Positions 1-64,000 of a stretch of DNA of 64,000 nucleotides are shown here, in pieces; position 1 is the first letter of the stretch, and each line of letters starts with the position of its first letter. Below the pieces are notes generated by a model. That model had not been told where the DNA came from and did no database searches. It saw nothing but the letters and a program-made list of their open reading frames with translations. Position numbers and translations under genes: made by a program. Source of the stretch: Granulosicoccus sp. (GTDB lineage Bacteria; Pseudomonadota; Gammaproteobacteria; Granulosicoccales; Granulosicoccaceae); NCBI GenBank assembly GCA_020627685.1, contig JAHDGK010000028.1, forward strand, positions 1 through 64,000. The letters run 5' to 3'.

Positions 1-591
1 GCCGAATACCGACTAAAACTGCGTGAAGACAATGCCGATTTGCGTCTGACTGAAAAAGGTCGAGAGTTAGGTCTGGTTGATGACATCCGTTGGGATGCCT
101 TCACGCGCAAATCGCAATCCATCGATTCCCTTAAGCAGGATATCCACTCGTTGTGGGTTCGACCGGACACAAAAGAGGCAAAAGCCCTGGCTGATTCCAC
201 TGGCATGAGCTTTCCTCGTGAAAAGCGGGCTAGTGACTTACTAAAAATGCCGGAAATATCGTTAGCCGGATTGCTGGAAATCATCTCACCGGAACATGCA
301 GCTCTAAACCCGCATGTTATCGAACAGGTAGAAATCCAGGGTAAGTACGCCGGATATTTGGATAGGCAGCAAGCCGATATCGACAAAACCCTGACACAGC
401 AGGAAATTCTGTTGCCGGAGTCTTTGGATTATTCACAGGTAACCGGGTTGTCTAATGAAGTGCTTCAGAAGCTGACAGATCATCGGCCACAGACCATTGG
501 CCAAGCGTCCAGAATCTCAGGTGTGACACCGGCAGCCATTTCGCTTTTGCTGGTGCATTTAAAGAAACATTCTTTAAAACAGAGCGCGTAG
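1..591 (+). CDS. mnmG: tRNA uridine-5-carboxymethylaminomethyl modification enzyme MnmG, C-terminal part
   Basis: Only the last 196 residues are present; the reading frame is open from the first base, so the gene begins outside the window. MnmG (GidA) works with MnmE to modify the wobble uridine of certain tRNAs. The visible part carries the family's C-terminal region: the segment around ADLRLTEKGRELGLVDD, then a motif near residue 105 of the fragment (EIQGKYAGYLDRQ) that belongs to the MnmE-binding helical domain, and a terminal helical bundle ending in LVHLKKH. It is followed after 3 bases by rsmG, the classic gidA-gidB pair near the origin of replication. The FAD-binding half is not visible. 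Confidence 0.96.
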   Translation, partial: AEYRLKLREDNADLRLTEKGRELGLVDDIRWDAFTRKSQSIDSLKQDIHSLWVRPDTKEAKALADSTGMSFPREKRASDLLKMPEISLAGLLEIISPEHAALNPHVIEQVEIQGKYAGYLDRQQADIDKTLTQQEILLPESLDYSQVTGLSNEVLQKLTDHRPQTIGQASRISGVTPAAISLLLVHLKKHSLKQSA

Positions 592-594
592 TCG

Positions 595-1248
595 GTGGAA
601 TCTCCTGCGTCCAAGCAGCTGCAGGCTAGTCTGCAGTTGTTGAAGGCTCAATCGATCCCGCATGTCAGTGACGATTTGCTCCCCAAGCTAGAGCAATTTC
701 TACAGTTACTGTCTAAGTGGAATCGCGTCTATAACCTGACCGCTGTGCGCGACCCTGTTCACATGGTGGACAGGCATATCATGGACAGTCTCATCATGAA
801 CCGTTGGATGCCCGAGCCGACCATGGCGGAAGGGCTTTCTGATGTCATGGACATTGGGTCGGGCGCCGGTTTACCCGTGATCCCACTCGCGATATCACGA
901 CCTGACCTCTCATTTATATCCATCGAATCCAACGGCAAGAAAACGCGCTTTCAGCAGCAAGCTATCATGGAGCTGAAGCTACCTAATGTCAGAGTGATTA
1001 ATGAGCGGGTAGAAAATGTGCATGAAACCGCACAGATGGTTTTATCGCGTGCTTTCACGGCCCCAGAAGAATTTTTGCGAATTTGCGTGCCCTTGTGTGC
1101 GCAAAACGGCCGGGTAGCGATCATGTTGGGGCAAGTGGAGCGTTTTCCTCCCACCCTCTCAGAAGAATACGTGTTGGAAGAGCTGGTTGCCGTTGATGTT
1201 CCGGGCACAGAATCCGCCCGACATGTTGCTGTGTGTCGGCGACGATAA
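595..1248 (+). CDS. rsmG: 16S rRNA (guanine-N7) methyltransferase RsmG
   Basis: A 217-residue SAM-dependent methyltransferase (GidB) that methylates G527 of 16S rRNA in E. coli numbering. The glycine-rich SAM motif is visible as MDIGSGAGLPVIPLAI near residue 85, preceded by the conserved KWNRVYNLTAVRD motif near residue 41 and HIMDSL near residue 62. Length matches the family. The start is a GTG 3 bases after the mnmG stop, without a strong Shine-Dalgarno sequence, consistent with translational coupling. parA follows directly. Loss of this gene is known to give low-level streptomycin resistance in other bacteria. Confidence 0.96.
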   Translation: MESPASKQLQASLQLLKAQSIPHVSDDLLPKLEQFLQLLSKWNRVYNLTAVRDPVHMVDRHIMDSLIMNRWMPEPTMAEGLSDVMDIGSGAGLPVIPLAISRPDLSFISIESNGKKTRFQQQAIMELKLPNVRVINERVENVHETAQMVLSRAFTAPEEFLRICVPLCAQNGRVAIMLGQVERFPPTLSEEYVLEELVAVDVPGTESARHVAVCRRR

Positions 1249-1271
1249 CCATTATGGATTACACTGCTCGG

Positions 1272-2177
1272 ATGAGTCGCGTGATTGCCATAGCCAACCA
1301 AAAAGGCGGAGTCGGAAAAACCACCACCACGGTGAATTTGTCCGCAGCGCTTGCCAGCATGCAGAAGCGCGTGCTCCTTATCGACCTCGACCCGCAAGGC
1401 AACGCCACCATGGGTTGTGGTGTTGATAAATACGAAGTAGAGAAGAGCGTCTTTGACGTTCTAGTTGATGGCATGAGCATCAACGAGGCCAAGCAGCATT
1501 CTCTAGAGAATAAATGCGATGTATTGCCTGCAAACGCTGACCTCACGGCGGCAGAAGTAGAACTAATGAGTCTCGATCGGCGTGAACAGCGGCTGCACAA
1601 TGCGCTGACAGAAGTTCGAGGCGATTACGATTACATTCTTATTGATTGCCCGCCGTCGCTCAACATCCTGACTTTAAACGCATTTGTAACTGCGGATAGT
1701 GTGTTGGTGCCTATCCAGTGTGAGTACTATGCGTTGGAAGGATTATCGGCATTGCTTGAAACCATTGAAGGCGTCAGGGAAACCGTTAATCCCGATTTAG
1801 CCATCGAAGGTTTGCTTCGAACCATGTACGACGGACGCAATCGTCTTGGCGTGGAAGTCTCCGGGCAGCTTATTCAGCATTTTGGCGATCAGGTCTTCAG
1901 AACGGTAGTCCCGCGTAATGTCCGCTTAGCCGAAGCGCCGAGTCACGGCATTTCGATCATGCAGTACGATAAGACCTCTCGAGGAGCGCTTGCCTATCTC
2001 GCATTGGCGGGTGAGATTCTGCGCCAACGCTCCAGGCAGGAAAAAACATCGGCAAATGTCGCTGCCTCAGAATCTAATACTAATAAGAGTGATGCACCCG
2101 TCGAGCAGGTCCAGGTGGGTGCAGACACAGCAACGGTAAAACCAGTCAGCTCGGATATAGAAACAGCAGATGGCTAA
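1272..2177 (+). CDS. parA: Chromosome partitioning ATPase ParA (Soj)
   Basis: A Walker-type ATPase that, with ParB, segregates the origin region. The deviant Walker A motif KGGVGKTTT is at residues 11-19 counted from this start, followed by Walker B (YILIDCPPS) near residue 120. I chose ATG 1272 because the product MSRVIAIANQKGG begins just as family members do. An in-frame ATG at 1254 and a GTG at 1233 overlapping rsmG are possible longer starts, and none has a convincing ribosome site. The C-terminal 50 residues are a low-complexity Ser/Thr/Asn-rich tail. It overlaps parB by 8 bases, as expected for co-translated partners. Confidence 0.95.
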   Translation: MSRVIAIANQKGGVGKTTTTVNLSAALASMQKRVLLIDLDPQGNATMGCGVDKYEVEKSVFDVLVDGMSINEAKQHSLENKCDVLPANADLTAAEVELMSLDRREQRLHNALTEVRGDYDYILIDCPPSLNILTLNAFVTADSVLVPIQCEYYALEGLSALLETIEGVRETVNPDLAIEGLLRTMYDGRNRLGVEVSGQLIQHFGDQVFRTVVPRNVRLAEAPSHGISIMQYDKTSRGALAYLALAGEILRQRSRQEKTSANVAASESNTNKSDAPVEQVQVGADTATVKPVSSDIETADG

Positions 2178-3261
2178 ACGACCCCGTATGGGAAGAAATT
2201 TGGATGCGCTGCTCGGTGGTGCATCTCGTGATCGGAGTAAATCCGCTGCTTCCAGCGAAACAGGTTCGGTTTCACCGCCTGATACGGACGCGACTGATTC
2301 AAGTGGGGCAGACTCGTCTGTCAATGAAACCAGCTTGGAGCAGAATTCTTCAGAGCCGACCAACAACAGTGAATCTGTCCTTTCAGAGAGCAAGGCTCAA
2401 GACGCCGCAGATTCTTTAGACACCACCATAGATTCAACATCGGTCATACACGCTGAAGACCAGCTGCCGGCCGATCCTTCAGATAAATTAACGCTCATTG
2501 GAATCGATCAGATCAGGCGGGGTACTTACCAGCCTCGTCGTTTGTTCGATCAAAAGTTGTTGCAAGAGCTTGCAGACTCAATAAAGGCTGAAGGCCTAAT
2601 CCAGCCAATTCTAGTTCGCCCGTTTGCAGGTGCGTTCGAATTGATAGCAGGTGAGCGTCGCTGGCGTGCAGCGCAATTGGCCGGATTAACTGAATTACCC
2701 GCCATCGTGCGCGAAATGCCCGACCAAACCGTCGCTGCGGTTGCGCTAATAGAAAATATCCAGCGAAAAGATTTGAACCCGCTTGAGGAAGCCGCCGCTT
2801 TCGAACGTCTATGCGATGAGTTTGGAATGACGCATAAATCTGTGGCCGAATCTGTGGGTCGTTCACGAGCATCCGTCTCAAATTTATTACGCTTGCTCGA
2901 GCTTCATGACGAAGTCAAAGTCATGGTTGATAAAGGTGAGATCGAAATGGGACATGCCAGAGCCATTCTGGGTGCGCCGAAAGATCAACAATTTGAAATA
3001 GCGCGACAGGTTGTGGAGCGAGAGCTCACCGTGCGGGCCGTTGAAAAATTGGTGCGTGAACTCGTTGAAGGTGGTGGTGAGAAAAAGACAGCTGAAAAAC
3101 AAACAGTTATCGATCCGGATATCGAGCGACTGAGTCAAAAGCTTGGAGAGACTCTGGGGGCCGGTGTGCGAATACAGCACAAACCAAACGGATCCGGTAA
3201 ATTGGAAGTGTCATATTCTTCTGTTTCCGAACTACAGGGAATCCTTGCTCATATCAAATAA
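2170..3261 (+). CDS. parB: Chromosome partitioning protein ParB
   Basis: A centromere (parS)-binding CTPase, 363 residues. The N-terminus MAKRPRMGRNLDALLG is the ParA-contacting peptide. It is followed by a long acidic, Ser/Asp/Asn-rich linker of about 75 residues (roughly 20-97) that makes the protein longer than the usual 280-300. The ParB/Srx domain (about 100-195) contains GERRW and ENIQR, the CTP-binding signatures. The helix-turn-helix lies near 215-245 (KSVAESVGRSRASVSNLLRL). A C-terminal dimerisation domain completes it. No copy of the canonical parS palindrome was noticed in this window by eye. Confidence 0.95.
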   Translation: MAKRPRMGRNLDALLGGASRDRSKSAASSETGSVSPPDTDATDSSGADSSVNETSLEQNSSEPTNNSESVLSESKAQDAADSLDTTIDSTSVIHAEDQLPADPSDKLTLIGIDQIRRGTYQPRRLFDQKLLQELADSIKAEGLIQPILVRPFAGAFELIAGERRWRAAQLAGLTELPAIVREMPDQTVAAVALIENIQRKDLNPLEEAAAFERLCDEFGMTHKSVAESVGRSRASVSNLLRLLELHDEVKVMVDKGEIEMGHARAILGAPKDQQFEIARQVVERELTVRAVEKLVRELVEGGGEKKTAEKQTVIDPDIERLSQKLGETLGAGVRIQHKPNGSGKLEVSYSSVSELQGILAHIK

Positions 3262-3333
3262 GCTGTAATTTCCGGCTTTTTTTGCAATGTGAGTTAGGCC
3301 TCATTTTTCATCTGTACTCAGTTAATCGCAAAA

Positions 3334-3346
3334 GTCGCACCGCGAC
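3334..3346. promoter_or_regulatory. Short inverted repeat upstream of the atp operon
   Basis: GTCGC-ACC-GCGAC, a perfect 5-bp inverted repeat between parB and atpI, about 70 bases upstream of the presumed atp promoter. No T-run follows, so it is unlikely to be a terminator by itself. It could be a protein-binding site or have no role. Confidence 0.25.
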
Positions 3347-3385
3347 ATAATGGAAAAAGCGATGTGACTAATATTTAAGTCGCAA

Positions 3386-3416
3386 TTGCAAATCTTTAAA
3401 AAAACGCTGCTATACT
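3386..3416 (+). promoter_or_regulatory. Probable sigma-70 promoter of the atp operon
   Basis: A TATACT box at 3411-3416 is a near-consensus -10 element. TTGCAA at 3386-3391 could serve as -35 with a 19-base spacer, longer than optimal. The position, about 70 bases ahead of atpI in the only sizeable gap between parB and the ATP synthase genes, supports the call. The start point is not determinable from sequence. Confidence 0.5.
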
Positions 3417-3486
3417 CCCGCTGCTCGAAGCCGGTCGATTGGCTGATCCAGTTAGTTTTGTTTGCGTAAACCTCTAGGGTGTTGTC

Positions 3487-3879
3487 ATGCAGCAAGCGGA
3501 ACAACGGTTGCGAATAATCAAGCAACTGTTGATTTGGCAACTTATAGGGGCTTTCTTAGTTGGGCTTGCTGCTCTGCTTTGGGGACCAGTCGCAGGTTTA
3601 GGGGCGTTTTTAGGAGGCTTTATTGCTTGGCTTCCAAACTGTTATTTTGCTTTTCGGGCGTTTAAATACCGGGGAGCTAGGGCGGCACGACTGATTGTTC
3701 GCTCGTTTTATGCCGGTGCAGCAGGAAAAATGCTGTTAACGGCAGGGTTGTTTACGTTGGTGTTTGTAAACGTCAGGCCATTAAATGCCCCAGCGGTGTT
3801 TATCGGGTTTGCAACAGTACAAGCGCTCAGCTGGGTTGTCCCGCTTGTCTATACCAAGTTGGAAACTCGAAAGTTGTGA
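3487..3879 (+). CDS. atpI: ATP synthase accessory protein AtpI
   Basis: A 130-residue integral membrane protein with four predicted transmembrane segments (about 18-36, 38-57, 77-95 and 101-120), typical of AtpI/UncI. The family helps assemble the c-ring or supply Mg2+ and is not essential for activity. The Gly-rich second segment (AGLGAFLGGFIAWLPN) is characteristic. It is the first gene of the atp operon, after the promoter-like region at 3386-3416. I chose ATG 3487; an upstream overlapping frame is not credible. Confidence 0.88.
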   Translation: MQQAEQRLRIIKQLLIWQLIGAFLVGLAALLWGPVAGLGAFLGGFIAWLPNCYFAFRAFKYRGARAARLIVRSFYAGAAGKMLLTAGLFTLVFVNVRPLNAPAVFIGFATVQALSWVVPLVYTKLETRKL

Positions 3880-3884
3880 GCAAA

Positions 3885-3904
3885 CGCCGTGAGAGAAAAC
3901 GGCG
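3885..3904 (+). other. Stem-loop between atpI and atpB
   Basis: CGCCGT/ACGGCG forms a 6-bp stem with an 8-base loop just after atpI. A second small GCCC-TTTC-GGGC hairpin follows around 3935-3947. Neither has a U-tract, so they more likely shape mRNA processing or stability between poorly expressed atpI and highly expressed atpB than stop transcription. Confidence 0.4.
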
Positions 3905-3971
3905 GGTGTGCGAGTTGTAGTAAAAGTTTTCAGTGGCCCTTTCGGGCTCCAGTTCAGGCTTAAGTGTTTAG

Positions 3972-5134
<1,163 letters not shown>

Positions 5135-5182
5135 TCCCATTTACTTGTATCTTTTAAAGGGTCTTAGGACTGGAGAGCAAAC

Positions 5183-5653
5183 GTGAACCTGAATCTCACA
5201 TTATTAGGTCAGGCCATCTCGTTCGCGATTTTCGTACTCTTTTGCATGAAGTATGTGTGGCCACCAATTATGGGTGCGCTGCGCGAACGTCAAGCTAAGA
5301 TTGCGGAGAGCCTCGCAGCCGCCGAACAAGGCGAGCAGCGACGTGAAGAGGCAGAGGCCGAAATAGCGACAATGCTGCAAGATGCGAAAGCACAGGCAGC
5401 TGAAATTGTGGCAGCCGCACAAAAACGTGCAAATGAAATGGTTGAAGACTCGAAGTCCACAGCGCGTGCCGAAGGCGAGCGTTTGTTGGCTGCAGCTCAG
5501 TCTGAAATCGAGCAAGAAGTGATTGGAGCGAGAGAAACTCTGCGCAAGCAGGTAGGTTCTATTGCCGTCGACGGAGCCAAGAAAATTTTGGGTGCCGAAG
5601 TCAACGCTGATGCTCACGCCAAGGTAATTGATGACCTCGTAGGTCAAATCTGA
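5183..5653 (+). CDS. atpF: F1Fo ATP synthase subunit b
   Basis: The peripheral-stalk subunit, 156 residues. One N-terminal membrane helix (about 5-25) is followed by a long, charged, Ala/Glu/Lys-rich coiled coil that dimerises and reaches F1. Length and layout match the proteobacterial b subunit. The start is GTG 5183, preceded by a GGAGAG ribosome site. It ends 2 bases before the atpH start. Confidence 0.96.
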   Translation: MNLNLTLLGQAISFAIFVLFCMKYVWPPIMGALRERQAKIAESLAAAEQGEQRREEAEAEIATMLQDAKAQAAEIVAAAQKRANEMVEDSKSTARAEGERLLAAAQSEIEQEVIGARETLRKQVGSIAVDGAKKILGAEVNADAHAKVIDDLVGQI

Positions 5654-5655
5654 TC

Positions 5656-6192
5656 ATGGCTGATTTCACTACAGCAGCTCGACCGTACGCTAAGGCGGTT
5701 TTCGAAATGGCTCGCGATACGAGCCAATTTGAAGCTTGGTCTGGGCGTCTAGAGTTTTGGTCAGCGCTCGTAAGTCATCCTGAAATGGCGGATCGTCTGG
5801 AAGCACCAGGCCTTACGCATCAGGATCGAGCGACAATGATCGAAACTGTGGTTGGTGACGAGATGGATGACAACGGCCGAAATTTTGTTCGACTGCTTTC
5901 AGAAAATAACCGACTAGCTTTGCTGCCGGATATTCACGCAATTTTTGAAGAGCTGCGTGCTGAAGCGGAAGGTGAAATCGAAGCAACTGTCACATCGGCA
6001 TTTGAACTAACAGACTCACAGCGTGACAACATCATTGCTGCTTTGTCGAAGCGTTTAGACCGCAAAGTTCGAATCGTCAATGAAATAGATAAGGACCTAA
6101 TCGGTGGTGCAATTATCCGCGCCGGCGATCTGGTTATCGATGGCTCGCTGAAAGGGCGAGTAGAGAACATGGAGCGCTCAGTCGTCAACTGA
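5656..6192 (+). CDS. atpH: F1Fo ATP synthase subunit delta
   Basis: The stalk subunit linking b to the top of F1 (OSCP homologue), 178 residues. The N-terminal helical domain begins with ARPYAKAVFEMA, the standard delta signature. The C-terminal strand-helix region contains LIGGAIIRAGDLVIDGSLKGRVENM, matching the conserved PROSITE-type delta motif. It sits in the expected position between atpF and atpA, with a 97-base spacer before atpA. Confidence 0.96.
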   Translation: MADFTTAARPYAKAVFEMARDTSQFEAWSGRLEFWSALVSHPEMADRLEAPGLTHQDRATMIETVVGDEMDDNGRNFVRLLSENNRLALLPDIHAIFEELRAEAEGEIEATVTSAFELTDSQRDNIIAALSKRLDRKVRIVNEIDKDLIGGAIIRAGDLVIDGSLKGRVENMERSVVN

Positions 6193-6289
6193 TGACGCGC
6201 CCGTGCGATCTTAAAGGGTCGCAAGAATTTGCCAAACTTGAGGAATCGGTCCTCAGGCAAGGCACACCAGTTTCCAGAGGATTGAAGTC

Positions 6290-7831
6290 ATGCAACTGAA
6301 CCCATCCGAAATCAGCGAGCTGATCAAACAACGGATCGGCAATTTCGAAGCGTCAGCTGACGCTCGAACTGAAGGTACTATCGTTAGTTTGAACGACGGT
6401 ATTGTTCGAATTCACGGTCTCACAGACGCAATGTCAGGTGAGATGCTTTCTTTTTCAAACGATTTGTTTGGTCTAGCTCTTAACCTTGAGCGCGATTCGG
6501 TCGGTGCGGTAGTTTTAGGTAACTACGAAGAACTGTCAGAAGGCGACAAAGTTCAGTGCACAGGCAAGATCCTCGAAGTTCCAGTGGGTCCAGAACTCCT
6601 AGGCCGTGTTGTTAACTCACTGGGCCAGCCAATTGATGGCAAAGGTCCAATCGAGACAGCATTAACTGCTCCAATCGAAAAGGTTGCACCTGGTGTAATC
6701 GAGCGTCAGTCGGTAGATCAGCCAGTTCAAACGGGTCTGAAAGCTATCGATGCGATGGTTCCAGTTGGTCGAGGACAGCGTGAGCTGATCATCGGTGACC
6801 GTCAGACGGGTAAGACAGCCGTTGCGGTTGATGCCATCATCAACCAGAAGGATAAAGGCATTAAGTGCGTATACGTTGCTATCGGTCAGAAGCAATCAAC
6901 CATCGCAAACGTTGTATCCAAGCTTGAAGAGCACGGTGCATTAGAAAACACTATCGTCGTAGCGGCGGGTGCGTCCGATTCAGCAGCGATGCAATACATC
7001 GCACCATACGCTGGTTGCTCCATGGGTGAATACTTCCGTGACCGCGGCGAAGATGCACTCATCGTATATGATGATCTGACTAAGCAGGCTTGGGCCTACC
7101 GTCAGGTTTCATTGCTACTTCGTCGTCCGCCGGGTCGTGAAGCCTATCCTGGTGACGTTTTCTACCTCCATTCACGTCTGCTTGAGCGAGCTGCTCGTGT
7201 AAACGCTGAATACGTTGAGAAATTCACTAACGGTGAAGTGAAAGGTCAAACCGGTTCATTGACCGCTCTGCCTATCATCGAAACGCAAGCGGGTGACGTA
7301 TCTGCATTCGTACCGACAAACGTAATCTCAATCACTGATGGTCAGATCTTCCTAGAAACAGACCTATTCAACTCTGGTATCCGTCCTGCGATCAACGCGG
7401 GTCTATCGGTATCTCGAGTAGGTGGTGCGGCTCAGACTAAGATCATCAAGAAGCTAGGTGGTGGTGTTCGACTAGCACTGGCTCAGTATCGTGAATTGGC
7501 GGCGTTCGCTCAGTTCGCATCAGATCTTGATGAAACGACACGTAAGCAGTTAGAGCGTGGTCAGCGAGTAACAGAGCTGATGAAGCAGAAGCAGTACTCT
7601 CCATTATCAATTGCCGAAATGGGTGTTTCTCTTTTCGCAGCTAACGAAGGTTTCCTCGACGATGTCGACGTCACCAAGATCGTAAGCTTTGAAGAAGGTA
7701 TGCACGCACACTTCCGCAGCAATCACCAAGACCTGCTAGACCAGGTTGAAGAGTCCGGTGATTGGAATGGTGACATCGAAGCTGCTTTCCGCAAAGGGCT
7801 TGATGCATACAAGGCTAACGGTAGCTGGTAA
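6290..7831 (+). CDS. atpA: F1Fo ATP synthase subunit alpha
   Basis: The regulatory nucleotide-binding F1 subunit, 513 residues, usual length. The P-loop GDRQTGKT lies near residue 169. The alpha-type signature [17 protein letters not shown] appears near 365. The N-terminus [16 protein letters not shown] is the typical delta-contact segment. A ribosome site AGAGGA precedes the ATG. Confidence 0.98.
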
Positions 7832-7882
7832 TCCCGGTTAATCCACAGGCATTGTTTGCAACGACTTTGAAGAGACGCTGAT

Positions 7883-10173
<2,291 letters not shown>

Positions 10174-10175
10174 TC

Positions 10176-10598
10176 ATGGCCGCCTCTCTCAAAGTTGAGA
10201 TCGTCAGCGCCGAGAACGAAATCTGGAGTGGCGAAGCCTCTCTAGTCAGTGCCTCTGCGCAGATGGGCGAAGTCGGTATTGCGCCAGGACATACACCGTT
10301 CATTACTCGCATCAAGCCGGGTGAAGTACGGGTACAACCAAGCGATGACAGTGAAGAGCTGGACATATATGTGTCTGGCGGCATCATGGAAGTACAACCT
10401 TACGTTGTTACTATCATGGCTGACACTGCGCTTCGCGTTGATGAAATCGATGAAGCTGCTGCTGAAAAAGCAAAAGAAGAGGCAGAAGCTGCCTTAGCCG
10501 GTAGCACACCGGGTGAGATCGACTACAAAGCCGTGCAAGCTCAATTGGCAGAAGCTGCTGCTCAGCTGCAGCTGGTCAAGAAACTGCGCCGCTCTTAA
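10176..10598 (+). CDS. atpC: F1Fo ATP synthase subunit epsilon
   Basis: The rotor and regulatory subunit, 140 residues. The N-terminal beta-sandwich contains the conserved GEVGIAPGHTPFIT motif, and the C-terminal part is an Ala/Glu-rich two-helix segment that can inhibit hydrolysis. It starts 2 bases after the atpD stop and ends the operon. A clear intrinsic terminator follows at 10642. Confidence 0.96.
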   Translation: MAASLKVEIVSAENEIWSGEASLVSASAQMGEVGIAPGHTPFITRIKPGEVRVQPSDDSEELDIYVSGGIMEVQPYVVTIMADTALRVDEIDEAAAEKAKEEAEAALAGSTPGEIDYKAVQAQLAEAAAQLQLVKKLRRS

Positions 10599-10641
10599 GC
10601 CCTGTAAACATAGCGCGCCACTCACTGTGGCACGGTTCGAC

Positions 10642-10680
10642 AAACCCGGGAGTTGCTTTATTGGCGGCCTCGGGTTTTTT
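10642..10680 (+). terminator. Intrinsic terminator of the atp operon
   Basis: AAACCCG (10642-10648) pairs with CGGGTTT (10671-10677), further extended by GG/CC inside with a one-base bulge, and the 3' arm runs into a T tract. It lies 44 bases after atpC. Confidence 0.85.
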
Positions 10681-10799
10681 ATTGCCGAAAAAAGGGCCTT
10701 ATCGAACCGTGTTTGTACATACAAGCAGCTAAGGCTTTTATGTTGCCCACCAAATCCCTATATATTCCTTAGATTGACGACATAGTAAAGGAGAAGACA

Positions 10800-10979
10800 G
10801 TGTCCATTGAAGTGTCTGGGTTTTTCGGAGTCATTTGGCTGATTGCCACGATTTGGGCAATCGTACGAACTATTCAAAGTAACGCCGGAACGGCCAAGAA
10901 GACGATATGGATCGTCTTGATTCTATTGTTACCTTTGTTTGGTTTAATCGCCTGGTTTTTCTTTGGGCCCAAAGGTTAG
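10800..10979 (+). CDS. Small membrane protein with PLDc_N-type (phospholipase D nuclease N-terminal) domain
   Basis: A 59-residue protein starting at GTG 10800 behind a perfect AAAGGAGAA ribosome site. Two membrane segments are visible (about 8-24 and 34-53), separated by a short cytosolic loop with TIQSNAGTAKKTIW. The second ends in the pattern LPLFGLIAWFFFGPKG, the signature of the PLDc_N family of short membrane proteins. It is monocistronic, between the atp terminator and the transporter operon. The function of stand-alone members is unknown; the ribosome site and family pattern make it a convincing gene despite its size. Confidence 0.8.
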   Translation: MSIEVSGFFGVIWLIATIWAIVRTIQSNAGTAKKTIWIVLILLLPLFGLIAWFFFGPKG

Positions 10980-11148
10980 CCAATACCGTATCCATCATGG
11001 AGATTCTTGGTGTACGACAATAGCCATTACGGCGGCTTAAGTGCGTACTAGTCGTCGATTTTAAGGCGTTTCAAATCAGATTTACTTGCCCTACCTTTTC
11101 AACGGGCCATGTTGTGCCAGTTGGACCGGGAGCAGCCAGCTAGCATAA

Positions 11149-11162
11149 ACAAAAACGTTTGT
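11149..11162. promoter_or_regulatory. Inverted repeat in the tctC upstream region
   Basis: ACAAA-AACG-TTTGT, 5-bp arms, about 95 bases before the tctC start in a 275-base gene-free stretch. It could be an operator for the sulfonate/carboxylate operon; no dedicated regulator gene is next to it. Confidence 0.3.
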
Positions 11163-11254
11163 ATTTTTACTTTCATGAATTAGACTGATGCCCAGCCATC
11201 CGCAATCAAGCGGTCGGTAATAAAATAACCACCGGGTATTTCGTGAGGAGAAAT

Positions 11255-12268
11255 ATGAACAAACTACTAGGAACCGCGGCGTTTGCTGCAGCAATGTTTG
11301 CTACCAGTAACGCCTCGGCATTTGAATGCAAACGATCAGAAGCGTCTTTTGACAAGCCGGACGGCTTTCCAGAACGCGCTTTAACCATGATAGTCCCTTA
11401 CGGCCCAGCAGGTGGTTCGGGCCAGGTTGCGGCGGCAATGGCTGAGGCCGTGACTGAGCTCACCGGTATCCCTATCAACCGCGATCACAAGCCAGGTGGC
11501 TCTGGTACCGTCGGCATGACGGCCTACATGGCGGCACCTGCTGATGGCTACAATGTTCTCGAGCATATTGACGATGCATCATCTGCCCACGCTTTAGACT
11601 CCTCACTGCCTAACCCTGCCGAGGATCTAATTCCATTAGTGATCAGCCAGGTGACATTTAGCCAGGTTTACATCCGCTCAAATGAAACGCGATTCACTGA
11701 CTGGCCTTCGTTTGTTGAATGGGTTAAGGCTCAGGACGGCAAGGCAACAATTGCGAACGTATCCAAAGAAGGTTCAATGGAGCGGGTCACGATGGGTTTC
11801 ATCACGGATGCAGCTGATATGAAGATTCAGCAGATTTCCTTTGACAAGGGTGCACCGCGTTACGGCGCATTGCTCGGTGGTCAAGTTGATGCCTTGTTCG
11901 AACAGCCCGGTGACGTGCGCAACTTCCTTGATGCAGGTCAGTTCAAGCCTATTCTGACAATCTTCGACGAGCGCCCTGAAGCATTTGCTGACACCATGAC
12001 ACACCGTGAAGCAGGCATGGATTTCGAACCACTGCTGCGTTTCCGTGGTTTTTACGTACACGCTGATGCGCCTGCTGATCGTGTTGAGTGGCTACAGTGG
12101 GCGTTCCAACGCGGCTACTGTGAAGACAGCTACCAGGCATACAATGAAAGCAAGTTCATGACTGTCATCGACAGCTATCGTGACACCGACGGTGCGAAGG
12201 ATCTGATCACACGATCGGTCGCGCAATACCGAGATGTTTACAAGGCGATGGGCTTGGAAGTTAAGTAA
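11255..12268 (+). CDS. Tripartite tricarboxylate transporter (TTT) family substrate-binding protein, TctC-like
   Basis: A periplasmic solute-binding protein of 337 residues. The signal peptide covers about residues 1-22, with likely cleavage after SNASA. The mature part follows the TctC/Bug fold: the first strand is LTMIVPYGPAGGSGQVA, then the loop DHKPGGSGTVGM that binds the substrate carboxylate or other anion. I chose ATG 11255 because GAGGAG lies 6 bases upstream; the GTG at 11243 is within that ribosome site. It heads tctCBA and, together with the downstream sauS/sauT-like genes, probably binds a small organic acid such as sulfoacetate (inference from context). Family members bind many carboxylates, so the ligand is not certain. 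Confidence 0.9.
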   Translation: MNKLLGTAAFAAAMFATSNASAFECKRSEASFDKPDGFPERALTMIVPYGPAGGSGQVAAAMAEAVTELTGIPINRDHKPGGSGTVGMTAYMAAPADGYNVLEHIDDASSAHALDSSLPNPAEDLIPLVISQVTFSQVYIRSNETRFTDWPSFVEWVKAQDGKATIANVSKEGSMERVTMGFITDAADMKIQQISFDKGAPRYGALLGGQVDALFEQPGDVRNFLDAGQFKPILTIFDERPEAFADTMTHREAGMDFEPLLRFRGFYVHADAPADRVEWLQWAFQRGYCEDSYQAYNESKFMTVIDSYRDTDGAKDLITRSVAQYRDVYKAMGLEVK

Positions 12269-12288
12269 GTTAGCCATTTGACGCATTG

Positions 12289-12310
12289 CGGGGCACCTTT
12301 CGGTGCCCCG
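12289..12310 (+). terminator. Hairpin between tctC and tctB, probable attenuator or mRNA stabiliser
   Basis: CGGGGCACC (12289-12297) pairs perfectly with GGTGCCCCG (12302-12310) around a TTTC loop: a 9-bp GC-rich stem, 20 bases after the binding-protein gene. Only a weak T-rich tail follows (TTTCATTTCC), so read-through into tctB is likely. Such a structure typically keeps the binding-protein transcript more abundant than the membrane subunits. Confidence 0.7.
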
Positions 12311-12343
12311 TTTCATTTCCTAGCGGCTTAAAGGAGACAGAAG

Positions 12344-12889
12344 GTGGCACGTGTGACACGCACCCATTGGGTTGAGAGCGCAATATTTCTGCTCATTATC
12401 GTGGTCTTTTATGGGTTTTCATTCGAGTTCAATCAGCCCATTGAAATCTACCGTTATGGGGCGACGGCGTGGCCACGGGTGATTATTGGCGTGTTGCTGT
12501 TCGCAACGATAGGCAACATCTGGTTTCAACATAAATACGGATCATCTTCGCAGGGCACAATCGGCCATAATGAGGATGAAGCGGATTTCAGCGATCCTAA
12601 AACAGTCACCCGTATGGCTGGAGTTTTGTTGACGCCTTTAATCTTTGCGTGGTTGCTAAAACCTGTCGGCATCTATTTCTCTGCGCCGTTCTTTATCGCC
12701 GCCGTTATGTGGTTGTTCGGCGAGCGCCGCTGGAAAGCGATCCTTATAATGACTGTTGTTATTTATGTCCTTTTCATCGGGCTATTCCTTGTCGTCTTGA
12801 ATGCGCCTTTGCCTCAAGGCAACGTATCGCCTTTCTATGACATTAGCGCCTGGATCCTAACGATGAACGCTAAATTGCAGGGGTTGTGA
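12344..12889 (+). CDS. TTT transporter small membrane subunit, TctB-like
   Basis: A 181-residue protein with four predicted membrane helices (about 11-28, 42-60, 92-110 and 116-151), the usual TctB topology. The N-terminal helix is followed by the conserved YRYGATAWPRVI region. The start is GTG 12344 with AAGGAG upstream. It lies between the binding protein and TctA, 7 bases ahead of the latter. TctB sequences diverge greatly, so context and topology carry the call. Confidence 0.85.
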   Translation: MARVTRTHWVESAIFLLIIVVFYGFSFEFNQPIEIYRYGATAWPRVIIGVLLFATIGNIWFQHKYGSSSQGTIGHNEDEADFSDPKTVTRMAGVLLTPLIFAWLLKPVGIYFSAPFFIAAVMWLFGERRWKAILIMTVVIYVLFIGLFLVVLNAPLPQGNVSPFYDISAWILTMNAKLQGL

Positions 12890-12896
12890 GCAAGCC

Positions 12897-14390
12897 ATGA
12901 TAGAGAATTTTCTGGCCGGGTCCGCGGCTCTCTTCGGCGATCCATTTACCATCGGAATATTTGTTTTTGGCGTTATCGGTGGCATGCTTTTCGGCGCTAT
13001 TCCGGGCGTCAGCATGCTCACACTGGCCGCGATTTTGTTGCCATTCACGGCGTCCCTCGAACCCGCTCAAGGGGTCATGTTATTCGCCGTTATTTACTGC
13101 ACCGGAACCTACGGTGGTGCAATCACCGCCATACTTTTTAATATCCCCGGTTCCGCTGAAAATGCACCGACGGCATTCGACGGTTACCCGATGACTCTGA
13201 AAGGTCAATCCGGCAAAGCTGTGGGTGCGGCGGTATTGTGTTCTGCCATTGGCGGTATGGCCTCAGCACTGGTGATGATGGCGGCAACTGAACCGTTGGC
13301 CAATTGGGCTATTCGTAACATTGGCCCACCTGAAATATTCGCCCTCGTATTTTTTGGGTTGGCGGTCGCATCCTCTATCGGAGCGCGCACCATTTGGAAA
13401 GGGTGGATGTCTGTGCTAATCGGGCTCCTGATCGCAACTATTGGACAAGACCCCGTAGGCGGCATCAACCGTTATAACTTTGGCATTGGAGATCTGGCCG
13501 CCGGGATCGCATTTGTTCCAGCCATTTTGGGCTTCTTTGCCGTTTCCGAGATCTTCGTACAAGCGGAGAAAAAAGCCAGTGGAAAATACAAAGCCCCTAA
13601 AGTGTCCATGACCTTCCCTTCCTGGCTAGAGCTATGGATGCACAAGGTTGCGGTAGCACGTTCCGTCGTTGTCGGGTTTTTGTGTGGCATCTTGCCGGGT
13701 ATCGGTGCGACATTGGCAGCCTTCATGAGTTATGGCGAAGCCGTTCGCTGGTCCAAAAACCGCGAGGAATTCGGCAAAGGCAAACTTGAAGGAGTGATAT
13801 CGGCCGAGACCGCAAACAACGCAGCAACGGGTGCAGCGATGATCCCATTGCTAGCCTTGGGTCTACCTGGCGGAGCATTAACCGCGATGATGGTAGTGGT
13901 CTTTCAGATGCATGATCTACAACCTGGACCTTTGGTCTTTATGCTGTCGCCAGATTTGATTTGGATTGTTTTTGCGGCAATGTTCTACGCCAACCTTTCT
14001 ATCCTGATCATAGGCGTGGTTGAAACTAAAACGATTCTCAACCTGCTTAAAATTCCATTTCAGTTTCTTGCACCGCTGATACTTATGTTGGCAGCGACCG
14101 GTGCGTACATCAACCGAGGCTTGGTTCTAGACGTTATCGTTATGGTCCTTGCCGGTATCGCAGGTTATTTGTTGCGTCGTTCAGGGTTTTCTATACCGGG
14201 AATAGTATTGGGCCTAATTTTGGGTAAAATTGGCGAACAGAATTTTGCGCAGGGTATGCAGATGGTGCACTACGATTTGGGCACTTATTTCTCGCGTCCT
14301 ATCTGTGCAATCCTGATTTTTGCCGGATTCGTTACGCTGTGTTCCAGCGTGTATCGAGCCTTTAAATCCCCCAAATCTGTAGAAGAGTAA
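12897..14390 (+). CDS. TTT transporter large membrane subunit, TctA-like
   Basis: A 497-residue permease with about twelve membrane helices. Family signatures are clear: GAIPGVSMLTLAAILLP near residue 30, YCTGTYGGAITAILFNIPG near 65, and the repeat copy GILPGIGATLAAFMSYGEA near 265, with NNAATGAAMIPLLALGLPG near 305. It uses the ion gradient to move the substrate delivered by TctC. It is followed after about 70 bases by the acylating aldehyde dehydrogenase gene. Confidence 0.93.
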   Translation: MIENFLAGSAALFGDPFTIGIFVFGVIGGMLFGAIPGVSMLTLAAILLPFTASLEPAQGVMLFAVIYCTGTYGGAITAILFNIPGSAENAPTAFDGYPMTLKGQSGKAVGAAVLCSAIGGMASALVMMAATEPLANWAIRNIGPPEIFALVFFGLAVASSIGARTIWKGWMSVLIGLLIATIGQDPVGGINRYNFGIGDLAAGIAFVPAILGFFAVSEIFVQAEKKASGKYKAPKVSMTFPSWLELWMHKVAVARSVVVGFLCGILPGIGATLAAFMSYGEAVRWSKNREEFGKGKLEGVISAETANNAATGAAMIPLLALGLPGGALTAMMVVVFQMHDLQPGPLVFMLSPDLIWIVFAAMFYANLSILIIGVVETKTILNLLKIPFQFLAPLILMLAATGAYINRGLVLDVIVMVLAGIAGYLLRRSGFSIPGIVLGLILGKIGEQNFAQGMQMVHYDLGTYFSRPICAILIFAGFVTLCSSVYRAFKSPKSVEE

Positions 14391-14463
14391 TGAACTCCTG
14401 CCAGCATCACCCACAATACAACTCGTGTACCTTCATAGGTAATGCAAGCATGGAGGCTCTGTG

Positions 14464-15849
14464 ATGAGTCTAGATAACATTGAATCGATCGTCGCGCGGG
14501 CAAAGATCGCGCAGGCTCGTTACGAAGCTGAGGGTTCACAGCTTCGCTATGATCGCGCGGCTCAGGCAGCTGCTTGGGCAATTATGGAACCTGCGCGAAA
14601 TCGTGAGTTGGCTGAATTAGCAGTGCAGACCACGGGGCTTGGAAATGTGCCCGATAAAATCACCAAAAATCATCGCAAAACCCTGGGTGTCATGCACGAT
14701 ATTCAAGGTGCGATGACCTTCGGTGTGATTTCCGATGACCCTGCAACGGGGATAACAGAAATAGCCCGTGCAAAAGGGGTCGTCGCGGCTATCGTACCTT
14801 CAACGAATCCGGCTGCCACGCCTGCCAACAACATCATTAACGCCCTTAAATGCGGCAACGCGATTGTGATAGCACCTTCACCCAAAGGTGTGGCCTGTGC
14901 AGAACGGTTGTTGGAGTATGTGCATGCAGAATTCGCCAAGATCAATGAGGACCCAGACTTAGTACAGATGGTGCCGGCGCCTGGATCGAAAGAAAAGACG
15001 CAAGCGTTGATGGAAGCGTGTGACATGATCGTTGCCACCGGCAGCCAGAACAACGTACATCGTGCCCAGACTGCTGGTACGCCTGCTGTAGCGGTGGGTG
15101 CAGGCAATGTCACGGTTATTGTTGACGAAACCGCCGATCTGGATGCCGCGGCTGAGAAGATCCGTGCATCGAAATGCTTCGACAACGCCACTTCGTGTAG
15201 TTCGGAAAATTCGGTTGTCGTTGTCGATGCAATTTACTCGGACTTTGTCGCCGCGATGGCGCGTAACGGCGGCGCGTTGGTGGAGGATGAGGCTGGGATC
15301 ATTGCCAAGCTTTGGCCTGATGGGCATCTGAATCGTTCGGTGATTGCACAAGATGCTGACAAAATGATCGCCGCGCTGGATCTAGACGTTCCGCCAGGCA
15401 CTGACTACATCGCTGTTCCGACAACGGGCATCGGATCCGATCATCCTTTATCGGGAGAGAAGTTAAGCCGGGTACTTACAGTGTATCGCGCGCCGGATTT
15501 CGACAGTGCTGTCGAGGTGACCCGCCGCATTCAAGAACATCAAGGCGCGGGTCATTCCGTTGGCTTACATACTGCCGATGACAGTCGGGCAGCTGTCTTG
15601 GCTACGGCTATTCCTACTAGCCGAGTGATTGTCAATCAGGCGCACACATTCGCCACGGGTGGCTCATTTACAAACGGCATGCCGTTTTCCCTGTCAATGG
15701 GTTGCGGTACCTGGGGCGGTAATTCTGTTAACGAAAACGTCAACTACAGACACTTCATGCAATCGACCAAGATCATTCGCGAGATTCCGTCGCGAGAGCC
15801 AAGCTTGGATGAGATCTTTGTCGATTACTGGAACGCCGCTGGCCAATGA
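14464..15849 (+). CDS. sauS: CoA-acylating aldehyde dehydrogenase, probably sulfoacetaldehyde dehydrogenase (acylating) SauS
   Basis: A 461-residue member of the aldehyde dehydrogenase superfamily, of the short EutE/SauS acylating type. The catalytic cysteine is Cys245 in NATSCSSENS. The nucleotide-binding part includes VAAIVPSTNPAATPANN and the loop VATGSQNNVHRAQ. In Cupriavidus necator SauS reduces sulfoacetyl-CoA to sulfoacetaldehyde with NADPH. The coupling here to an acyl-CoA ligase (4-base overlap), an anion importer and a TauE/SafE exporter reproduces that pathway's logic. Substrate assignment is inferred; other short acyl-CoA substrates remain possible. Start ATG 14464 has GGAGG 7 bases upstream; a GTG lies one codon earlier. 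Confidence 0.7.
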   Translation: MSLDNIESIVARAKIAQARYEAEGSQLRYDRAAQAAAWAIMEPARNRELAELAVQTTGLGNVPDKITKNHRKTLGVMHDIQGAMTFGVISDDPATGITEIARAKGVVAAIVPSTNPAATPANNIINALKCGNAIVIAPSPKGVACAERLLEYVHAEFAKINEDPDLVQMVPAPGSKEKTQALMEACDMIVATGSQNNVHRAQTAGTPAVAVGAGNVTVIVDETADLDAAAEKIRASKCFDNATSCSSENSVVVVDAIYSDFVAAMARNGGALVEDEAGIIAKLWPDGHLNRSVIAQDADKMIAALDLDVPPGTDYIAVPTTGIGSDHPLSGEKLSRVLTVYRAPDFDSAVEVTRRIQEHQGAGHSVGLHTADDSRAAVLATAIPTSRVIVNQAHTFATGGSFTNGMPFSLSMGCGTWGGNSVNENVNYRHFMQSTKIIREIPSREPSLDEIFVDYWNAAGQ

Positions 15850-17339
15850 AGTTTGATCGCCTAACACCTCCTGCCGGCACTGTTCGTGACTGGGTAGACT
15901 CGCGGGCACACGAGGGAGGCACAGCGTTTGTTTTTCCGGAAACCGGTGAAACGTTAACCTGGCCGGATCTGCAAACACACGCAGCTAACATCGCAGGCGA
16001 TTTAACCGCGCAGGGAATTGCCAAAGGCGAAAGCGTTGTTGTTATGCATCCCAATGGGCTTGAGGGTGTCAAAGCGCTTTTTGCCGTGCTCTATGGTGGA
16101 TTCCGAGTGACCATGCTCAATCTTGCTGCTGGTCCCGAGGCTCTAGGTTATGCAATGGAGCATTCTGAAGCGCGAGTAGCATTTGTCGATGATGCTCAGT
16201 TGGAATCTTTTAATCAGATTCGCCCGGCTACACTGAATCTTTTCGCATCGAGTGGCGAGAGTGCACAACTGCACGACATTGCCCCTGCTGACGATGCGTT
16301 ATTGATGTACACCTCCGGCACAACCGGGCGTCCAAAAGGGGTGGTACACACTCAATCAAGTCTGCTTGCCGGTGGATGGACAGTCAGTGTGGCGCACGAA
16401 CTTACACCGCAAGATCGCGGCATGGGTGTTCTGCCGTTTTACCATATCAATGGCTTGTGTGTTTCCGTCATGGGTAGCCTGGTTTCCGGTGGTTCACTGG
16501 CCATGGTGTCGAAGTTCTCCGCCAGTAAGTTTTGGGACCAAGCCGCATCTGCTGGCATCACTTGGTTTTCGGTGGTTCCTACGATAATCAGCCATTTATT
16601 GCACGGTGCTGCTGAACCTGAACCTGCGCTCAAGGCACAGCTTAGATTTGCGCGATCTGCTTCATCTGCGCTCGCCATCGAAACACAACGCGCCTTCCAG
16701 GAGCGCTTTGGGTTAGCGATAGTGGAGTCACTTGGTCTGACCGAGACGGCAGCGCAGTGCCTGGTCAATCCGCTCGATCCGGCACTGCATAAAATCGGAT
16801 CTGCTGGACAAGCAATAAGTAATGAGGCCCGTATTGCTAATGAAAGCGGGGAGGAGTGCGTACGCGGTGTCGAGGGAGAAATTCAGATTCGTGGCCCTAA
16901 CGTCATGAAGGAATACCTGCGTAACCCAGATGCCACCTCTGGTACATTTCATGGAGATTGGCTTCGTACCGGTGATTTGGGTCGTATGGATGACGACGGA
17001 TACGTTTTTGTTACCGGGCGCCTCAAAGAGCTCATTATCAAAGGCGGTGAAAACATCGCGCCGCGCGAAATTGACGAAGCCCTGTATGAGCATCCCGATG
17101 TCGTTGAAGCTGCCGCGTTCGCTAGACCTTGTGATCGCTATGGCGAGCGTGTCGAAGCAGCTGTGAGACTTAGCGACACATCGACAACCAGTAGTTCAGA
17201 ATTGCTCGCATTCTGCGTAGAACGCGTCGGTCAATTCAAAACGCCTGACACAGTGCACATCCTGCCAGAGTTGCCCAAAGGCCCTTCGGGGAAAATTCAG
17301 CGGCTTTACCTTAACGAGATGCTCTACGGAGCCACCTAA
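15846..17339 (+). CDS. sauT: AMP-forming acyl-CoA ligase, probably sulfoacetate-CoA ligase SauT
   Basis: A 497-residue ANL-superfamily adenylating enzyme. The P-loop-like motif MYTSGTTGRPKGVVH is near residue 155, the A5 motif SLGLTETAAQ near 298, the hinge GDLGRMDDDGY near 375, and the C-terminal catalytic region LKELIIKGGENIAPREID near 395, ending in the lysine motif KGPSGKIQR. It overlaps sauS by ATGA. SauT activates sulfoacetate to sulfoacetyl-CoA with ATP in C. necator; here import by TctABC would supply the acid. The sequence alone cannot separate it from other short-chain ligases, so the symbol rests on neighbourhood. Confidence 0.68.
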   Translation: MKFDRLTPPAGTVRDWVDSRAHEGGTAFVFPETGETLTWPDLQTHAANIAGDLTAQGIAKGESVVVMHPNGLEGVKALFAVLYGGFRVTMLNLAAGPEALGYAMEHSEARVAFVDDAQLESFNQIRPATLNLFASSGESAQLHDIAPADDALLMYTSGTTGRPKGVVHTQSSLLAGGWTVSVAHELTPQDRGMGVLPFYHINGLCVSVMGSLVSGGSLAMVSKFSASKFWDQAASAGITWFSVVPTIISHLLHGAAEPEPALKAQLRFARSASSALAIETQRAFQERFGLAIVESLGLTETAAQCLVNPLDPALHKIGSAGQAISNEARIANESGEECVRGVEGEIQIRGPNVMKEYLRNPDATSGTFHGDWLRTGDLGRMDDDGYVFVTGRLKELIIKGGENIAPREIDEALYEHPDVVEAAAFARPCDRYGERVEAAVRLSDTSTTSSSELLAFCVERVGQFKTPDTVHILPELPKGPSGKIQRLYLNEMLYGAT

Positions 17340-17358
17340 GTTAGCCCTCTCGTTGTGG

Positions 17359-18126
17359 TTAACTCAAGCCGTTCAGGATTAAGCGGCACCCCATCAGGAA
17401 GAAGGCAATCAGCACCGCTTTGCGAAACAGCTCCTGACTGACACGGTCGCGGAGCACTTCGCCAATCCGAAAGCCGACAAGAACAACACAGAGCGCTAAC
17501 GCTGACTTTATAAAAACTGGAAAGGTCATGATGCCGGCCACCAGCTGCCCGGCACCCAGTGGAAGAACGCCGGCTAAAAACAAAAATCCGGTTACGCCGA
17601 TGAAATACTCCTTGGACACATCCCGCGCCACCAGATACATGGCTACGACCGGCGACCAGATCGAGCTGATCCCGCCCAGTACACCCGCCAAAATTCCGAA
17701 CCCAAGTTGCCAGCCGCGGCCAGGCCCGATCGCAAGCTTAATTCCCAACAGTAGGTTGAGCGAGAACAAAACCATCGCCACTCCAATGGCAACGGTCAGA
17801 AGCGCTGTTGGGTAATCGGCAATAAACATAGAGGCGATAAAGATACTAACCATGATCGCGACGGCAAACAGCCAGTATTCGCGGGCGATGGCCATCTTGT
17901 TAGGTGAATGGGCAAACTGAAGCGAATTAGTGGCAAGGATCGACAACCATAAGAGCGGAATTGCTTCCGTAGGTGGCATGATCAAGGTTAGAAACGCCAT
18001 GGATGCTGCGGGTAGCCCGATGCCTAGGAAACCTTTCACGATTGCAGCGAACAGGAAGATCACCACAAGTTGAGCGGTCTGTATCGCATCGAAGTTTTGG
18101 ACAAGCGCAGCAATCGTCTCGTTCAT
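17359..18126 (-). CDS. TauE/SafE family membrane exporter (sulfite or sulfoacetate)
   Basis: A polytopic protein of about 255 residues with eight membrane helices in two repeats. The first repeat motif is KGFLGIGLPAASMAFLTL and the second is near AGVLGGISSIWSPVVAMYL, the usual TauE/SafE pattern. The family exports sulfite or sulfoacetate, or other anions, in sulfonate degraders. It is convergent with sauT, 19 bases apart, supporting a sulfur role: sulfite is released when sulfoacetaldehyde is desulfonated. I chose ATG 18126; a longer frame begins at 18186 without a better ribosome site. Confidence 0.8.
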   Translation of the reverse strand: MNETIAALVQNFDAIQTAQLVVIFLFAAIVKGFLGIGLPAASMAFLTLIMPPTEAIPLLWLSILATNSLQFAHSPNKMAIAREYWLFAVAIMVSIFIASMFIADYPTALLTVAIGVAMVLFSLNLLLGIKLAIGPGRGWQLGFGILAGVLGGISSIWSPVVAMYLVARDVSKEYFIGVTGFLFLAGVLPLGAGQLVAGIMTFPVFIKSALALCVVLVGFRIGEVLRDRVSQELFRKAVLIAFFLMGCRLILNGLS

Positions 18127-18400
18127 GGGCTTGTCATCCGACCCAGCAACATCGCTACATTCATCGCCGAATCCATCCAACTGCACACTGCAGTGATTCG
18201 TTATAGGTCATGGAGAGTCGCGGATCCGAATTTGGCCTGCTGGGAGGCGGTATTCTGTAGGATTTGAATGCTATTTACAAAACCGAAAACCCGGTTGTGA
18301 CCTTTTGGCTACACTCAGAGCCTGAAAATGGCTATAAAGCCTGTATAGAACAATACCGGAGTTTGCTTAGGACACAGCGTTGATCGACTTAGGAGATCTT

Positions 18401-18799
18401 ATGATTCGCGGCAGTTGCTTGTGTGGGAAAGTTAAGTACGAATATGATGGCGAGATAGAGGAGATTGCGATGTGCCATTGCTCCCAGTGTCGAAAGGCTC
18501 AGGGAGGCGCATTTGGCACCAACAGTCCGGTGAAAACTGCTCTGTTGAAATTCACGGGAAGTGAGAATATCCGGGAGTTTAAATCAAGTCCCAATAAGGT
18601 TAGGGCGTTTTGTCAGAATTGCGGTAGCCCTTTATACAGTGCGCTAGAAGATTTGGCGGGTGTGTGCAGATTACGACTGGGTACGGTTGATACAGAGTTT
18701 ACGTGCGATAACAAATACCACATATGCGTGGCTTCAAAAGCTCCGTGGCAAACTATCGATGATGAGTTTCCACAGTTTAGCCATAAACCCGGCACATAA
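18401..18799 (+). CDS. GFA-domain (CENP-V/GFA) zinc protein
   Basis: A 132-residue protein of the GFA family (related to proteins once called glutathione-dependent formaldehyde-activating enzymes). Zinc-binding cysteines are visible in GSCLCGKVKY, MCHCSQCRK and FCQNCGSPLY. Start ATG 18401 has AGGAG 7 bases upstream; a TTG at 18380 is less likely. The family's substrates are mostly unknown. It lies in the same direction as the next gene, about 50 bases away, so the two may be co-transcribed. Formaldehyde is generated in the amine pathway of this genome, but a link is speculative. Confidence 0.85.
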   Translation: MIRGSCLCGKVKYEYDGEIEEIAMCHCSQCRKAQGGAFGTNSPVKTALLKFTGSENIREFKSSPNKVRAFCQNCGSPLYSALEDLAGVCRLRLGTVDTEFTCDNKYHICVASKAPWQTIDDEFPQFSHKPGT

Positions 18800-18849
18800 C
18801 ACAAAAGCAGTACTATGTGCTCTTCTAGCTTTTCCATGCTGATAACAAA

Positions 18850-19920
18850 ATGATCAAACCGTTAGAACGAAGCAAAGTGTTCGCCGAGCGTTTCGGTTTA
18901 AGTACCCCCATTCTTTTAGCGCCTATGGCAGGCGCATGTCCAGCTAGTTTATCCATCGCGGTTTCTGGTGCTGGAGGTATGGGTGCTTGCGGTGTATTGC
19001 TCATGGAAGCTGATGCAATAGATACATGGGTAAGTGAAGTACGCGCAGGTACAAACGGTGGCTTTCAGCTAAATACCTGGATTCCTGATCCAGCCCCTAG
19101 TCGAGATAAAGAACATGAAGCAGCGATAAGGCAATTTCTTTCGCAGTGGGGACCACAGGTGGATGAACACGCAGCGGATAAGACTGCTCCTGACTTTGAG
19201 TCGCAGTGTGAAGCGATGATAAAAGCGCGACCACAAGTCATGTCCTCCATCATGGGTTTATATCCAGAGCCTATCGTTAAGCGCATGAAGCAAGCTGACA
19301 TTGCCTGGTTTGCAACTGTCACAACCGTTAGTGAAGCATTAGCGGCTGAAGCTGCGGGCGCAGATGTCATTGTGGCTCAAGGTATGGAAGCTGGCGGGCA
19401 TCGCGGTACGTTTGTATCCGGGGATGCCGAGAAATCATTGGTAGGTTTGTTCTCCTTGTTGCCGGCTGTCGTTGATGCTGTCAACATTCCTGTTGTTGCA
19501 ACAGGTGGTATAGCGGATAGTCGTGGTGCCTCTGCCGCATTGCTACTCGGTGCTAGCGCTGTACAAATTGGAACGGGATTTTTACGCACGCAAGAGGCTG
19601 GAATTGCACCTGCGTGGGCAGCGGCAATGGAAAACATAAGGCCGGAACAAACAACAGCTACTCGTGCGTTTTCCGGGCGCTTGGGGCGAAGCGTTCGAAC
19701 AGACTACATAAAGGCAACAGAGCACGGTGGCGCACCTGTACCTGCTCCCTATCCGATACAGCGCAACTTAACGGCTGCCATGAGAGCCTCAGCTGTGAAA
19801 GAAGATTCCTTAGAAGGCATGCAGGCATGGGCTGGGCAATCGGCATCTTTAGCGCGATGCGATTCAGCTAAAACAGTATTGGAAGACATCTGGGCGGGCA
19901 TGCAAGAAAGCCTTAGTTAG
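18850..19920 (+). CDS. Nitronate monooxygenase family flavoprotein
   Basis: A 356-residue FMN-dependent TIM-barrel enzyme. It starts the barrel with TPILLAPMAGACPASL. The flavin-phosphate region and catalytic-type motif VIVAQGMEAGGHRGTF appears near residue 175, and the second phosphate-binding motif VVATGGIADSRGASAALLLGASAVQIGTGFL near 215. The family oxidises nitronates such as propionate-3-nitronate, detoxifying them, but many members are of unknown substrate. It is followed by a convergent MarR gene. Confidence 0.85.
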   Translation: MIKPLERSKVFAERFGLSTPILLAPMAGACPASLSIAVSGAGGMGACGVLLMEADAIDTWVSEVRAGTNGGFQLNTWIPDPAPSRDKEHEAAIRQFLSQWGPQVDEHAADKTAPDFESQCEAMIKARPQVMSSIMGLYPEPIVKRMKQADIAWFATVTTVSEALAAEAAGADVIVAQGMEAGGHRGTFVSGDAEKSLVGLFSLLPAVVDAVNIPVVATGGIADSRGASAALLLGASAVQIGTGFLRTQEAGIAPAWAAAMENIRPEQTTATRAFSGRLGRSVRTDYIKATEHGGAPVPAPYPIQRNLTAAMRASAVKEDSLEGMQAWAGQSASLARCDSAKTVLEDIWAGMQESLS

Positions 19921-19956
19921 GGCTTTGTTCTAAAGACGTCTGGCGTTAAGACGCTT

Positions 19957-20388
19957 TCAAGTGTCGGAAAGTATCCTCATAACCGTGTGCCAACTGTCTT
20001 CAGCATTGGGCCCTGCCTCTTCAAATACGGTGTTTAATAGCTCTGATTGAGCATCCGTTAATCTTGCCTCAAGCCTCTTACCCGAAGGTGTCAGTCGAAG
20101 CATTTTTATTCGGGCGTCATGAGATGCGCGTTTGCTCTCAACAAGTTCCATTGACAGTAACTGCCGTAGCGGGGTGTTCAAGGCTTGCTTGCTAATGGCT
20201 AAAGCCTCTAGCAAATCGGCCACCGAACCGTCTCGGTTTCTACCGACAAAGTACAAAATACGATGATGTGCCCGATTTAAGCCTCGTTTCTCAAGAAGCC
20301 GATCGGCTTGGGCGGTGAAGGAGCGATAGCCACGGTACAGCAGCTCGATGGCTTCAAGATTCTGTTTTGAATTTAATGGGTCAATCAT
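19957..20388 (-). CDS. MarR family transcriptional regulator
   Basis: A 143-residue winged-helix regulator. The helix-turn-helix is around residues 55-85 (VADLLEALAISKQALNTPLRQLLSMELV), followed by the wing with the Arg/Asp signature SHDARIKMLRLTPSG typical of MarR. It is divergent from an aminotransferase gene and its own ATG lies inside an inverted repeat, implying autoregulation. On its strand TTGACA and TATTGT boxes spaced 17 bases place transcription start at or within a few bases of the ATG, so the message could be nearly leaderless. An AGGAGG about 20 bases upstream of the ATG is too distant for normal use. Confidence 0.9.
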   Translation of the reverse strand: MIDPLNSKQNLEAIELLYRGYRSFTAQADRLLEKRGLNRAHHRILYFVGRNRDGSVADLLEALAISKQALNTPLRQLLSMELVESKRASHDARIKMLRLTPSGKRLEARLTDAQSELLNTVFEEAGPNAEDSWHTVMRILSDT

Positions 20389-20394
20389 ATTGAC
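20380..20394. promoter_or_regulatory. Inverted repeat over the marR start codon
   Basis: GTCAA-TCATA-TTGAC, perfect 5-bp arms sharing the GGTCA/TGACC core with the neighbouring operator at 20423. It overlaps the regulator's start codon and would block its expression if bound. Confidence 0.5.
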
Positions 20395-20422
20395 ACAATA
20401 AGAAAAACCTCCTAGGCTGTCA

Positions 20423-20462
20423 ATAGGTCATAAATATTGACCTATATAGCAGTCATAGGTCA
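20423..20462. promoter_or_regulatory. MarR operator with three ATAGGTCA half-sites
   Basis: ATAGGTCA (20423-20430) and TGACCTAT (20438-20445) form a perfect 8-bp inverted repeat with a 7-base spacer, and a third copy ATAGGTCA stands at 20455-20462. All lie between the divergent marR and aminotransferase genes and overlap the marR -35 box (TTGACA on the minus strand at 20418-20423). Confidence 0.7.
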
Positions 20463-20478
20463 TTGAAAGAGGTCAGAT

Positions 20479-21633
20479 ATGTCCGCACTAAAATTCGCCG
20501 GTCGGGCTGAACGAATTAAAGCGTCACCCATTAGAGAGATTTTGTCCGTATCCAATCGCCCGGGTATGATCTCCTTCGCCGGAGGGCTGCCTGCGGCAGA
20601 CACGTTTCCCGAAGTCGATGCGCTGTCGTTTGAAAAGGGTGACTTACAGTACGGCCCCTCAGAAGGTGAAAGCTATTTGCGAGAGTACGTTGCCGCAGAT
20701 TTGAAGAAAGCTGGATGGCAAGTCAGTGCAGACCAGATTCTGATCTTAACGGGATCTCAGCAGGGTATCGATTTAGTCGGAAAGCTATTCATCGAAAAAG
20801 GTACCGAGGTAGCGGTAGCGTCCACAACCTATTTAGCCGCTTTGCAGGTGTTTTCGTTGTATGGCGCAGACTACGTGCCGTTCGATGTTGATTCCGTCAA
20901 TGACGCCATTGCTCAGACAAAACCAGCGATCTTGTACGCTAACCCGACTTTTCAGAATCCCTCATCTGAGGTGTACACATTGCAACAACGTCAATCTGTT
21001 GCATACGCGTGTGAAGAGAATGGCTCGTTGCTGTTTGAAGATGACCCGTACAGAGAGCTGTGCTATGAACCGTGTGAGCGACAACCTATTTGCTCAATGA
21101 CAAGCCATGGCAGTTGGGTGTATCAGTCGACATTCTCAAAAACTGTAGCACCCGGCTTACGAATAGGGTATCTGGTGTGTTCAGCTGATTTATATCCAAA
21201 GCTTCTAATGCTTAAGCAAGCGTCAGATCTTCATACCAGTAGAGTAGCTCAGCGTCTGGTCATGAATATTTTACATAACGAAGATTTAGCAATCAGGCTA
21301 GAAAAGCTTAGGCATAAATACAAAGCCAAACGTGATGCTTTTGATCAATCCTTACACAAACATTTCTCGCACTTAGCAGCTTGGAATAAGCCTTCCGGTG
21401 GATTGTTTTTTTGGCTAACGTTAAATAGTGATAAAAATATTGATACGAGACAGCTATTAGGAGCGGCAGTAGAAAGTGGAGTAACGTTCATGCCAGGCGA
21501 GCCGTTCTTTGCAGATGGTCGTACGGCGTCAAGTTGCTTTCGACTAAATTTTAGTGGAGCCAGCACGGACGACTATGATGAAGGACTCAGACGGTTAGCA
21601 GTCATTTTTGAAAAACAGATGCTCGAGTGTTGA
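20479..21633 (+). CDS. PLP-dependent aminotransferase (class I/II, LysN/2-aminoadipate type)
   Basis: A 384-residue fold-type I aminotransferase without a fused regulator domain. The PLP Schiff-base lysine is Lys221 in STFSKTVAPGLRIGY. The substrate-entry motif ISFAGGLPAADTFP near residue 31, YGPSEGESYLRE near 58 and YANPTFQNPSSEVY near 155 match the aromatic/2-aminoadipate transaminase group. The C-terminal segment SCFRLNFSG carries the carboxylate-binding arginine. It is transcribed divergently from a MarR gene and directly behind its operator, so it is probably controlled by the MarR ligand. The actual amino acid substrate cannot be told from sequence. Confidence 0.88.
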   Translation: MSALKFAGRAERIKASPIREILSVSNRPGMISFAGGLPAADTFPEVDALSFEKGDLQYGPSEGESYLREYVAADLKKAGWQVSADQILILTGSQQGIDLVGKLFIEKGTEVAVASTTYLAALQVFSLYGADYVPFDVDSVNDAIAQTKPAILYANPTFQNPSSEVYTLQQRQSVAYACEENGSLLFEDDPYRELCYEPCERQPICSMTSHGSWVYQSTFSKTVAPGLRIGYLVCSADLYPKLLMLKQASDLHTSRVAQRLVMNILHNEDLAIRLEKLRHKYKAKRDAFDQSLHKHFSHLAAWNKPSGGLFFWLTLNSDKNIDTRQLLGAAVESGVTFMPGEPFFADGRTASSCFRLNFSGASTDDYDEGLRRLAVIFEKQMLEC

Positions 21634-21634
21634 G

Positions 21635-22891
21635 CTAGGTTTGGTCTGCCAGCGGCCACACTAATTGAAAGTGAGTACCCTCGCTTCTGGGTATAAAATG
21701 AATACTTGCGTTGTGTTGCTGGCAGATTGAGTTGACAATTGAAAGACCCAGCCCAAAGCCGCCTGTGTCTCGGCTGCGACTTCTCTCTATCCGGTAGAAA
21801 GGCTCAAATATTTTTTCTACTTGTGACGGATCTATGCCCGGGCCATCATCAATAATGTTGATTTGCGCTAATCCGTTGGTTTTCGATAGGGTGACGAAAA
21901 CCTGTGTGTTGGCGTATTTCAGAGCATTGGTAACCAGATTGGTTAATGCCCGTATTAATAAACGTTTCTCTGCTAACAAGTAAAAGTCATTTTCAGGGTA
22001 ATCAACTTGCAGGTTTATGCTCGGTCGGGTTCCGGGTTGTAAATCGGCCACCGCCCGCAAAGCATCCATGACAGATACATTGCTAAGCACCAGAGCGTTA
22101 CCATTATTTATCAGTCGAGAATAATGAAGTGTTTCTCTAACGAGAGAATCTAATTCTTCGGCCGCAACATGGGCTTCGTCAAACAAGGCGTATTGCTCTT
22201 CGCCGGTTCTCTCCGCGGCTAGTTCCATAGCGAATTGAAGTCTGGCTAGCGGATTTCTAAATTCATGTGCAACACTTGCCAATAAGTCTCGGTGGTGTTC
22301 AATAGCTTCTTTTTCGGCATCTTTGAGTTTTTGAATTTGCTGGCGAGCTGAGACTAAGGCATTGACTGCAGTGGGAATTGGATTAGGTGCTTTTGCATCA
22401 ATCAGGTTGTTGGTGTCAGCTTCCAAGTTTTTTGCGGCAGTATTAAGTTGTCGTAGCTGGCGTTCAAAGATGATAAGCGTTACCCAAATGGCACTGAGAA
22501 CGGCCAAAATTTGAAGGGCTAAATGCAGCCAGTCTGCTTGAGCAATAAGTGGCGGTGGCACGGTGTCTATACCGACTTCTATGAGTGTTCCGTCTTCGAG
22601 GATAATGTCGTAGTAGGTATCTTTTTCCTCTAAGTTATCAAGATTCTCTAGTGACGCATCAGAGTCGAAGTTTGTAAGGGTGACTAAGTGTTTGCTCGAA
22701 AGCTCTGCTAATGTTTTATCCAAATCTTTGGTTTGATTTAACTCAGTCTCTATTTCTTCAAGCGTTTCGTAGGCGTGAGAGTTCCAGTCTTCGCGACCAA
22801 TGAGAGCATCGATAAGCAGTATGCTGAGTAACCAGGCAAGAAACGAAAACAAAATTCCAAAAGCCGCACAGCTTAGAAAGAGTTTTTTCAT
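21635..22891 (-). CDS. Sensor histidine kinase (RstB/EnvZ type)
   Basis: A 418-residue two-component kinase. Two membrane segments (about 5-30 and 145-163) bracket a 115-residue periplasmic sensor rich in Glu/Asp/Leu. A HAMP-like segment follows, then the dimerisation domain with phospho-accepting His209 in SVAHEFRNPLARL, and the ATPase domain with N box (NLVTNALKYA), G1 (DDGPGI) and G2 (GGFGLGLSI). It overlaps the response-regulator gene by 4 bases. Its acidic sensor domain and placement behind a secreted protease and a small secreted protein suggest envelope or protease-product sensing (inference). Confidence 0.93.
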   Translation of the reverse strand: MKKLFLSCAAFGILFSFLAWLLSILLIDALIGREDWNSHAYETLEEIETELNQTKDLDKTLAELSSKHLVTLTNFDSDASLENLDNLEEKDTYYDIILEDGTLIEVGIDTVPPPLIAQADWLHLALQILAVLSAIWVTLIIFERQLRQLNTAAKNLEADTNNLIDAKAPNPIPTAVNALVSARQQIQKLKDAEKEAIEHHRDLLASVAHEFRNPLARLQFAMELAAERTGEEQYALFDEAHVAAEELDSLVRETLHYSRLINNGNALVLSNVSVMDALRAVADLQPGTRPSINLQVDYPENDFYLLAEKRLLIRALTNLVTNALKYANTQVFVTLSKTNGLAQINIIDDGPGIDPSQVEKIFEPFYRIERSRSRDTGGFGLGLSIVNSICQQHNASIHFIPRSEGTHFQLVWPLADQT

Positions 22892-23589
22892 CGCCCTTTA
22901 CCTAATTGGTACCCTTGACCTCTAATCGTTTTTACAAACTGAGGGTCGGCAGAACTATCTCCTAGTTTTTTTCTCACTCTTGAAATTATAAGATCGATTC
23001 GTCTGTCTTCTGGTGTAAGTTCAAGACGGAACATTTTTTCATGTAAAGACTCTCTTGAAATGGGAGTGCCTGCATTGCTGGCTAGAATCCACAATAAGTC
23101 GAATTCAGTGGTTGTGAGCTTGACTGATTTCCCGTCACACATAACTAATCGATTTGCCCTGTCTACGACTAACGATCCCAGTTGTATGGATTCTGAGTCT
23201 TCCTGCGATGAGTTATCAGTGTTGCGGAGCTGTAGTCTTACCCGTGCAAGTAGTAGTCGAGGACTGACTGGTTTGGTTAAATAATCGTCGGCTCCGGTTT
23301 CCAAGCCTGTAATTTCTTCTACAGTGTCATCTAACGCTGTCAACATGAGTATCTTCCCAGAGTACTTTGATCTTACTTCTCTGCAGACAGATAAACCATC
23401 AGTGCCAGGTAGCATCAAGTCGAGAACAACTAAATCAGGTTTGGTGTTGAGTATGAGTTCAATAGCCACATCACCTCTGTGGCAGGTTTGGACATCATAA
23501 CCATGAGTACTGAGATAGTCGGAGATCATGGCGCAAAGCCTCGTGTCGTCATCAACGACTAAGATGCTCCCTGAAGATGGCTCAGACAT
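22888..23589 (-). CDS. OmpR/RstA family response regulator
   Basis: A 233-residue regulator. The receiver domain has acidic residues DDD near 14 and phospho-acceptor Asp57 in VVLDLMLPGTDG, with Lys in the LTKPVSPR motif. The C-terminal winged helix (about 135-230) ends in RRIDLIISRVRKKLGD...TIRGQGYQL, typical of OmpR. It starts 2 bases before the end of the preceding secreted-protein gene and overlaps the kinase gene, so all four genes from the protease on appear to be one transcript. Confidence 0.94.
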   Translation of the reverse strand: MSEPSSGSILVVDDDTRLCAMISDYLSTHGYDVQTCHRGDVAIELILNTKPDLVVLDLMLPGTDGLSVCREVRSKYSGKILMLTALDDTVEEITGLETGADDYLTKPVSPRLLLARVRLQLRNTDNSSQEDSESIQLGSLVVDRANRLVMCDGKSVKLTTTEFDLLWILASNAGTPISRESLHEKMFRLELTPEDRRIDLIISRVRKKLGDSSADPQFVKTIRGQGYQLGKGR

Positions 23590-23591
23590 CG

Positions 23592-23999
23592 TTAACCTCT
23601 TGGACGTAGAGCGACAAAGGCATTGCTAATATGTATTGCAGTTTTACCTGTGTATTTATCTGGAATGTCTAGGGATATGACTCTGGGGCCCGGCATACGT
23701 TTGCATCTGTCTGCTTTGGTTCTTACGAGGGTTAGTATTACCGCGGGCTGTTTTTCATCACTCGCTGTTGCGTTATTTTCTGTTGTCGTAACATCGAGTC
23801 TGAAATGATCTTCGGTAGTACAGCCCGTAGAGATAACCGTGAATTCCAGCGTGTTCCCTGTTCTTTGAAAACCGAGCAGATCTGCCGGTGATTCCTCACC
23901 GGCAGCGCTAGCATTCAAAGAAAACAGGCTTAAGCATGCTGTTAGGGAAAGGCCCATTGCAGTGCGTAATGAATGACGTATTAAGCGTGTATTTCTCAT
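23592..23999 (-). CDS. Small secreted protein of unknown function
   Basis: A 135-residue protein with a signal peptide (about 1-32, cleavage near SLNASA). The mature part of about 100 residues is beta-rich and has two cysteines (in STGCTTED and DRCKRMPG) that could form a disulfide. I recognise no family. It sits between a secreted trypsin-like protease gene (10 bases upstream) and the response regulator (2 bases downstream). That placement suggests a partner, inhibitor or sensor ligand of the protease or of the kinase, but this is conjecture. Confidence 0.75.
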   Translation of the reverse strand: MRNTRLIRHSLRTAMGLSLTACLSLFSLNASAAGEESPADLLGFQRTGNTLEFTVISTGCTTEDHFRLDVTTTENNATASDEKQPAVILTLVRTKADRCKRMPGPRVISLDIPDKYTGKTAIHISNAFVALRPRG

Positions 24000-24009
24000 T
24001 GTTTAACTC

Positions 24010-25734
24010 TTAGTGTTTGGTGGCTGAGGCTCTACGTCGCAGAGCTACCATGCTGAATAGTACGAAGGCTGACCAAACACCCGCTGAACCGCCTCCAGCT
24101 GATCCGCCCGATGCAATGCTGGTGCTTTCGATAGGACTGGACTCTGACTGATTGTTCACTCGCTGTAGGCGGAAGTTGTCCAAGCGAACCTTACCGCCCT
24201 TTGTCGATCTTTCATTGGCCTTAAAATGCCACTCCACACGACTGCCCTGAGGAATGAATATGCTCGCCTCTTCCCATTCCTCTGAAGAGGACAGCTCGTA
24301 TGAGGCTTCATCGTCAATATATATCATGCAGGTGGCTCCATTCATTGCATAACTGAATGTCAGATTTGAATCGAATTCGTTTTCGAATTCTCCAGCGAGC
24401 CAGAAGTCATCGTTATTATCAAATTCAGTTTCCATGGCTTCACCACCGTAGTATGGATCAGCGGTTGTTGCTGTCCAAGGATTAGTGTGGTCAGTTTCGA
24501 AATCTGCTTCTGGCATTTCTACGGTGTAACCGAATTCATCTAAATTTTGCGCAAAGGCTTCCAGTTGTAATTGTAGCGTTTGAGTGGTGCTTCCCGATGA
24601 TGCTGTTACTGATAACTTTTCCGATAGTTCACCTTCTGCCACTGGCGTCCAGGCGATATCAACATAACAGGCTTCATCTGAGCTAAGCGGCTCTGATGTG
24701 CAGTTTTCGGTTTCGATGAATAAATCTGCACCATTATTGTTACTGAGCGTGATATTGCCAATGCTTACGACATCATCTGACGGGTTATAAATTTCTGCGG
24801 CGGCATAGGCCGTGTCACCAACGGTCACATTCTCGAAAGCATCGAAAATAGTCAGTTCAAGCGCTGATTCATTGGGTGTTTGTGGAGCAGGGGTGTTGCC
24901 TGTTGAATTATCAGGTTGACTAGGGGGCGTGTTATCCGTATCCGAACCTGAGAGCGGAATTGATTGACTGATAAAGTCTGAATAAGCCGCAACCTTAGTG
25001 TACACGCCGGGATAGTCTGCTAACGCACAGCCTTCCCCGAAGCTGACGATACCGACTTGTACAGCTCCTGTAGCTGTGCGAGCTATTAGTGGTCCACCAC
25101 TATCACCCTGACAAGAGTCTTTGCCGCCTTCTGGAACACCAGCGCAGACCTGACCATTGTTTAAACTATTTCCGTAAGCGGTGTTGCATTGTTGGAAATC
25201 GCTGATGAGTAAATCAACAGCATGGAGTTTTGTCGGGAATTTTTCACCGGTTGTCGATAGGTTTCCCCAGCCGGCTACGGAGACAGGTTCGCCCGTGCGA
25301 ATGGTATCTGTATCTGACGTTGATGCCATTCTTATGGGGGTGACCGTAGATGCTCGGGCCAGTTTAACCAGTGCTATGTCATTGTCTTCTGTGCTTGATG
25401 AATAGTCAGGGTGTCTAACAATCTTGACTGCCTTAATTCGTTCGGCTGTTGAAGTATTCTCCAAGTCTGAAGTGTTTAATATAACTTCAAGGTTTTCGAC
25501 CGACTCGCCTTCAAGGCAGTGGGCGGCTGTTAATACCCAATCGGGCGATATGAGTGAGGCGCCGCAAAACACGTCCGTAGCGTTTGATCCGGAGTTGAGT
25601 AAGCCGGCGATAGCAGGGTATTGGTCTAATCGGGTTTCAGCGCCGCCAATAATTCTTAAATTTGCGGCATGACTAGGACTGGTTAGCGACAGCCCCAAAA
25701 TGCCAATACCGATGAGTGCGTGGTGTTGCTTCAT
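24010..25734 (-). CDS. Secreted trypsin-like serine protease with a GlyGly-CTERM-type anchor
   Basis: A 574-residue exoprotease. Signal peptide about 1-23 (MKQHHALIG...), then IIGGAE, the site of zymogen activation, and an S1 domain with His72 (TAAHC), Asp119 (NDIALVKL) and Ser212 (GDSGGPL). A Pro/Thr-rich linker follows (about 248-280), then an Ig/HYDIN-like domain (about 285-390) and a further beta domain with acidic motifs. The C-terminus has a Gly/Ser-rich stretch, a hydrophobic helix and a basic tail (VALRRRAS), matching the GlyGly-CTERM sorting signal processed by rhombosortase, as in Vibrio VesB. Start ATG 25734 was preferred over an upstream in-frame codon at 25791 because it gives the signal peptide. 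Confidence 0.88.
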   Translation of the reverse strand: MKQHHALIGIGILGLSLTSPSHAANLRIIGGAETRLDQYPAIAGLLNSGSNATDVFCGASLISPDWVLTAAHCLEGESVENLEVILNTSDLENTSTAERIKAVKIVRHPDYSSSTEDNDIALVKLARASTVTPIRMASTSDTDTIRTGEPVSVAGWGNLSTTGEKFPTKLHAVDLLISDFQQCNTAYGNSLNNGQVCAGVPEGGKDSCQGDSGGPLIARTATGAVQVGIVSFGEGCALADYPGVYTKVAAYSDFISQSIPLSGSDTDNTPPSQPDNSTGNTPAPQTPNESALELTIFDAFENVTVGDTAYAAAEIYNPSDDVVSIGNITLSNNNGADLFIETENCTSEPLSSDEACYVDIAWTPVAEGELSEKLSVTASSGSTTQTLQLQLEAFAQNLDEFGYTVEMPEADFETDHTNPWTATTADPYYGGEAMETEFDNNDDFWLAGEFENEFDSNLTFSYAMNGATCMIYIDDEASYELSSSEEWEEASIFIPQGSRVEWHFKANERSTKGGKVRLDNFRLQRVNNQSESSPIESTSIASGGSAGGGSAGVWSAFVLFSMVALRRRASATKH

Positions 25735-25825
25735 AACAACTTCTCTTGTGTGTGAATGTAAGAGAAGTATCGGATTCAACCCCCTTGGCAACCAGTGAGG
25801 TTTTGCGGTGGTTTTGTATCAATAT

Positions 25826-25854
25826 GTACACAGCTTACGCGTCTATACGTACAC
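25826..25854. promoter_or_regulatory. Direct repeat upstream of the protease-two-component operon
   Basis: GTACAC occurs at 25826-25831 and 25849-25854, each preceded by TA(T/C), 23 bases apart (about two helical turns), roughly 95-120 bases upstream of the protease start. Tandem repeats are typical of OmpR-family binding, so autoregulation by the operon's own response regulator is possible. The match is short. Confidence 0.25.
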
Positions 25855-25955
25855 GCGATTTCATTGTTTACTGACTTAAATCGCTATTAAGTTGCGTCTA
25901 CTCTATATGGGATTGTTGAGGGTCGAGAATGTACGCAAGGTGGTGCGACCACGCT

Positions 25956-26366
25956 TCAAGTCATTGAGTACCCAAAAATAATCATGCTAATCCAAACGAT
26001 ATTGCAAATCGATAAACCGATAAGTGAAATAAGTGTTAGTTTCATGCCTTTAACGCGCGGGCTCCAGGAGATATTTCCGTCCTTCATTCCCATCGGGTGA
26101 AGAATGCGCCCGGCAAGGAATAAAATAGCCAATGGTACGGTCAGAAAATAGGGTGCGTGATTGTATTCAAGGCAGGCGATTAGGATCAGCCCGATGGGTG
26201 CGAATTCAGCCAAGTTGCCATGCGCCCGGATCGCTCTATTGAGAGACTCGTGACCGCCATCGCCAAGGCCTACTTTGTGTTGACGGCGTTGACCTATAAC
26301 GTTGAAAGTAAGCTTCACATATAGTAATGCAAGTATGGAGGCGGCAATGCCTGTAACGATCAACAT
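25956..26366 (-). CDS. MAPEG family membrane protein
   Basis: A 136-residue protein with four membrane helices. The MAPEG signature is seen as NRAIRAHGNLAEFAPIGLILI near residue 43, with the preceding loop GDGGHESLN. The superfamily includes microsomal glutathione transferases; bacterial members of this short type are mostly uncharacterised. It ends a leftward group with the TetR gene 63 bases upstream, so it may be in the same transcript as that regulator. Confidence 0.88.
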   Translation of the reverse strand: MLIVTGIAASILALLYVKLTFNVIGQRRQHKVGLGDGGHESLNRAIRAHGNLAEFAPIGLILIACLEYNHAPYFLTVPLAILFLAGRILHPMGMKDGNISWSPRVKGMKLTLISLIGLSICNIVWISMIIFGYSMT

Positions 26367-26429
26367 GTGTTTTATCTCTTTAAGGGCGCGGTTGTTTTAG
26401 GGATTAACTGTCTTAGCCAGCCAAAGGTT

Positions 26430-27107
26430 CTACTCTTCCAGCATACGCTCTAAACCATCGAGTAGTAACTCCAATCCAAAATTGAATTCCTGAACTCCGT
26501 CATGCTCGCCTTCAATAATCTGCTGGGATAGCGCATTGAGAAAAGGGTATTCAGTTTCGGGTATCTGCGGCAGGTATTCCTCGGCGACGTCGCTGTATTC
26601 GTCTGGCTCAAACGGGAAATTCAGTGATTGAAGGGTAAAGCCGTAAATGTGACTATCGATTGCGTTCCACGCTCTGTCAACCATCTCATAACTGAATCCT
26701 GCTTGGCGCAGACAACCGATTGTTGCGTCAACGTAGCAAAGCATATTTGGACCAATATTGACCCTGGAGACAAGTAGGCTGGTGGCCCATGGGTGTTGGA
26801 CTAGAACGTGGTGTGCGGATTGAGCTCGTATCCGCATTTCGTCTTTCCAGTTGCCTTGCAAAGATGGGCATTGAATTTTAGAAACCACAAATTCAACCAT
26901 ACCGTCGAACATGTCTTCCTTGTTTTTCACATGGTTGTAGAGCGACATTGCTTCTACGTTTAGCGATTGCGCCAGCTTGCGCATCGAGAGCGTTTCAATG
27001 CCGTTTTGATCGGCCAGCTCTGCCGCCGCGAGGAGTATCCGTTCACGATTTAACTGCGTTCGCGGCCGCCCGCGGGAGCGACGTTTATTCGGTTTTGACT
27101 GAGCCAC
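26430..27107 (-). CDS. TetR family transcriptional regulator
   Basis: A 225-residue repressor. The N-terminal helix-turn-helix is at about residues 22-66 (ILLAAAELADQNGIETLSMRKLAQSLNVEAMSLYNHV). The C-terminal domain resembles the TetR_C ligand-binding class found in tetracycline-repressor relatives. The N-terminal arm is basic (KPNKRRSRGRPRTQ). It is divergent from an NmrA-like reductase gene, and two perfect palindromes lie between them. It probably represses itself, the reductase and perhaps the MAPEG gene. Confidence 0.92.
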   Translation of the reverse strand: MAQSKPNKRRSRGRPRTQLNRERILLAAAELADQNGIETLSMRKLAQSLNVEAMSLYNHVKNKEDMFDGMVEFVVSKIQCPSLQGNWKDEMRIRAQSAHHVLVQHPWATSLLVSRVNIGPNMLCYVDATIGCLRQAGFSYEMVDRAWNAIDSHIYGFTLQSLNFPFEPDEYSDVAEEYLPQIPETEYPFLNALSQQIIEGEHDGVQEFNFGLELLLDGLERMLEE

Positions 27108-27128
27108 AAAGGTGTACTGAATTGACTT

Positions 27129-27177
27129 ACTTACACTGTAAGTATAATATTCAATTTATACAACTTACAGTGTAAGT
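27129..27177. promoter_or_regulatory. Two palindromic TetR operators
   Basis: ACTTACACTGTAAGT (27129-27143) and ACTTACAGTGTAAGT (27163-27177) are the same 15-base palindrome seen from either strand, with centres 34 bases apart. The first fills the spacer between TTGACT (27122-27127) and a perfect TATAAT (27143-27148) of the rightward promoter, so binding would block it. A lone extra half-site ACTTAC sits at 27125. Confidence 0.8.
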
Positions 27178-27229
27178 ATTAAATGCCGAATTCGCTAACC
27201 TTTCACTCATCATTTTTAGGATCCCCACT

Positions 27230-27979
27230 ATGTCGAAAACGCTCGTTGTTGGAGCAAGCGGTGCAACGGGCAGGCATCTTTTGAGACAGTTGTTAGATAA
27301 AGGTGCCTGTGTACGTGCGATTGTCAGAGCGCCGAATCGCCTACCTGAAGACCTACGAACCGCAGATAATCTGGAAATCATTGTTGGCAACATCTCAGAT
27401 ATGGACCAGCAGGAGCTAGCGCGCCATGCAAAGGGCTGTGATGCTGTCGCATCCTGTCTGGGTCATAATCTTTCCTTCAAAGGGATGTTTGGTGCACCAC
27501 ACCGGTTGGTCACTGACGCTACCAAAAAATTATGCAGTGCCATTGAGTCTAACGAGCTGAAATCGCCCGTGAAATTTTTGCTAATGAATACGGCGGGAAA
27601 TCGTCATAGGGGTTTAAACGAAAAAATATCCTTTGCACAAACGTGCGTTATCGGATTGCTTAGATTGTTGCTGCCGCCGCATGCTGATAACGAAGACGCT
27701 GCGGAGTACTTACGCAGTTCGTTTAGCAATGACAATAAGAAGCTACAGTGGTGCGTTATCCGTCCGGATTCCTTGACGAATGAATCTAACCCTTCTGACT
27801 ATGTTCTCCATCCTTCGCCAATAAGAAGCGCCATCTTCAACGCGGGTAAAACAAGCCGGATCAATGTGGGCGTGTTTATGGCTACGTTAATCATGGAAGA
27901 TGATTTGTGGTCGGAATGGAGAGGGAGAATGCCCGTGATCTACAATTCAGATTTTCTTGAATCCAGCAAAGCCATATGA
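27230..27979 (+). CDS. NmrA-like NAD(P)-binding oxidoreductase
   Basis: A 249-residue atypical short-chain dehydrogenase. The N-terminal dinucleotide motif is LVVGASGATGRHLLRQLL, followed by the strand-loop around RAPNRLPED. There is no clear Tyr-x3-Lys catalytic pair, as usual for NmrA/NAD(P)-binding proteins, which may act as sensors or reductases of flavins, quinones or nucleotides. It is transcribed from the TetR-controlled promoter. Its 3' end overlaps the convergent DUF1003 gene by 40 bases. Confidence 0.88.
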   Translation: MSKTLVVGASGATGRHLLRQLLDKGACVRAIVRAPNRLPEDLRTADNLEIIVGNISDMDQQELARHAKGCDAVASCLGHNLSFKGMFGAPHRLVTDATKKLCSAIESNELKSPVKFLLMNTAGNRHRGLNEKISFAQTCVIGLLRLLLPPHADNEDAAEYLRSSFSNDNKKLQWCVIRPDSLTNESNPSDYVLHPSPIRSAIFNAGKTSRINVGVFMATLIMEDDLWSEWRGRMPVIYNSDFLESSKAI

Positions 27980-28629
27980 AAGTCATCTAGCTTTTTTTGC
28001 ATATCAATAATTTGTAAATCGGTTTTCAAACTAACCGCATAGTTTTGCTCAACTTTTAAACGATCTTTTTCAGACTGTCGGTTTTGAGACATCATGATGA
28101 TCGGTGCCTGTAATGCAGCTAAGGATGAAAGTCCAAGGTTAAGCAAAATAAACGGATAGGGGTCAAAGGAGGGAAAGACGTTTGGGTTGATCAGAGCCAA
28201 TGTGTTGATAGCAATCCAGACAACCATAATTCCCACGAAGGTCAGAATAAAAGTCCAAGACCCTCCAAAGGATGCAACACGGTCAGCGACTCGGTCTCCA
28301 AAAGACAATTGGTCGTCGAATACCTCGTTAATATTCTCAGCGACCACTTCATTTTCAGCGATGGCATTGATCACCTTTTGTTCAGCATCGGAGTTTTGCG
28401 AAAAGCCATTTTTCTCAGTTTCAATTGCTGAATAATCAGGTGAAGCATTCGTCAACGTTTGTAGCTGCTGTTGTATGGCTTGGCGAAATTCGGTCAGCGC
28501 GTCGTCTTCATCTGTTGCACGATGTCTATGTAGTGTTTGTAATGCGAGCTCTGTATTACTCCCACAGGCGTCAAAGAGAAGTTGCGCTGTGTCTAAAGCA
28601 CACTTGTCGGTAGTGGGGTCCTTTTCCAT
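27940..28629 (-). CDS. DUF1003 family membrane protein
   Basis: A 229-residue protein. A soluble, acidic N-terminal half (about 1-105) precedes two membrane helices (about 122-145 and 160-180) that include FGGSWTFILTFVGIMVVWI and DPYPFILLNLGLSSLAALQAPIIMMSQNRQ, the DUF1003 signature. A cytosolic coiled-coil tail follows. Family function is unknown; many members occur next to ion or stress genes. Its end overlaps the convergent oxidoreductase by 40 bases. Confidence 0.88.
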   Translation of the reverse strand: MEKDPTTDKCALDTAQLLFDACGSNTELALQTLHRHRATDEDDALTEFRQAIQQQLQTLTNASPDYSAIETEKNGFSQNSDAEQKVINAIAENEVVAENINEVFDDQLSFGDRVADRVASFGGSWTFILTFVGIMVVWIAINTLALINPNVFPSFDPYPFILLNLGLSSLAALQAPIIMMSQNRQSEKDRLKVEQNYAVSLKTDLQIIDMQKKLDDFHMALLDSRKSEL

Positions 28630-29008
28630 GGTGATATTGCTCGTAACGTCAAAGTGAGTGGGTAGTCCTCTTATATCATCAAAATCGTCGCGGGCAGCGT
28701 TGCGTGTAAGGGAGGGGTGATTCTCTTACCCAGCCCTTAATCGTAAATTGAGATTGATTGTGAATTCTTACTAGGGAGGCTTCAGGAGCTGCCAATGTGT
28801 CGATAGAATTGCGCGAGCCAAATAAATGGCGTTTGTCGAGAGTTACTTCTGCCGTTTCGTCCGCAGGCAATTTAGCGGGTTACCTGTGAGTGGCGTCCGG
28901 TTTTGTGCATTCGAAACACGCTCAACGACAATGAGTGTTTAACCATTTTACGTTTGTGACCGATATCCCATGGGATAATCGCGTACTTTCACGTCCAAGG
29001 ACTCTCGT
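28630..29008. other. Gene-free stretch upstream of glmU
   Basis: This 379-base gap holds no convincing gene; a 63-codon frame on the minus strand lacks family features. A perfect 14-base palindrome, TATCCCATGGGATA, lies at 28964-28977, about 30 bases before glmU and overlapping a GATAAT (28974-28979) that could be a -10 box. It may be the glmU promoter with an operator. Confidence 0.4.
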
Positions 29009-30367
29009 ATGACCACTCGAATCATCGTACTAGCTGCCGGTAAAGGTACTCGTATGAAATCGGCGATGCCTAAGGTGTTACACAGACTTGCGGGCAAGCC
29101 GTTATTGGGTCACGTGCTGGACACATCAGAAAGCTTAAACCCGACCAGCATCACGGTGGTGATTGGCCACGAAGCAGATCAGGTTAAGAGCACTATTACT
29201 CACGCAGTTCAATGGGCGATGCAGACTGAGCAACTGGGCACCGGCCATGCTGTTAAAGAAGGGCTTGAAGGTATCGAAGATGACGATACAGTGTTGATCA
29301 CCTACGGTGATGTACCGTTGACCCGCGCTTCAACCTATCAAGCCTTATTAGATGTCTGCAATGATAAGACTGTTGGTTTGCTCACGTTGATCATGGATGA
29401 CCCGACAGGCTATGGAAGGATACTGCGCGAGGGTGGCGCTGTCGTTGGAGTTGTGGAGCAAAAAGATGCGAGCAGCGATCAACTGACTATTTCTGAGGTC
29501 AATGCCGGTGTTGTCTCTATCAAGGGGGGAACCTTGAGGGATTTGCTTAGCCGTATCGACAACAAAAATGCGCAGGGTGAATATTACCTAACTGATATTC
29601 ACGAGCTTGCGGTTAAAGATGGATTGTCAATCACTGCGGTACACCCTGACGATGCCTGGGAAGTTGATGGTGTAAACAGTCGTTCCCAATTGGCACGACT
29701 CGAACGTTTGCATCAGGCTCAGGTCGCTGAATCGCTCATGGACGCGGGTGTAACGCTTGCTGATCCGGCAAGATTAGATGTGCGGGGCACCTTAGAAACG
29801 GGGCGAGATGTTGTCATCGATGTGAATTGTGTGTTCGAGGGACATTGCGTTCTTGGAGACAACGTGGAGATTGGTCCCAACTGCCTGATATCGGGCAGTA
29901 CCATTGCATCAGGCACAAAGGTCTTGGCAAACTGCGTCTTCGAAAACGCATCGGTGGGTGAAAATGCAACCATCGGCCCTTTTGCTCGACTACGACCGGG
30001 TACGAAAACAGACAACAACATACGTATCGGCAATTTCGTTGAGACAAAAAACACGCATGTTGGTGCCTCCAGCAAGATCAACCATCTTAGCTATGTGGGT
30101 GATGCAACCTTAGGTAAGAACGTCAACGTCGGTGCTGGGACCATCACCTGTAACTATGATGGTGCAAACAAGCATCAAACGGAAATTGGGGACGGTGCAT
30201 TTATCGGTTCCAATAGCGCTTTAGTAGCACCGGTTGTCGTGAGCGAAGGAGCAACGGTTGGTGCGGGATCAACCATTACCCGTAATGTTCCTGCCGATCG
30301 TTTATCGCTATCACGGGCCAAGCAAACGGATATTGAAAACTGGTCACGACCGGTTAAAAACAAATAA
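29009..30367 (+). CDS. glmU: Bifunctional GlcNAc-1-P uridyltransferase/GlcN-1-P acetyltransferase GlmU
   Basis: A 452-residue enzyme making UDP-GlcNAc for peptidoglycan and LPS. The N-terminal pyrophosphorylase has [18 protein letters not shown] at 8-25 and TYGDVPL near 98. The C-terminal half is a left-handed beta-helix of hexapeptides, with the acetyltransferase motif region [16 protein letters not shown] and [15 protein letters not shown]. Usual length. It is followed directly by glmS, the usual pair in gammaproteobacteria. Confidence 0.97.
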
Positions 30368-30416
30368 CAACTCAAGTTGCCGGTTAACTACTGGTAGCAA
30401 TAATAAGGACGACACT

Positions 30417-32249
30417 ATGTGTGGAATTGTTGGGGCAGTCGCGCAGCGAGATATCGCTGATATCCTGCTGATGGGATTACAAAGTCTGGAGTACCGTGGA
30501 TACGATTCAGCTGGAATCTCAACGGTAGGTCGCGATGGATCTCTCAATCGACTACGCCGGGTAGGCAAGGTTAAAGAGCTTGTCGATGCTGTAGAAGAAT
30601 ACGGTATGGAAGGTGGTGTGGGCATCGCTCATACGCGTTGGGCGACACACGGTGAACCTAACGAAGCGAATGCACATCCCCATGTCTCGAATGAACGTAT
30701 TGCGGTTGTACACAATGGCATCATTGAAAACCACGGCGAGCTTCGACAAATGCTCACAGGTCTGGGTTATGAGTTCACATCTGATACAGACACCGAGGTT
30801 ATTGCACATCTAGCTGCTCACGAATTAAAAACAGCCGATAGCTTGTTTGAAGCCGTGCGAAAAACAGTCGCACAGTTAGAGGGTGCCTACGGTACCGTCA
30901 TAATGGATAAGACGCAGCCGGATCAATTGATCGTTGCGCGTTCAGGTAGCCCTCTTGTCATTGGCTACGGTGTTAAAGAGCACTTCATTGCATCAGATCA
31001 GCTGGCATTGTTGCCGGTAACACGTCGTTTTGCCTATTTGGAAGAAGGCGATGTAGCCATGATCACACGAGAGAAAGTATCCATCGTGGATGTCGAGGGA
31101 AACCCTGTCGAACGAGCCATTGAAGAATCCACGTTATCGAACGATGCGAGTGACAAAGGTAATTATCGTCACTACATGCAAAAGGAGATTTACGAACAAC
31201 CTGTTGCCATTCAGAACACCTTGGAAGGCCGACTTGCTCAAGGAAAAATCCTGGATGAAGCCTTTGGTGAAAATGCGTCCGACCTTTTGAAGAATGTTGA
31301 GCACGTGCAGATCATTGCGTGCGGCACGAGTTATCACGCGGGAATGACTGCCCGATACTGGTTTGAAGATTTCGCCGGTGTGTCGTGCAACGTAGAGATC
31401 GCTTCCGAATACCGTTATCGCAATTCATTTGTAAGACCGAATAGCTTGCTAGTGACTATCTCACAATCAGGTGAGACGGCAGATACTCTAGCTGCACTGC
31501 GTCTAGCGCAGCAACAAGGCTATATGACCAGTCTGACTATTTGTAATGTCCCGGGCTCGTCGCTAACTCGTGAGTCGGACATGACTTACCTAATGAAAGC
31601 CGGTGCTGAGATTGGTGTTGCATCAACGAAGGCGTTTACGGTTCAACTGTCCGCGTTACTGATGCTGGCAGGTGCTGTAGGGCACCACAAAGGCATGAGT
31701 GAGGACAAAGAGCGGGAAGTGGTTGCAGCCTTACAAAGCTTGCCTGCAAAGATTGAACAGGCGCTGGGAATGGACGAAGCTATTCAGGCGATGGCAGAAG
31801 ATTTCGCTGATAAACACCACAGCCTCTTTTTAGGTCGCGGCGATCAATATCCAATTGCTATGGAAGGGGCTCTTAAGCTAAAAGAAATTTCCTATATCCA
31901 TGCAGAAGCGTATGCAGCTGGTGAGTTGAAGCACGGACCTTTGGCTTTGATTGACGCGGATATGCCCGTTATTGTTGTTGCACCTAATAACGAATTGGTG
32001 GAGAAGCTTAAGTCTAATGTCGAAGAGGTCAGGGCACGTGGTGGCTTGATGTATGTCTTCGCTGATAAAGAGGCGAGCTTTGAAAATGATTTCACTATGA
32101 TGGTGCTGGAAGTTCCACACTGTGATGCGCTAATCGCACCCATTATCTACACCATACCGTTACAACTACTCTCCTATCATGTTGCCATCATCAAAGGTAC
32201 TGATGTGGACCAACCAAGAAACCTCGCTAAATCGGTCACAGTAGAGTAG
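30417..32249 (+). CDS. glmS: Glutamine-fructose-6-phosphate aminotransferase (isomerizing) GlmS
   Basis: A 610-residue enzyme giving glucosamine-6-phosphate. The N-terminal glutaminase domain starts with MCGIVGAV; Cys2 becomes the catalytic nucleophile after Met removal, which fixes the start at 30417 although the frame is open from 30258. Two SIS domains follow (about 285-420 and 455-590), with the sugar-binding loops CGTSYHAG and [10 protein letters not shown]. The last residues KSVTVE are the conserved C-terminal tail. Located 49 bases after glmU. Confidence 0.97.
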
Positions 32250-32283
32250 AACAGTCATTCTGATTTTCCGTTATGGATTCTGA

Positions 32284-33156
32284 ATGTCTGACAACCTCAA
32301 GGCGAGCCTGTTCATGGTGTTATCCATGGCAGGCTTTGCCATTAACGATGCGCTGGTAAAAACACTCGATGGCGATTTGCCTACCGGGCAGGTTATGGGT
32401 GTTCGCGGGTTATGCTTAAGCATTCTCATCGGTGTAGTCGTATGGAGAAGGGGATTATTCACCCGATTTCGTGAAGCCATTATTCCGCTAGTGCTCCTCC
32501 GGGGGTGTATGGAGCTTGGGGCCACGCTGTTTTTTCTTAGTGCTTTGGTCCATCTGCCTTATGCCAGTATCTCAGCCATACTGCAGTCATTACCGCTAGC
32601 TGTGACGCTAGGGGCTGCGATTGTGTTCAGAGAAGCTGTTGGGTGGCGTCGCTGGTTGGCCATTGTTATCGGCTTGGTGGGCGTACTGATTATCATACGT
32701 CCAGGTACCAGCGCATTCGAGCCCGCTTCTGTACTTGTGGCTATATCCGTTTTATTTGCAGCAGCCAGAGATTTATTTACGCGAGCATTGCCTCCCTCAT
32801 TACCGTCATTGCTGGTGACTGCCGTCACCGCTTTGTTGGTCATGGTTTCTGGGTTTTCATTGGTGGGCGTGCAAGGCACCTGGGTACCGTTAGAAATTAT
32901 TCATGTGCAAACTCTGGCTTTGGCGTCTGCGTTTCTATTTGTCGGGTATCAGTTCATCATAAGATCAATGCGCATAGGCGAAGTTGCCTACGTAGTGCCT
33001 TATCGATATACAAGTCTGTTGTTCAGCATTGTATTAGGCTATATCTTCTTTGCAGAAGTGCCCGACAAATACACCTTGCTGGGTTCAGGCATTGTTATAT
33101 CAATGGGCCTGTTTACGCTTTACCGCGAACTTGTTCGAGCGCAATCTACCCGTTAA
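32284..33156 (+). CDS. EamA/DMT family transporter
   Basis: A 290-residue protein with about ten membrane helices in two EamA repeats, the first starting with SMAGFAINDALVKTL and the second around IVGVQGTWVP. Drug/metabolite transporters move metabolites or drugs; no ligand can be read from sequence. It begins 34 bases after glmS on the same strand. Its last 4 bases overlap the convergent MFS gene. Confidence 0.88.
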   Translation: MSDNLKASLFMVLSMAGFAINDALVKTLDGDLPTGQVMGVRGLCLSILIGVVVWRRGLFTRFREAIIPLVLLRGCMELGATLFFLSALVHLPYASISAILQSLPLAVTLGAAIVFREAVGWRRWLAIVIGLVGVLIIIRPGTSAFEPASVLVAISVLFAAARDLFTRALPPSLPSLLVTAVTALLVMVSGFSLVGVQGTWVPLEIIHVQTLALASAFLFVGYQFIIRSMRIGEVAYVVPYRYTSLLFSIVLGYIFFAEVPDKYTLLGSGIVISMGLFTLYRELVRAQSTR

Positions 33157-34484
33157 TGATTGGGGTCCTGCTCATCCAATCGTTGAATGACATCACTATC
33201 GTAGGGGCGTTGCTCGAAGATCTCTTCAGAGTCTTCTAGTTCCTCAAGTTGCTCTTCCTCTAGTGCTTCAATGGCAAAGCTTGTTGCATAGGTAGTGGTG
33301 CGAGCAGAAATCGGCAAATACGGGGCTGCTTCGTCCAGTACCTCGTAGGTTCTCTGGCTCATTCTGTAGATGCCGTATAAACAGATGGCGCTGAGCAAAA
33401 GTACCAGTGTGATGAAAAACCATTCAATACCTAAGTTGCTCATTGCGGCACCCACGACTATGGGGCCTGTCATTGCACCACAGCCATTGATAAATAAAAG
33501 CCCACCAGCGGCGGCGGCCATTTGATCTTGTTCCAAGTAATCGTTTGCGTAAGCAACGAGTAGTGAGTAGAGCGGGTTAGAAAGCCCGCCTAACAGCACT
33601 GCGGCTACCATTAGTACGAAGAAGCTATCACCTAAATAGGTCGCCATAAGGGCCACGAATGCTCCTAATGCGGTTACTCCGATGATTAAGTAGCGCCGAT
33701 CGAATTTGTCAGAAAGCCAGCCAATGGGGTATTGGAATACCATTGCCCCTAAAAAAATACCGGTTATAAAGTAAGACGTTTGAGCAATGGTAAGTCCTCT
33801 TTCCGTCGCGTATACCGGCGACATAGCATAGAGAACCGCGTAGACACCGCCGAGCAGTAATATGCCAAAACAGGCAAGCGGTGATGTCTTAATTAGCTCT
33901 TTTAACGGCATTGCACGAGCAGAGGTGTGCAAGGTTACTCCGGTTGATGCTGACAGCAGCATGGGAGCGAAAGAGACTGATACCAGAACCGTTATTAATA
34001 CAAAAAGGTTGTAGCCACCAGGGTCTGCGATATTGAGCAACAGTTGCCCTAAGACCATACCGCCCATTTGAACCATCATATATAGAGACAGGGCCTTGCC
34101 TCTGGACTCATTGGATGCAGAGTGATTAAGCCAGCTTTCCGCGACCACGTAGATCCCGGAAAAGCAAAAACCTACCAGTACTCGTAGTAACCACCACGCT
34201 ATCGGGTCGACCACAGCGGCATACAAAATAAAGGCTGCTGAAACCAGTGATCCAAGGGCTGCAAAAACTCTGACATGACCCACGCGTTGCAGCATCAACG
34301 GGGTCGCTTTCGAGCCACCAAGAAAGCCTAGAAAATACCCAGCCATGATATAGCCCATGGTGGCCGAATCGATATTTTCCAGAGAGCCACGCACACCCAA
34401 CAGCGTTCCTTGTAGCCCGTTTCCGAGCATTAGGAGCAGCATCCCTATCATGAGGGCCCATGTTTGTTTGAGTACGAGAAACAT
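33153..34484 (-). CDS. Major facilitator superfamily transporter
   Basis: A 443-residue carrier with 12 predicted membrane helices and a short acidic cytosolic tail (EALEEEQLEELEDSEE). The layout, with the ESWLNHSASNESRGKALSLYM loop after helix 4, resembles the YcaD/UMF2-like MFS group, whose substrates are little known. The acidic tail is an unusual addition. It is monocistronic. Confidence 0.85.
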   Translation of the reverse strand: MFLVLKQTWALMIGMLLLMLGNGLQGTLLGVRGSLENIDSATMGYIMAGYFLGFLGGSKATPLMLQRVGHVRVFAALGSLVSAAFILYAAVVDPIAWWLLRVLVGFCFSGIYVVAESWLNHSASNESRGKALSLYMMVQMGGMVLGQLLLNIADPGGYNLFVLITVLVSVSFAPMLLSASTGVTLHTSARAMPLKELIKTSPLACFGILLLGGVYAVLYAMSPVYATERGLTIAQTSYFITGIFLGAMVFQYPIGWLSDKFDRRYLIIGVTALGAFVALMATYLGDSFFVLMVAAVLLGGLSNPLYSLLVAYANDYLEQDQMAAAAGGLLFINGCGAMTGPIVVGAAMSNLGIEWFFITLVLLLSAICLYGIYRMSQRTYEVLDEAAPYLPISARTTTYATSFAIEALEEEQLEELEDSEEIFEQRPYDSDVIQRLDEQDPNH

Positions 34485-34671
34485 TGGCGGAGTTTGGCAG
34501 ATTTGATCCTGAAAAAGTCGCCCCGATACAGGGCAATGAGAGAAGACGGCTAAGTAAACGCGACGTTAGTGTCGTGTTCGGAACACAACGATGGTTATAC
34601 TGTCCTAAGACGGACGTGAGAGATACTCAACTTCATATCTGTTAATCCAAAAAATCAAGGAGCCGCCGGCT

Positions 34672-35262
34672 GTGTCAAAGACTGTAGACTATTATCATTT
34701 CCTTATCTCGCCATGGAGTTATCTGGCGATTGATCGGTTTAATAGCCTCAAGGAGAGAACGGGTATTACCGTCAACTATCTACCCATAGACGTCGGATCC
34801 ACATTTGGCAATATGGGCGGGCTGCCACCGGCTAAGCGGCACCCTTCACGTCAACGTTTTCGCATGGATGAACTCAAACGCTGGTCAAGCTACTTAAATG
34901 TTCCTATGAATTTCACGCCGGCGCATTTTCCGGTCGATCAAACAGCGGCTGCGGCAATGGTGTACGCAGCCAGCGGGGACGATGCGGCAACCTTGAGTGA
35001 TGCGGTACTTACGGCTGTTTGGAGAGACGAGAAGAACATTTCCGATACCGATACTCTGGTTGAGATTGCCAATGGTTGCGGACTAAATGGCCAGGCACTG
35101 CTAGAGGCATCCGCATCGCCGGAAAATCAAAGTAAGTTAATGGATGTGACTGCAAAGGCACACGAATTAGAAGTATTCGGCTCTCCTACCTACAGTGTAG
35201 AGGGTGAGCTTTTTTGGGGTCAGGACCGATTGGATTTTCTTGAACGCGCATTGACTGCATAA
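34672..35262 (+). CDS. 2-hydroxychromene-2-carboxylate isomerase family protein (DsbA fold)
   Basis: A 196-residue thioredoxin-fold protein of the HCCA isomerase/kappa GST type. The N-terminal strand-helix reads VDYYHFLISPWSYLAIDRF, where the family has a serine instead of the CXXC of DsbA. The C-terminal motif GSPTYSVEGELFWGQDRLDFLE is diagnostic. These enzymes act on aromatic intermediates with glutathione, but many are uncharacterised. The start is GTG 34672 behind AAGGAG. Confidence 0.87.
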   Translation: MSKTVDYYHFLISPWSYLAIDRFNSLKERTGITVNYLPIDVGSTFGNMGGLPPAKRHPSRQRFRMDELKRWSSYLNVPMNFTPAHFPVDQTAAAAMVYAASGDDAATLSDAVLTAVWRDEKNISDTDTLVEIANGCGLNGQALLEASASPENQSKLMDVTAKAHELEVFGSPTYSVEGELFWGQDRLDFLERALTA

Positions 35263-35326
35263 CGCGTCAGTTACCATCCGATAGAGCTGACAATTTTTAG
35301 CGAAGTAACGGCAAAGGAATAAAACT

Positions 35327-36916
35327 ATGATTCGTCGACAATGGCCGACGGCAGGACTAGCCCTTGTGTTGGCAGCTGCCTCAAGCGCCTTGATTCCTCT
35401 GAGTGCCTCAGCAGAGACATTTAGATGGGCAGGCACTACAGATCCGCAAACTCTTGACCCACATGCGAGCAATACCGCACCTGTGCTCGGTTTTCTGAAC
35501 AACGTCTATGAAGGCCTTGTTCGACGCGACAAGCAAATGCAAGTCGAAGGCGCTTTGGCGACTAGCTGGGAGCAAATTGAAGAAGGCGGTTGGCGCTTTA
35601 ATCTTCGTGAAGGTGTGACCTTCCATGACGGTTCTGCATTCACAGCTGACGATGTTTTGTTCTCTTATGAAAGAGCATCTTCCGAAGAATCAGATACCCG
35701 TTCATGGTTCGCACCAGTCAGTGAAGTTAAAGTCGTTGATGATTTTACCATCGACTTTTTAACTAAAGCACCAAACCCGTTGTTTCCAGGATCGATTGCT
35801 AACTTCATGATTATGGATCGCGAGTGGTCAGAAGCTAATGGGGCTGAGCGTCCGTCCAAAGAGGCTGAAAACTTTGCGACTCGTAATGCTAACGGTACCG
35901 GTGCGTTTACGGTTACTGCTCGCGACCCCGGTGTACGTACCGAGCTAGCACCGTTTGCCGGTTGGTGGGATTCATCCGAGTCTAATATTACCAAAGCGGT
36001 GTTCACACCGATTGGTCAAAGTGCAACAGGCATGGCGGCATTGCTCTCTGGTGAAATAGATTTCATCTCACCCATTCCTCTCCAAGACGTGCCACGTATG
36101 CAAGAGCGTAGTGGGTTCACTGTGCACCAAGGAATTGAAGCCCGAGTCATTATGTTCGGCTTCAAACACGATAGCGATGCATTGATGTTTTCTGACGATG
36201 TATCCGGTAAAAACCCGTTTCAAGACGTACGTGTTCGTCAAGCGGCTTATCAAGCTATCGACGTCGATACACTAATTGCCAAAATCATGCGCGGCAATGC
36301 TCAACCTGCGTCACAGCTGGTCTCTGAGAATATGAACGGATATTCCAAAGGATTAAGTGAGCGTTTCGCTTATGATCCTGAAGCGGCAAAGGCACTGCTT
36401 GCTGATGCAGGTTATCCGGACGGGTTCAGTTTTGGACTGCAATGCCCTAACGATCGGTACATCAACGATGAATCTATTTGTAAGGCAGCAGCGTCAATGA
36501 TGGCAAAGGTAGGCCTTAACGCAAAACTGACTAGCATGCCTGTCAGAAACTACTGGCCTGAGCTTCGTGAAGACAAATTTGATATGTACTTGCTGGGTTG
36601 GTCACCAGGTACATTCGATGCAGAACATCCTATTCGTTTTCTGGCATCCACTCCTAACAAAGAAAAGAAGTTAGGAAGCTGGAACTTTGGCGGCTACTCC
36701 AATGAGCGTATCGATGAGTTGCTTCCGTTGATTCAAAAAGAACTTAATGAAGAGTCGCGTCAAGCGATGGTTGATGAAGTTCACGGTTTGATGCAGCAGG
36801 AAGTTGCCTACGTGCCTATGTATATTCAGCCTCTCATTTGGGCATCTAAAGACAATGTGTCTTTGACACAGCGAAGTGATAACTTCTTCATTCTTCGCTG
36901 GGTAACTGTGAACTGA
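35327..36916 (+). CDS. ABC transporter substrate-binding protein, peptide/nickel (SBP family 5) type
   Basis: A 529-residue periplasmic binding protein with a signal peptide (about 1-29, cleavage near LSASA). The family 5 signature is present: RWAGTTDPQTLDPH near residue 35, LREGVTFHDGSAFTADDVLFSYE near 95, and the C-terminal lobe with DMYLLGWSPGTFDAEHPI near 422. No permease or ATPase genes are adjacent, so it is an orphan that must partner with a transporter elsewhere or act as a chemoreceptor-type binder. A long hairpin follows the gene. Confidence 0.9.
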   Translation: MIRRQWPTAGLALVLAAASSALIPLSASAETFRWAGTTDPQTLDPHASNTAPVLGFLNNVYEGLVRRDKQMQVEGALATSWEQIEEGGWRFNLREGVTFHDGSAFTADDVLFSYERASSEESDTRSWFAPVSEVKVVDDFTIDFLTKAPNPLFPGSIANFMIMDREWSEANGAERPSKEAENFATRNANGTGAFTVTARDPGVRTELAPFAGWWDSSESNITKAVFTPIGQSATGMAALLSGEIDFISPIPLQDVPRMQERSGFTVHQGIEARVIMFGFKHDSDALMFSDDVSGKNPFQDVRVRQAAYQAIDVDTLIAKIMRGNAQPASQLVSENMNGYSKGLSERFAYDPEAAKALLADAGYPDGFSFGLQCPNDRYINDESICKAAASMMAKVGLNAKLTSMPVRNYWPELREDKFDMYLLGWSPGTFDAEHPIRFLASTPNKEKKLGSWNFGGYSNERIDELLPLIQKELNEESRQAMVDEVHGLMQQEVAYVPMYIQPLIWASKDNVSLTQRSDNFFILRWVTVN

Positions 36917-36946
36917 GGTTACACTTTGTAAATTAGTGCGAAAAAT

Positions 36947-36993
36947 CTTAGGTAGTTGGTGGTCTGTGGTAATCCTACCACCAGCTGCCTAAG
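36947..36993 (+). terminator. Long hairpin after the peptide-type binding-protein gene
   Basis: A 17-base arm (36947-36963) pairs along its full length with 36977-36993, with two G-U wobbles and a 13-base loop. It lies 30 bases after the stop. Forward of the stem there is no T run, while on the minus strand a TTTTT follows it. It may serve as a 3'-end stabiliser or a Rho-independent-like terminator. Confidence 0.65.
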
Positions 36994-37039
36994 TGATGGG
37001 GAGTACAATATCTGTACAGTCTGAACAGCACGTCACCCC

Positions 37040-38668
37040 ATGATCAAGTCCCCCTTTTTAGTACTTGCCTTAAGCATGACTTCGGCAGGTGTATACGCCG
37101 ATACCTGCGGTGTCCCTAATCCTTCTAATGAATATCAGCTAGTCTTCGAAGAAAATTTCGATGGAGACGGCTTGGATCGTGGACGTTGGGAAACTGAGTT
37201 TCTATGGGGGCCCGGGGTAATCATTAACGGTGAAACTCAGTACTACGTTAATGACAATCAATTCGGTTACAACCCGTTTAAAGTATCCGACGGCTTGCTT
37301 TCCATTGAAGCGATAAAAACACCTTTTGACCGTTCACAGCTTTACCTAACACGTTCAATATACTCTGCTAACGCCGTTGAATTGTTGTGGCGTGTACCGG
37401 TAAACGCAACACTCTATGAAGTGTATAGAGATGGTGTGCTGCAAGGAACCGCAACGGGCGGTTCGTATCTCCAAACTGATTTACGCGATGGTATTGACTA
37501 TGCGTATGAAGTCGTTGCTTTAGATGACAATGGCAATGCACTGGTTACGGCGCAGCTAACGGTAAACACTGCTGATCGTCCAGCACCCGCACAACCGCAA
37601 CAAGCGTTTACATTGGGTTTAGACTCAAAAATATACTCGCCCACGGTTGCCGAAATCATTTGGCAGTCTCCTAATCGTGCAAACCGATACGAGGTATTCC
37701 GTAACGGCGAGTTGTACCGAACGCTTGTGGGTGCTGACTACAAAAGTTTATATGAAGTCGGCTTGCAAGAAGGTATTGACTATACCTACCGAGTTGCTGC
37801 GTACGATGGCTGTGATGAATTAATTATCGAGCAAACGCATACATTGAACACAGGTGATGGTGTCACGCCTGCGGATGCGCAAAGTGAAAGACTGGTCATT
37901 AAATCTTCCATCTATTCTGACCATACGGCCGAGATTAGTTGGAATGCTGTGCAGGGCGCGTCCAACTACGATATCTATGACAACGATGTCTTTATCGTGA
38001 ACAGTGATGCTCGTTCCTTATTTGTTGATGATTTAGTCCCCGGTGTCGACAGACGGTTCTTAGTCGTTGCGTTCAATGCTGACGGCGTTGAGGTGGATAG
38101 AACCAGCCGAGTGCTCAATACCGCAGACAATAGTTTTGCGCTAAACCGGCAGCCGTATCTCTCCGGTATCATTACCAGCTACAACTCTTTCCGGTTTAAA
38201 TACGGACGGGTAGAGGCACGTGCGCGGATGCCTGCTGGAAGAGGTTTGTGGAGCGCTTTTTGGTTGCTGAACGCGTACTACAAGCAAGACCAGCCGGAGG
38301 ATCCTGAGATCGATATCATCGAAGCGATAGGCGATCAGGTAACGACTGCAAATCATGCCTACCACTATCGAACAGACGCTGATGGCAGTGGTTTTTATAA
38401 CCAGCAATCTTCAACAGAAATGCGCGCCGAGATCAGTGACTTTTCGCAGAACTTTCACACGTATCGTGTCGATTGGGAAGAGGGTCGAATTGTCTGGTAT
38501 GTGGACGATGTTGAAACCGGTCGTGTGGAAGGTGATCAAGTGTCAGATGAGCAGATGTATCTTTTAGCCAACCTGGCAGTAGGTGGCGCTTTCCCGGGAC
38601 CAGCTGACAATACAACTCCATTTCCAGCACGCTTTGAGATTGACTACATCCGGGTATACCAACGCTGA
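37040..38668 (+). CDS. Glycoside hydrolase family 16 enzyme with inserted fibronectin-III-like modules
   Basis: A 542-residue secreted enzyme, probably an endo-beta-glucanase/laminarinase-type hydrolase. Signal peptide about 1-20. The first GH16 segment (about 28-97, LVFEENFDGDGLDRGRWE ... GLLSIEAIKTP) is separated from the rest (about 370-542) by three repeats of roughly 90 residues, each beginning near KIYSPTVAEIIWQ-type strands with YEVYRDG-type turns. The active site is intact: Glu423 and Glu428 in PEIDIIEAIGD, with the strand YGRVEARARMP before it and the terminal FEIDYIRVYQR. In ordinary family members the two segments are continuous. The insertion loop precedes the strand bordering the substrate cleft. 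Confidence 0.85.
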   Translation: MIKSPFLVLALSMTSAGVYADTCGVPNPSNEYQLVFEENFDGDGLDRGRWETEFLWGPGVIINGETQYYVNDNQFGYNPFKVSDGLLSIEAIKTPFDRSQLYLTRSIYSANAVELLWRVPVNATLYEVYRDGVLQGTATGGSYLQTDLRDGIDYAYEVVALDDNGNALVTAQLTVNTADRPAPAQPQQAFTLGLDSKIYSPTVAEIIWQSPNRANRYEVFRNGELYRTLVGADYKSLYEVGLQEGIDYTYRVAAYDGCDELIIEQTHTLNTGDGVTPADAQSERLVIKSSIYSDHTAEISWNAVQGASNYDIYDNDVFIVNSDARSLFVDDLVPGVDRRFLVVAFNADGVEVDRTSRVLNTADNSFALNRQPYLSGIITSYNSFRFKYGRVEARARMPAGRGLWSAFWLLNAYYKQDQPEDPEIDIIEAIGDQVTTANHAYHYRTDADGSGFYNQQSSTEMRAEISDFSQNFHTYRVDWEEGRIVWYVDDVETGRVEGDQVSDEQMYLLANLAVGGAFPGPADNTTPFPARFEIDYIRVYQR

Positions 38669-38705
38669 GTTATGTGTTGGCTGTGAATGGTGTAAAGTTG
38701 AGGTC

Positions 38706-39404
38706 ATGGAAAAACCTCTCGCCAGTGAAGCGAGCAATGAACCGTTGCTCGAAGTCGATGCTAAAACGTCTCCGTTGCGGCAAAACCCTCACGCGCTTCG
38801 AACGGATGTCGAACGCCGCTTAGAGGTTGCTATAGGTCGCGAAGTTCGATCGTTGCGTAAGCAATTGGGTATAACCGGTACAGACTTAGCGGAAAGTAGT
38901 GGTTTATCAGTGGGGATGTTGTCGAAAATAGAAAATGGTTTGACGTCTCCGTCCTTGACCACCTTGCAAGCTTTGTCGCACTCGTTGGGTGTGCCTATCT
39001 CAAACTTTTTAAGGCGATTTGAAGAAGAGAGGGTCGCTGTACAGGTTAAAAGTGGCGAAGGCGTATCCATGGAGCGTCGAGGAACACGATCTGGACATCA
39101 ATATCAGTTGCTTGGGTATTTGGGTGCAAATGAGAGTGGGGTCATTGGTGAGCCCTACATGATCACACTAACGGATGATTCTGATGTATTCCCCACATTC
39201 CAGCATGAGGGAATTGAGTACCTGTATTTTTTAGAAGGCAAGGTCGAGTACCGTCACGGCGACAAAACGTTCTTGATGGAGCCAGGCGATTCCCTGTTTT
39301 TCGATGCCGATGCACCGCACGGCCCGGAGAAGCTTATTGAATTGCCAGCGCGCTACTTGTCAATCATCACGTATCCGCAGTCAAGTAAAAAGCCGCAAGA
39401 GTAG
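38706..39404 (+). CDS. XRE family regulator with C-terminal cupin domain
   Basis: A 232-residue regulator. The helix-turn-helix is at about 40-95 (REVRSLRKQLGITGTDLAESSGLSVGMLSKIENG) and the cupin at about 150-225 (FQHEGIEYLYFLEGKVEYRHGDKTFLMEPGDSLFFDADAPHG), the family that senses small molecules such as amines or amino acids. Start ATG 38706 follows TTGAGGTC; a longer frame is open from 38583 but overlaps the GH16 gene. It is convergent with the methylamine operon's end at 39483 and is the only DNA-binding protein close to that cluster, so it may be its regulator. Confidence 0.88.
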   Translation: MEKPLASEASNEPLLEVDAKTSPLRQNPHALRTDVERRLEVAIGREVRSLRKQLGITGTDLAESSGLSVGMLSKIENGLTSPSLTTLQALSHSLGVPISNFLRRFEEERVAVQVKSGEGVSMERRGTRSGHQYQLLGYLGANESGVIGEPYMITLTDDSDVFPTFQHEGIEYLYFLEGKVEYRHGDKTFLMEPGDSLFFDADAPHGPEKLIELPARYLSIITYPQSSKKPQE

Positions 39405-39436
39405 AGTCGTTACCCAGTTGGACTAAATAGCACTTG

Positions 39437-39467
39437 GTATCGCCAGCACTTGGCGTGCTGACGATAC
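39437..39467. terminator. Hairpin between convergent XRE-cupin and methylamine operon
   Basis: GTATCGCCAGCAC (39437-39449) pairs with GTGCTGACGATAC (39455-39467) with one C-A mismatch and a 5-base loop. It lies between two converging gene ends and probably acts as a bidirectional terminator, although no long T tract is present on either side. Confidence 0.5.
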
Positions 39468-39482
39468 TCCTATCGCTGATAC

Positions 39483-39716
39483 CTAGCGTTTCGACGGATC
39501 CGAACTGTCGAGTACTTTATTCATGGTTTCTGCGTTGCCGTGCTTTCTGGCTTCTTCTTCCAGTTCCCTGCTTTCAGAACGAACCTGGCAAATGTGCCAC
39601 CAGACCCAGAAGACAATGCCTGCAATCATGAGCGTTGTCTCCATTCCAACGAATGGATACACAGCGCCAATTTCGGACATGTTGCCTGTCCAACTTTCTA
39701 CATTTCCTGTTGACAT
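39483..39716 (-). CDS. Small single-pass membrane protein coupled to Amt
   Basis: A 77-residue protein with one membrane segment (about 24-42, METTLMIAGIVFWVWWHI) and a charged, helical C-terminal tail (ESRELEEEARKHGNAETMNK). Its ATG overlaps the amt stop codon by one base (TAATG), showing translational coupling. I recognise no family. It could be an Amt partner or regulator, in the manner of small subunits of other transporters. The tight coupling and the one-membrane-helix/coil design are the only evidence. Confidence 0.75.
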   Translation of the reverse strand: MSTGNVESWTGNMSEIGAVYPFVGMETTLMIAGIVFWVWWHICQVRSESRELEEEARKHGNAETMNKVLDSSDPSKR

Positions 39717-41125
39717 TATTTTTCTCCAGATGAGTAGGAAGCTAGAACGACCTCGCGCTCGGCTTCAACCATGGCTGCATCTTCATACTCCTGCGCGATA
39801 GCAGCAGATACATCCAAACCAACTATTTCTACGGCTTCCGGTACGCGGAGCATACCGAATGCTTTGAGAATAGAGGCAAAGACGAAACCCGGGATAAATC
39901 CGAGTACTAGGAACATGATGACTGCACCAATGAAGTTACCTAATGGATTGATGGTAGCGTAGTCAGGGTTGGGTGAGGCCGGGTAGCCCCACAACATAAA
40001 CCCACAAATGACGACACCCAGGAATCCGGCATAGCCGTGAACAGCAACTGCGCCTACTGCGTCATCAATTTTGAATCGGCGTTCGACCCAGAAATGCAAC
40101 TTGTAGATGATCACCACAACAACAGCTGCGATGAACATGGATTGTATGGGGTGGTATAAGTCGTTACCCGCTGATGCGCCGATGATACCGGCAAGACCAC
40201 CGGAGTAAGTCCAGAAAGCATCACCCTTAGAGACAAGGTACGCCGCCATCATGCCGCCTGCTAGTGACATCAGGAAGTTCAATGTAATGGCAGATAGAGT
40301 TGTCGGCCCTAAGTAGATGTTGGTTGCGGAAAATAATATTCCTTCACCGTCTTGTATGTCGATCATGGGGACATTACACGCGGCGTAAAAACCCCAGAAG
40401 CCGGTATAGATCAGGAATAAACCGACAGTGACCAACCATGGATTGCGTGGACCGATGTTTCGAGGGTTGCCGTCTTTATCGAACTTTCCGATGCGTGCTC
40501 CTAACGGTATGAGTACACCCAGAGCGAAACCACCAGCAACGGCGTGAATTACACCCGATGCATAAGCATCGTGATATCCGAGTTTTTGAACCATCCAACC
40601 ATCAGGGTGCCAGCCCCATGAAGCGTCGATAACCCAGAATACGGAGCCAATCAGAATGGCAAGAAACCAGAATGCACTGGAGCGTATGCGCTCTATGACT
40701 GCACCGGAAACAATGGATGCTGCTGTCCAAGAAAACAGCAGGAAGGCTGCCCAGAATACACCGTTAATATGGGCCCAGAATGCAGTGTCATCAGCAGTTA
40801 AAGCATCTTGTACGGGTGGTCCACCTAGGTGAGATCCCATCAATTCGCTATTAGCCGTTGCGAAAGGGGCTGCAAGCAGATCGCCGATTATCCAAGGACC
40901 GTTCGGGAAGGCAAAGTATATCCACCAGCCGAAGAAATAGAAGGTTACCGTGACCAGGGGTATGATCATGGTGTTTTTCATCAAGGTGTGCATATGGTTT
41001 TTCTGACGGGTGGCACCCACCTCGTACATGCAAAAACCAACGTGTATTAAAAACATGAATACTACTGTCACCCAGTAGTAGAACTCGGTAAACAATATTC
41101 CGAGCGCGGTTAACTCATTGTCCAT
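39716..41125 (-). CDS. amt: Ammonium transporter, Amt family
   Basis: A 469-residue channel-like transporter with 11 or more membrane helices. Amt signatures include DASWGWHPDGWMVQKLGYHDAYASGVIHAVAGG near residue 160 (the pore and conserved Asp/His region) and the second half with VHGYAGFLGVVICG, which carries the second pore histidine. It has a C-terminal cytosolic tail of about 40 residues. It lies at the end of the methylated-amine operon, where it could import ammonium or recapture ammonium/methylammonium. It has no GlnK gene next to it, unlike many amtB. Confidence 0.9.
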   Translation of the reverse strand: MDNELTALGILFTEFYYWVTVVFMFLIHVGFCMYEVGATRQKNHMHTLMKNTMIIPLVTVTFYFFGWWIYFAFPNGPWIIGDLLAAPFATANSELMGSHLGGPPVQDALTADDTAFWAHINGVFWAAFLLFSWTAASIVSGAVIERIRSSAFWFLAILIGSVFWVIDASWGWHPDGWMVQKLGYHDAYASGVIHAVAGGFALGVLIPLGARIGKFDKDGNPRNIGPRNPWLVTVGLFLIYTGFWGFYAACNVPMIDIQDGEGILFSATNIYLGPTTLSAITLNFLMSLAGGMMAAYLVSKGDAFWTYSGGLAGIIGASAGNDLYHPIQSMFIAAVVVVIIYKLHFWVERRFKIDDAVGAVAVHGYAGFLGVVICGFMLWGYPASPNPDYATINPLGNFIGAVIMFLVLGFIPGFVFASILKAFGMLRVPEAVEIVGLDVSAAIAQEYEDAAMVEAEREVVLASYSSGEK

Positions 41126-41320
41126 TAACTAACTCCGGTCGTGGTGATTAAGTGGTTTTGACCACGAACGGACAGGCACACAACGTTCTTAGATGTGACG
41201 TTATGCTTCAGCGTGAAAACTTATGCTGGTATCAGTTGTGGTCCTGCTTTATGAACTGCATTTAAAGAACGTGGTGAAGTATTTGAGTACTATTGAATCG
41301 ACTGTTTCTCCTGTGTTGGT

Positions 41321-42376
41321 TTAATCGGGGTGCGGGCCTTCCGAAGTGGGTTTTCCATCGTCAAATTGGGACAGCCAGTTGATTGCAATCTCGCGATAGT
41401 TATCAAGCCCTTTGTAGCTGGCAATTTCAGGTGGAAGAGTCTGAAGTACACGATGCATGCGAGTCGCCCACTTAGGTACCGTTGATAAATCCCTCATACT
41501 TAGAAAGTAACAACGGATTGGAAACAGCAAGGCATTAGAACGGGGTAGGCGCCAGAAGCTTTGAAGCTCTATTCGCAGGAATAATTTGTCAGCCACGTTC
41601 TCAGGCGTTATGTGTGTGTTCTCAGGGCCCCAGATGTGATAGTTCTCAGGGCTGGTATCGAGGCGAGGGTTAACGGTCATAGTCCAGTTAAGACGCCGTG
41701 CCGGATTACCTTGTTGGATACTGAGTAGGTATTTCAAGGCTCGCTTAAAAATACCTTTTTCATGAGCTAATGGGACAGGTGCATGCCATTCGAAGAAATT
41801 CATGCCGATGTCAAAGTCCAGTGACCAATCTGCCTGGGTAGTCACCATACCGGCGTCCATCCACAAGTTGCCGTCCCGCTCATCCAGTACACAAAAGTCA
41901 CCTTGCGCCTGACGAGTGATGTATTCAAGCGGCGCATAAGGGAGTGTGGATTCGTCGCCGAATACAAAGTGCTGATCAATGCCCATCGGGCGATTAACCC
42001 AGTGCCAGTTGTCACCGTCACGGGTTAATGAAAACCACTCAGGATAGGTTTCAGCTTTGCAGGTCATCAACAACTCAAGCGTATCCCACCCAGCCAAGGT
42101 CATGTGAGGCAGGCTTTGGTAACGCAGAGGATCCTCATCGAGAACCAAGGCGCGATCCTTCATTTCGGATACATAGTGTTCATCTACATCGATAGGGGCT
42201 TCATAGGCTGTGCCTGGACGACCATCTCGATGCAATTCCATATTGACTGCATACATGTATGAGTCTTTATCAAATGGAAAAGGGGCGCGTAGAACAGTTT
42301 CCGGTGAGTTCTTGAAGGTAAAGTCGTCTCTGAAGGTCTCTTCACGAAACGGTAAATCTTTGGCAGAAGTCGCCAT
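41321..42376 (-). CDS. dmmC: Dimethylamine monooxygenase subunit DmmC (haem-dependent oxidative N-demethylase-like, DUF3445)
   Basis: A 351-residue protein of the DUF3445/HODM alpha-subunit-like family, the haem-binding demethylase component. Conserved blocks include FPFDKDSYMYAVNMELHRDG, ITRQAQGDFCVLDERDGNLWMDAGMV, and a C-terminal motif LQSFWRLPRSNALLFPIRCYFLSM. Together with DmmA and DmmB it converts dimethylamine, O2 and NAD(P)H to methylamine and formaldehyde. It is the last dmm gene, in the order dmmD-A-B-C known from marine bacteria. Assignment of letters follows that gene order. Confidence 0.85.
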   Translation of the reverse strand: MATSAKDLPFREETFRDDFTFKNSPETVLRAPFPFDKDSYMYAVNMELHRDGRPGTAYEAPIDVDEHYVSEMKDRALVLDEDPLRYQSLPHMTLAGWDTLELLMTCKAETYPEWFSLTRDGDNWHWVNRPMGIDQHFVFGDESTLPYAPLEYITRQAQGDFCVLDERDGNLWMDAGMVTTQADWSLDFDIGMNFFEWHAPVPLAHEKGIFKRALKYLLSIQQGNPARRLNWTMTVNPRLDTSPENYHIWGPENTHITPENVADKLFLRIELQSFWRLPRSNALLFPIRCYFLSMRDLSTVPKWATRMHRVLQTLPPEIASYKGLDNYREIAINWLSQFDDGKPTSEGPHPD

Positions 42377-42446
42377 GTCTCTAAATCCTGTTGTTGTGCT
42401 TATTGCGTTAACAAAAAGAGTTCTAAATGAATTTCAAGTAGGCAGC

Positions 42447-43409
42447 TTATCGATCAAGTACCAGTCTGCTGCCTTTAAAGCGGGATACACACGGCATCAC
42501 TTTTTTACCGCTTGCTCGTTCGTCGTCTTCCAGCCAATGATCTTCATGTTGTAGATTACCGTCGCATTCCAGTACGTTTGTTTCGCACTGTCCGCAAGCA
42601 CCACCACGGCAAAGATAAGGGGCATCTACGCCAGCCGCTTCCATTGCCTCAAGCATTGACTGATTTTCACCAACCTCTATCTTTTTATTACTCGTCTGTA
42701 GTTCGACTGTAAAAGCTTCACCCGGCGGTGCTTTTGCAAAGTGTTCGAAATGGACGTGGGCATCTGGCCATCCATGAGCTGCACTTCGCTGGATGACGTG
42801 TTCGATCATCGGGGCCGGGCCGCATACATACACATGTGTGCCGGTGGGCTGCGAGCTCAATAGAGCGTCAAAATCAATGCGCTGATCTTGATCGTCGTAA
42901 TAGACATGCAGGCGATGGCCAAGCAGTTGTTTAAGTTCTTCTGAGTACGCCCCGAGTTCTTCGTTGCGGGCGCTGTAGTGAAGTTCAAAATTGCCGTTCG
43001 TCTTAATCAGTTGATGTATTTGCGCAAGAAACGGTGTGATTCCAATACCGCCTGCAAACATCAGGTGTTTGGGGGCGCGTTTGTCCAAAGAAAATAAATT
43101 GGCGGGATAGCCTATTTTCATGGACATACCCTTGGTGACCTTGTTGTGCATGAACAGCGAGCCACCGCGCCCCTCGTCATCTCTGCGAATACTGACTTGG
43201 TAATCTTGAGTGTTCAGGGGCGAGCTCATTAATGAGTACGGTGTACGTCTTATCGTGTCTCCGTCTTGCATCTCTATGACGATGTGAGCACCGCCTGAGA
43301 ATGCCGGTAAGGGGCTGCCGTCTGCTCTTGCGAAATGGAACCGCTTAATTAACGAATTCACGGTAACGACATCGGTGACTACAACGTCGAGGCTGGCGAG
43401 CATACTCAC
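42447..43409 (-). CDS. dmmB: Dimethylamine monooxygenase reductase subunit DmmB
   Basis: A 320-residue flavin/iron-sulfur reductase of the phthalate-dioxygenase-reductase type. The N-terminal FAD/FMN-binding barrel (about 1-100, with RRTPYSLMSSPL as flavin loop) is followed by the NAD(P) domain (about 105-225, GGIGITPFLAQI) and a C-terminal plant-type [2Fe-2S] ferredoxin with CRGGACGQCETNV and a downstream cysteine in MPCVSR. It passes electrons to the haem subunit. It overlaps dmmA by ATGA (4 bases). Confidence 0.9.
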   Translation of the reverse strand: MSMLASLDVVVTDVVTVNSLIKRFHFARADGSPLPAFSGGAHIVIEMQDGDTIRRTPYSLMSSPLNTQDYQVSIRRDDEGRGGSLFMHNKVTKGMSMKIGYPANLFSLDKRAPKHLMFAGGIGITPFLAQIHQLIKTNGNFELHYSARNEELGAYSEELKQLLGHRLHVYYDDQDQRIDFDALLSSQPTGTHVYVCGPAPMIEHVIQRSAAHGWPDAHVHFEHFAKAPPGEAFTVELQTSNKKIEVGENQSMLEAMEAAGVDAPYLCRGGACGQCETNVLECDGNLQHEDHWLEDDERASGKKVMPCVSRFKGSRLVLDR

Positions 43410-44020
43410 GAATATATCTCCTCTTTAGCAGGTACGTCTGACGGATCTTCTGCATTGATATTGACGCCTTGAAAGGCAGCCGCTCGTCTGGAGTAGTGAT
43501 CGCGTACAAAGAGTAGTAAGCCACAGTGATCGCAATCTGCGGGCTGGGTTGTGACATTTTCGGTAATGCCTTTGCAATGCACACACTGAACTCTTCGCGC
43601 TAGAGAGCCGCGATGTTCGGTTTGAAGCGCTTGGTGATCTAAGCCTGCTTCCATGGCTGTCATTGTTGCCATGCCTAAGAGACTTTCACTACCGCTAAGA
43701 TAGACTTGCGTCCCCATCCTCATTCTATCTAGAGAAGTTCTTAAGCGTGGTAAGGCAGCTGCGATACTCGGGCCGATATAAAGACGGGGACAGCCAAGTG
43801 CTTCAAGCCCGTCAATAACTGATTGATTGTTTTCTGAGTCGGTATTTACGTAAATAATTTCTGCATTGTTGAAAAAATCATCGGGTAAAGATTGAGCCAG
43901 TGACAGGATGGTTTCACCACCACTGTCATCAGCGACAAACACGTGAAAGTTTGCCTCTACCGGGGATAAGGTGCCGTATCGAGGTCTACTCAAGATGGCC
44001 GAATCGTCTGGCTGACTCAT
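43406..44020 (-). CDS. dmmA: Dimethylamine monooxygenase subunit DmmA
   Basis: A 204-residue protein of the DmmA-like group. The N-terminal domain (about 15-135) resembles a small nucleotide- or partner-binding alpha/beta domain. The C-terminal part is a zinc-ribbon-like module with four cysteines in VQCVHCKG and ADCDHCGLLLFVRDHYSRR. It overlaps the reductase gene dmmB by 4 bases and is 26 bases after dmmD. Call is by order and cysteine pattern. Confidence 0.8.
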   Translation of the reverse strand: MSQPDDSAILSRPRYGTLSPVEANFHVFVADDSGGETILSLAQSLPDDFFNNAEIIYVNTDSENNQSVIDGLEALGCPRLYIGPSIAAALPRLRTSLDRMRMGTQVYLSGSESLLGMATMTAMEAGLDHQALQTEHRGSLARRVQCVHCKGITENVTTQPADCDHCGLLLFVRDHYSRRAAAFQGVNINAEDPSDVPAKEEIYS

Positions 44021-44046
44021 GTCTATTTTTACCCTTTGTCTATCTT

Positions 44047-45180
44047 TTAGCCTTTTACCGTGCGGCGTGATTTGTCAACGTCATAGAACGGCATTGCCGC
44101 GGCCTTACAGTTGATCAATCCCGTGCTGTTTTTAACTTGTAAAGCGGTGCCCGGTGTAGCGCAATCAACTGGCATACGAGCGATGGCCACATTGTGCTTT
44201 TGCAAAGATGAATACATACCAATGGTTGCGACACCCACTTGCTTACCATCTTGCATGAGTGGTGCACCTTCTTCAGCGGGCTCTTCTCCATCTAGGATCA
44301 AGCCATAAATTTTGAATCTTTCTTTACCCTTTAAACGGTAGTGTTCTTCAGCGCCACGAAATCCAACTTTTCCTTCTGATACCGTAAAGTCCAGACCAAG
44401 CTCCCAAAGAGTGTCGCCAGGGCCTTCGTTTTCAAACGGATAAGTTTCAGAGTTGTCGTAGGGGTAGAACAGCAAGTAGCTTTCTGCGCGAAGCAAATCT
44501 AGTGTTGTGAATCGCGTTGGAATGATGCCCATGGAAGCACCTTGTTCTACGATGGTGTCCCAGATGTCCGGTGCATCTTGACCACGGCAAAAAATCTCGT
44601 AACCGCGCTCGCCGGTGTAGCCGGTTCGTGAAATTGTCACCGGATGACCGAATAGTCGCGTTGGCATATGCCCGAAGTATGGAAGCTGACGAATGCCGTC
44701 TACATGTTTTTCAAGGAAGTCTACTGATAGTGGTCCCTGTAGTGATATGTCATGCAGGTTGTCATCAAAACGTATAGAAACATCACGCCCAACTGCGGCC
44801 ATAGTTAGTTGTTCGTGTCCGGCTCCTGAGCCATGAACAACCATGTAGGTGTTAGCGCCGGTTCTATAGATAACGCAGTCATCGACAAATTTTCCGTCAT
44901 CATTGAGCATGCAGGCATAAGATGCGCGTCCCGGAGAAATACGCTCAACGTCGCGGGTTGTTGCACGATCGATAACATGAGACGCATGTGCACCGGAGAT
45001 ATGAACCTTCTTTAATCCAGAGACATCCATAACACCCGCTTTTGTTCGGATGGCGATGTACTCTTCTTCCTGGTCTTTGTCATAGGTCCAGGCGGTACCC
45101 ATGCCACTCCAATCTTCAAGGTTTGAGCCTAGAGCGCGATGTCGATCGGCCAAGGCAGAAAAACGCCAGCTTGCAGTCAT
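44047..45180 (-). CDS. dmmD: GcvT-like tetrahydrofolate-binding protein DmmD
   Basis: A 377-residue protein of the aminomethyltransferase (GcvT) family. The opening MTASWRFSALADRHRALGSNLEDWSGMGTAW and later motif SRTGYTGERGYEIFC are GcvT hallmarks, with the C-terminal domain from about 290. It would trap the formaldehyde released by dimethylamine oxidation as methylene-tetrahydrofolate. It starts the dmm block behind gmaS, 73 bases away, with a hairpin in between. Confidence 0.85.
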   Translation of the reverse strand: MTASWRFSALADRHRALGSNLEDWSGMGTAWTYDKDQEEEYIAIRTKAGVMDVSGLKKVHISGAHASHVIDRATTRDVERISPGRASYACMLNDDGKFVDDCVIYRTGANTYMVVHGSGAGHEQLTMAAVGRDVSIRFDDNLHDISLQGPLSVDFLEKHVDGIRQLPYFGHMPTRLFGHPVTISRTGYTGERGYEIFCRGQDAPDIWDTIVEQGASMGIIPTRFTTLDLLRAESYLLFYPYDNSETYPFENEGPGDTLWELGLDFTVSEGKVGFRGAEEHYRLKGKERFKIYGLILDGEEPAEEGAPLMQDGKQVGVATIGMYSSLQKHNVAIARMPVDCATPGTALQVKNSTGLINCKAAAMPFYDVDKSRRTVKG

Positions 45181-45208
45181 GGTTAACTATCTCCGGTTGG
45201 TATATTGA

Positions 45209-45229
45209 GTGAGGAAAAATTCTCCTCAC
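45209..45229 (-). other. Stem-loop between gmaS and dmmD
   Basis: GTGAGGA (45209-45215) pairs with TCCTCAC (45223-45229) around a 7-base loop in the gap between gmaS and dmmD. On the minus strand it is not followed by a T run, so it is more likely an mRNA processing or stability element than a terminator. Confidence 0.5.
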
Positions 45230-45253
45230 ATTGTGTTGTTTACGTCGTGGTGA

Positions 45254-46564
45254 TTAGCAGTCGAGCGTGTTGTCACGTTCCCATTGAGTCAGACTCGTTG
45301 CATATTTATTCCAATCGTTTCTTCTCAGCTTGCAATAGGCTTCGCTAAACTCGCTGCCCATCGCGTTTTGCAATACGCTGTCTTTTTCGTAGTTGCGAAT
45401 AGCATCGAGAAGATTCAACGGAAGTTTTTTAACGTTGTCGCCAGCCAACTCCGGGTTGGCGTACATATCGTTATCTAAGCGTTGCCCTGATGGAATCTTG
45501 TTATCGACTCCGTTCATGCCAGCAGCCAAAATCACTGCCATGAGCAAGTATGGGTTAGCAGCTCCATCAGGCAGACGCAATTCAATGCGGCCGTCATCCG
45601 GGATGCGGATCATGTGTGTTCGGTTGTTGCCACCAAAGGTAATGGAGCTTGGTGACCAAGTAGCGCCAGAGAGCGTTGGAGGCGCATTGATTCGCTTGTA
45701 AGAATTGACTGTTGGATTAGTAATTGCCGCTAAGGATTCCCCGTGCTCCAGTAGACCACCGATGAAGTGGTAAGCCTCTGCAGATAAGCCAAGCTCACCG
45801 GCGTCATCACTAAAACGGTTGGTTTTACTGTCGTTACTCCAAACGGATATATGTACATGACAACCATTACCCGTAAGGTGTGAAAACGGCTTGGGCATGA
45901 AAGTGGCGCGAAGGCCATGCAACTCTGCAATGGACTTAACCATAAACTTAAAGAACGCCAGCTGATCTGCTGTGGTTAGTGCGTCATTAAAATCCCAGTT
46001 AATTTCGAACTGACCGTTGGCGTCTTCATGGTCATTTTGATAAGGACCCCAGCCCAGTTCGGTCATGGTGTCGCAAATTTGTGAGATCACATCGTAGCGA
46101 CGCATAACGGCTGATTGGTCGTAGCAAGGTTTTTCCTGCGTGTCCCGGTCATCGGAGATTTCAGTACCATCAGGCGATATAAGATGAAACTCTGGCTCAA
46201 CGCCAGATTTCATCAACATGCCTTTGCTGGCAGACTCGGCCATCAAACGTTTTAGAACGTTGCGTGGCCCTTGTGCGACAGGCTCACCATTCATCCACGG
46301 GTCACCGGCAATCCAAGCAACTTCCGGTTTCCACGGTAACTGGATTACAGAATCCACGTCGGGCATAACGAACATATCAGGATGAGCCGGCGTGAAGTCT
46401 AGCCATGCCGCAAAACCTGCGAAGCCTGCGCCGCTTTTCTGCATGCCGCCAGCCGCCGCTGCGGGCACAAGCTTGGCTCGTTGAGTGCCAAACAAGTCGG
46501 TAAAGTTAAACAGGTAATACTTAATGCCACGCTCTTTGGCCAGGGTCGTCAAGTTTTGGGTCAT
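45254..46564 (-). CDS. gmaS: Gamma-glutamylmethylamide synthetase GmaS
   Basis: A 436-residue member of the glutamine synthetase superfamily, type III/GlnT-like, which joins methylamine to glutamate with ATP. Conserved catalytic blocks are present: GVEPEFHLI (metal-binding Glu), NDHEDANGQFEINW, HLTGNGCHVHISVW and NRTHMIRIPDDGRIELRLPDGAANPYLL. Context decides the amine specificity: it lies between the N-methylglutamate synthase genes and the dimethylamine monooxygenase genes. The alternative is glutamine synthetase or another gamma-glutamyl ligase. Length is as in known GmaS. Confidence 0.88.
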   Translation of the reverse strand: MTQNLTTLAKERGIKYYLFNFTDLFGTQRAKLVPAAAAGGMQKSGAGFAGFAAWLDFTPAHPDMFVMPDVDSVIQLPWKPEVAWIAGDPWMNGEPVAQGPRNVLKRLMAESASKGMLMKSGVEPEFHLISPDGTEISDDRDTQEKPCYDQSAVMRRYDVISQICDTMTELGWGPYQNDHEDANGQFEINWDFNDALTTADQLAFFKFMVKSIAELHGLRATFMPKPFSHLTGNGCHVHISVWSNDSKTNRFSDDAGELGLSAEAYHFIGGLLEHGESLAAITNPTVNSYKRINAPPTLSGATWSPSSITFGGNNRTHMIRIPDDGRIELRLPDGAANPYLLMAVILAAGMNGVDNKIPSGQRLDNDMYANPELAGDNVKKLPLNLLDAIRNYEKDSVLQNAMGSEFSEAYCKLRRNDWNKYATSLTQWERDNTLDC

Positions 46565-46615
46565 AACCTGCTCTCAATTCATTTGTGTTTAGTGGAAAAA
46601 ATACGTCTAGCTTAT

Positions 46616-47941
46616 TTAGTAGCCTTGTCCGGGGACCCAGCTTGTACCTGCCAGGGGTACCTGAGCCATAGCAGCTGATTCAACGGTTAATGCAACCAAG
46701 TCTTCAGGTTCTAAGTTATGGACATGGTTTTTGCCGCATGCTCTAGCGATAGTTTGTGCTTCCAATGTCATAACTTTGAGGTAGTTAGCGAGTCGTCTAC
46801 CTGCTTTTTCAGGATCTAAGCGGCTCGCCAGTTCAGGGTCTTGTGTGGTTATGCCTGCAGGGTCTTTTCCTAGATGCCACGCATCGTAAGAGCCTGCCGT
46901 CGTGCCAAGCTTGCGGTATTCTTCTTCATAGAACGGATCGTTGTCGCCCATAGCAATGAGTGCGGCAGAACCTATAGATACTGCGTCTGCTCCCAATGCC
47001 ATCGCTTTCGCAACATCAGCACCGTTGCGAATGCCGCCTGATACGATGATCTGCACCTTTCTGTGCATGTCGAGTTCTTGTAGTGCTTTAACGGCAGGGC
47101 GGATACACGCAAGCGTGGGTTGGCCTACGTGTTCGATGAAAACATTTTGAGTTGCGGCCGTGCCACCTTGCATGCCATCGAGCACGATGACATCGGCGCC
47201 TGACTTAACCGCTAGTGCCGTATCGTAGTAAGGACGTGAGCCACCTATCTTTACGAATATAGGCTTTTCCCAATTGGTTATTTCACGCAGTTCCAGTATT
47301 TTGATTTCAAGATCATCCGGACCGGTCCAGTCCGGGTGACGGCAGGCTGAGCGTTGATCGATGCCTTTGGGTAAAGATCGCATCGCAGCAACACGATCAT
47401 TAATTTTCTGTCCTAGCAGCATGCCTCCACCACCAGGCTTTGCGCCTTGCCCGACAACGACTTCGATAGCATCAGCCTTGCGAAGGTCATCCGGGTTCAT
47501 TCCATAACGAGAAGGAAGGTATTGGTATACCAACAGTTTTGAGTGACCACGCTCTTCCGGTGTCATACCGCCATCACCGGTGGTGGTCGATGTGCCGGCA
47601 AGGTTTGCGCCGCGACCTAATGCTTCTTTCGCCTGACCGGATAATGAACCAAAGCTCATGCCGGCAATCGTGATGGGTATTTTGAGTTCAAGAGGCTTTT
47701 TGGCAAAGCGATCGCCTAGAGTCACTTCCGTGCCGCAGCGTTCGCGATACCCTTCCAGCGGATAACGGGATATGGATGCACCTAAGAAGAGTAGGTCATC
47801 GAAGTGGGGCAATTTACGCTTGGCGCCTGATCCACGTATGTCGTAGATACCGGTGCTGGCAGCTCTGCGTATTTCCGAATTCGTGTATTCGTCGAATGTT
47901 GCCGAAGGTCTTGGAGCGGCTTGTGGAATCTTATCGTCCAT
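46616..47941 (-). CDS. mgsC: N-methylglutamate synthase subunit C (glutamate synthase FMN-type)
   Basis: A 441-residue FMN/iron-sulfur TIM barrel like the central part of glutamate synthase. Motifs include IPITIAGMSFGSLSGQAKEALGRGA, GGSRPYYDTALAVKSGADVIVLDGMQGGTAATQNVFIEHVG, and VSGGIRNGADVAKAMALGADAVSIG. The C-terminal region has the FeS-type cysteine in RACGKNHVH. It transfers the methylamino group from gamma-glutamylmethylamide to 2-oxoglutarate with the other two subunits. It is preceded by mgsB and followed by gmaS. Confidence 0.9.
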   Translation of the reverse strand: MDDKIPQAAPRPSATFDEYTNSEIRRAASTGIYDIRGSGAKRKLPHFDDLLFLGASISRYPLEGYRERCGTEVTLGDRFAKKPLELKIPITIAGMSFGSLSGQAKEALGRGANLAGTSTTTGDGGMTPEERGHSKLLVYQYLPSRYGMNPDDLRKADAIEVVVGQGAKPGGGGMLLGQKINDRVAAMRSLPKGIDQRSACRHPDWTGPDDLEIKILELREITNWEKPIFVKIGGSRPYYDTALAVKSGADVIVLDGMQGGTAATQNVFIEHVGQPTLACIRPAVKALQELDMHRKVQIIVSGGIRNGADVAKAMALGADAVSIGSAALIAMGDNDPFYEEEYRKLGTTAGSYDAWHLGKDPAGITTQDPELASRLDPEKAGRRLANYLKVMTLEAQTIARACGKNHVHNLEPEDLVALTVESAAMAQVPLAGTSWVPGQGY

Positions 47942-48021
47942 TATTCTTTAGTTAAGTTGTTTGGTCGGCCTGCGCGCTTCAATGGCAGGGCTTAGCAAAT
48001 AGATGTCTATGATCAAGAGAC

Positions 48022-48705
48022 TTAGTAGGCATCTGCCTGGTCAATATCGAAGTTGTATAGCGTCCTTGCAGACCCATAACGTCGGAATAATTTCGCGTCT
48101 TTGTTGATCTGAGCTTTTTCGAGTAGGTCAGCAAGCGTTTTTTCATGCTCTGCTGTCATTTCCTTCTCTATGCAATCTGCACCTAGGCTTTCGACGGAGC
48201 CTGCGACGAATAACTTCGCCTCATAAATGGAATCGCCGAGGGCTTCTCCTGCGTCTCCGCAGATAACCATGTGTCCGAGTTGAGCCATGAACCCACTCAT
48301 ATGTCCAACTGAGCCACCGACAACGATATCGATGCCCTTCATAGAAATTCCGCAACGAGAAGATGCGTCACCTTCAATAATAAGGAGACCGCCGTGTGCG
48401 GTCGCGCCAGCGGCCTGGCTGGCATTGCCCTTGATGCGAACAATACCGCTCATCATGTTCTCAGCGACACCTACGCCTGCGTGTCCGTTGATGGTCACTT
48501 CAGCGTTTTGGTTCATGCCTGCACAATAGAACCCTGCGTGCCCGTCTACTGTGACGCTAATGGGGGCCGTAAGACCGCAGGCAATAGCGTGTTGCCCCAT
48601 CGGGTTGGTGATAGTCCATTCCCGTTCGTTAGTGCCCGGATCTAGTGACTGAAGCTTTTGGTTGATGGCACGCAAACCCAGCGTGCTGAAATCCAGTGAG
48701 TTCAA
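48022..48705 (-). CDS. mgsB: N-methylglutamate synthase subunit B (GXGXG-type)
   Basis: A 227-residue protein of the glutamate-synthase alpha-subunit C-terminal type. It shows the repetitive GxGxG beta-helix pattern: TVDGHAGFYCAGMNQNAEVTINGHAGVGVAENMMSG, VRIKGNASQAAGATAHGG. The first start codon overlaps the mgsA stop by 4 bases. It has no catalytic motif of its own in the visible family; it is structural. Confidence 0.88.
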   Translation of the reverse strand: MNSLDFSTLGLRAINQKLQSLDPGTNEREWTITNPMGQHAIACGLTAPISVTVDGHAGFYCAGMNQNAEVTINGHAGVGVAENMMSGIVRIKGNASQAAGATAHGGLLIIEGDASSRCGISMKGIDIVVGGSVGHMSGFMAQLGHMVICGDAGEALGDSIYEAKLFVAGSVESLGADCIEKEMTAEHEKTLADLLEKAQINKDAKLFRRYGSARTLYNFDIDQADAY

Positions 48706-49670
48706 AGTGCTGCTCCTGCAGAAGAACCATCCTGTGAAGAGGAAAGAGGTGCGGCGATATGCTCTGCTACCGATTCGTTACCCCATGCGTATACGGTTGC
48801 TGGCTTGGGCTCCCAAATTCTGGCGGTTTCTGCACCCGGGAGCGCCGCAATGGCGCGGAATTCGGTAGCCATAGCCACCCAGTCGTCGGTTTCGGCCATG
48901 ACGGCATGTTTGCAAGCTATTGGGTCCCGTACAACGGCAAATCCATCGCTTGTGCCGATGCAAAAAGTGAAAAAGCCGTCTAAATCGTCTAATGCATCCT
49001 CTAAAGCCTGTTTTAGGGGAATTCCTTGGCGAAGTTTCCACGTCAGGTAGGCTGCGGCGACCTCACTGTCATTTTCGCTGCCAAAACTGACGCCTTTGCG
49101 CATGAGTTCTTCCCGGAGGCGGTTGTGATTGGACAGTGAGCCGTTATGCACTAGACACAGATCAGCACCCGTTGCGAACGGATGAGAGCCTGCTGAGGTG
49201 ACTGCACTCTCTGTCGCCATACGTGTATGGCCAATCATGTGTTGCCCAGCAGCTGATGCCAGGCCGAAGCGCTCGTAAACATCCTCGGGTAAGCCGGTTT
49301 CTTTATATATTTCAACACTTTCACCGCTTCCGACAACCCTAATAGTTGCGTCGAACTCCGATAACCAGTGCTTGACATGTTCTTCGTCGGCATCGTTTAC
49401 CAGCAAGGCGTGGGTGTCGCGCTGTTCAACGGTGCTGCTTGTTTTCAACTGCTGGTCCAGCGCCAGGCTCATCGCCTGCCAGTCATAATTGACGTCGTCG
49501 TGCGCCAACGAGTACTTCGTACTGCCTGCAGGAACGGGGTCCCTATAGATGGCGATGCCTGCTGAATCGGGTCCGCGACTGGTCATTTCAACCAGCATCG
49601 GCTTAAAGAGCTCCCCAAGCTTTGGGTAAAGATCGGGGTTTTTGAGGTAGAGCCCGGCTATTCCGCACAT
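48702..49670 (-). CDS. mgsA: N-methylglutamate synthase subunit A (glutamine amidotransferase-like)
   Basis: A 322-residue class II (Ntn) amidotransferase. I set the start at ATG 49670 because the product MCGIAGLYLKNP puts Cys2 at the N-terminus, the catalytic nucleophile; a longer frame to 49700 would bury it. Other motifs: SRGPDSAGIAIY near 40, HTRMATESAVTSAGSHPF, CLVHNGSLSNHNRLRE and NDSEVAAAYLTWKL. With MgsB and MgsC it forms the synthase. It is the first gene of the leftward operon, divergent from tmoX. Confidence 0.9.
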   Translation of the reverse strand: MCGIAGLYLKNPDLYPKLGELFKPMLVEMTSRGPDSAGIAIYRDPVPAGSTKYSLAHDDVNYDWQAMSLALDQQLKTSSTVEQRDTHALLVNDADEEHVKHWLSEFDATIRVVGSGESVEIYKETGLPEDVYERFGLASAAGQHMIGHTRMATESAVTSAGSHPFATGADLCLVHNGSLSNHNRLREELMRKGVSFGSENDSEVAAAYLTWKLRQGIPLKQALEDALDDLDGFFTFCIGTSDGFAVVRDPIACKHAVMAETDDWVAMATEFRAIAALPGAETARIWEPKPATVYAWGNESVAEHIAAPLSSSQDGSSAGAAL

Positions 49671-50781
<1,111 letters not shown>

Positions 50782-50796
50782 GTATCTGAGTTAGAA

Positions 50797-50825
50797 GAGA
50801 GGCAGCCGTTAGTTGTAAGCCTCTC
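50797..50825 (+). other. First stem-loop between tmoX and tmoW
   Basis: GAGAGGC (50797-50803) pairs with GCCTCTC (50819-50825), loop 15 bases, starting 16 bases after tmoX. No T run. Probably protects the 3' end of the tmoX message. Confidence 0.5.
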
Positions 50826-50843
50826 TACTTCTAAAACCTTTAA

Positions 50844-50892
50844 AAGCCCACTAATTGTTAACTGCTCGTCTGAGTTAGCGATTGGTGGGCTT
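50844..50892 (+). terminator. Second stem-loop between tmoX and tmoW, probable attenuator
   Basis: AAGCCCAC (50844-50851) pairs perfectly with GTGGGCTT (50885-50892), extended inside by AAT/ATT, with a loop of about 25-30 bases. It would partly stop transcription between the binding protein and the ATPase; a T run is lacking on the plus strand. Confidence 0.55.
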
Positions 50893-50989
50893 AAATGTCA
50901 GGCTGGCACTTTTCCTTAACTATTAACACCGGTCGTATCGTGCGTTACAGTACTTGGCAAGTGTTCAGTAAAAACATCGCTATCAAATC

Positions 50990-52045
50990 ATGAGTGAATC
51001 GAGCCCGTTAATCAGCTGCAAGGGGTTATGGAAGCTATTTGGGGACAATCCCGAAGCCTACCTTGAAAGCAAAAAAGCAAGCGGTATCCCGGACTTTGAA
51101 TCCCTTCAGGCTGACGGCTACATACCGGCCGTCAGAGATGTATCCCTTGATATTGCTGAAGGTGAGATGCTGGTTATCATGGGGCTTTCCGGATCTGGCA
51201 AATCTACTTTGGTTAGATGTTTAAGCCGTTTGATTGAATCGACAGCAGGGTCCATTGATGTAGCAGGTCAAGACCTGCGAGCCCTGGATGAAAAAGGGCT
51301 TATAGAATTAAGACGAAACAAAATGGGCATGGTGTTTCAAAACTTCGCCCTATTGCCCAACCGAACTGTATTGGATAACGTCATCTATCCCCTTGAGATG
51401 CGGGGGCAGGACAAACACACACGACGCGAACGCGCACTGGAAGTTATCAAGCTGGTGGGCTTGTCTGGCCGCGAAGATTACTTCCCTAGAGAATTATCAG
51501 GCGGGCAGCAGCAACGAGTGGGTATTGCCAGAAGCTTAGCCATTGAGCCGGACATATGGTTTCTTGATGAGCCGTTTTCAGCGCTCGACCCGCTCATACG
51601 TCGGGAAATGCAAGATGAGTTTCTTCGATTACAAGATATGCTCGGAAAAACTATTGTATTCATCACACACGACTTCGATGAAGCGCTGCGCTTAGCCGAT
51701 CGAATTGCCATCATGAAAGACGGTGTGGTTGAGCAGGTTGATACACCGGACAAAATCGTACTTCAACCGCAGACCCCTTATGTCGCGCGTTTTACTGAAG
51801 ACATAGAGCGCTCAAGAGTCGTACACGCGTCTTTCTTAAAAGAAGAAATTTCAGGCGCCGTACCTGAAGGGGAGGCATTGCCGGCGTCCAGCACTATTCA
51901 CTCTTTGTCACGGCGCCTTGTTGATGATGTGCGCGAAGTTTATCCACTCGTCGATGATGCGGGAGAGATTTGCGGCCAAATGAGACGCGCTGCTGCTCTC
52001 GATGTGATGTTGGGTTCAAGCTCAACGCCGGATTCAACAACGTGA
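50990..52045 (+). CDS. tmoW: TMAO ABC transporter ATP-binding protein TmoW
   Basis: A 351-residue ATPase of the proline/glycine betaine (ProV/OpuAA) class. Walker A GLSGSGKST near residue 67, Q-loop near VFQNFALLPNRTV, ABC signature ELSGGQQQRVGIARSL near 167, Walker B DIWFLDEPFSAL, H-loop FITHDFDEAL. The C-terminal part (about 290-350) is a regulatory-type tail. The gene starts 208 bases after tmoX and overlaps the permease gene by the GTGA junction. The symbol follows the usage tmoX-tmoW-tmoV for binding protein, ATPase and permease. Confidence 0.87.
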   Translation: MSESSPLISCKGLWKLFGDNPEAYLESKKASGIPDFESLQADGYIPAVRDVSLDIAEGEMLVIMGLSGSGKSTLVRCLSRLIESTAGSIDVAGQDLRALDEKGLIELRRNKMGMVFQNFALLPNRTVLDNVIYPLEMRGQDKHTRRERALEVIKLVGLSGREDYFPRELSGGQQQRVGIARSLAIEPDIWFLDEPFSALDPLIRREMQDEFLRLQDMLGKTIVFITHDFDEALRLADRIAIMKDGVVEQVDTPDKIVLQPQTPYVARFTEDIERSRVVHASFLKEEISGAVPEGEALPASSTIHSLSRRLVDDVREVYPLVDDAGEICGQMRRAAALDVMLGSSSTPDSTT

Positions 52046-54006
52046 GTAAGGTGGTAGCACCCGGTTCTGAACTAAAAAGTGCCGGTAAGTTGAACATCGG
52101 TCTGTTGCTTATCGCTCTGGCTATCTTGCTGGTAGTGTTAAAGCCTTACTTGCCTGAGTTTTTAATCAGGTTGCCTGCGTTGTTAGTTGTGCCGTTCGCT
52201 GATGCGATCAACTTTCTTTTCTTCTTCATTAAAGACGATTTAGGTTTTATTCACGTAACGCGTGCCATAGCCGGTGGTGTTGAGTCATTACTGGATGTCA
52301 CCGCAAATCTTTTATATGGCAAGCGGCGTTGGCCGCGAATCGGCCCTATCCCGTGGACCACTATTGCGCTCACTGCGGGTTGTATCGGATATGCCTTAGG
52401 TGGTTGGCGTTTAGCACTGTTGGGTGTAGGTACATTTTGTTGGGCGGCATTGATGGGTCAATGGAAGTGGACCATGGAAACCATGTCGGTCATCGTGGTC
52501 GCTGTTCCCGTAGCCGTACTTATTGGGCTGCTTCTGGGTGTGGCTGCATGGCGAAGTACCCGGTTTGAAAAAGTTATTAGCCCGTTACTAAACGTTGCGC
52601 AGTCACTACCGCATTTTGCGTACATGATACCCGTGGTTGTTTTTATTGGCGTCGGGCCGAAATCCGGGGCCATCGTCACCATTATATTTGCCGTGCCGCC
52701 CATGGTTCGAATGACTTTGTTGGGATTGCGCAAAGTGCCGCCGGAGGTTGTTGAGAGTGGTCAGATGTGCGGCTCTACGAAATGGCAACTTTTACGAAAT
52801 GTTCGTATCCCTACTGCCAGGACGGAAATACTGGTTGGGGTAAACCAGGTGATCATGCAGTCTTTAGCCATGGTTGTATTAGCCAGTTTTATCGGTATGC
52901 CGGGCTTGGGTCAGAAGCTCTTGCAATTACTGCAGTCTTTAAAGATTGGTCGATCTATAGAGATTGGGATTACGATTGTTTTGTTAGCGATCATGCTTGA
53001 TAGGTTTTCGAAAGCGTGGGCTCATCGTCAACCGACTCATCACGAACGCGGCACTTCCTGGATAACCCGCCACAAGTTATTTTTAATTTGGGTGTTGCTG
53101 GTTGCTGCGACACTATTGTTGTCAACGGTGTTTCCCTTAGCTGCCGAGATCGGGCGTCGCCAAGCGTTTACTCTGTCAAAAGAATTTGATGCCATAGTGG
53201 ACTGGGGGCTTACCTTTATTGATCCGGTAACGCTAAGCATCCGAGCTTTTTTAATTACACAAGTGCTGGTGCCTATGCGTGATGCCTATTTATGGTTGCC
53301 CTTTAGCGCTGTGATAACGCTGTTTGCAGGAATAGGCTGGTACATCGGCGGTCGAAAAAGCGCATTGATATGCGTTGCTTATGTTGCGCTTATTGCGCTA
53401 AGTGGTTGGTGGGATCGAGCCATGATCACCGCCTACATGGTTAGCGCCGCAGTTGTGTTGTCCGCACTCATCGGTTTGCCTCTAGGTACATGGGCGTCTA
53501 GAAAAGCTTCTCGTGCCGAACGAGTCTTATTGGTGTGCGATACGATGCAGACGTTTCCGAGCTTCATCTATCTTATCCCGGTCATCATGTTGTTCGGTGT
53601 TAACGATGTGGCGGCAATAGCCGCGGTGATTGTCTTTGGTTGCGTTCCTATGACGCGCTACACCATAGAAGGTTTACGTGGCGTGCCTGAGAATTTAATT
53701 GAGGCGTCTGATATGTCGGGTGCCAATCGCTGGCAAAAGCTTAGAACTGTCTCATTCCCAATGGCCGTTCCCACCATCATGGTTGGGTTGAATCAAACTG
53801 TCATGTTTTCACTGTTCATGGTCATTATCGCAGCGTTTATCGGTACTCAAGACCTAGGGCAGGAAATGCAGAGAGCCTTGTCATCCACGGATGTTGGTAA
53901 AGGATTGGTGTTGGGTTTGTGTGTCGCATTTATGGGGTTGATGGTTGACCACCTCATTACACGGTGGGGCTCTGAGCGGCAAAAACTTCTGGGTCTTTCA
54001 CAATGA
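52042..54006 (+). CDS. tmoV: TMAO ABC transporter permease TmoV, two permease domains fused
   Basis: A 654-residue permease with two copies of the binding-protein-dependent membrane domain: EAA-type loops are EVVESGQMCGSTKWQLLRNVRIP near residue 235-257 and NLIEASDMSGANRWQKLRTVSFP near 553-575. It is therefore a built-in heterodimer, in contrast with the one-domain ProW-type. There are about 14 hydrophobic segments. The GTG at 52042 overlaps the tmoW stop (GTGA) and was preferred over an upstream start at 51970 that lies within tmoW. It is followed by tdm with a 4-base overlap. Confidence 0.87.
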   Translation: MSKVVAPGSELKSAGKLNIGLLLIALAILLVVLKPYLPEFLIRLPALLVVPFADAINFLFFFIKDDLGFIHVTRAIAGGVESLLDVTANLLYGKRRWPRIGPIPWTTIALTAGCIGYALGGWRLALLGVGTFCWAALMGQWKWTMETMSVIVVAVPVAVLIGLLLGVAAWRSTRFEKVISPLLNVAQSLPHFAYMIPVVVFIGVGPKSGAIVTIIFAVPPMVRMTLLGLRKVPPEVVESGQMCGSTKWQLLRNVRIPTARTEILVGVNQVIMQSLAMVVLASFIGMPGLGQKLLQLLQSLKIGRSIEIGITIVLLAIMLDRFSKAWAHRQPTHHERGTSWITRHKLFLIWVLLVAATLLLSTVFPLAAEIGRRQAFTLSKEFDAIVDWGLTFIDPVTLSIRAFLITQVLVPMRDAYLWLPFSAVITLFAGIGWYIGGRKSALICVAYVALIALSGWWDRAMITAYMVSAAVVLSALIGLPLGTWASRKASRAERVLLVCDTMQTFPSFIYLIPVIMLFGVNDVAAIAAVIVFGCVPMTRYTIEGLRGVPENLIEASDMSGANRWQKLRTVSFPMAVPTIMVGLNQTVMFSLFMVIIAAFIGTQDLGQEMQRALSSTDVGKGLVLGLCVAFMGLMVDHLITRWGSERQKLLGLSQ

Positions 54007-56393
54007 TCTCACCATCGGCAGATAAGTTTACGCAAGCACCGTCTAAGTCAGGTATTAGCGTTCCGGGTTTACCGGTTCTACCCGATAACGTTGAGCGTTT
54101 CACGGTACCCGGTGGTGGCTCAAGAGCGTTCGAAGTTGAAGCCGGCGATATTATCAATGTCATTGATGTTTCAGGTTTGCAAGCAGTTGAACTAGTGCAC
54201 TTCACCCCGGATGGTCGTTCAGATGCACAGGTTTTAGGTCGTCAAGGTTCCGGAACGCCTACAGGCATTATCAACTCCTTCGCCCACAGTGGCGAAAACG
54301 GAGCGCGGGTCAAACGTATATTGGAGTTGTCAGGTTTCTCGCTAGAACAAGCCGATTGCGTGGTTCTGTTTAATGGTGAATCTGTTGCCGGTGAGATGCG
54401 AAGCGTCACTGTGCAGGAAGGTGGTCTTGTTTGTGTTGGAGCGCCCGGTGGTCCTATGTCACCTGAAGCCCAAGACACACCAACCGATGTTCTAGTGTTT
54501 ATGGAACGCATAACCGCCAGATCAGAAGGTGAGCGTTTACAAGCACCGGCCCCGCTTGCAGAACCTGTGCTAGATCAAAACATACAGCCGGGAAACGCCT
54601 ATGCCTTTGAAGTATCGAAAGGTCAGTACATTCAAATTCTAGATGTACAAGGTCGCGAATGTTCAGATTTTCAGGCGTTTTCAAGAAGGGCTTTGGACAA
54701 GGGATTAGAGCGTGAGATTGACCCGACGACAACGCGATCTCTAGGTGGTGCTTTGTATCCGGCGCCTGGGATTTTTTCCAAATACTACAGCAGTGATCAG
54801 GAGCCGCTAGTAGAGATCGTGCAGGATACTTGTGGTCGTCACGATACCTTTGGCCTTGCGTGTACCGCACGCTACTACGAGGACTTAGGTTACCCCGGCC
54901 ATGTGAACTGTACCGACAACATGAATATACAGCTGGGCAACTTTAGTGTTCGCCCTAGAGGCGGTTGGCCAGCTATCAATTTCTTTTTTAATACGCTGCT
55001 TGACGATAGTAATGCCCTGCTAATGGATGACCCTTGGTCACGTCCCGGCGATTATGTTTTATTACAGGCCTTGACGGATTTAGTGTGTATAGCCACTGCT
55101 TGTCCCTGTGACGTAGACCCGGCCAATGGTTGGAATCCAACTGATATACAAACTCGTGTTTACGGTGAGAAAGAAATCTTTAAGCGCTCAATAGGTTTTA
55201 GAAAAACAGCGGAGGCAGATGTGGAAGAAACAAAAGAGACAGGTTTCCATGCCTGCTTTGCAAAACATACCAGAGACTTTATTGAGTACAACGGTTATTG
55301 GTTGGCTAACACCATGACTCAGTTCGGCAGCATTGCCGAATATTGGGGATGCCGAGAGAAAGCTGCCATCATGGATTTGTCACCACTTAGAAAGTACGAA
55401 GTGACAGGGCCGGATGCAGAAGCATTAATGCAAATGGCTGTGACACGCAATATCAAAAAACTATCGGTGGGTCAGGTTGTCTATACCGCTATGTGTTATG
55501 AGCATGGAGGCATGATCGATGACGGTACGGTTTTTCGATTAGACGATAATAACTTTCGGTGGATTGGCGGTAACGATGACAGTGGACTTGCACTACGCGA
55601 GCTTGCAGAGAAACACAACCTTAATGCCTGGGTAAGAAATAGCACAGACCAACTTTGCAACGTGGCCGTTCAAGGTCCGTTGTCTCGCGATATTTTGTCC
55701 GAAGTAATTTGGACAGCGCCCACACAATCGACGGTTGAAGAATTAGGTTGGTTTCGTTTTAGTGTCGGTCGCCTAGGTGATTTCCACGGTCCTGCAGTTG
55801 TCGTTAGCAGAACCGGGTATTCGGGTGAGTTGGGTTATGAAGTGTTCTGTCACCCTAAGGATGCTACAGCCGTTTTTGAGGCTATATGGCAGGCCGGTGA
55901 ACCTAAAGGTATGGTTCCTTTGGGTTTGGCAGCGCTTGATACCTTGAGGATAGAGAGCGGGTTGATTTTTGCCGGTTACGAATTTACTGATAGAACCGAC
56001 CCGTATGAGGCAGGAATCGGGTTTACCGTTCCTCTTAAGTCCAAAGAGGATGATTTTGTCGGCCGGGAAGTATTAGAGCAACGCAAAGCCAATCCGCAAC
56101 GAAAACTTGTCGGACTGGAGCTTGAAGGAGGTGTCGTACCTTCTTTAGGTGATTGTATAAGAGTAGGCCGTGCGCAGGTGGGGGAGATTACCTCTGCTAC
56201 TAAATCTCCTATTCTGGGAAAGAACATCGCGTTAGCCCGGATAGACATGACGCACGCTGAAGTTGGAACATTGGTTGAGGTGGGGCAGCTGGACGGTCAA
56301 CAAAAGCGTCTAGCGGCAAGTGTCGTTGCGTTCCCGCATTTTGATCCGACTAAGGAAAGAGTTAAAGGCAATTACGAGACTGCGTCTTCGTAG
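54003..56393 (+). CDS. tdm: Trimethylamine-N-oxide aldolase/demethylase Tdm
   Basis: A 796-residue two-part enzyme. The N-terminal DUF1989-type region (about 185-375) holds a zinc site with Cys287, Cys303 and Cys367; their 16- and 64-residue spacing is the same as the three zinc-binding cysteines I recall for Methylocella silvestris Tdm (C263/C279/C343). The C-terminal GcvT-type tetrahydrofolate-binding domain (about 425-790) contains SRTGYSGELGYEVFC. It cleaves TMAO to dimethylamine and formaldehyde, the latter trapped on tetrahydrofolate. The ATGA overlap with tmoV couples import to demethylation. An N-terminal extra domain (about 20-175) resembles a second DUF1989-like copy. Confidence 0.9.
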   Translation: MISPSADKFTQAPSKSGISVPGLPVLPDNVERFTVPGGGSRAFEVEAGDIINVIDVSGLQAVELVHFTPDGRSDAQVLGRQGSGTPTGIINSFAHSGENGARVKRILELSGFSLEQADCVVLFNGESVAGEMRSVTVQEGGLVCVGAPGGPMSPEAQDTPTDVLVFMERITARSEGERLQAPAPLAEPVLDQNIQPGNAYAFEVSKGQYIQILDVQGRECSDFQAFSRRALDKGLEREIDPTTTRSLGGALYPAPGIFSKYYSSDQEPLVEIVQDTCGRHDTFGLACTARYYEDLGYPGHVNCTDNMNIQLGNFSVRPRGGWPAINFFFNTLLDDSNALLMDDPWSRPGDYVLLQALTDLVCIATACPCDVDPANGWNPTDIQTRVYGEKEIFKRSIGFRKTAEADVEETKETGFHACFAKHTRDFIEYNGYWLANTMTQFGSIAEYWGCREKAAIMDLSPLRKYEVTGPDAEALMQMAVTRNIKKLSVGQVVYTAMCYEHGGMIDDGTVFRLDDNNFRWIGGNDDSGLALRELAEKHNLNAWVRNSTDQLCNVAVQGPLSRDILSEVIWTAPTQSTVEELGWFRFSVGRLGDFHGPAVVVSRTGYSGELGYEVFCHPKDATAVFEAIWQAGEPKGMVPLGLAALDTLRIESGLIFAGYEFTDRTDPYEAGIGFTVPLKSKEDDFVGREVLEQRKANPQRKLVGLELEGGVVPSLGDCIRVGRAQVGEITSATKSPILGKNIALARIDMTHAEVGTLVEVGQLDGQQKRLAASVVAFPHFDPTKERVKGNYETASS

Positions 56394-56402
56394 AATCACA
56401 AG

Positions 56403-56432
56403 ACCGGCAATGGCAAAACGCGCATTGCCGGT
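56403..56432. terminator. Hairpin after tdm
   Basis: ACCGGCAATG (56403-56412) pairs perfectly with CATTGCCGGT (56423-56432) around a 10-base loop, 9 bases after the tdm stop and ahead of the convergent GH10 gene. No clear U tract; possibly bidirectional. Confidence 0.7.
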
Positions 56433-56464
56433 CAAGACCTTTACGGTGCTAAGAACCGTATACT

Positions 56465-59400
56465 TTACTGGTTAGCCAGTACGCCTTGCAGTGCTTCATA
56501 AGCAGGCTTTGCTTGATAGTCTTCAGTCAGTATTAGCGCATTGGCATCATTGAGCCATGAATAGCGATCGGTGAAGCCCCAGATTTGTGTGGCTTTACAA
56601 GCTGGCTGAGCCAGGCAGGTTGAGAGCACACCTGCAAATACTTCTGCTTGTTGTTCTTGTGTGTCGCCCTCTTGCATGGCGACATCAAGTTCAGTGATGT
56701 AGACATCCAGCCCAAGATCTGCAAAGCGTTGCAAGTTGACTGCGACCTCATCAAGTTGGTCGAAGTCTGATTTAACGTGCATCTGAAAACCGACGCCGTC
56801 AATGGGTGTACCGCTAGCTAACAGCTCTTGCATTAACTCGTACATAGCATCGGACTTGGCGCCACTCATGCCCACGTCGTAGTCGTTGTACAACAGCTGA
56901 GCGGTCGGTGCGCTGGCGCGGGCACGAACAAACGCCTTTCGTATGTAGTCTTCGCCCATGGCTTCATACCAAACAGAGTTACGGTAAGTACCATCGTCCT
57001 CGAATGCTTCATTGACGACGTCCCAAATAGTGACGTTGTCGTTATAGCGTTGTACAACCGTATCAATGAATGTATTCATAATGGCTTCACGAGCTTCCAC
57101 CTCTGAATTAATAATCCAGGGTGGTAAAACGGTATACCAAATTAGCGGGTGCCCATGAATTTCCAGATTGTTTTCCTGTGCAAAGCTCACCAGGTTGTCA
57201 GCACCTTCCCAGCGATAAACATCAGGTTCAGGGTTGATGTATCCCCACTTCATAGAGTTTTCCGTGCTGACTAAATTGAATTCAGCGGCGGCAATATCGC
57301 CATACAGGCTTCCATCAGGTTGCTCATACCATTCCAGCAATGACGCATAGCCGAATTTGAAATCAATTCGTTCGGCTAACACCCTTAACCTTTCGCCCGG
57401 CAGAACATAATTGCTAGGGTCGTTGATAGTCAGTTCAACGGTGCTTTCAAACGTCAGGCTGTCATCGTCAGCATCGGTCGCTTTAAAGTGAAGTTCTTGC
57501 ACACCTAGGTACGATGCGTCTGGTGTCCACCGCAACACTCTCACTCGATCATCCAAGGGGAATGTCTCGAAGGTTGAACCCTCAGGCGGATTGAGAATTT
57601 CTAAGTGCGGTGTGGTGCCATTAGCATCAACCGCTTTTACGCGCATAACGACGTTGTCGCCGTACCTGACAGAGTACTGCCCAATAGCATCGATGGTGGG
57701 TCCGGGGTTGGGAATAATGGATGGATCGTCCGGCATGACAACAGTGAGTGTGATTGTGCGGGTTGTCGAAATTGTAGGGTCTGCATTATCGAACGCGGTC
57801 ATCGTAATCTGGTGTTCACCGATAGCAGGTTGTAGCGGCTGCCATCGTAGTGTACGAGTGCCATCAAAGTTATCGATAGACTGCATACCTAAAGGCAAGG
57901 TGCCACCAAACAAGCCTGGAATATCTCCATCGCTGTCCAGAGGTCTGACGATAAGCTCCCAAACGGGTCCTGCAAAGAGAGTTTGATCTTCAAAGCCGTC
58001 AAAGTAAGGCGCCTGATTACCTTCGTCAGGAAGAGACAAACGCTGTGACGGTGCGGAGAAATTTCGTGGTATGTCAAAGGCAACAACAAAGTATGAATAT
58101 GGACCTTCACTATCAACAGTGCCTTGATAGCTTTCCGTGTTTACCGTGGTCAGGTAGTTGTTGTTTTGATAGATGTTGTAACCGGCAACAGCCTCGTCGT
58201 CGGTTGATGCATCCCAACTGAGCGATACCGTAAATTCACCATCGTTGTCGGTCAGTGAGCCCGTCAAATTTACCGGTATGGAAGGTGCCTCTGTAGAGGG
58301 GCCGGGTCCGCCTTCGGGTAGTCGTAACGCTGATGAAGGTGCTGAGAAATTCCCATTGTGATCAAACGCGACGATATAAAACGAATAAAACAAATCAGAT
58401 TCAACAGTGCCTGTATAGGCGTTGGAGAAAACGGTGCTGATGTATTGATTATTTCGATAGACGTTGTAACCGGCAACACCCAAGTTATCGGTTGATGCCG
58501 TCCAGTTGAGATTTACGGTGGTACCCGTTATGTTTCCTGCTAGCTCACCGGGTTGGGTCGGAGGCTCTAGTAAAGCCGCGGGGTCTGTGATTTCGGGTAG
58601 CGTAATACTGTCAGAACTTGATGAGAAGTTTCCGTCAAAATCGAAGGCCACTATGCTGAAGTTGGTAAACTCATCCGCATTGATAGCCACTGCGTGAGTA
58701 GTACTGAATACGGTAGTCAGATATTGATTATCTCTATAAACGTTATAACCGGCGACACCTCTATCATCAGTAGCCTCTGTCCACGTTAAAGTGGCATTGC
58801 TACCGACCACTGTGCCTGTAAGCCCTGTGGGTGTGCTGGGAGGTATGGTGGTATCAATCGGCCCGGTGTCAGGCAGTGTTAGAGAGTCTGAGGCTTGCGA
58901 GAAATTAGTCCTGACATCAAAGGCTACAATAGACCAGGTATAGCTGGCGTCAGTTTCTACGAAACCTGTGTAAGCAGGCTCTAACACGGTTGTCAGGTAA
59001 CGATTGTTCTCGTAAATGTTATAGCCCTGAACACTCTCGTCATCAGTCGATGCCGTCCATGTCAACTCAACAGTGTTTCCGTCGATGGTGCCACTAAGAT
59101 CTTGTGGCTGAGTGGGGGGGATTGTGAGATCTGTGGGTACCAGAGATTCAGGTAAGCTAAGTTTTTCTGATGTAATGGAGAACTCAGTCGGGTCTCCCCC
59201 AAAAGCGACAACGCTAAATGTATATAGCGTGTTGGCTTCCACGGTGCCGGTGTACTCGGACTCAAACACGGTACTTAAATATTGATTATTCCGATAAACG
59301 TTGTAACCGTCCACGGTATCTTCAGGGCTTGCATCAGCCCAGTCCAGAGTGACAACCGTGTCTGTCACTTGACCTTCAAAGTTGCTTGGCTGTTCGGGAG

Positions 59401-59467
59401 CAGCAAGTGCTATACCTTGATGAAGCAGTGTGCCAAACAGTGTGAGTAGTGGAAGTGTTTTTGGCAT
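56465..59467 (-). CDS. Secreted multimodular GH10 glycoside hydrolase (endo-beta-1,4-xylanase type)
   Basis: A secreted enzyme of 1000 residues from this start, with signal peptide about 1-22. Five fibronectin-III-like modules of about 92 residues follow (about 25-485), each with the motif GYNVYRNNQYLTTVF or close variants. Two cadherin/Ig-like domains (about 490-690) lead to a C-terminal GH10 domain (about 700-1000). Catalytic acid/base Glu820 (WDVVNEAFED) and nucleophile Glu926 (ITELDV) are 106 residues apart, normal for GH10. Typical substrate is xylan. The frame remains open upstream to 59629, with alternative starts at 59527 and 59629 that would put a long polar stretch before the signal; the start is uncertain. 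Confidence 0.87.
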   Translation of the reverse strand: MPKTLPLLTLFGTLLHQGIALAAPEQPSNFEGQVTDTVVTLDWADASPEDTVDGYNVYRNNQYLSTVFESEYTGTVEANTLYTFSVVAFGGDPTEFSITSEKLSLPESLVPTDLTIPPTQPQDLSGTIDGNTVELTWTASTDDESVQGYNIYENNRYLTTVLEPAYTGFVETDASYTWSIVAFDVRTNFSQASDSLTLPDTGPIDTTIPPSTPTGLTGTVVGSNATLTWTEATDDRGVAGYNVYRDNQYLTTVFSTTHAVAINADEFTNFSIVAFDFDGNFSSSSDSITLPEITDPAALLEPPTQPGELAGNITGTTVNLNWTASTDNLGVAGYNVYRNNQYISTVFSNAYTGTVESDLFYSFYIVAFDHNGNFSAPSSALRLPEGGPGPSTEAPSIPVNLTGSLTDNDGEFTVSLSWDASTDDEAVAGYNIYQNNNYLTTVNTESYQGTVDSEGPYSYFVVAFDIPRNFSAPSQRLSLPDEGNQAPYFDGFEDQTLFAGPVWELIVRPLDSDGDIPGLFGGTLPLGMQSIDNFDGTRTLRWQPLQPAIGEHQITMTAFDNADPTISTTRTITLTVVMPDDPSIIPNPGPTIDAIGQYSVRYGDNVVMRVKAVDANGTTPHLEILNPPEGSTFETFPLDDRVRVLRWTPDASYLGVQELHFKATDADDDSLTFESTVELTINDPSNYVLPGERLRVLAERIDFKFGYASLLEWYEQPDGSLYGDIAAAEFNLVSTENSMKWGYINPEPDVYRWEGADNLVSFAQENNLEIHGHPLIWYTVLPPWIINSEVEAREAIMNTFIDTVVQRYNDNVTIWDVVNEAFEDDGTYRNSVWYEAMGEDYIRKAFVRARASAPTAQLLYNDYDVGMSGAKSDAMYELMQELLASGTPIDGVGFQMHVKSDFDQLDEVAVNLQRFADLGLDVYITELDVAMQEGDTQEQQAEVFAGVLSTCLAQPACKATQIWGFTDRYSWLNDANALILTEDYQAKPAYEALQGVLANQ
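58025..59395 (-). repeat. Five tandem Fn3-like coding repeats of about 277 bases
   Basis: The part of the GH10 gene encoding residues about 25-480 consists of five head-to-tail modules that share strands LTW-(S/T)-(D/E)-(D/E), the turn GY(N)-(V/I)-Y and the hairpin (Y/R)LTTV(F). Base-level identity is partial, with most conservation in the YNVYRNNQYLTTV segment. This looks like duplication followed by drift. Confidence 0.8.
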
Positions 59468-59930
59468 TTTAAGTATCAGTTTTGTGAGCAACGGCTTTCC
59501 GTCCTCACTGTCGTTTTTGATGTTCATTACAGTATGTCTCGGTCTTATCATCTCGAATCCTTGCGAGTTCCAAGACATCGTATCGGATAGCTTGGTGTTG
59601 AAAATTGAGGAATGTTCAAATTCTATCACCCGAACAGATGGGGAATGATTGAACGCTGGAATAGCTGTAAAGACTTTGTAAACTCTTTACGGTTTGTGCT
59701 TAGAGGCACGCATAACAGGGAAGTTGCACGCGCAGATTTCTTTCAGATTGGCAATGAAAGTGTTCTATTGACGTTCTCTACGCCAATATTGACCAATATA
59801 TCTGATAGACAGGGTACGGTTATTACCCGTGTGCCGAGGTAATATTATTGACGGAGTGCCATTCGGTTATCGGGCTAAACGTTCCATTTAGCGTATTAAA
59901 TGGTTACGATTGTGAAAACGTTTTGGTGAA
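59468..59930. promoter_or_regulatory. Intergenic region upstream of the GH10 gene
   Basis: No convincing gene in these 463 bases if GH10 starts at 59467; the first part may still be GH10 coding. An inverted repeat GTAAAG (59667-59672)/CTTTAC (59685-59690) and AT-rich sequence are found; a small plus-strand frame near 59612-59842 lacks a ribosome site and family features. A perfect palindrome AAAACGTTTT is at 59915-59924. Confidence 0.4.
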
Positions 59931-60683
59931 CTACTGCTTGTTTCGATTCCACCTCATCCCAATGCTCAGGGACGCTTCCTCCTGAAATTCAGCCACCGCA
60001 TAGAAGCGCATATCCATATAGGGATATACAACACCAGCGGCTATATACCCTTGCACTGTTGAGTCGTCTCGGGCGAGTTGGTCGACGGTTTGCCTATCGG
60101 CAAATACGATTCTACGGGTGCGTTGATTGCCTATTCCGACCGCTGCATAACCGGTTAAGCCGTTGTCTAGTAATGGTTGTTTGGGGCTCAATAGTAATGT
60201 TGCGAATACTGAGCGTTGGTTGTAATCGACACTTGCCTGACGACCGCCTACAGAGATAAGCGTGTCTACCGTATTTTCCTCATCAATGTAGGACACTTTT
60301 AAAATTGACCGTGTGCCGTAAAGGTCAGGCAGGCCCAGGTAATAAAAACCGGAGCCAATGCTGGTACCGCCGAATTTTACTGTGCTGTCAGGTGTCAGGT
60401 CGTCAAGATTCCCAAACGAGCGGCTGGTTTCAATAAAGGGTGCAACGTGATTGTTAAAGATAGGGCGAAGCGTAGCCCTAACTCCAATGCGGTGAGAATC
60501 TGCCTGAACACGCGCAGCGACATCAAGGCTAAATTGTTTGAGTTGCATGCTGTCGAAAGATTGACCATCTGTCACGCTTAGGGTGTCGGCGTAAGTTGAT
60601 TGACATGTAACCAAGACAGACAAGAGAAAGACCTTGCTAAGTGTCGTGAATGACCTATTAGGAATACGGGAGTTTCTAAACAT
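59931..60683 (-). CDS. Secreted protein, probable outer-membrane beta-barrel, unknown function
   Basis: A 250-residue protein with signal peptide (about 1-32, MFRNSRIPNRSFTTLSKVFLLSVLVTC... ending near TYA). The mature part is rich in alternating hydrophobic/polar strands, such as GYIAAGVVYPYMDMRFYAVAEFQ, and ends in SIGMRWNRNK; the pattern suggests a small barrel, but the last residue is not the aromatic one usual for barrels. Start 60683 was preferred over 60695. Divergent from the LVIVD membrane protein. Confidence 0.6.
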   Translation of the reverse strand: MFRNSRIPNRSFTTLSKVFLLSVLVTCQSTYADTLSVTDGQSFDSMQLKQFSLDVAARVQADSHRIGVRATLRPIFNNHVAPFIETSRSFGNLDDLTPDSTVKFGGTSIGSGFYYLGLPDLYGTRSILKVSYIDEENTVDTLISVGGRQASVDYNQRSVFATLLLSPKQPLLDNGLTGYAAVGIGNQRTRRIVFADRQTVDQLARDDSTVQGYIAAGVVYPYMDMRFYAVAEFQEEASLSIGMRWNRNKQ

Positions 60684-60748
60684 ATATGGGTCCATTCGGT
60701 ATCACGACACAAGTTGTGATTGCACAATCAGGATTGAAGTTTTTGTCT

Positions 60749-61771
60749 ATGTTGAATAGTTATATATCAAGATTGGACAGTTCACAGCGAGTAAAGGGTT
60801 TTATCCTGGCGCTGTGTGCCTTACTGGTGGGTGCGCTTTACTACGGTGTTTACCGGCAACACCCGGTGTTGCAATCAGTCCCTGGATTCAGCGCATTTGC
60901 TCATTCGTTTAGTCAAATGTATCCGTTGGGATTCAAGCTGCTTTGGCTACCATCCTTAGTACATTCATTCGCAACATTTCTGTGTCTGCATTGCCTTCTT
61001 TCGCAAAACAAATCTGCAATGCGGGTTCACTATCGCTCGTTGGTCTTATGTTTATTAATAGGCTTAGAAGTGTTTGTTGGACATGTAGATGTCTTGGACA
61101 TGTTGGCCATTGTTGCGGGAGCTATTCTGGCTGAGTTGCTTGTCTACTCTTTGTGTAAGAAACAGCCTTTAGCTCAAGAAGGTATGTATACGGTCACGTT
61201 GCTAGGAAACCGCAAAAGTAAGTTCCGGGTGTTCTTAATAGGCACGTTCTCAGGTTCTTTAGCCTTAGGGTCTTACTACGATGGTGGAGGCAGCTATTCA
61301 GAGTGTGCGACTTACGACGGCGACTATTGTGTAGAGTACAAGCGACCTGCAGTGCCTGTTTATATGAGTTACCAGCACTTGAGGCAAGCCGTTCAGGTTG
61401 GGGTTGCAAGACCGCCTGACAGGTTAGGTAGGGTTTATCTGTATCAAAACTATGTGTTCTTGAATGAGGTCAATGAAGGAATACACGTTATTGATAACAG
61501 TGATCCCACCGCGCCAGTTAACTTAGGATTCATAAGAGTGCCGGGGAATACGGACATTGCCATCAGAGACAATTATCTGTATGCCGATAGTTATATTGAT
61601 TTGGTTATATTGGATTTGAGCAATCCAACTGAGGTGCAAATTGTCGGGAGGCAGGAAAATATCTTTCCTTATGATGCGTTTCAGAACATTCCGTACAACA
61701 TCAATCTCTCTAGTTACGACATAGACGCAGAGCAAGGCGTCATTGTTTCCTACCAGTTGTCCGGAGGTTGA
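60749..61771 (+). CDS. Membrane protein with C-terminal LVIVD-type propeller repeats
   Basis: A 340-residue protein: four hydrophobic segments in the N-terminal half (about 18-36, 60-78, 92-108 and 118-133), a further one near 163-180, then an extracytoplasmic part with repeats of the LVIVD kind (IHVIDNSDPTAPVNLGFI, LVILDLSNPTEVQIVG). Cysteines (ATYDGDYCVEYKR) may bond outside the cytoplasm. The GGAGG for the next gene lies inside its last codons, and its stop overlaps the spacer by one base, so the two are co-translated. I do not recognise the N-terminal domain. Start 60749 is tentative; the frame is open to 60686. Confidence 0.65.
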   Translation: MLNSYISRLDSSQRVKGFILALCALLVGALYYGVYRQHPVLQSVPGFSAFAHSFSQMYPLGFKLLWLPSLVHSFATFLCLHCLLSQNKSAMRVHYRSLVLCLLIGLEVFVGHVDVLDMLAIVAGAILAELLVYSLCKKQPLAQEGMYTVTLLGNRKSKFRVFLIGTFSGSLALGSYYDGGGSYSECATYDGDYCVEYKRPAVPVYMSYQHLRQAVQVGVARPPDRLGRVYLYQNYVFLNEVNEGIHVIDNSDPTAPVNLGFIRVPGNTDIAIRDNYLYADSYIDLVILDLSNPTEVQIVGRQENIFPYDAFQNIPYNINLSSYDIDAEQGVIVSYQLSGG

Positions 61772-61772
61772 T

Positions 61773-62549
61773 ATGAAATTTGCTTTTGTTCTGATACTTA
61801 CCGCAACCGTATTTATTTCAGCTTGTAATGACGAGAGTGTCTCTTCATCAACCGGCGGGGATAGGCTCACGGGTACAGGTGGGTCTACTGCTCGCATGAC
61901 GATAGCGGGGGACTATCTGTACGCTATATCCGGCAGCTCTGTTCAGTTGTTTGATATAGCCAATCCTGCTACGCCGTTACCTTGGACACAAGTACAAATA
62001 GACTGGGATATACAAACGCTTTTTCCCTACGAAGATTATTTGCTTGTCGGTGCTGCTGATGGCATGCATATTCTTGACAATACCGACCCCGCATCCCCTC
62101 AGTACGTGGGGGATTTCCAACACGCGCGCACCATTGATCCTGTTGTTGCGCAAAATGATATTGCGTACATCACGCTTAAGGTTGATACATCACAACCTGA
62201 CACTGGCATAACCAATCAGATGAATGTCGTGGATATTTCCGATGTCACACAGCCTGTCTTACTCAATACCATTCCTATGCAAGGACCTGCTGGACTGTCT
62301 GTATCTGGTAATCGCTTATATGTCTGTGACGGAATTGCAGGGCTGAAAACGTTTGACATCTCGAACGCCACTCAGCCGGTTGCACAAGGTGCGGTGCCAG
62401 GTGTCGATTGTAGTGATGTCATAGCTGCAAACAGTCTTCTATATGTCATTGATAACGATGGCTTAACGCAGTACGACACGACTACCGATACACCCTTGTC
62501 TATAAGCAGAATAGAAACAGAGCCGGTTGTTTATTCAGTAGGTAGGTAG
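61773..62549 (+). CDS. Lipoprotein with LVIVD-type propeller repeats
   Basis: A 258-residue lipoprotein with lipobox VFISAC, so Cys18 is modified. The sequence MKFAFVLILTATV is the signal. The rest is a run of short repeats: SVQLFDIANPATPLPW, GMHILDNTDPASPQYVG, QMNVVDISDVTQPVLLN, GLKTFDISNATQPVAQG, typical of the LVIVD propeller family. It follows the membrane-bound LVIVD protein by one base, behind GGAGG. The same repeat type in both suggests a pair or a complex at the envelope. Confidence 0.8.
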   Translation: MKFAFVLILTATVFISACNDESVSSSTGGDRLTGTGGSTARMTIAGDYLYAISGSSVQLFDIANPATPLPWTQVQIDWDIQTLFPYEDYLLVGAADGMHILDNTDPASPQYVGDFQHARTIDPVVAQNDIAYITLKVDTSQPDTGITNQMNVVDISDVTQPVLLNTIPMQGPAGLSVSGNRLYVCDGIAGLKTFDISNATQPVAQGAVPGVDCSDVIAANSLLYVIDNDGLTQYDTTTDTPLSISRIETEPVVYSVGR

Positions 62550-62557
62550 ATGAGACC

Positions 62558-63475
62558 TTAACGTTTCGTCGCAAGGTCTAAGCAGACTGCAGCAATGATG
62601 ATGGCACCGCCAAGTAACGATACAGGCGCTAATTCGGTACCAATCAGCCAGCCAGCTGATGCCGTGGCAACCAGTATTTCAGTCATCGTGAGCAATGAGG
62701 CCGTTGGGGCGGGTATACGCCGTGCACCCCATATTTGTCCGAGCATTGAGGGGAAAAAAATCGCGGCTCCAAAGACGACGGCTAATGGAAGTGTTTTCGC
62801 AAGGTCAACAGATTGCGCCGTTACAGTGGCGGTTAATTCGGCCACTTCCCAGAACTGAAGAGACAGTGCGCAAAGGCTTGCAAGCACACATCCAGCAAAT
62901 ATGGTGGCGGTGGTACTGGCAAACGGTGGCGTATCCTCTTTACTTCTCAGTAGAGACAAGCTGCACCCCCAGCAAAACCCAGCAGCTATTGCGCACCAGT
63001 CTCCGATGTTGTCGGGCACCGGAAAAGCAAACCCTCCACCCAGTAGTAACCATACACCCAATAAGGCGGCGGCTATGACCAATAGTTGTTTCCGCGTTAT
63101 GGGTTCCCCGTAGAGCACCCGTGCTGAAAGCGTTGTCCATAACGGTAGGAGGTAAAACAGGAAAATCGCTTTGATGACGTCTGTATATAGAATGGCCGTG
63201 AAGTAGAGCACGGTCGATAGGCTCAGAGCTAATCCGACCACCCAGCCGTTAACAGTTGTTAATTCTGCCAGCTCGCGTTTCCAGTAGGTGAACGCTAATG
63301 CAGGCACAAATGCAGCCGCCAAAACCAGCGCAACGGCCCACAGGCCGGGTATTCCAGCTTGTTCAAGGTATCTTAAGGGGATCCAAAAAAGCCCCCAAAC
63401 GGCTGCTCCGAGGGTCACGGCCCAGGCACCCGGTCTGTCGGTCTTTGTGTATCCTGTAGCGCGGGAGTTTGTCAT
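62558..63475 (-). CDS. EamA/DMT family transporter
   Basis: A 305-residue protein with ten membrane segments in two EamA repeats. The first begins with AVTLGAAVWGLFWIPLRYLEQAGI, and the second with GDWCAIAAGFCWGCSLSLLRSKED. Start ATG 63475 is preferred to a TTG at 63502. Substrate unknown. It is convergent with the lipoprotein gene, 8 bases away. Confidence 0.85.
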   Translation of the reverse strand: MTNSRATGYTKTDRPGAWAVTLGAAVWGLFWIPLRYLEQAGIPGLWAVALVLAAAFVPALAFTYWKRELAELTTVNGWVVGLALSLSTVLYFTAILYTDVIKAIFLFYLLPLWTTLSARVLYGEPITRKQLLVIAAALLGVWLLLGGGFAFPVPDNIGDWCAIAAGFCWGCSLSLLRSKEDTPPFASTTATIFAGCVLASLCALSLQFWEVAELTATVTAQSVDLAKTLPLAVVFGAAIFFPSMLGQIWGARRIPAPTASLLTMTEILVATASAGWLIGTELAPVSLLGGAIIIAAVCLDLATKR

Positions 63476-63528
63476 GCGTTGAGTGTATTCGCTATAACGC
63501 AAATTAAAACTGTAAACAGGAGAAAGTT

Positions 63529-63930
63529 GTGGATTTCTTAAAAGTAGGTCAGGAATTACTGGGCGACAAAATGGGTGATATGGGCGGCATCATGGATGCT
63601 ATCTCAGGCCTAACAAGTGGTGAAGGCTTAGACATTGCCGGTATCGCTGAGAAGCTGAAAGAAGGCGGTTTAGGCGATCAAGTCAGTTCTTGGCTCGGCG
63701 ATGGTGAAAATGCGCCAGTCTCTGCTGATCAGCTAACCAGCGCGCTGGGTGAAGATAAGATCGGTGAAATGGCATCTAAGCTGGGAGTTGATTCCGGTGC
63801 AGCAGCAGAATCACTGTCTCAAGTTATGCCATCTTTGATGGATAAAATGAGTGAAGGTGGGAGCTTGCTGGAGTCTTTAGGTTCCGGTGGAAGCCCTGCT
63901 GATATTGCGAAAAGCCTGTTCGGTAAATAA
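63529..63930 (+). CDS. YidB/DUF937-like protein
   Basis: A 133-residue Gly/Ser/Ala-rich soluble protein. The central pattern GDQVSSWLGDGENAPVSADQLTSALGEDKIGEMASKLG matches the DUF937/YidB family, whose role is unknown. Start GTG 63529 follows CAGGAGAA. The Gly/Leu-rich ends (SGGSPADIAKSLFGK) are typical. Monocistronic. Confidence 0.85.
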   Translation: MDFLKVGQELLGDKMGDMGGIMDAISGLTSGEGLDIAGIAEKLKEGGLGDQVSSWLGDGENAPVSADQLTSALGEDKIGEMASKLGVDSGAAAESLSQVMPSLMDKMSEGGSLLESLGSGGSPADIAKSLFGK

Positions 63931-64000
63931 TAAACGCTGTCTCCATGGTTACATCGGTAGTGGTTGAGTTGATAAGCTGAATTTGCTTGTCAGCTATGAC

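Follow-up and report, generated by a model that had tools for sequence, protein, structure and literature searches.

A gene in the window (the whole 64,000-nucleotide stretch of Granulosicoccus DNA analysed here) encodes an exported GH16 enzyme with three fibronectin-III-like (Fn3) modules set inside its catalytic domain. Sequence, phylogeny and a predicted model together show that the domain is split, that the split arose once in Granulosicoccaceae and is conserved there, and that the two halves make one GH16 fold. Taken as a whole, the evidence makes it rather probable that the protein is a secreted split GH16 endo-beta-glucanase carrying a docked, disulfide-closed Fn3 arm with a structural or positioning role. 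The layout of the gene and its product is summarized in Table 1.

Table 1. Gene, domain and motif positions of the split GH16 enzyme in the window.
Feature	Residues	Position	Strand	Basis
Exported GH16 enzyme with Fn3 insertion, whole gene	542 aa	37040..38668	+	ORF, Pfam, orthologue alignment
Signal peptide	1-20	37040..37099	+	read by eye; ADTC invariant among orthologues
Cys23, invariant, one of two mature-chain cysteines	23	37106..37108	+	orthologue alignment
GH16 N-terminal half, NEYQLVFEENFDGD ... LLSIEAIKTPFDR	30-98	37127..37333	+	PDB matches, alignment, model
Fn3-1	99-180	37334..37579	+	repeat comparison, conservation, model
Fn3-2	190-274	37607..37861	+	repeat comparison, conservation, model
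Cys258, invariant, in Fn3-2 between the last two strands (FG loop)	258	37811-37813	+	orthologue alignment, model
Fn3-3	283-361	37886..38122	+	Pfam fn3 match 293-353, repeats, model
Return hinge ADNSFALNRQ, nearly invariant	362-371	38123..38152	+	orthologue alignment
GH16 C-terminal half, begins PYLSGIIT	372-542	38153..38665	+	Pfam, PDB, alignment, model
Catalytic motif EIDIIE (E423, D425, E428)	423-428	38306..38323	+	alignment

One GH16 domain around three Fn3 modules

A standard domain scan catches mainly the C-terminal half of the enzyme. The Pfam GH16 profile (PF00722) begins only at residue 358 and extends to 504 (85.8 bits against a cut-off of 22, E 3e-24), and all 13 orthologues match it. 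The PDB laminarinases 4dfs and 3azx match residues 371/372-541 strongly, while their first strands match residues 30-79, separately and weakly. Alignment against 31 intact GH16 domains (viral-contig loci) identifies residues ~30-98 and ~367-542 as two GH16 halves, and the 265 columns of the insert hold only 0-10 residues in each of these intact domains. E423, D425 and E428 of the ExDxxE motif are invariant in 44 GH16 rows. As for the group within the family, the top sequence and structure matches are laminarinases, as in the laminarinase/beta-1,3(4)-glucanase group (GH16_3); assignment to the EglC endo-1,3-1,4-beta-glycanases (NF052454) was rejected at 138.4 bits against an equivalog cut-off of 700. 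The signal peptide is likely cleaved after VYA-20, with DTC opening the mature chain.

An AlphaFold2 model of all 542 residues, built from the 44-row alignment, has a mean pLDDT of 87.2 and a pTM of 0.74; in the two GH16 halves and in the Fn3 modules most strands score 80-98. It is used here instead of an earlier model from 13 close orthologues (pLDDT 70.5 in the GH16 part, pTM 0.51). With VIA-align, model range 30..542 superposes on the continuous laminarinases 3azz, 6jh5 and 6jhj (Z 30.6) over 220-227 of 231-250 residues, with an rmsd of 1.6-1.8 A and both halves covered, and on crystal laminarinases overall over 220-228 residues (Z about 30); Foldseek aligns 6t2n across 532 columns (TMt 0.74). 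The VIA matches listed are filled by GH16 rows, with Fn3-only chains absent, and have no bearing on the Fn3 modules. From this superposition it follows that the N-terminal part is GH16, and both halves are confidently predicted to form a single GH16 beta-jelly-roll around the insert.

The initial annotation had placed three Fn3-like modules inside a GH16 domain, with boundaries at about residues 97 and 370, in the loop ahead of the SG-I-T strand, here (Y)LSG-IIT. Alignment and model bear out the interruption and the insertion site, with both halves contributing to one catalytic domain, and the boundaries are correct within a few residues. The structure prediction that it had proposed shows the halves folding together around the inserts (Z about 30 in the predicted model), and its contrary case, an N-terminal part that is not GH16, falls away with the GH16 identity of residues ~30-98 in both alignment and model.

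Only the third inserted module matches the Pfam fn3 profile (residues 293-353, 26.9 bits against a cut-off of 25); modules 1 and 2 are assigned to Fn3 by repeat similarity and by their Fn3-like strand order in the model. Repeat identities are 31/79 between Fn3-1 and Fn3-2, 24/79 between Fn3-1 and Fn3-3, and 25/79 between Fn3-2 and Fn3-3; the three modules are homologous repeats. Each contains one Trp, and the three are mutually aligned at the usual core position.

Distribution and origin of the insertion

One full-length copy each is present in 19 of the 48 genomes of the order. The carriers comprise 16 of the 27 genomes of the window's genus and three of the four genomes in two other genera of the family; within these 48 genomes, the remaining three genera contain no insert-bearing protein. 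The search for carriers covered order, class and phylum (Pseudomonadota) genomes, plasmids and viral contigs, with other phyla thinly represented. Among the matches listed for 369 class-level and 398 phylum-level genomes, the insert is not spanned outside the family, and in the 40 cases in which both halves are reported (paralogues included) they are separated by -5 to 112 bases. In the plasmid records no single place covers 80% of the query; tblastn matches that seemed to enter the insert (Skermanella, 277-541; Indioceanicola, 325-542) were rejected as intact GH16 domains. Plasmids and viral contigs, a partial look beyond Pseudomonadota, hold no second case of the insertion, and the solved GH16 chains that an intact paralogue matches, some of them only partly, give no sign of one. 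The literature searched contains no description of a natural Fn3 insertion in GH16. These searches agree with the earlier suggestion that insertion inside GH16 is unusual: similar architectures were found nowhere outside Granulosicoccaceae, and none of the other GH16s examined carries the same insertion, contrary to the second counter-case that the initial annotation had named, many known GH16 enzymes sharing it.

One viral contig has an ORF (L140, 1374-3650, minus strand) encoding a GH16 that carries ~75 additional residues beyond profile position 215, close to where the domain ends at its C-terminal side; this is a different kind of interruption.

In an IQ-TREE phylogeny of 84 GH16 domains, calculated without the insert, all 19 proteins that bear it form one clade (100/100), which is nested in a Granulosicoccaceae group (98/95). 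In 9 of 12 loci the gene has the MFS and DSBA-family genes upstream of it. Based on the single clade and the conserved upstream genes, the insertion most likely arose once and was then inherited.

The window's own genome has 11 GH16 matches, and some relatives have many more. In the paralogues read, Fn3-like or other modules precede an intact GH16; one of them has SIETPPELASKSLNQPYLSGVIT at the site that in the window protein is occupied by SIEAIKTPFDRSQ, the insert and then ALNRQPYLSGIIT. Laminarinase genes were reported absent in a study of kelp MAGs that included Granulosicoccus (PMC9238374), whereas the Granulosicoccus genomes here are rich in laminarinase-like GH16 genes. The contrast may come from annotation thresholds or different lineages.

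The neighbours of the gene are glmU/glmS, EamA, MFS, a DSBA-family protein, a peptide-type binding protein and an HTH-cupin regulator, and on these identities a polysaccharide-utilisation cluster was rejected. The DSBA-family neighbour is not counted as a disulfide maker, as no signal peptide is seen in it by eye. Elsewhere in the window, positions 39716-46564 of the minus strand encode an ammonium-transporter-like protein, a ferredoxin reductase, a DmmA-family protein (108 bits, cut-off 60), a GcvT/TMAO-demethylase-like protein and a type III glutamate-ammonia ligase, likely a methylated-amine cluster.

Constraint on the inserted arm and its possible role

Mean pairwise identity among orthologues is 0.69 in the GH16 N-terminal half, 0.64 in Fn3-1, 0.51 in Fn3-2, 0.56 in Fn3-3, 0.95 in the hinge (362-371) and 0.74 in the C-terminal half. 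Conservation is thus highest at the joints and not across Fn3-2 and Fn3-3, and that of Fn3-1 nearly equals that of the GH16 N-terminal half. Despite the near-invariance of the hinge, its residues 365-367 have pLDDT <50. The pN/pS ratio is 0.06-0.36 over all segments and 0.10-0.36 in the inserted modules, with synonymous sites mostly saturated; purifying selection acts on every segment. The loop is 278-281 residues long in 13 orthologues, as against 5-52 in 96 intact GH16s.

All 19 insert-bearing proteins have exactly two mature-chain cysteines, 23 and 258. Most intact GH16 domains of Granulosicoccaceae paralogues are without cysteine. A conserved pair in an exported protein points to a Cys23-Cys258 disulfide, which would tie the arm down; alternatively, the two residues could form cross-links between separate molecules.

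The mechanism that we propose is as follows. The gene product would be a secreted laminarinase-like GH16 endo-beta-glucanase acting on a beta-1,3 or mixed beta-1,3/1,4 glucan, the substrate that its family makes likeliest. The chain exits the jelly roll at the short loop that follows the LSIEA strand, passes through the three Fn3 domains and re-enters at the (Y)LSG strand. The return hinge and Fn3-1 may dock on the catalytic domain, and the Cys23-Cys258 disulfide may pin Fn3-2 to the beginning of the mature chain. With their start and end bound at one loop, the three modules would then make a closed, rigid arm. Most tentatively of all, this arm may be a structural or positioning element, and not a carbohydrate-binding module of the classical type; it would orient the enzyme, limit access or stabilise the fold.

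The initial annotation had suggested an extra substrate-binding or specificity unit, that is, an arm that is CBM-like or extends the cleft and holds polymeric glucan or shapes nearby subsites. In favour of such a role, the loop leads into a strand of the catalytic sheet, and the hinge and Fn3-1 are highly conserved. However, each Fn3 module has only its single aligned core Trp, no conserved surface-aromatic platform stands out in the orthologue and repeat alignments, there is no excess of conserved aromatics, and Fn3-2 and Fn3-3 are the most variable parts, with the joints most conserved. Moreover, the inserted CBMs of Pm25 and SusG are described as largely independent of the catalytic domain (PMC7848910). 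The suggestion, which has a counterpart in GH10 with an inserted CBM4 (PMC7848910), is therefore not supported so far, and we regard it as doubtful. A rigid structural or positioning arm fits best because conservation lies at the joints, the cysteine pair is fixed and the alignments show no aromatic platform that is conserved; between the two roles, a fixed structural arm is the likelier.

It is also conceivable that a permissive loop tolerated the insertion as a nearly neutral accident, in which case the arm would be only a spacer. The GH16 fold tolerates a break here, since circularly permuted structures open at about the same loop (see below), the loop of paralogues already varies in length, up to 52 residues, and the lower conservation of Fn3-2 and Fn3-3 is likewise compatible with a mere spacer. 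The constant length of the insert, the pN/pS of its modules, the invariant cysteine pair and the near-invariant hinge make this improbable. As the split itself is unusual, one may ask whether there is one enzyme at all, rather than a gene fusion, an artefact of assembly or an inactive remnant whose catalytic domain is broken. An assembly error is excluded because the same architecture recurs in 18 other genomes at 58-84% identity, which makes 19 in all. Further, the reading frame is intact, the catalytic residues are kept, purifying selection operates and the model gives a confident single jelly roll; the chance of this explanation is minute, and for practical purposes it is already refuted.

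A more speculative and rather unlikely extension of the structural arm is that, closed by its disulfide, it works as a fixed clamp and thereby alters access to the subsites or the substrate length preference of the GH16 glucanase. If true, this would be a natural jelly-roll hydrolase re-tooled by inserted, not appended, accessory domains. The intact paralogues in the same genome offer controls for the effect of the inserted Fn3 arm on a glucanase, and the question bears on how seaweed-associated Granulosicoccus handles algal glucans.

The insertion site in relation to known systems

In polysaccharide-degrading enzymes, accessory modules are as a rule appended. The laminarinases of T. maritima (3azx, 3azz), P. 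furiosus (2vy0), Zobellia (ZgLamC, 4crq) and the marine LamCAT (6jh5) share the fold and the ExDxxE motif with the window protein (Z about 30, 30-36% identity over both halves). They are all continuous, however, and have no domain in the loop that follows the LxI strand, the loop that holds the insert in the window protein. The Granulosicoccaceae paralogues with an N-terminal Fn3 (e.g. the C62 gene, L055) come from the same genome and the nearest tree group, their GH16 halves are closely alike, and the Fn3 of C62 is related to window Fn3-1 (21/64 identical). In these paralogues the Fn3 lies before an intact GH16 with a loop of about 15 residues (TPPELASKSLNQPYLSG), whereas in the window protein it lies inside.

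Other changes occur at the same loop. Three paralogues (L053, L054 and L058; C73, C78 and C97 in the own genome) have ~12 extra residues and a cysteine pair there, e.g. VCDEVDPSGLDRC, probably a loop disulfide. An 825-aa ORF (L056; C104 in the own genome) has two tandem GH16 domains with unusually long loops (52 and 39 residues) at the insert site. The three paralogues suggest that this loop is a hot spot of change in the family.

About the same loop is where the chain is opened in circularly permuted GH16 lichenases, both natural (Fibrobacter; 1mve, 3axd) and engineered (cpA16M-59; 1cpm, 1cpn), and in GluXyn-1 (1axk), a GH16 laboratory construct with an inserted xylanase; the original papers on the permutants and GluXyn-1 are cited in PMC2213659. 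Residue 12 of 1cpm is residue 70 of the unpermuted chain, and residue 13 of 3axd corresponds to query residue 381. The new N-terminus of 1cpm and 1cpn thus falls at the re-entry strand, ~11 residues ahead of residue 386 of the query, and 1axk, 1mve and 3axd begin within a few residues of that opening point. These are permutations or a laboratory construct, without a natural Fn3 insertion; a conserved natural insertion at about their loop suggests a general break point of the GH16 fold.

The nearest parallels in principle are GH10 Xyn10C-type xylanases with an inserted CBM4 (Pm25) and SusG with CBM58 in its B domain (PMC7848910). Like the window protein, they have an accessory domain within a glycoside hydrolase catalytic domain. 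Unlike it, they are built on a TIM barrel with other inserted modules, and Pm25-type enzymes come from Bacteroidota PULs. The Granulosicoccaceae insertion is thus a real, clade-specific variant of a known principle, the insertion of accessory domains in hydrolases.
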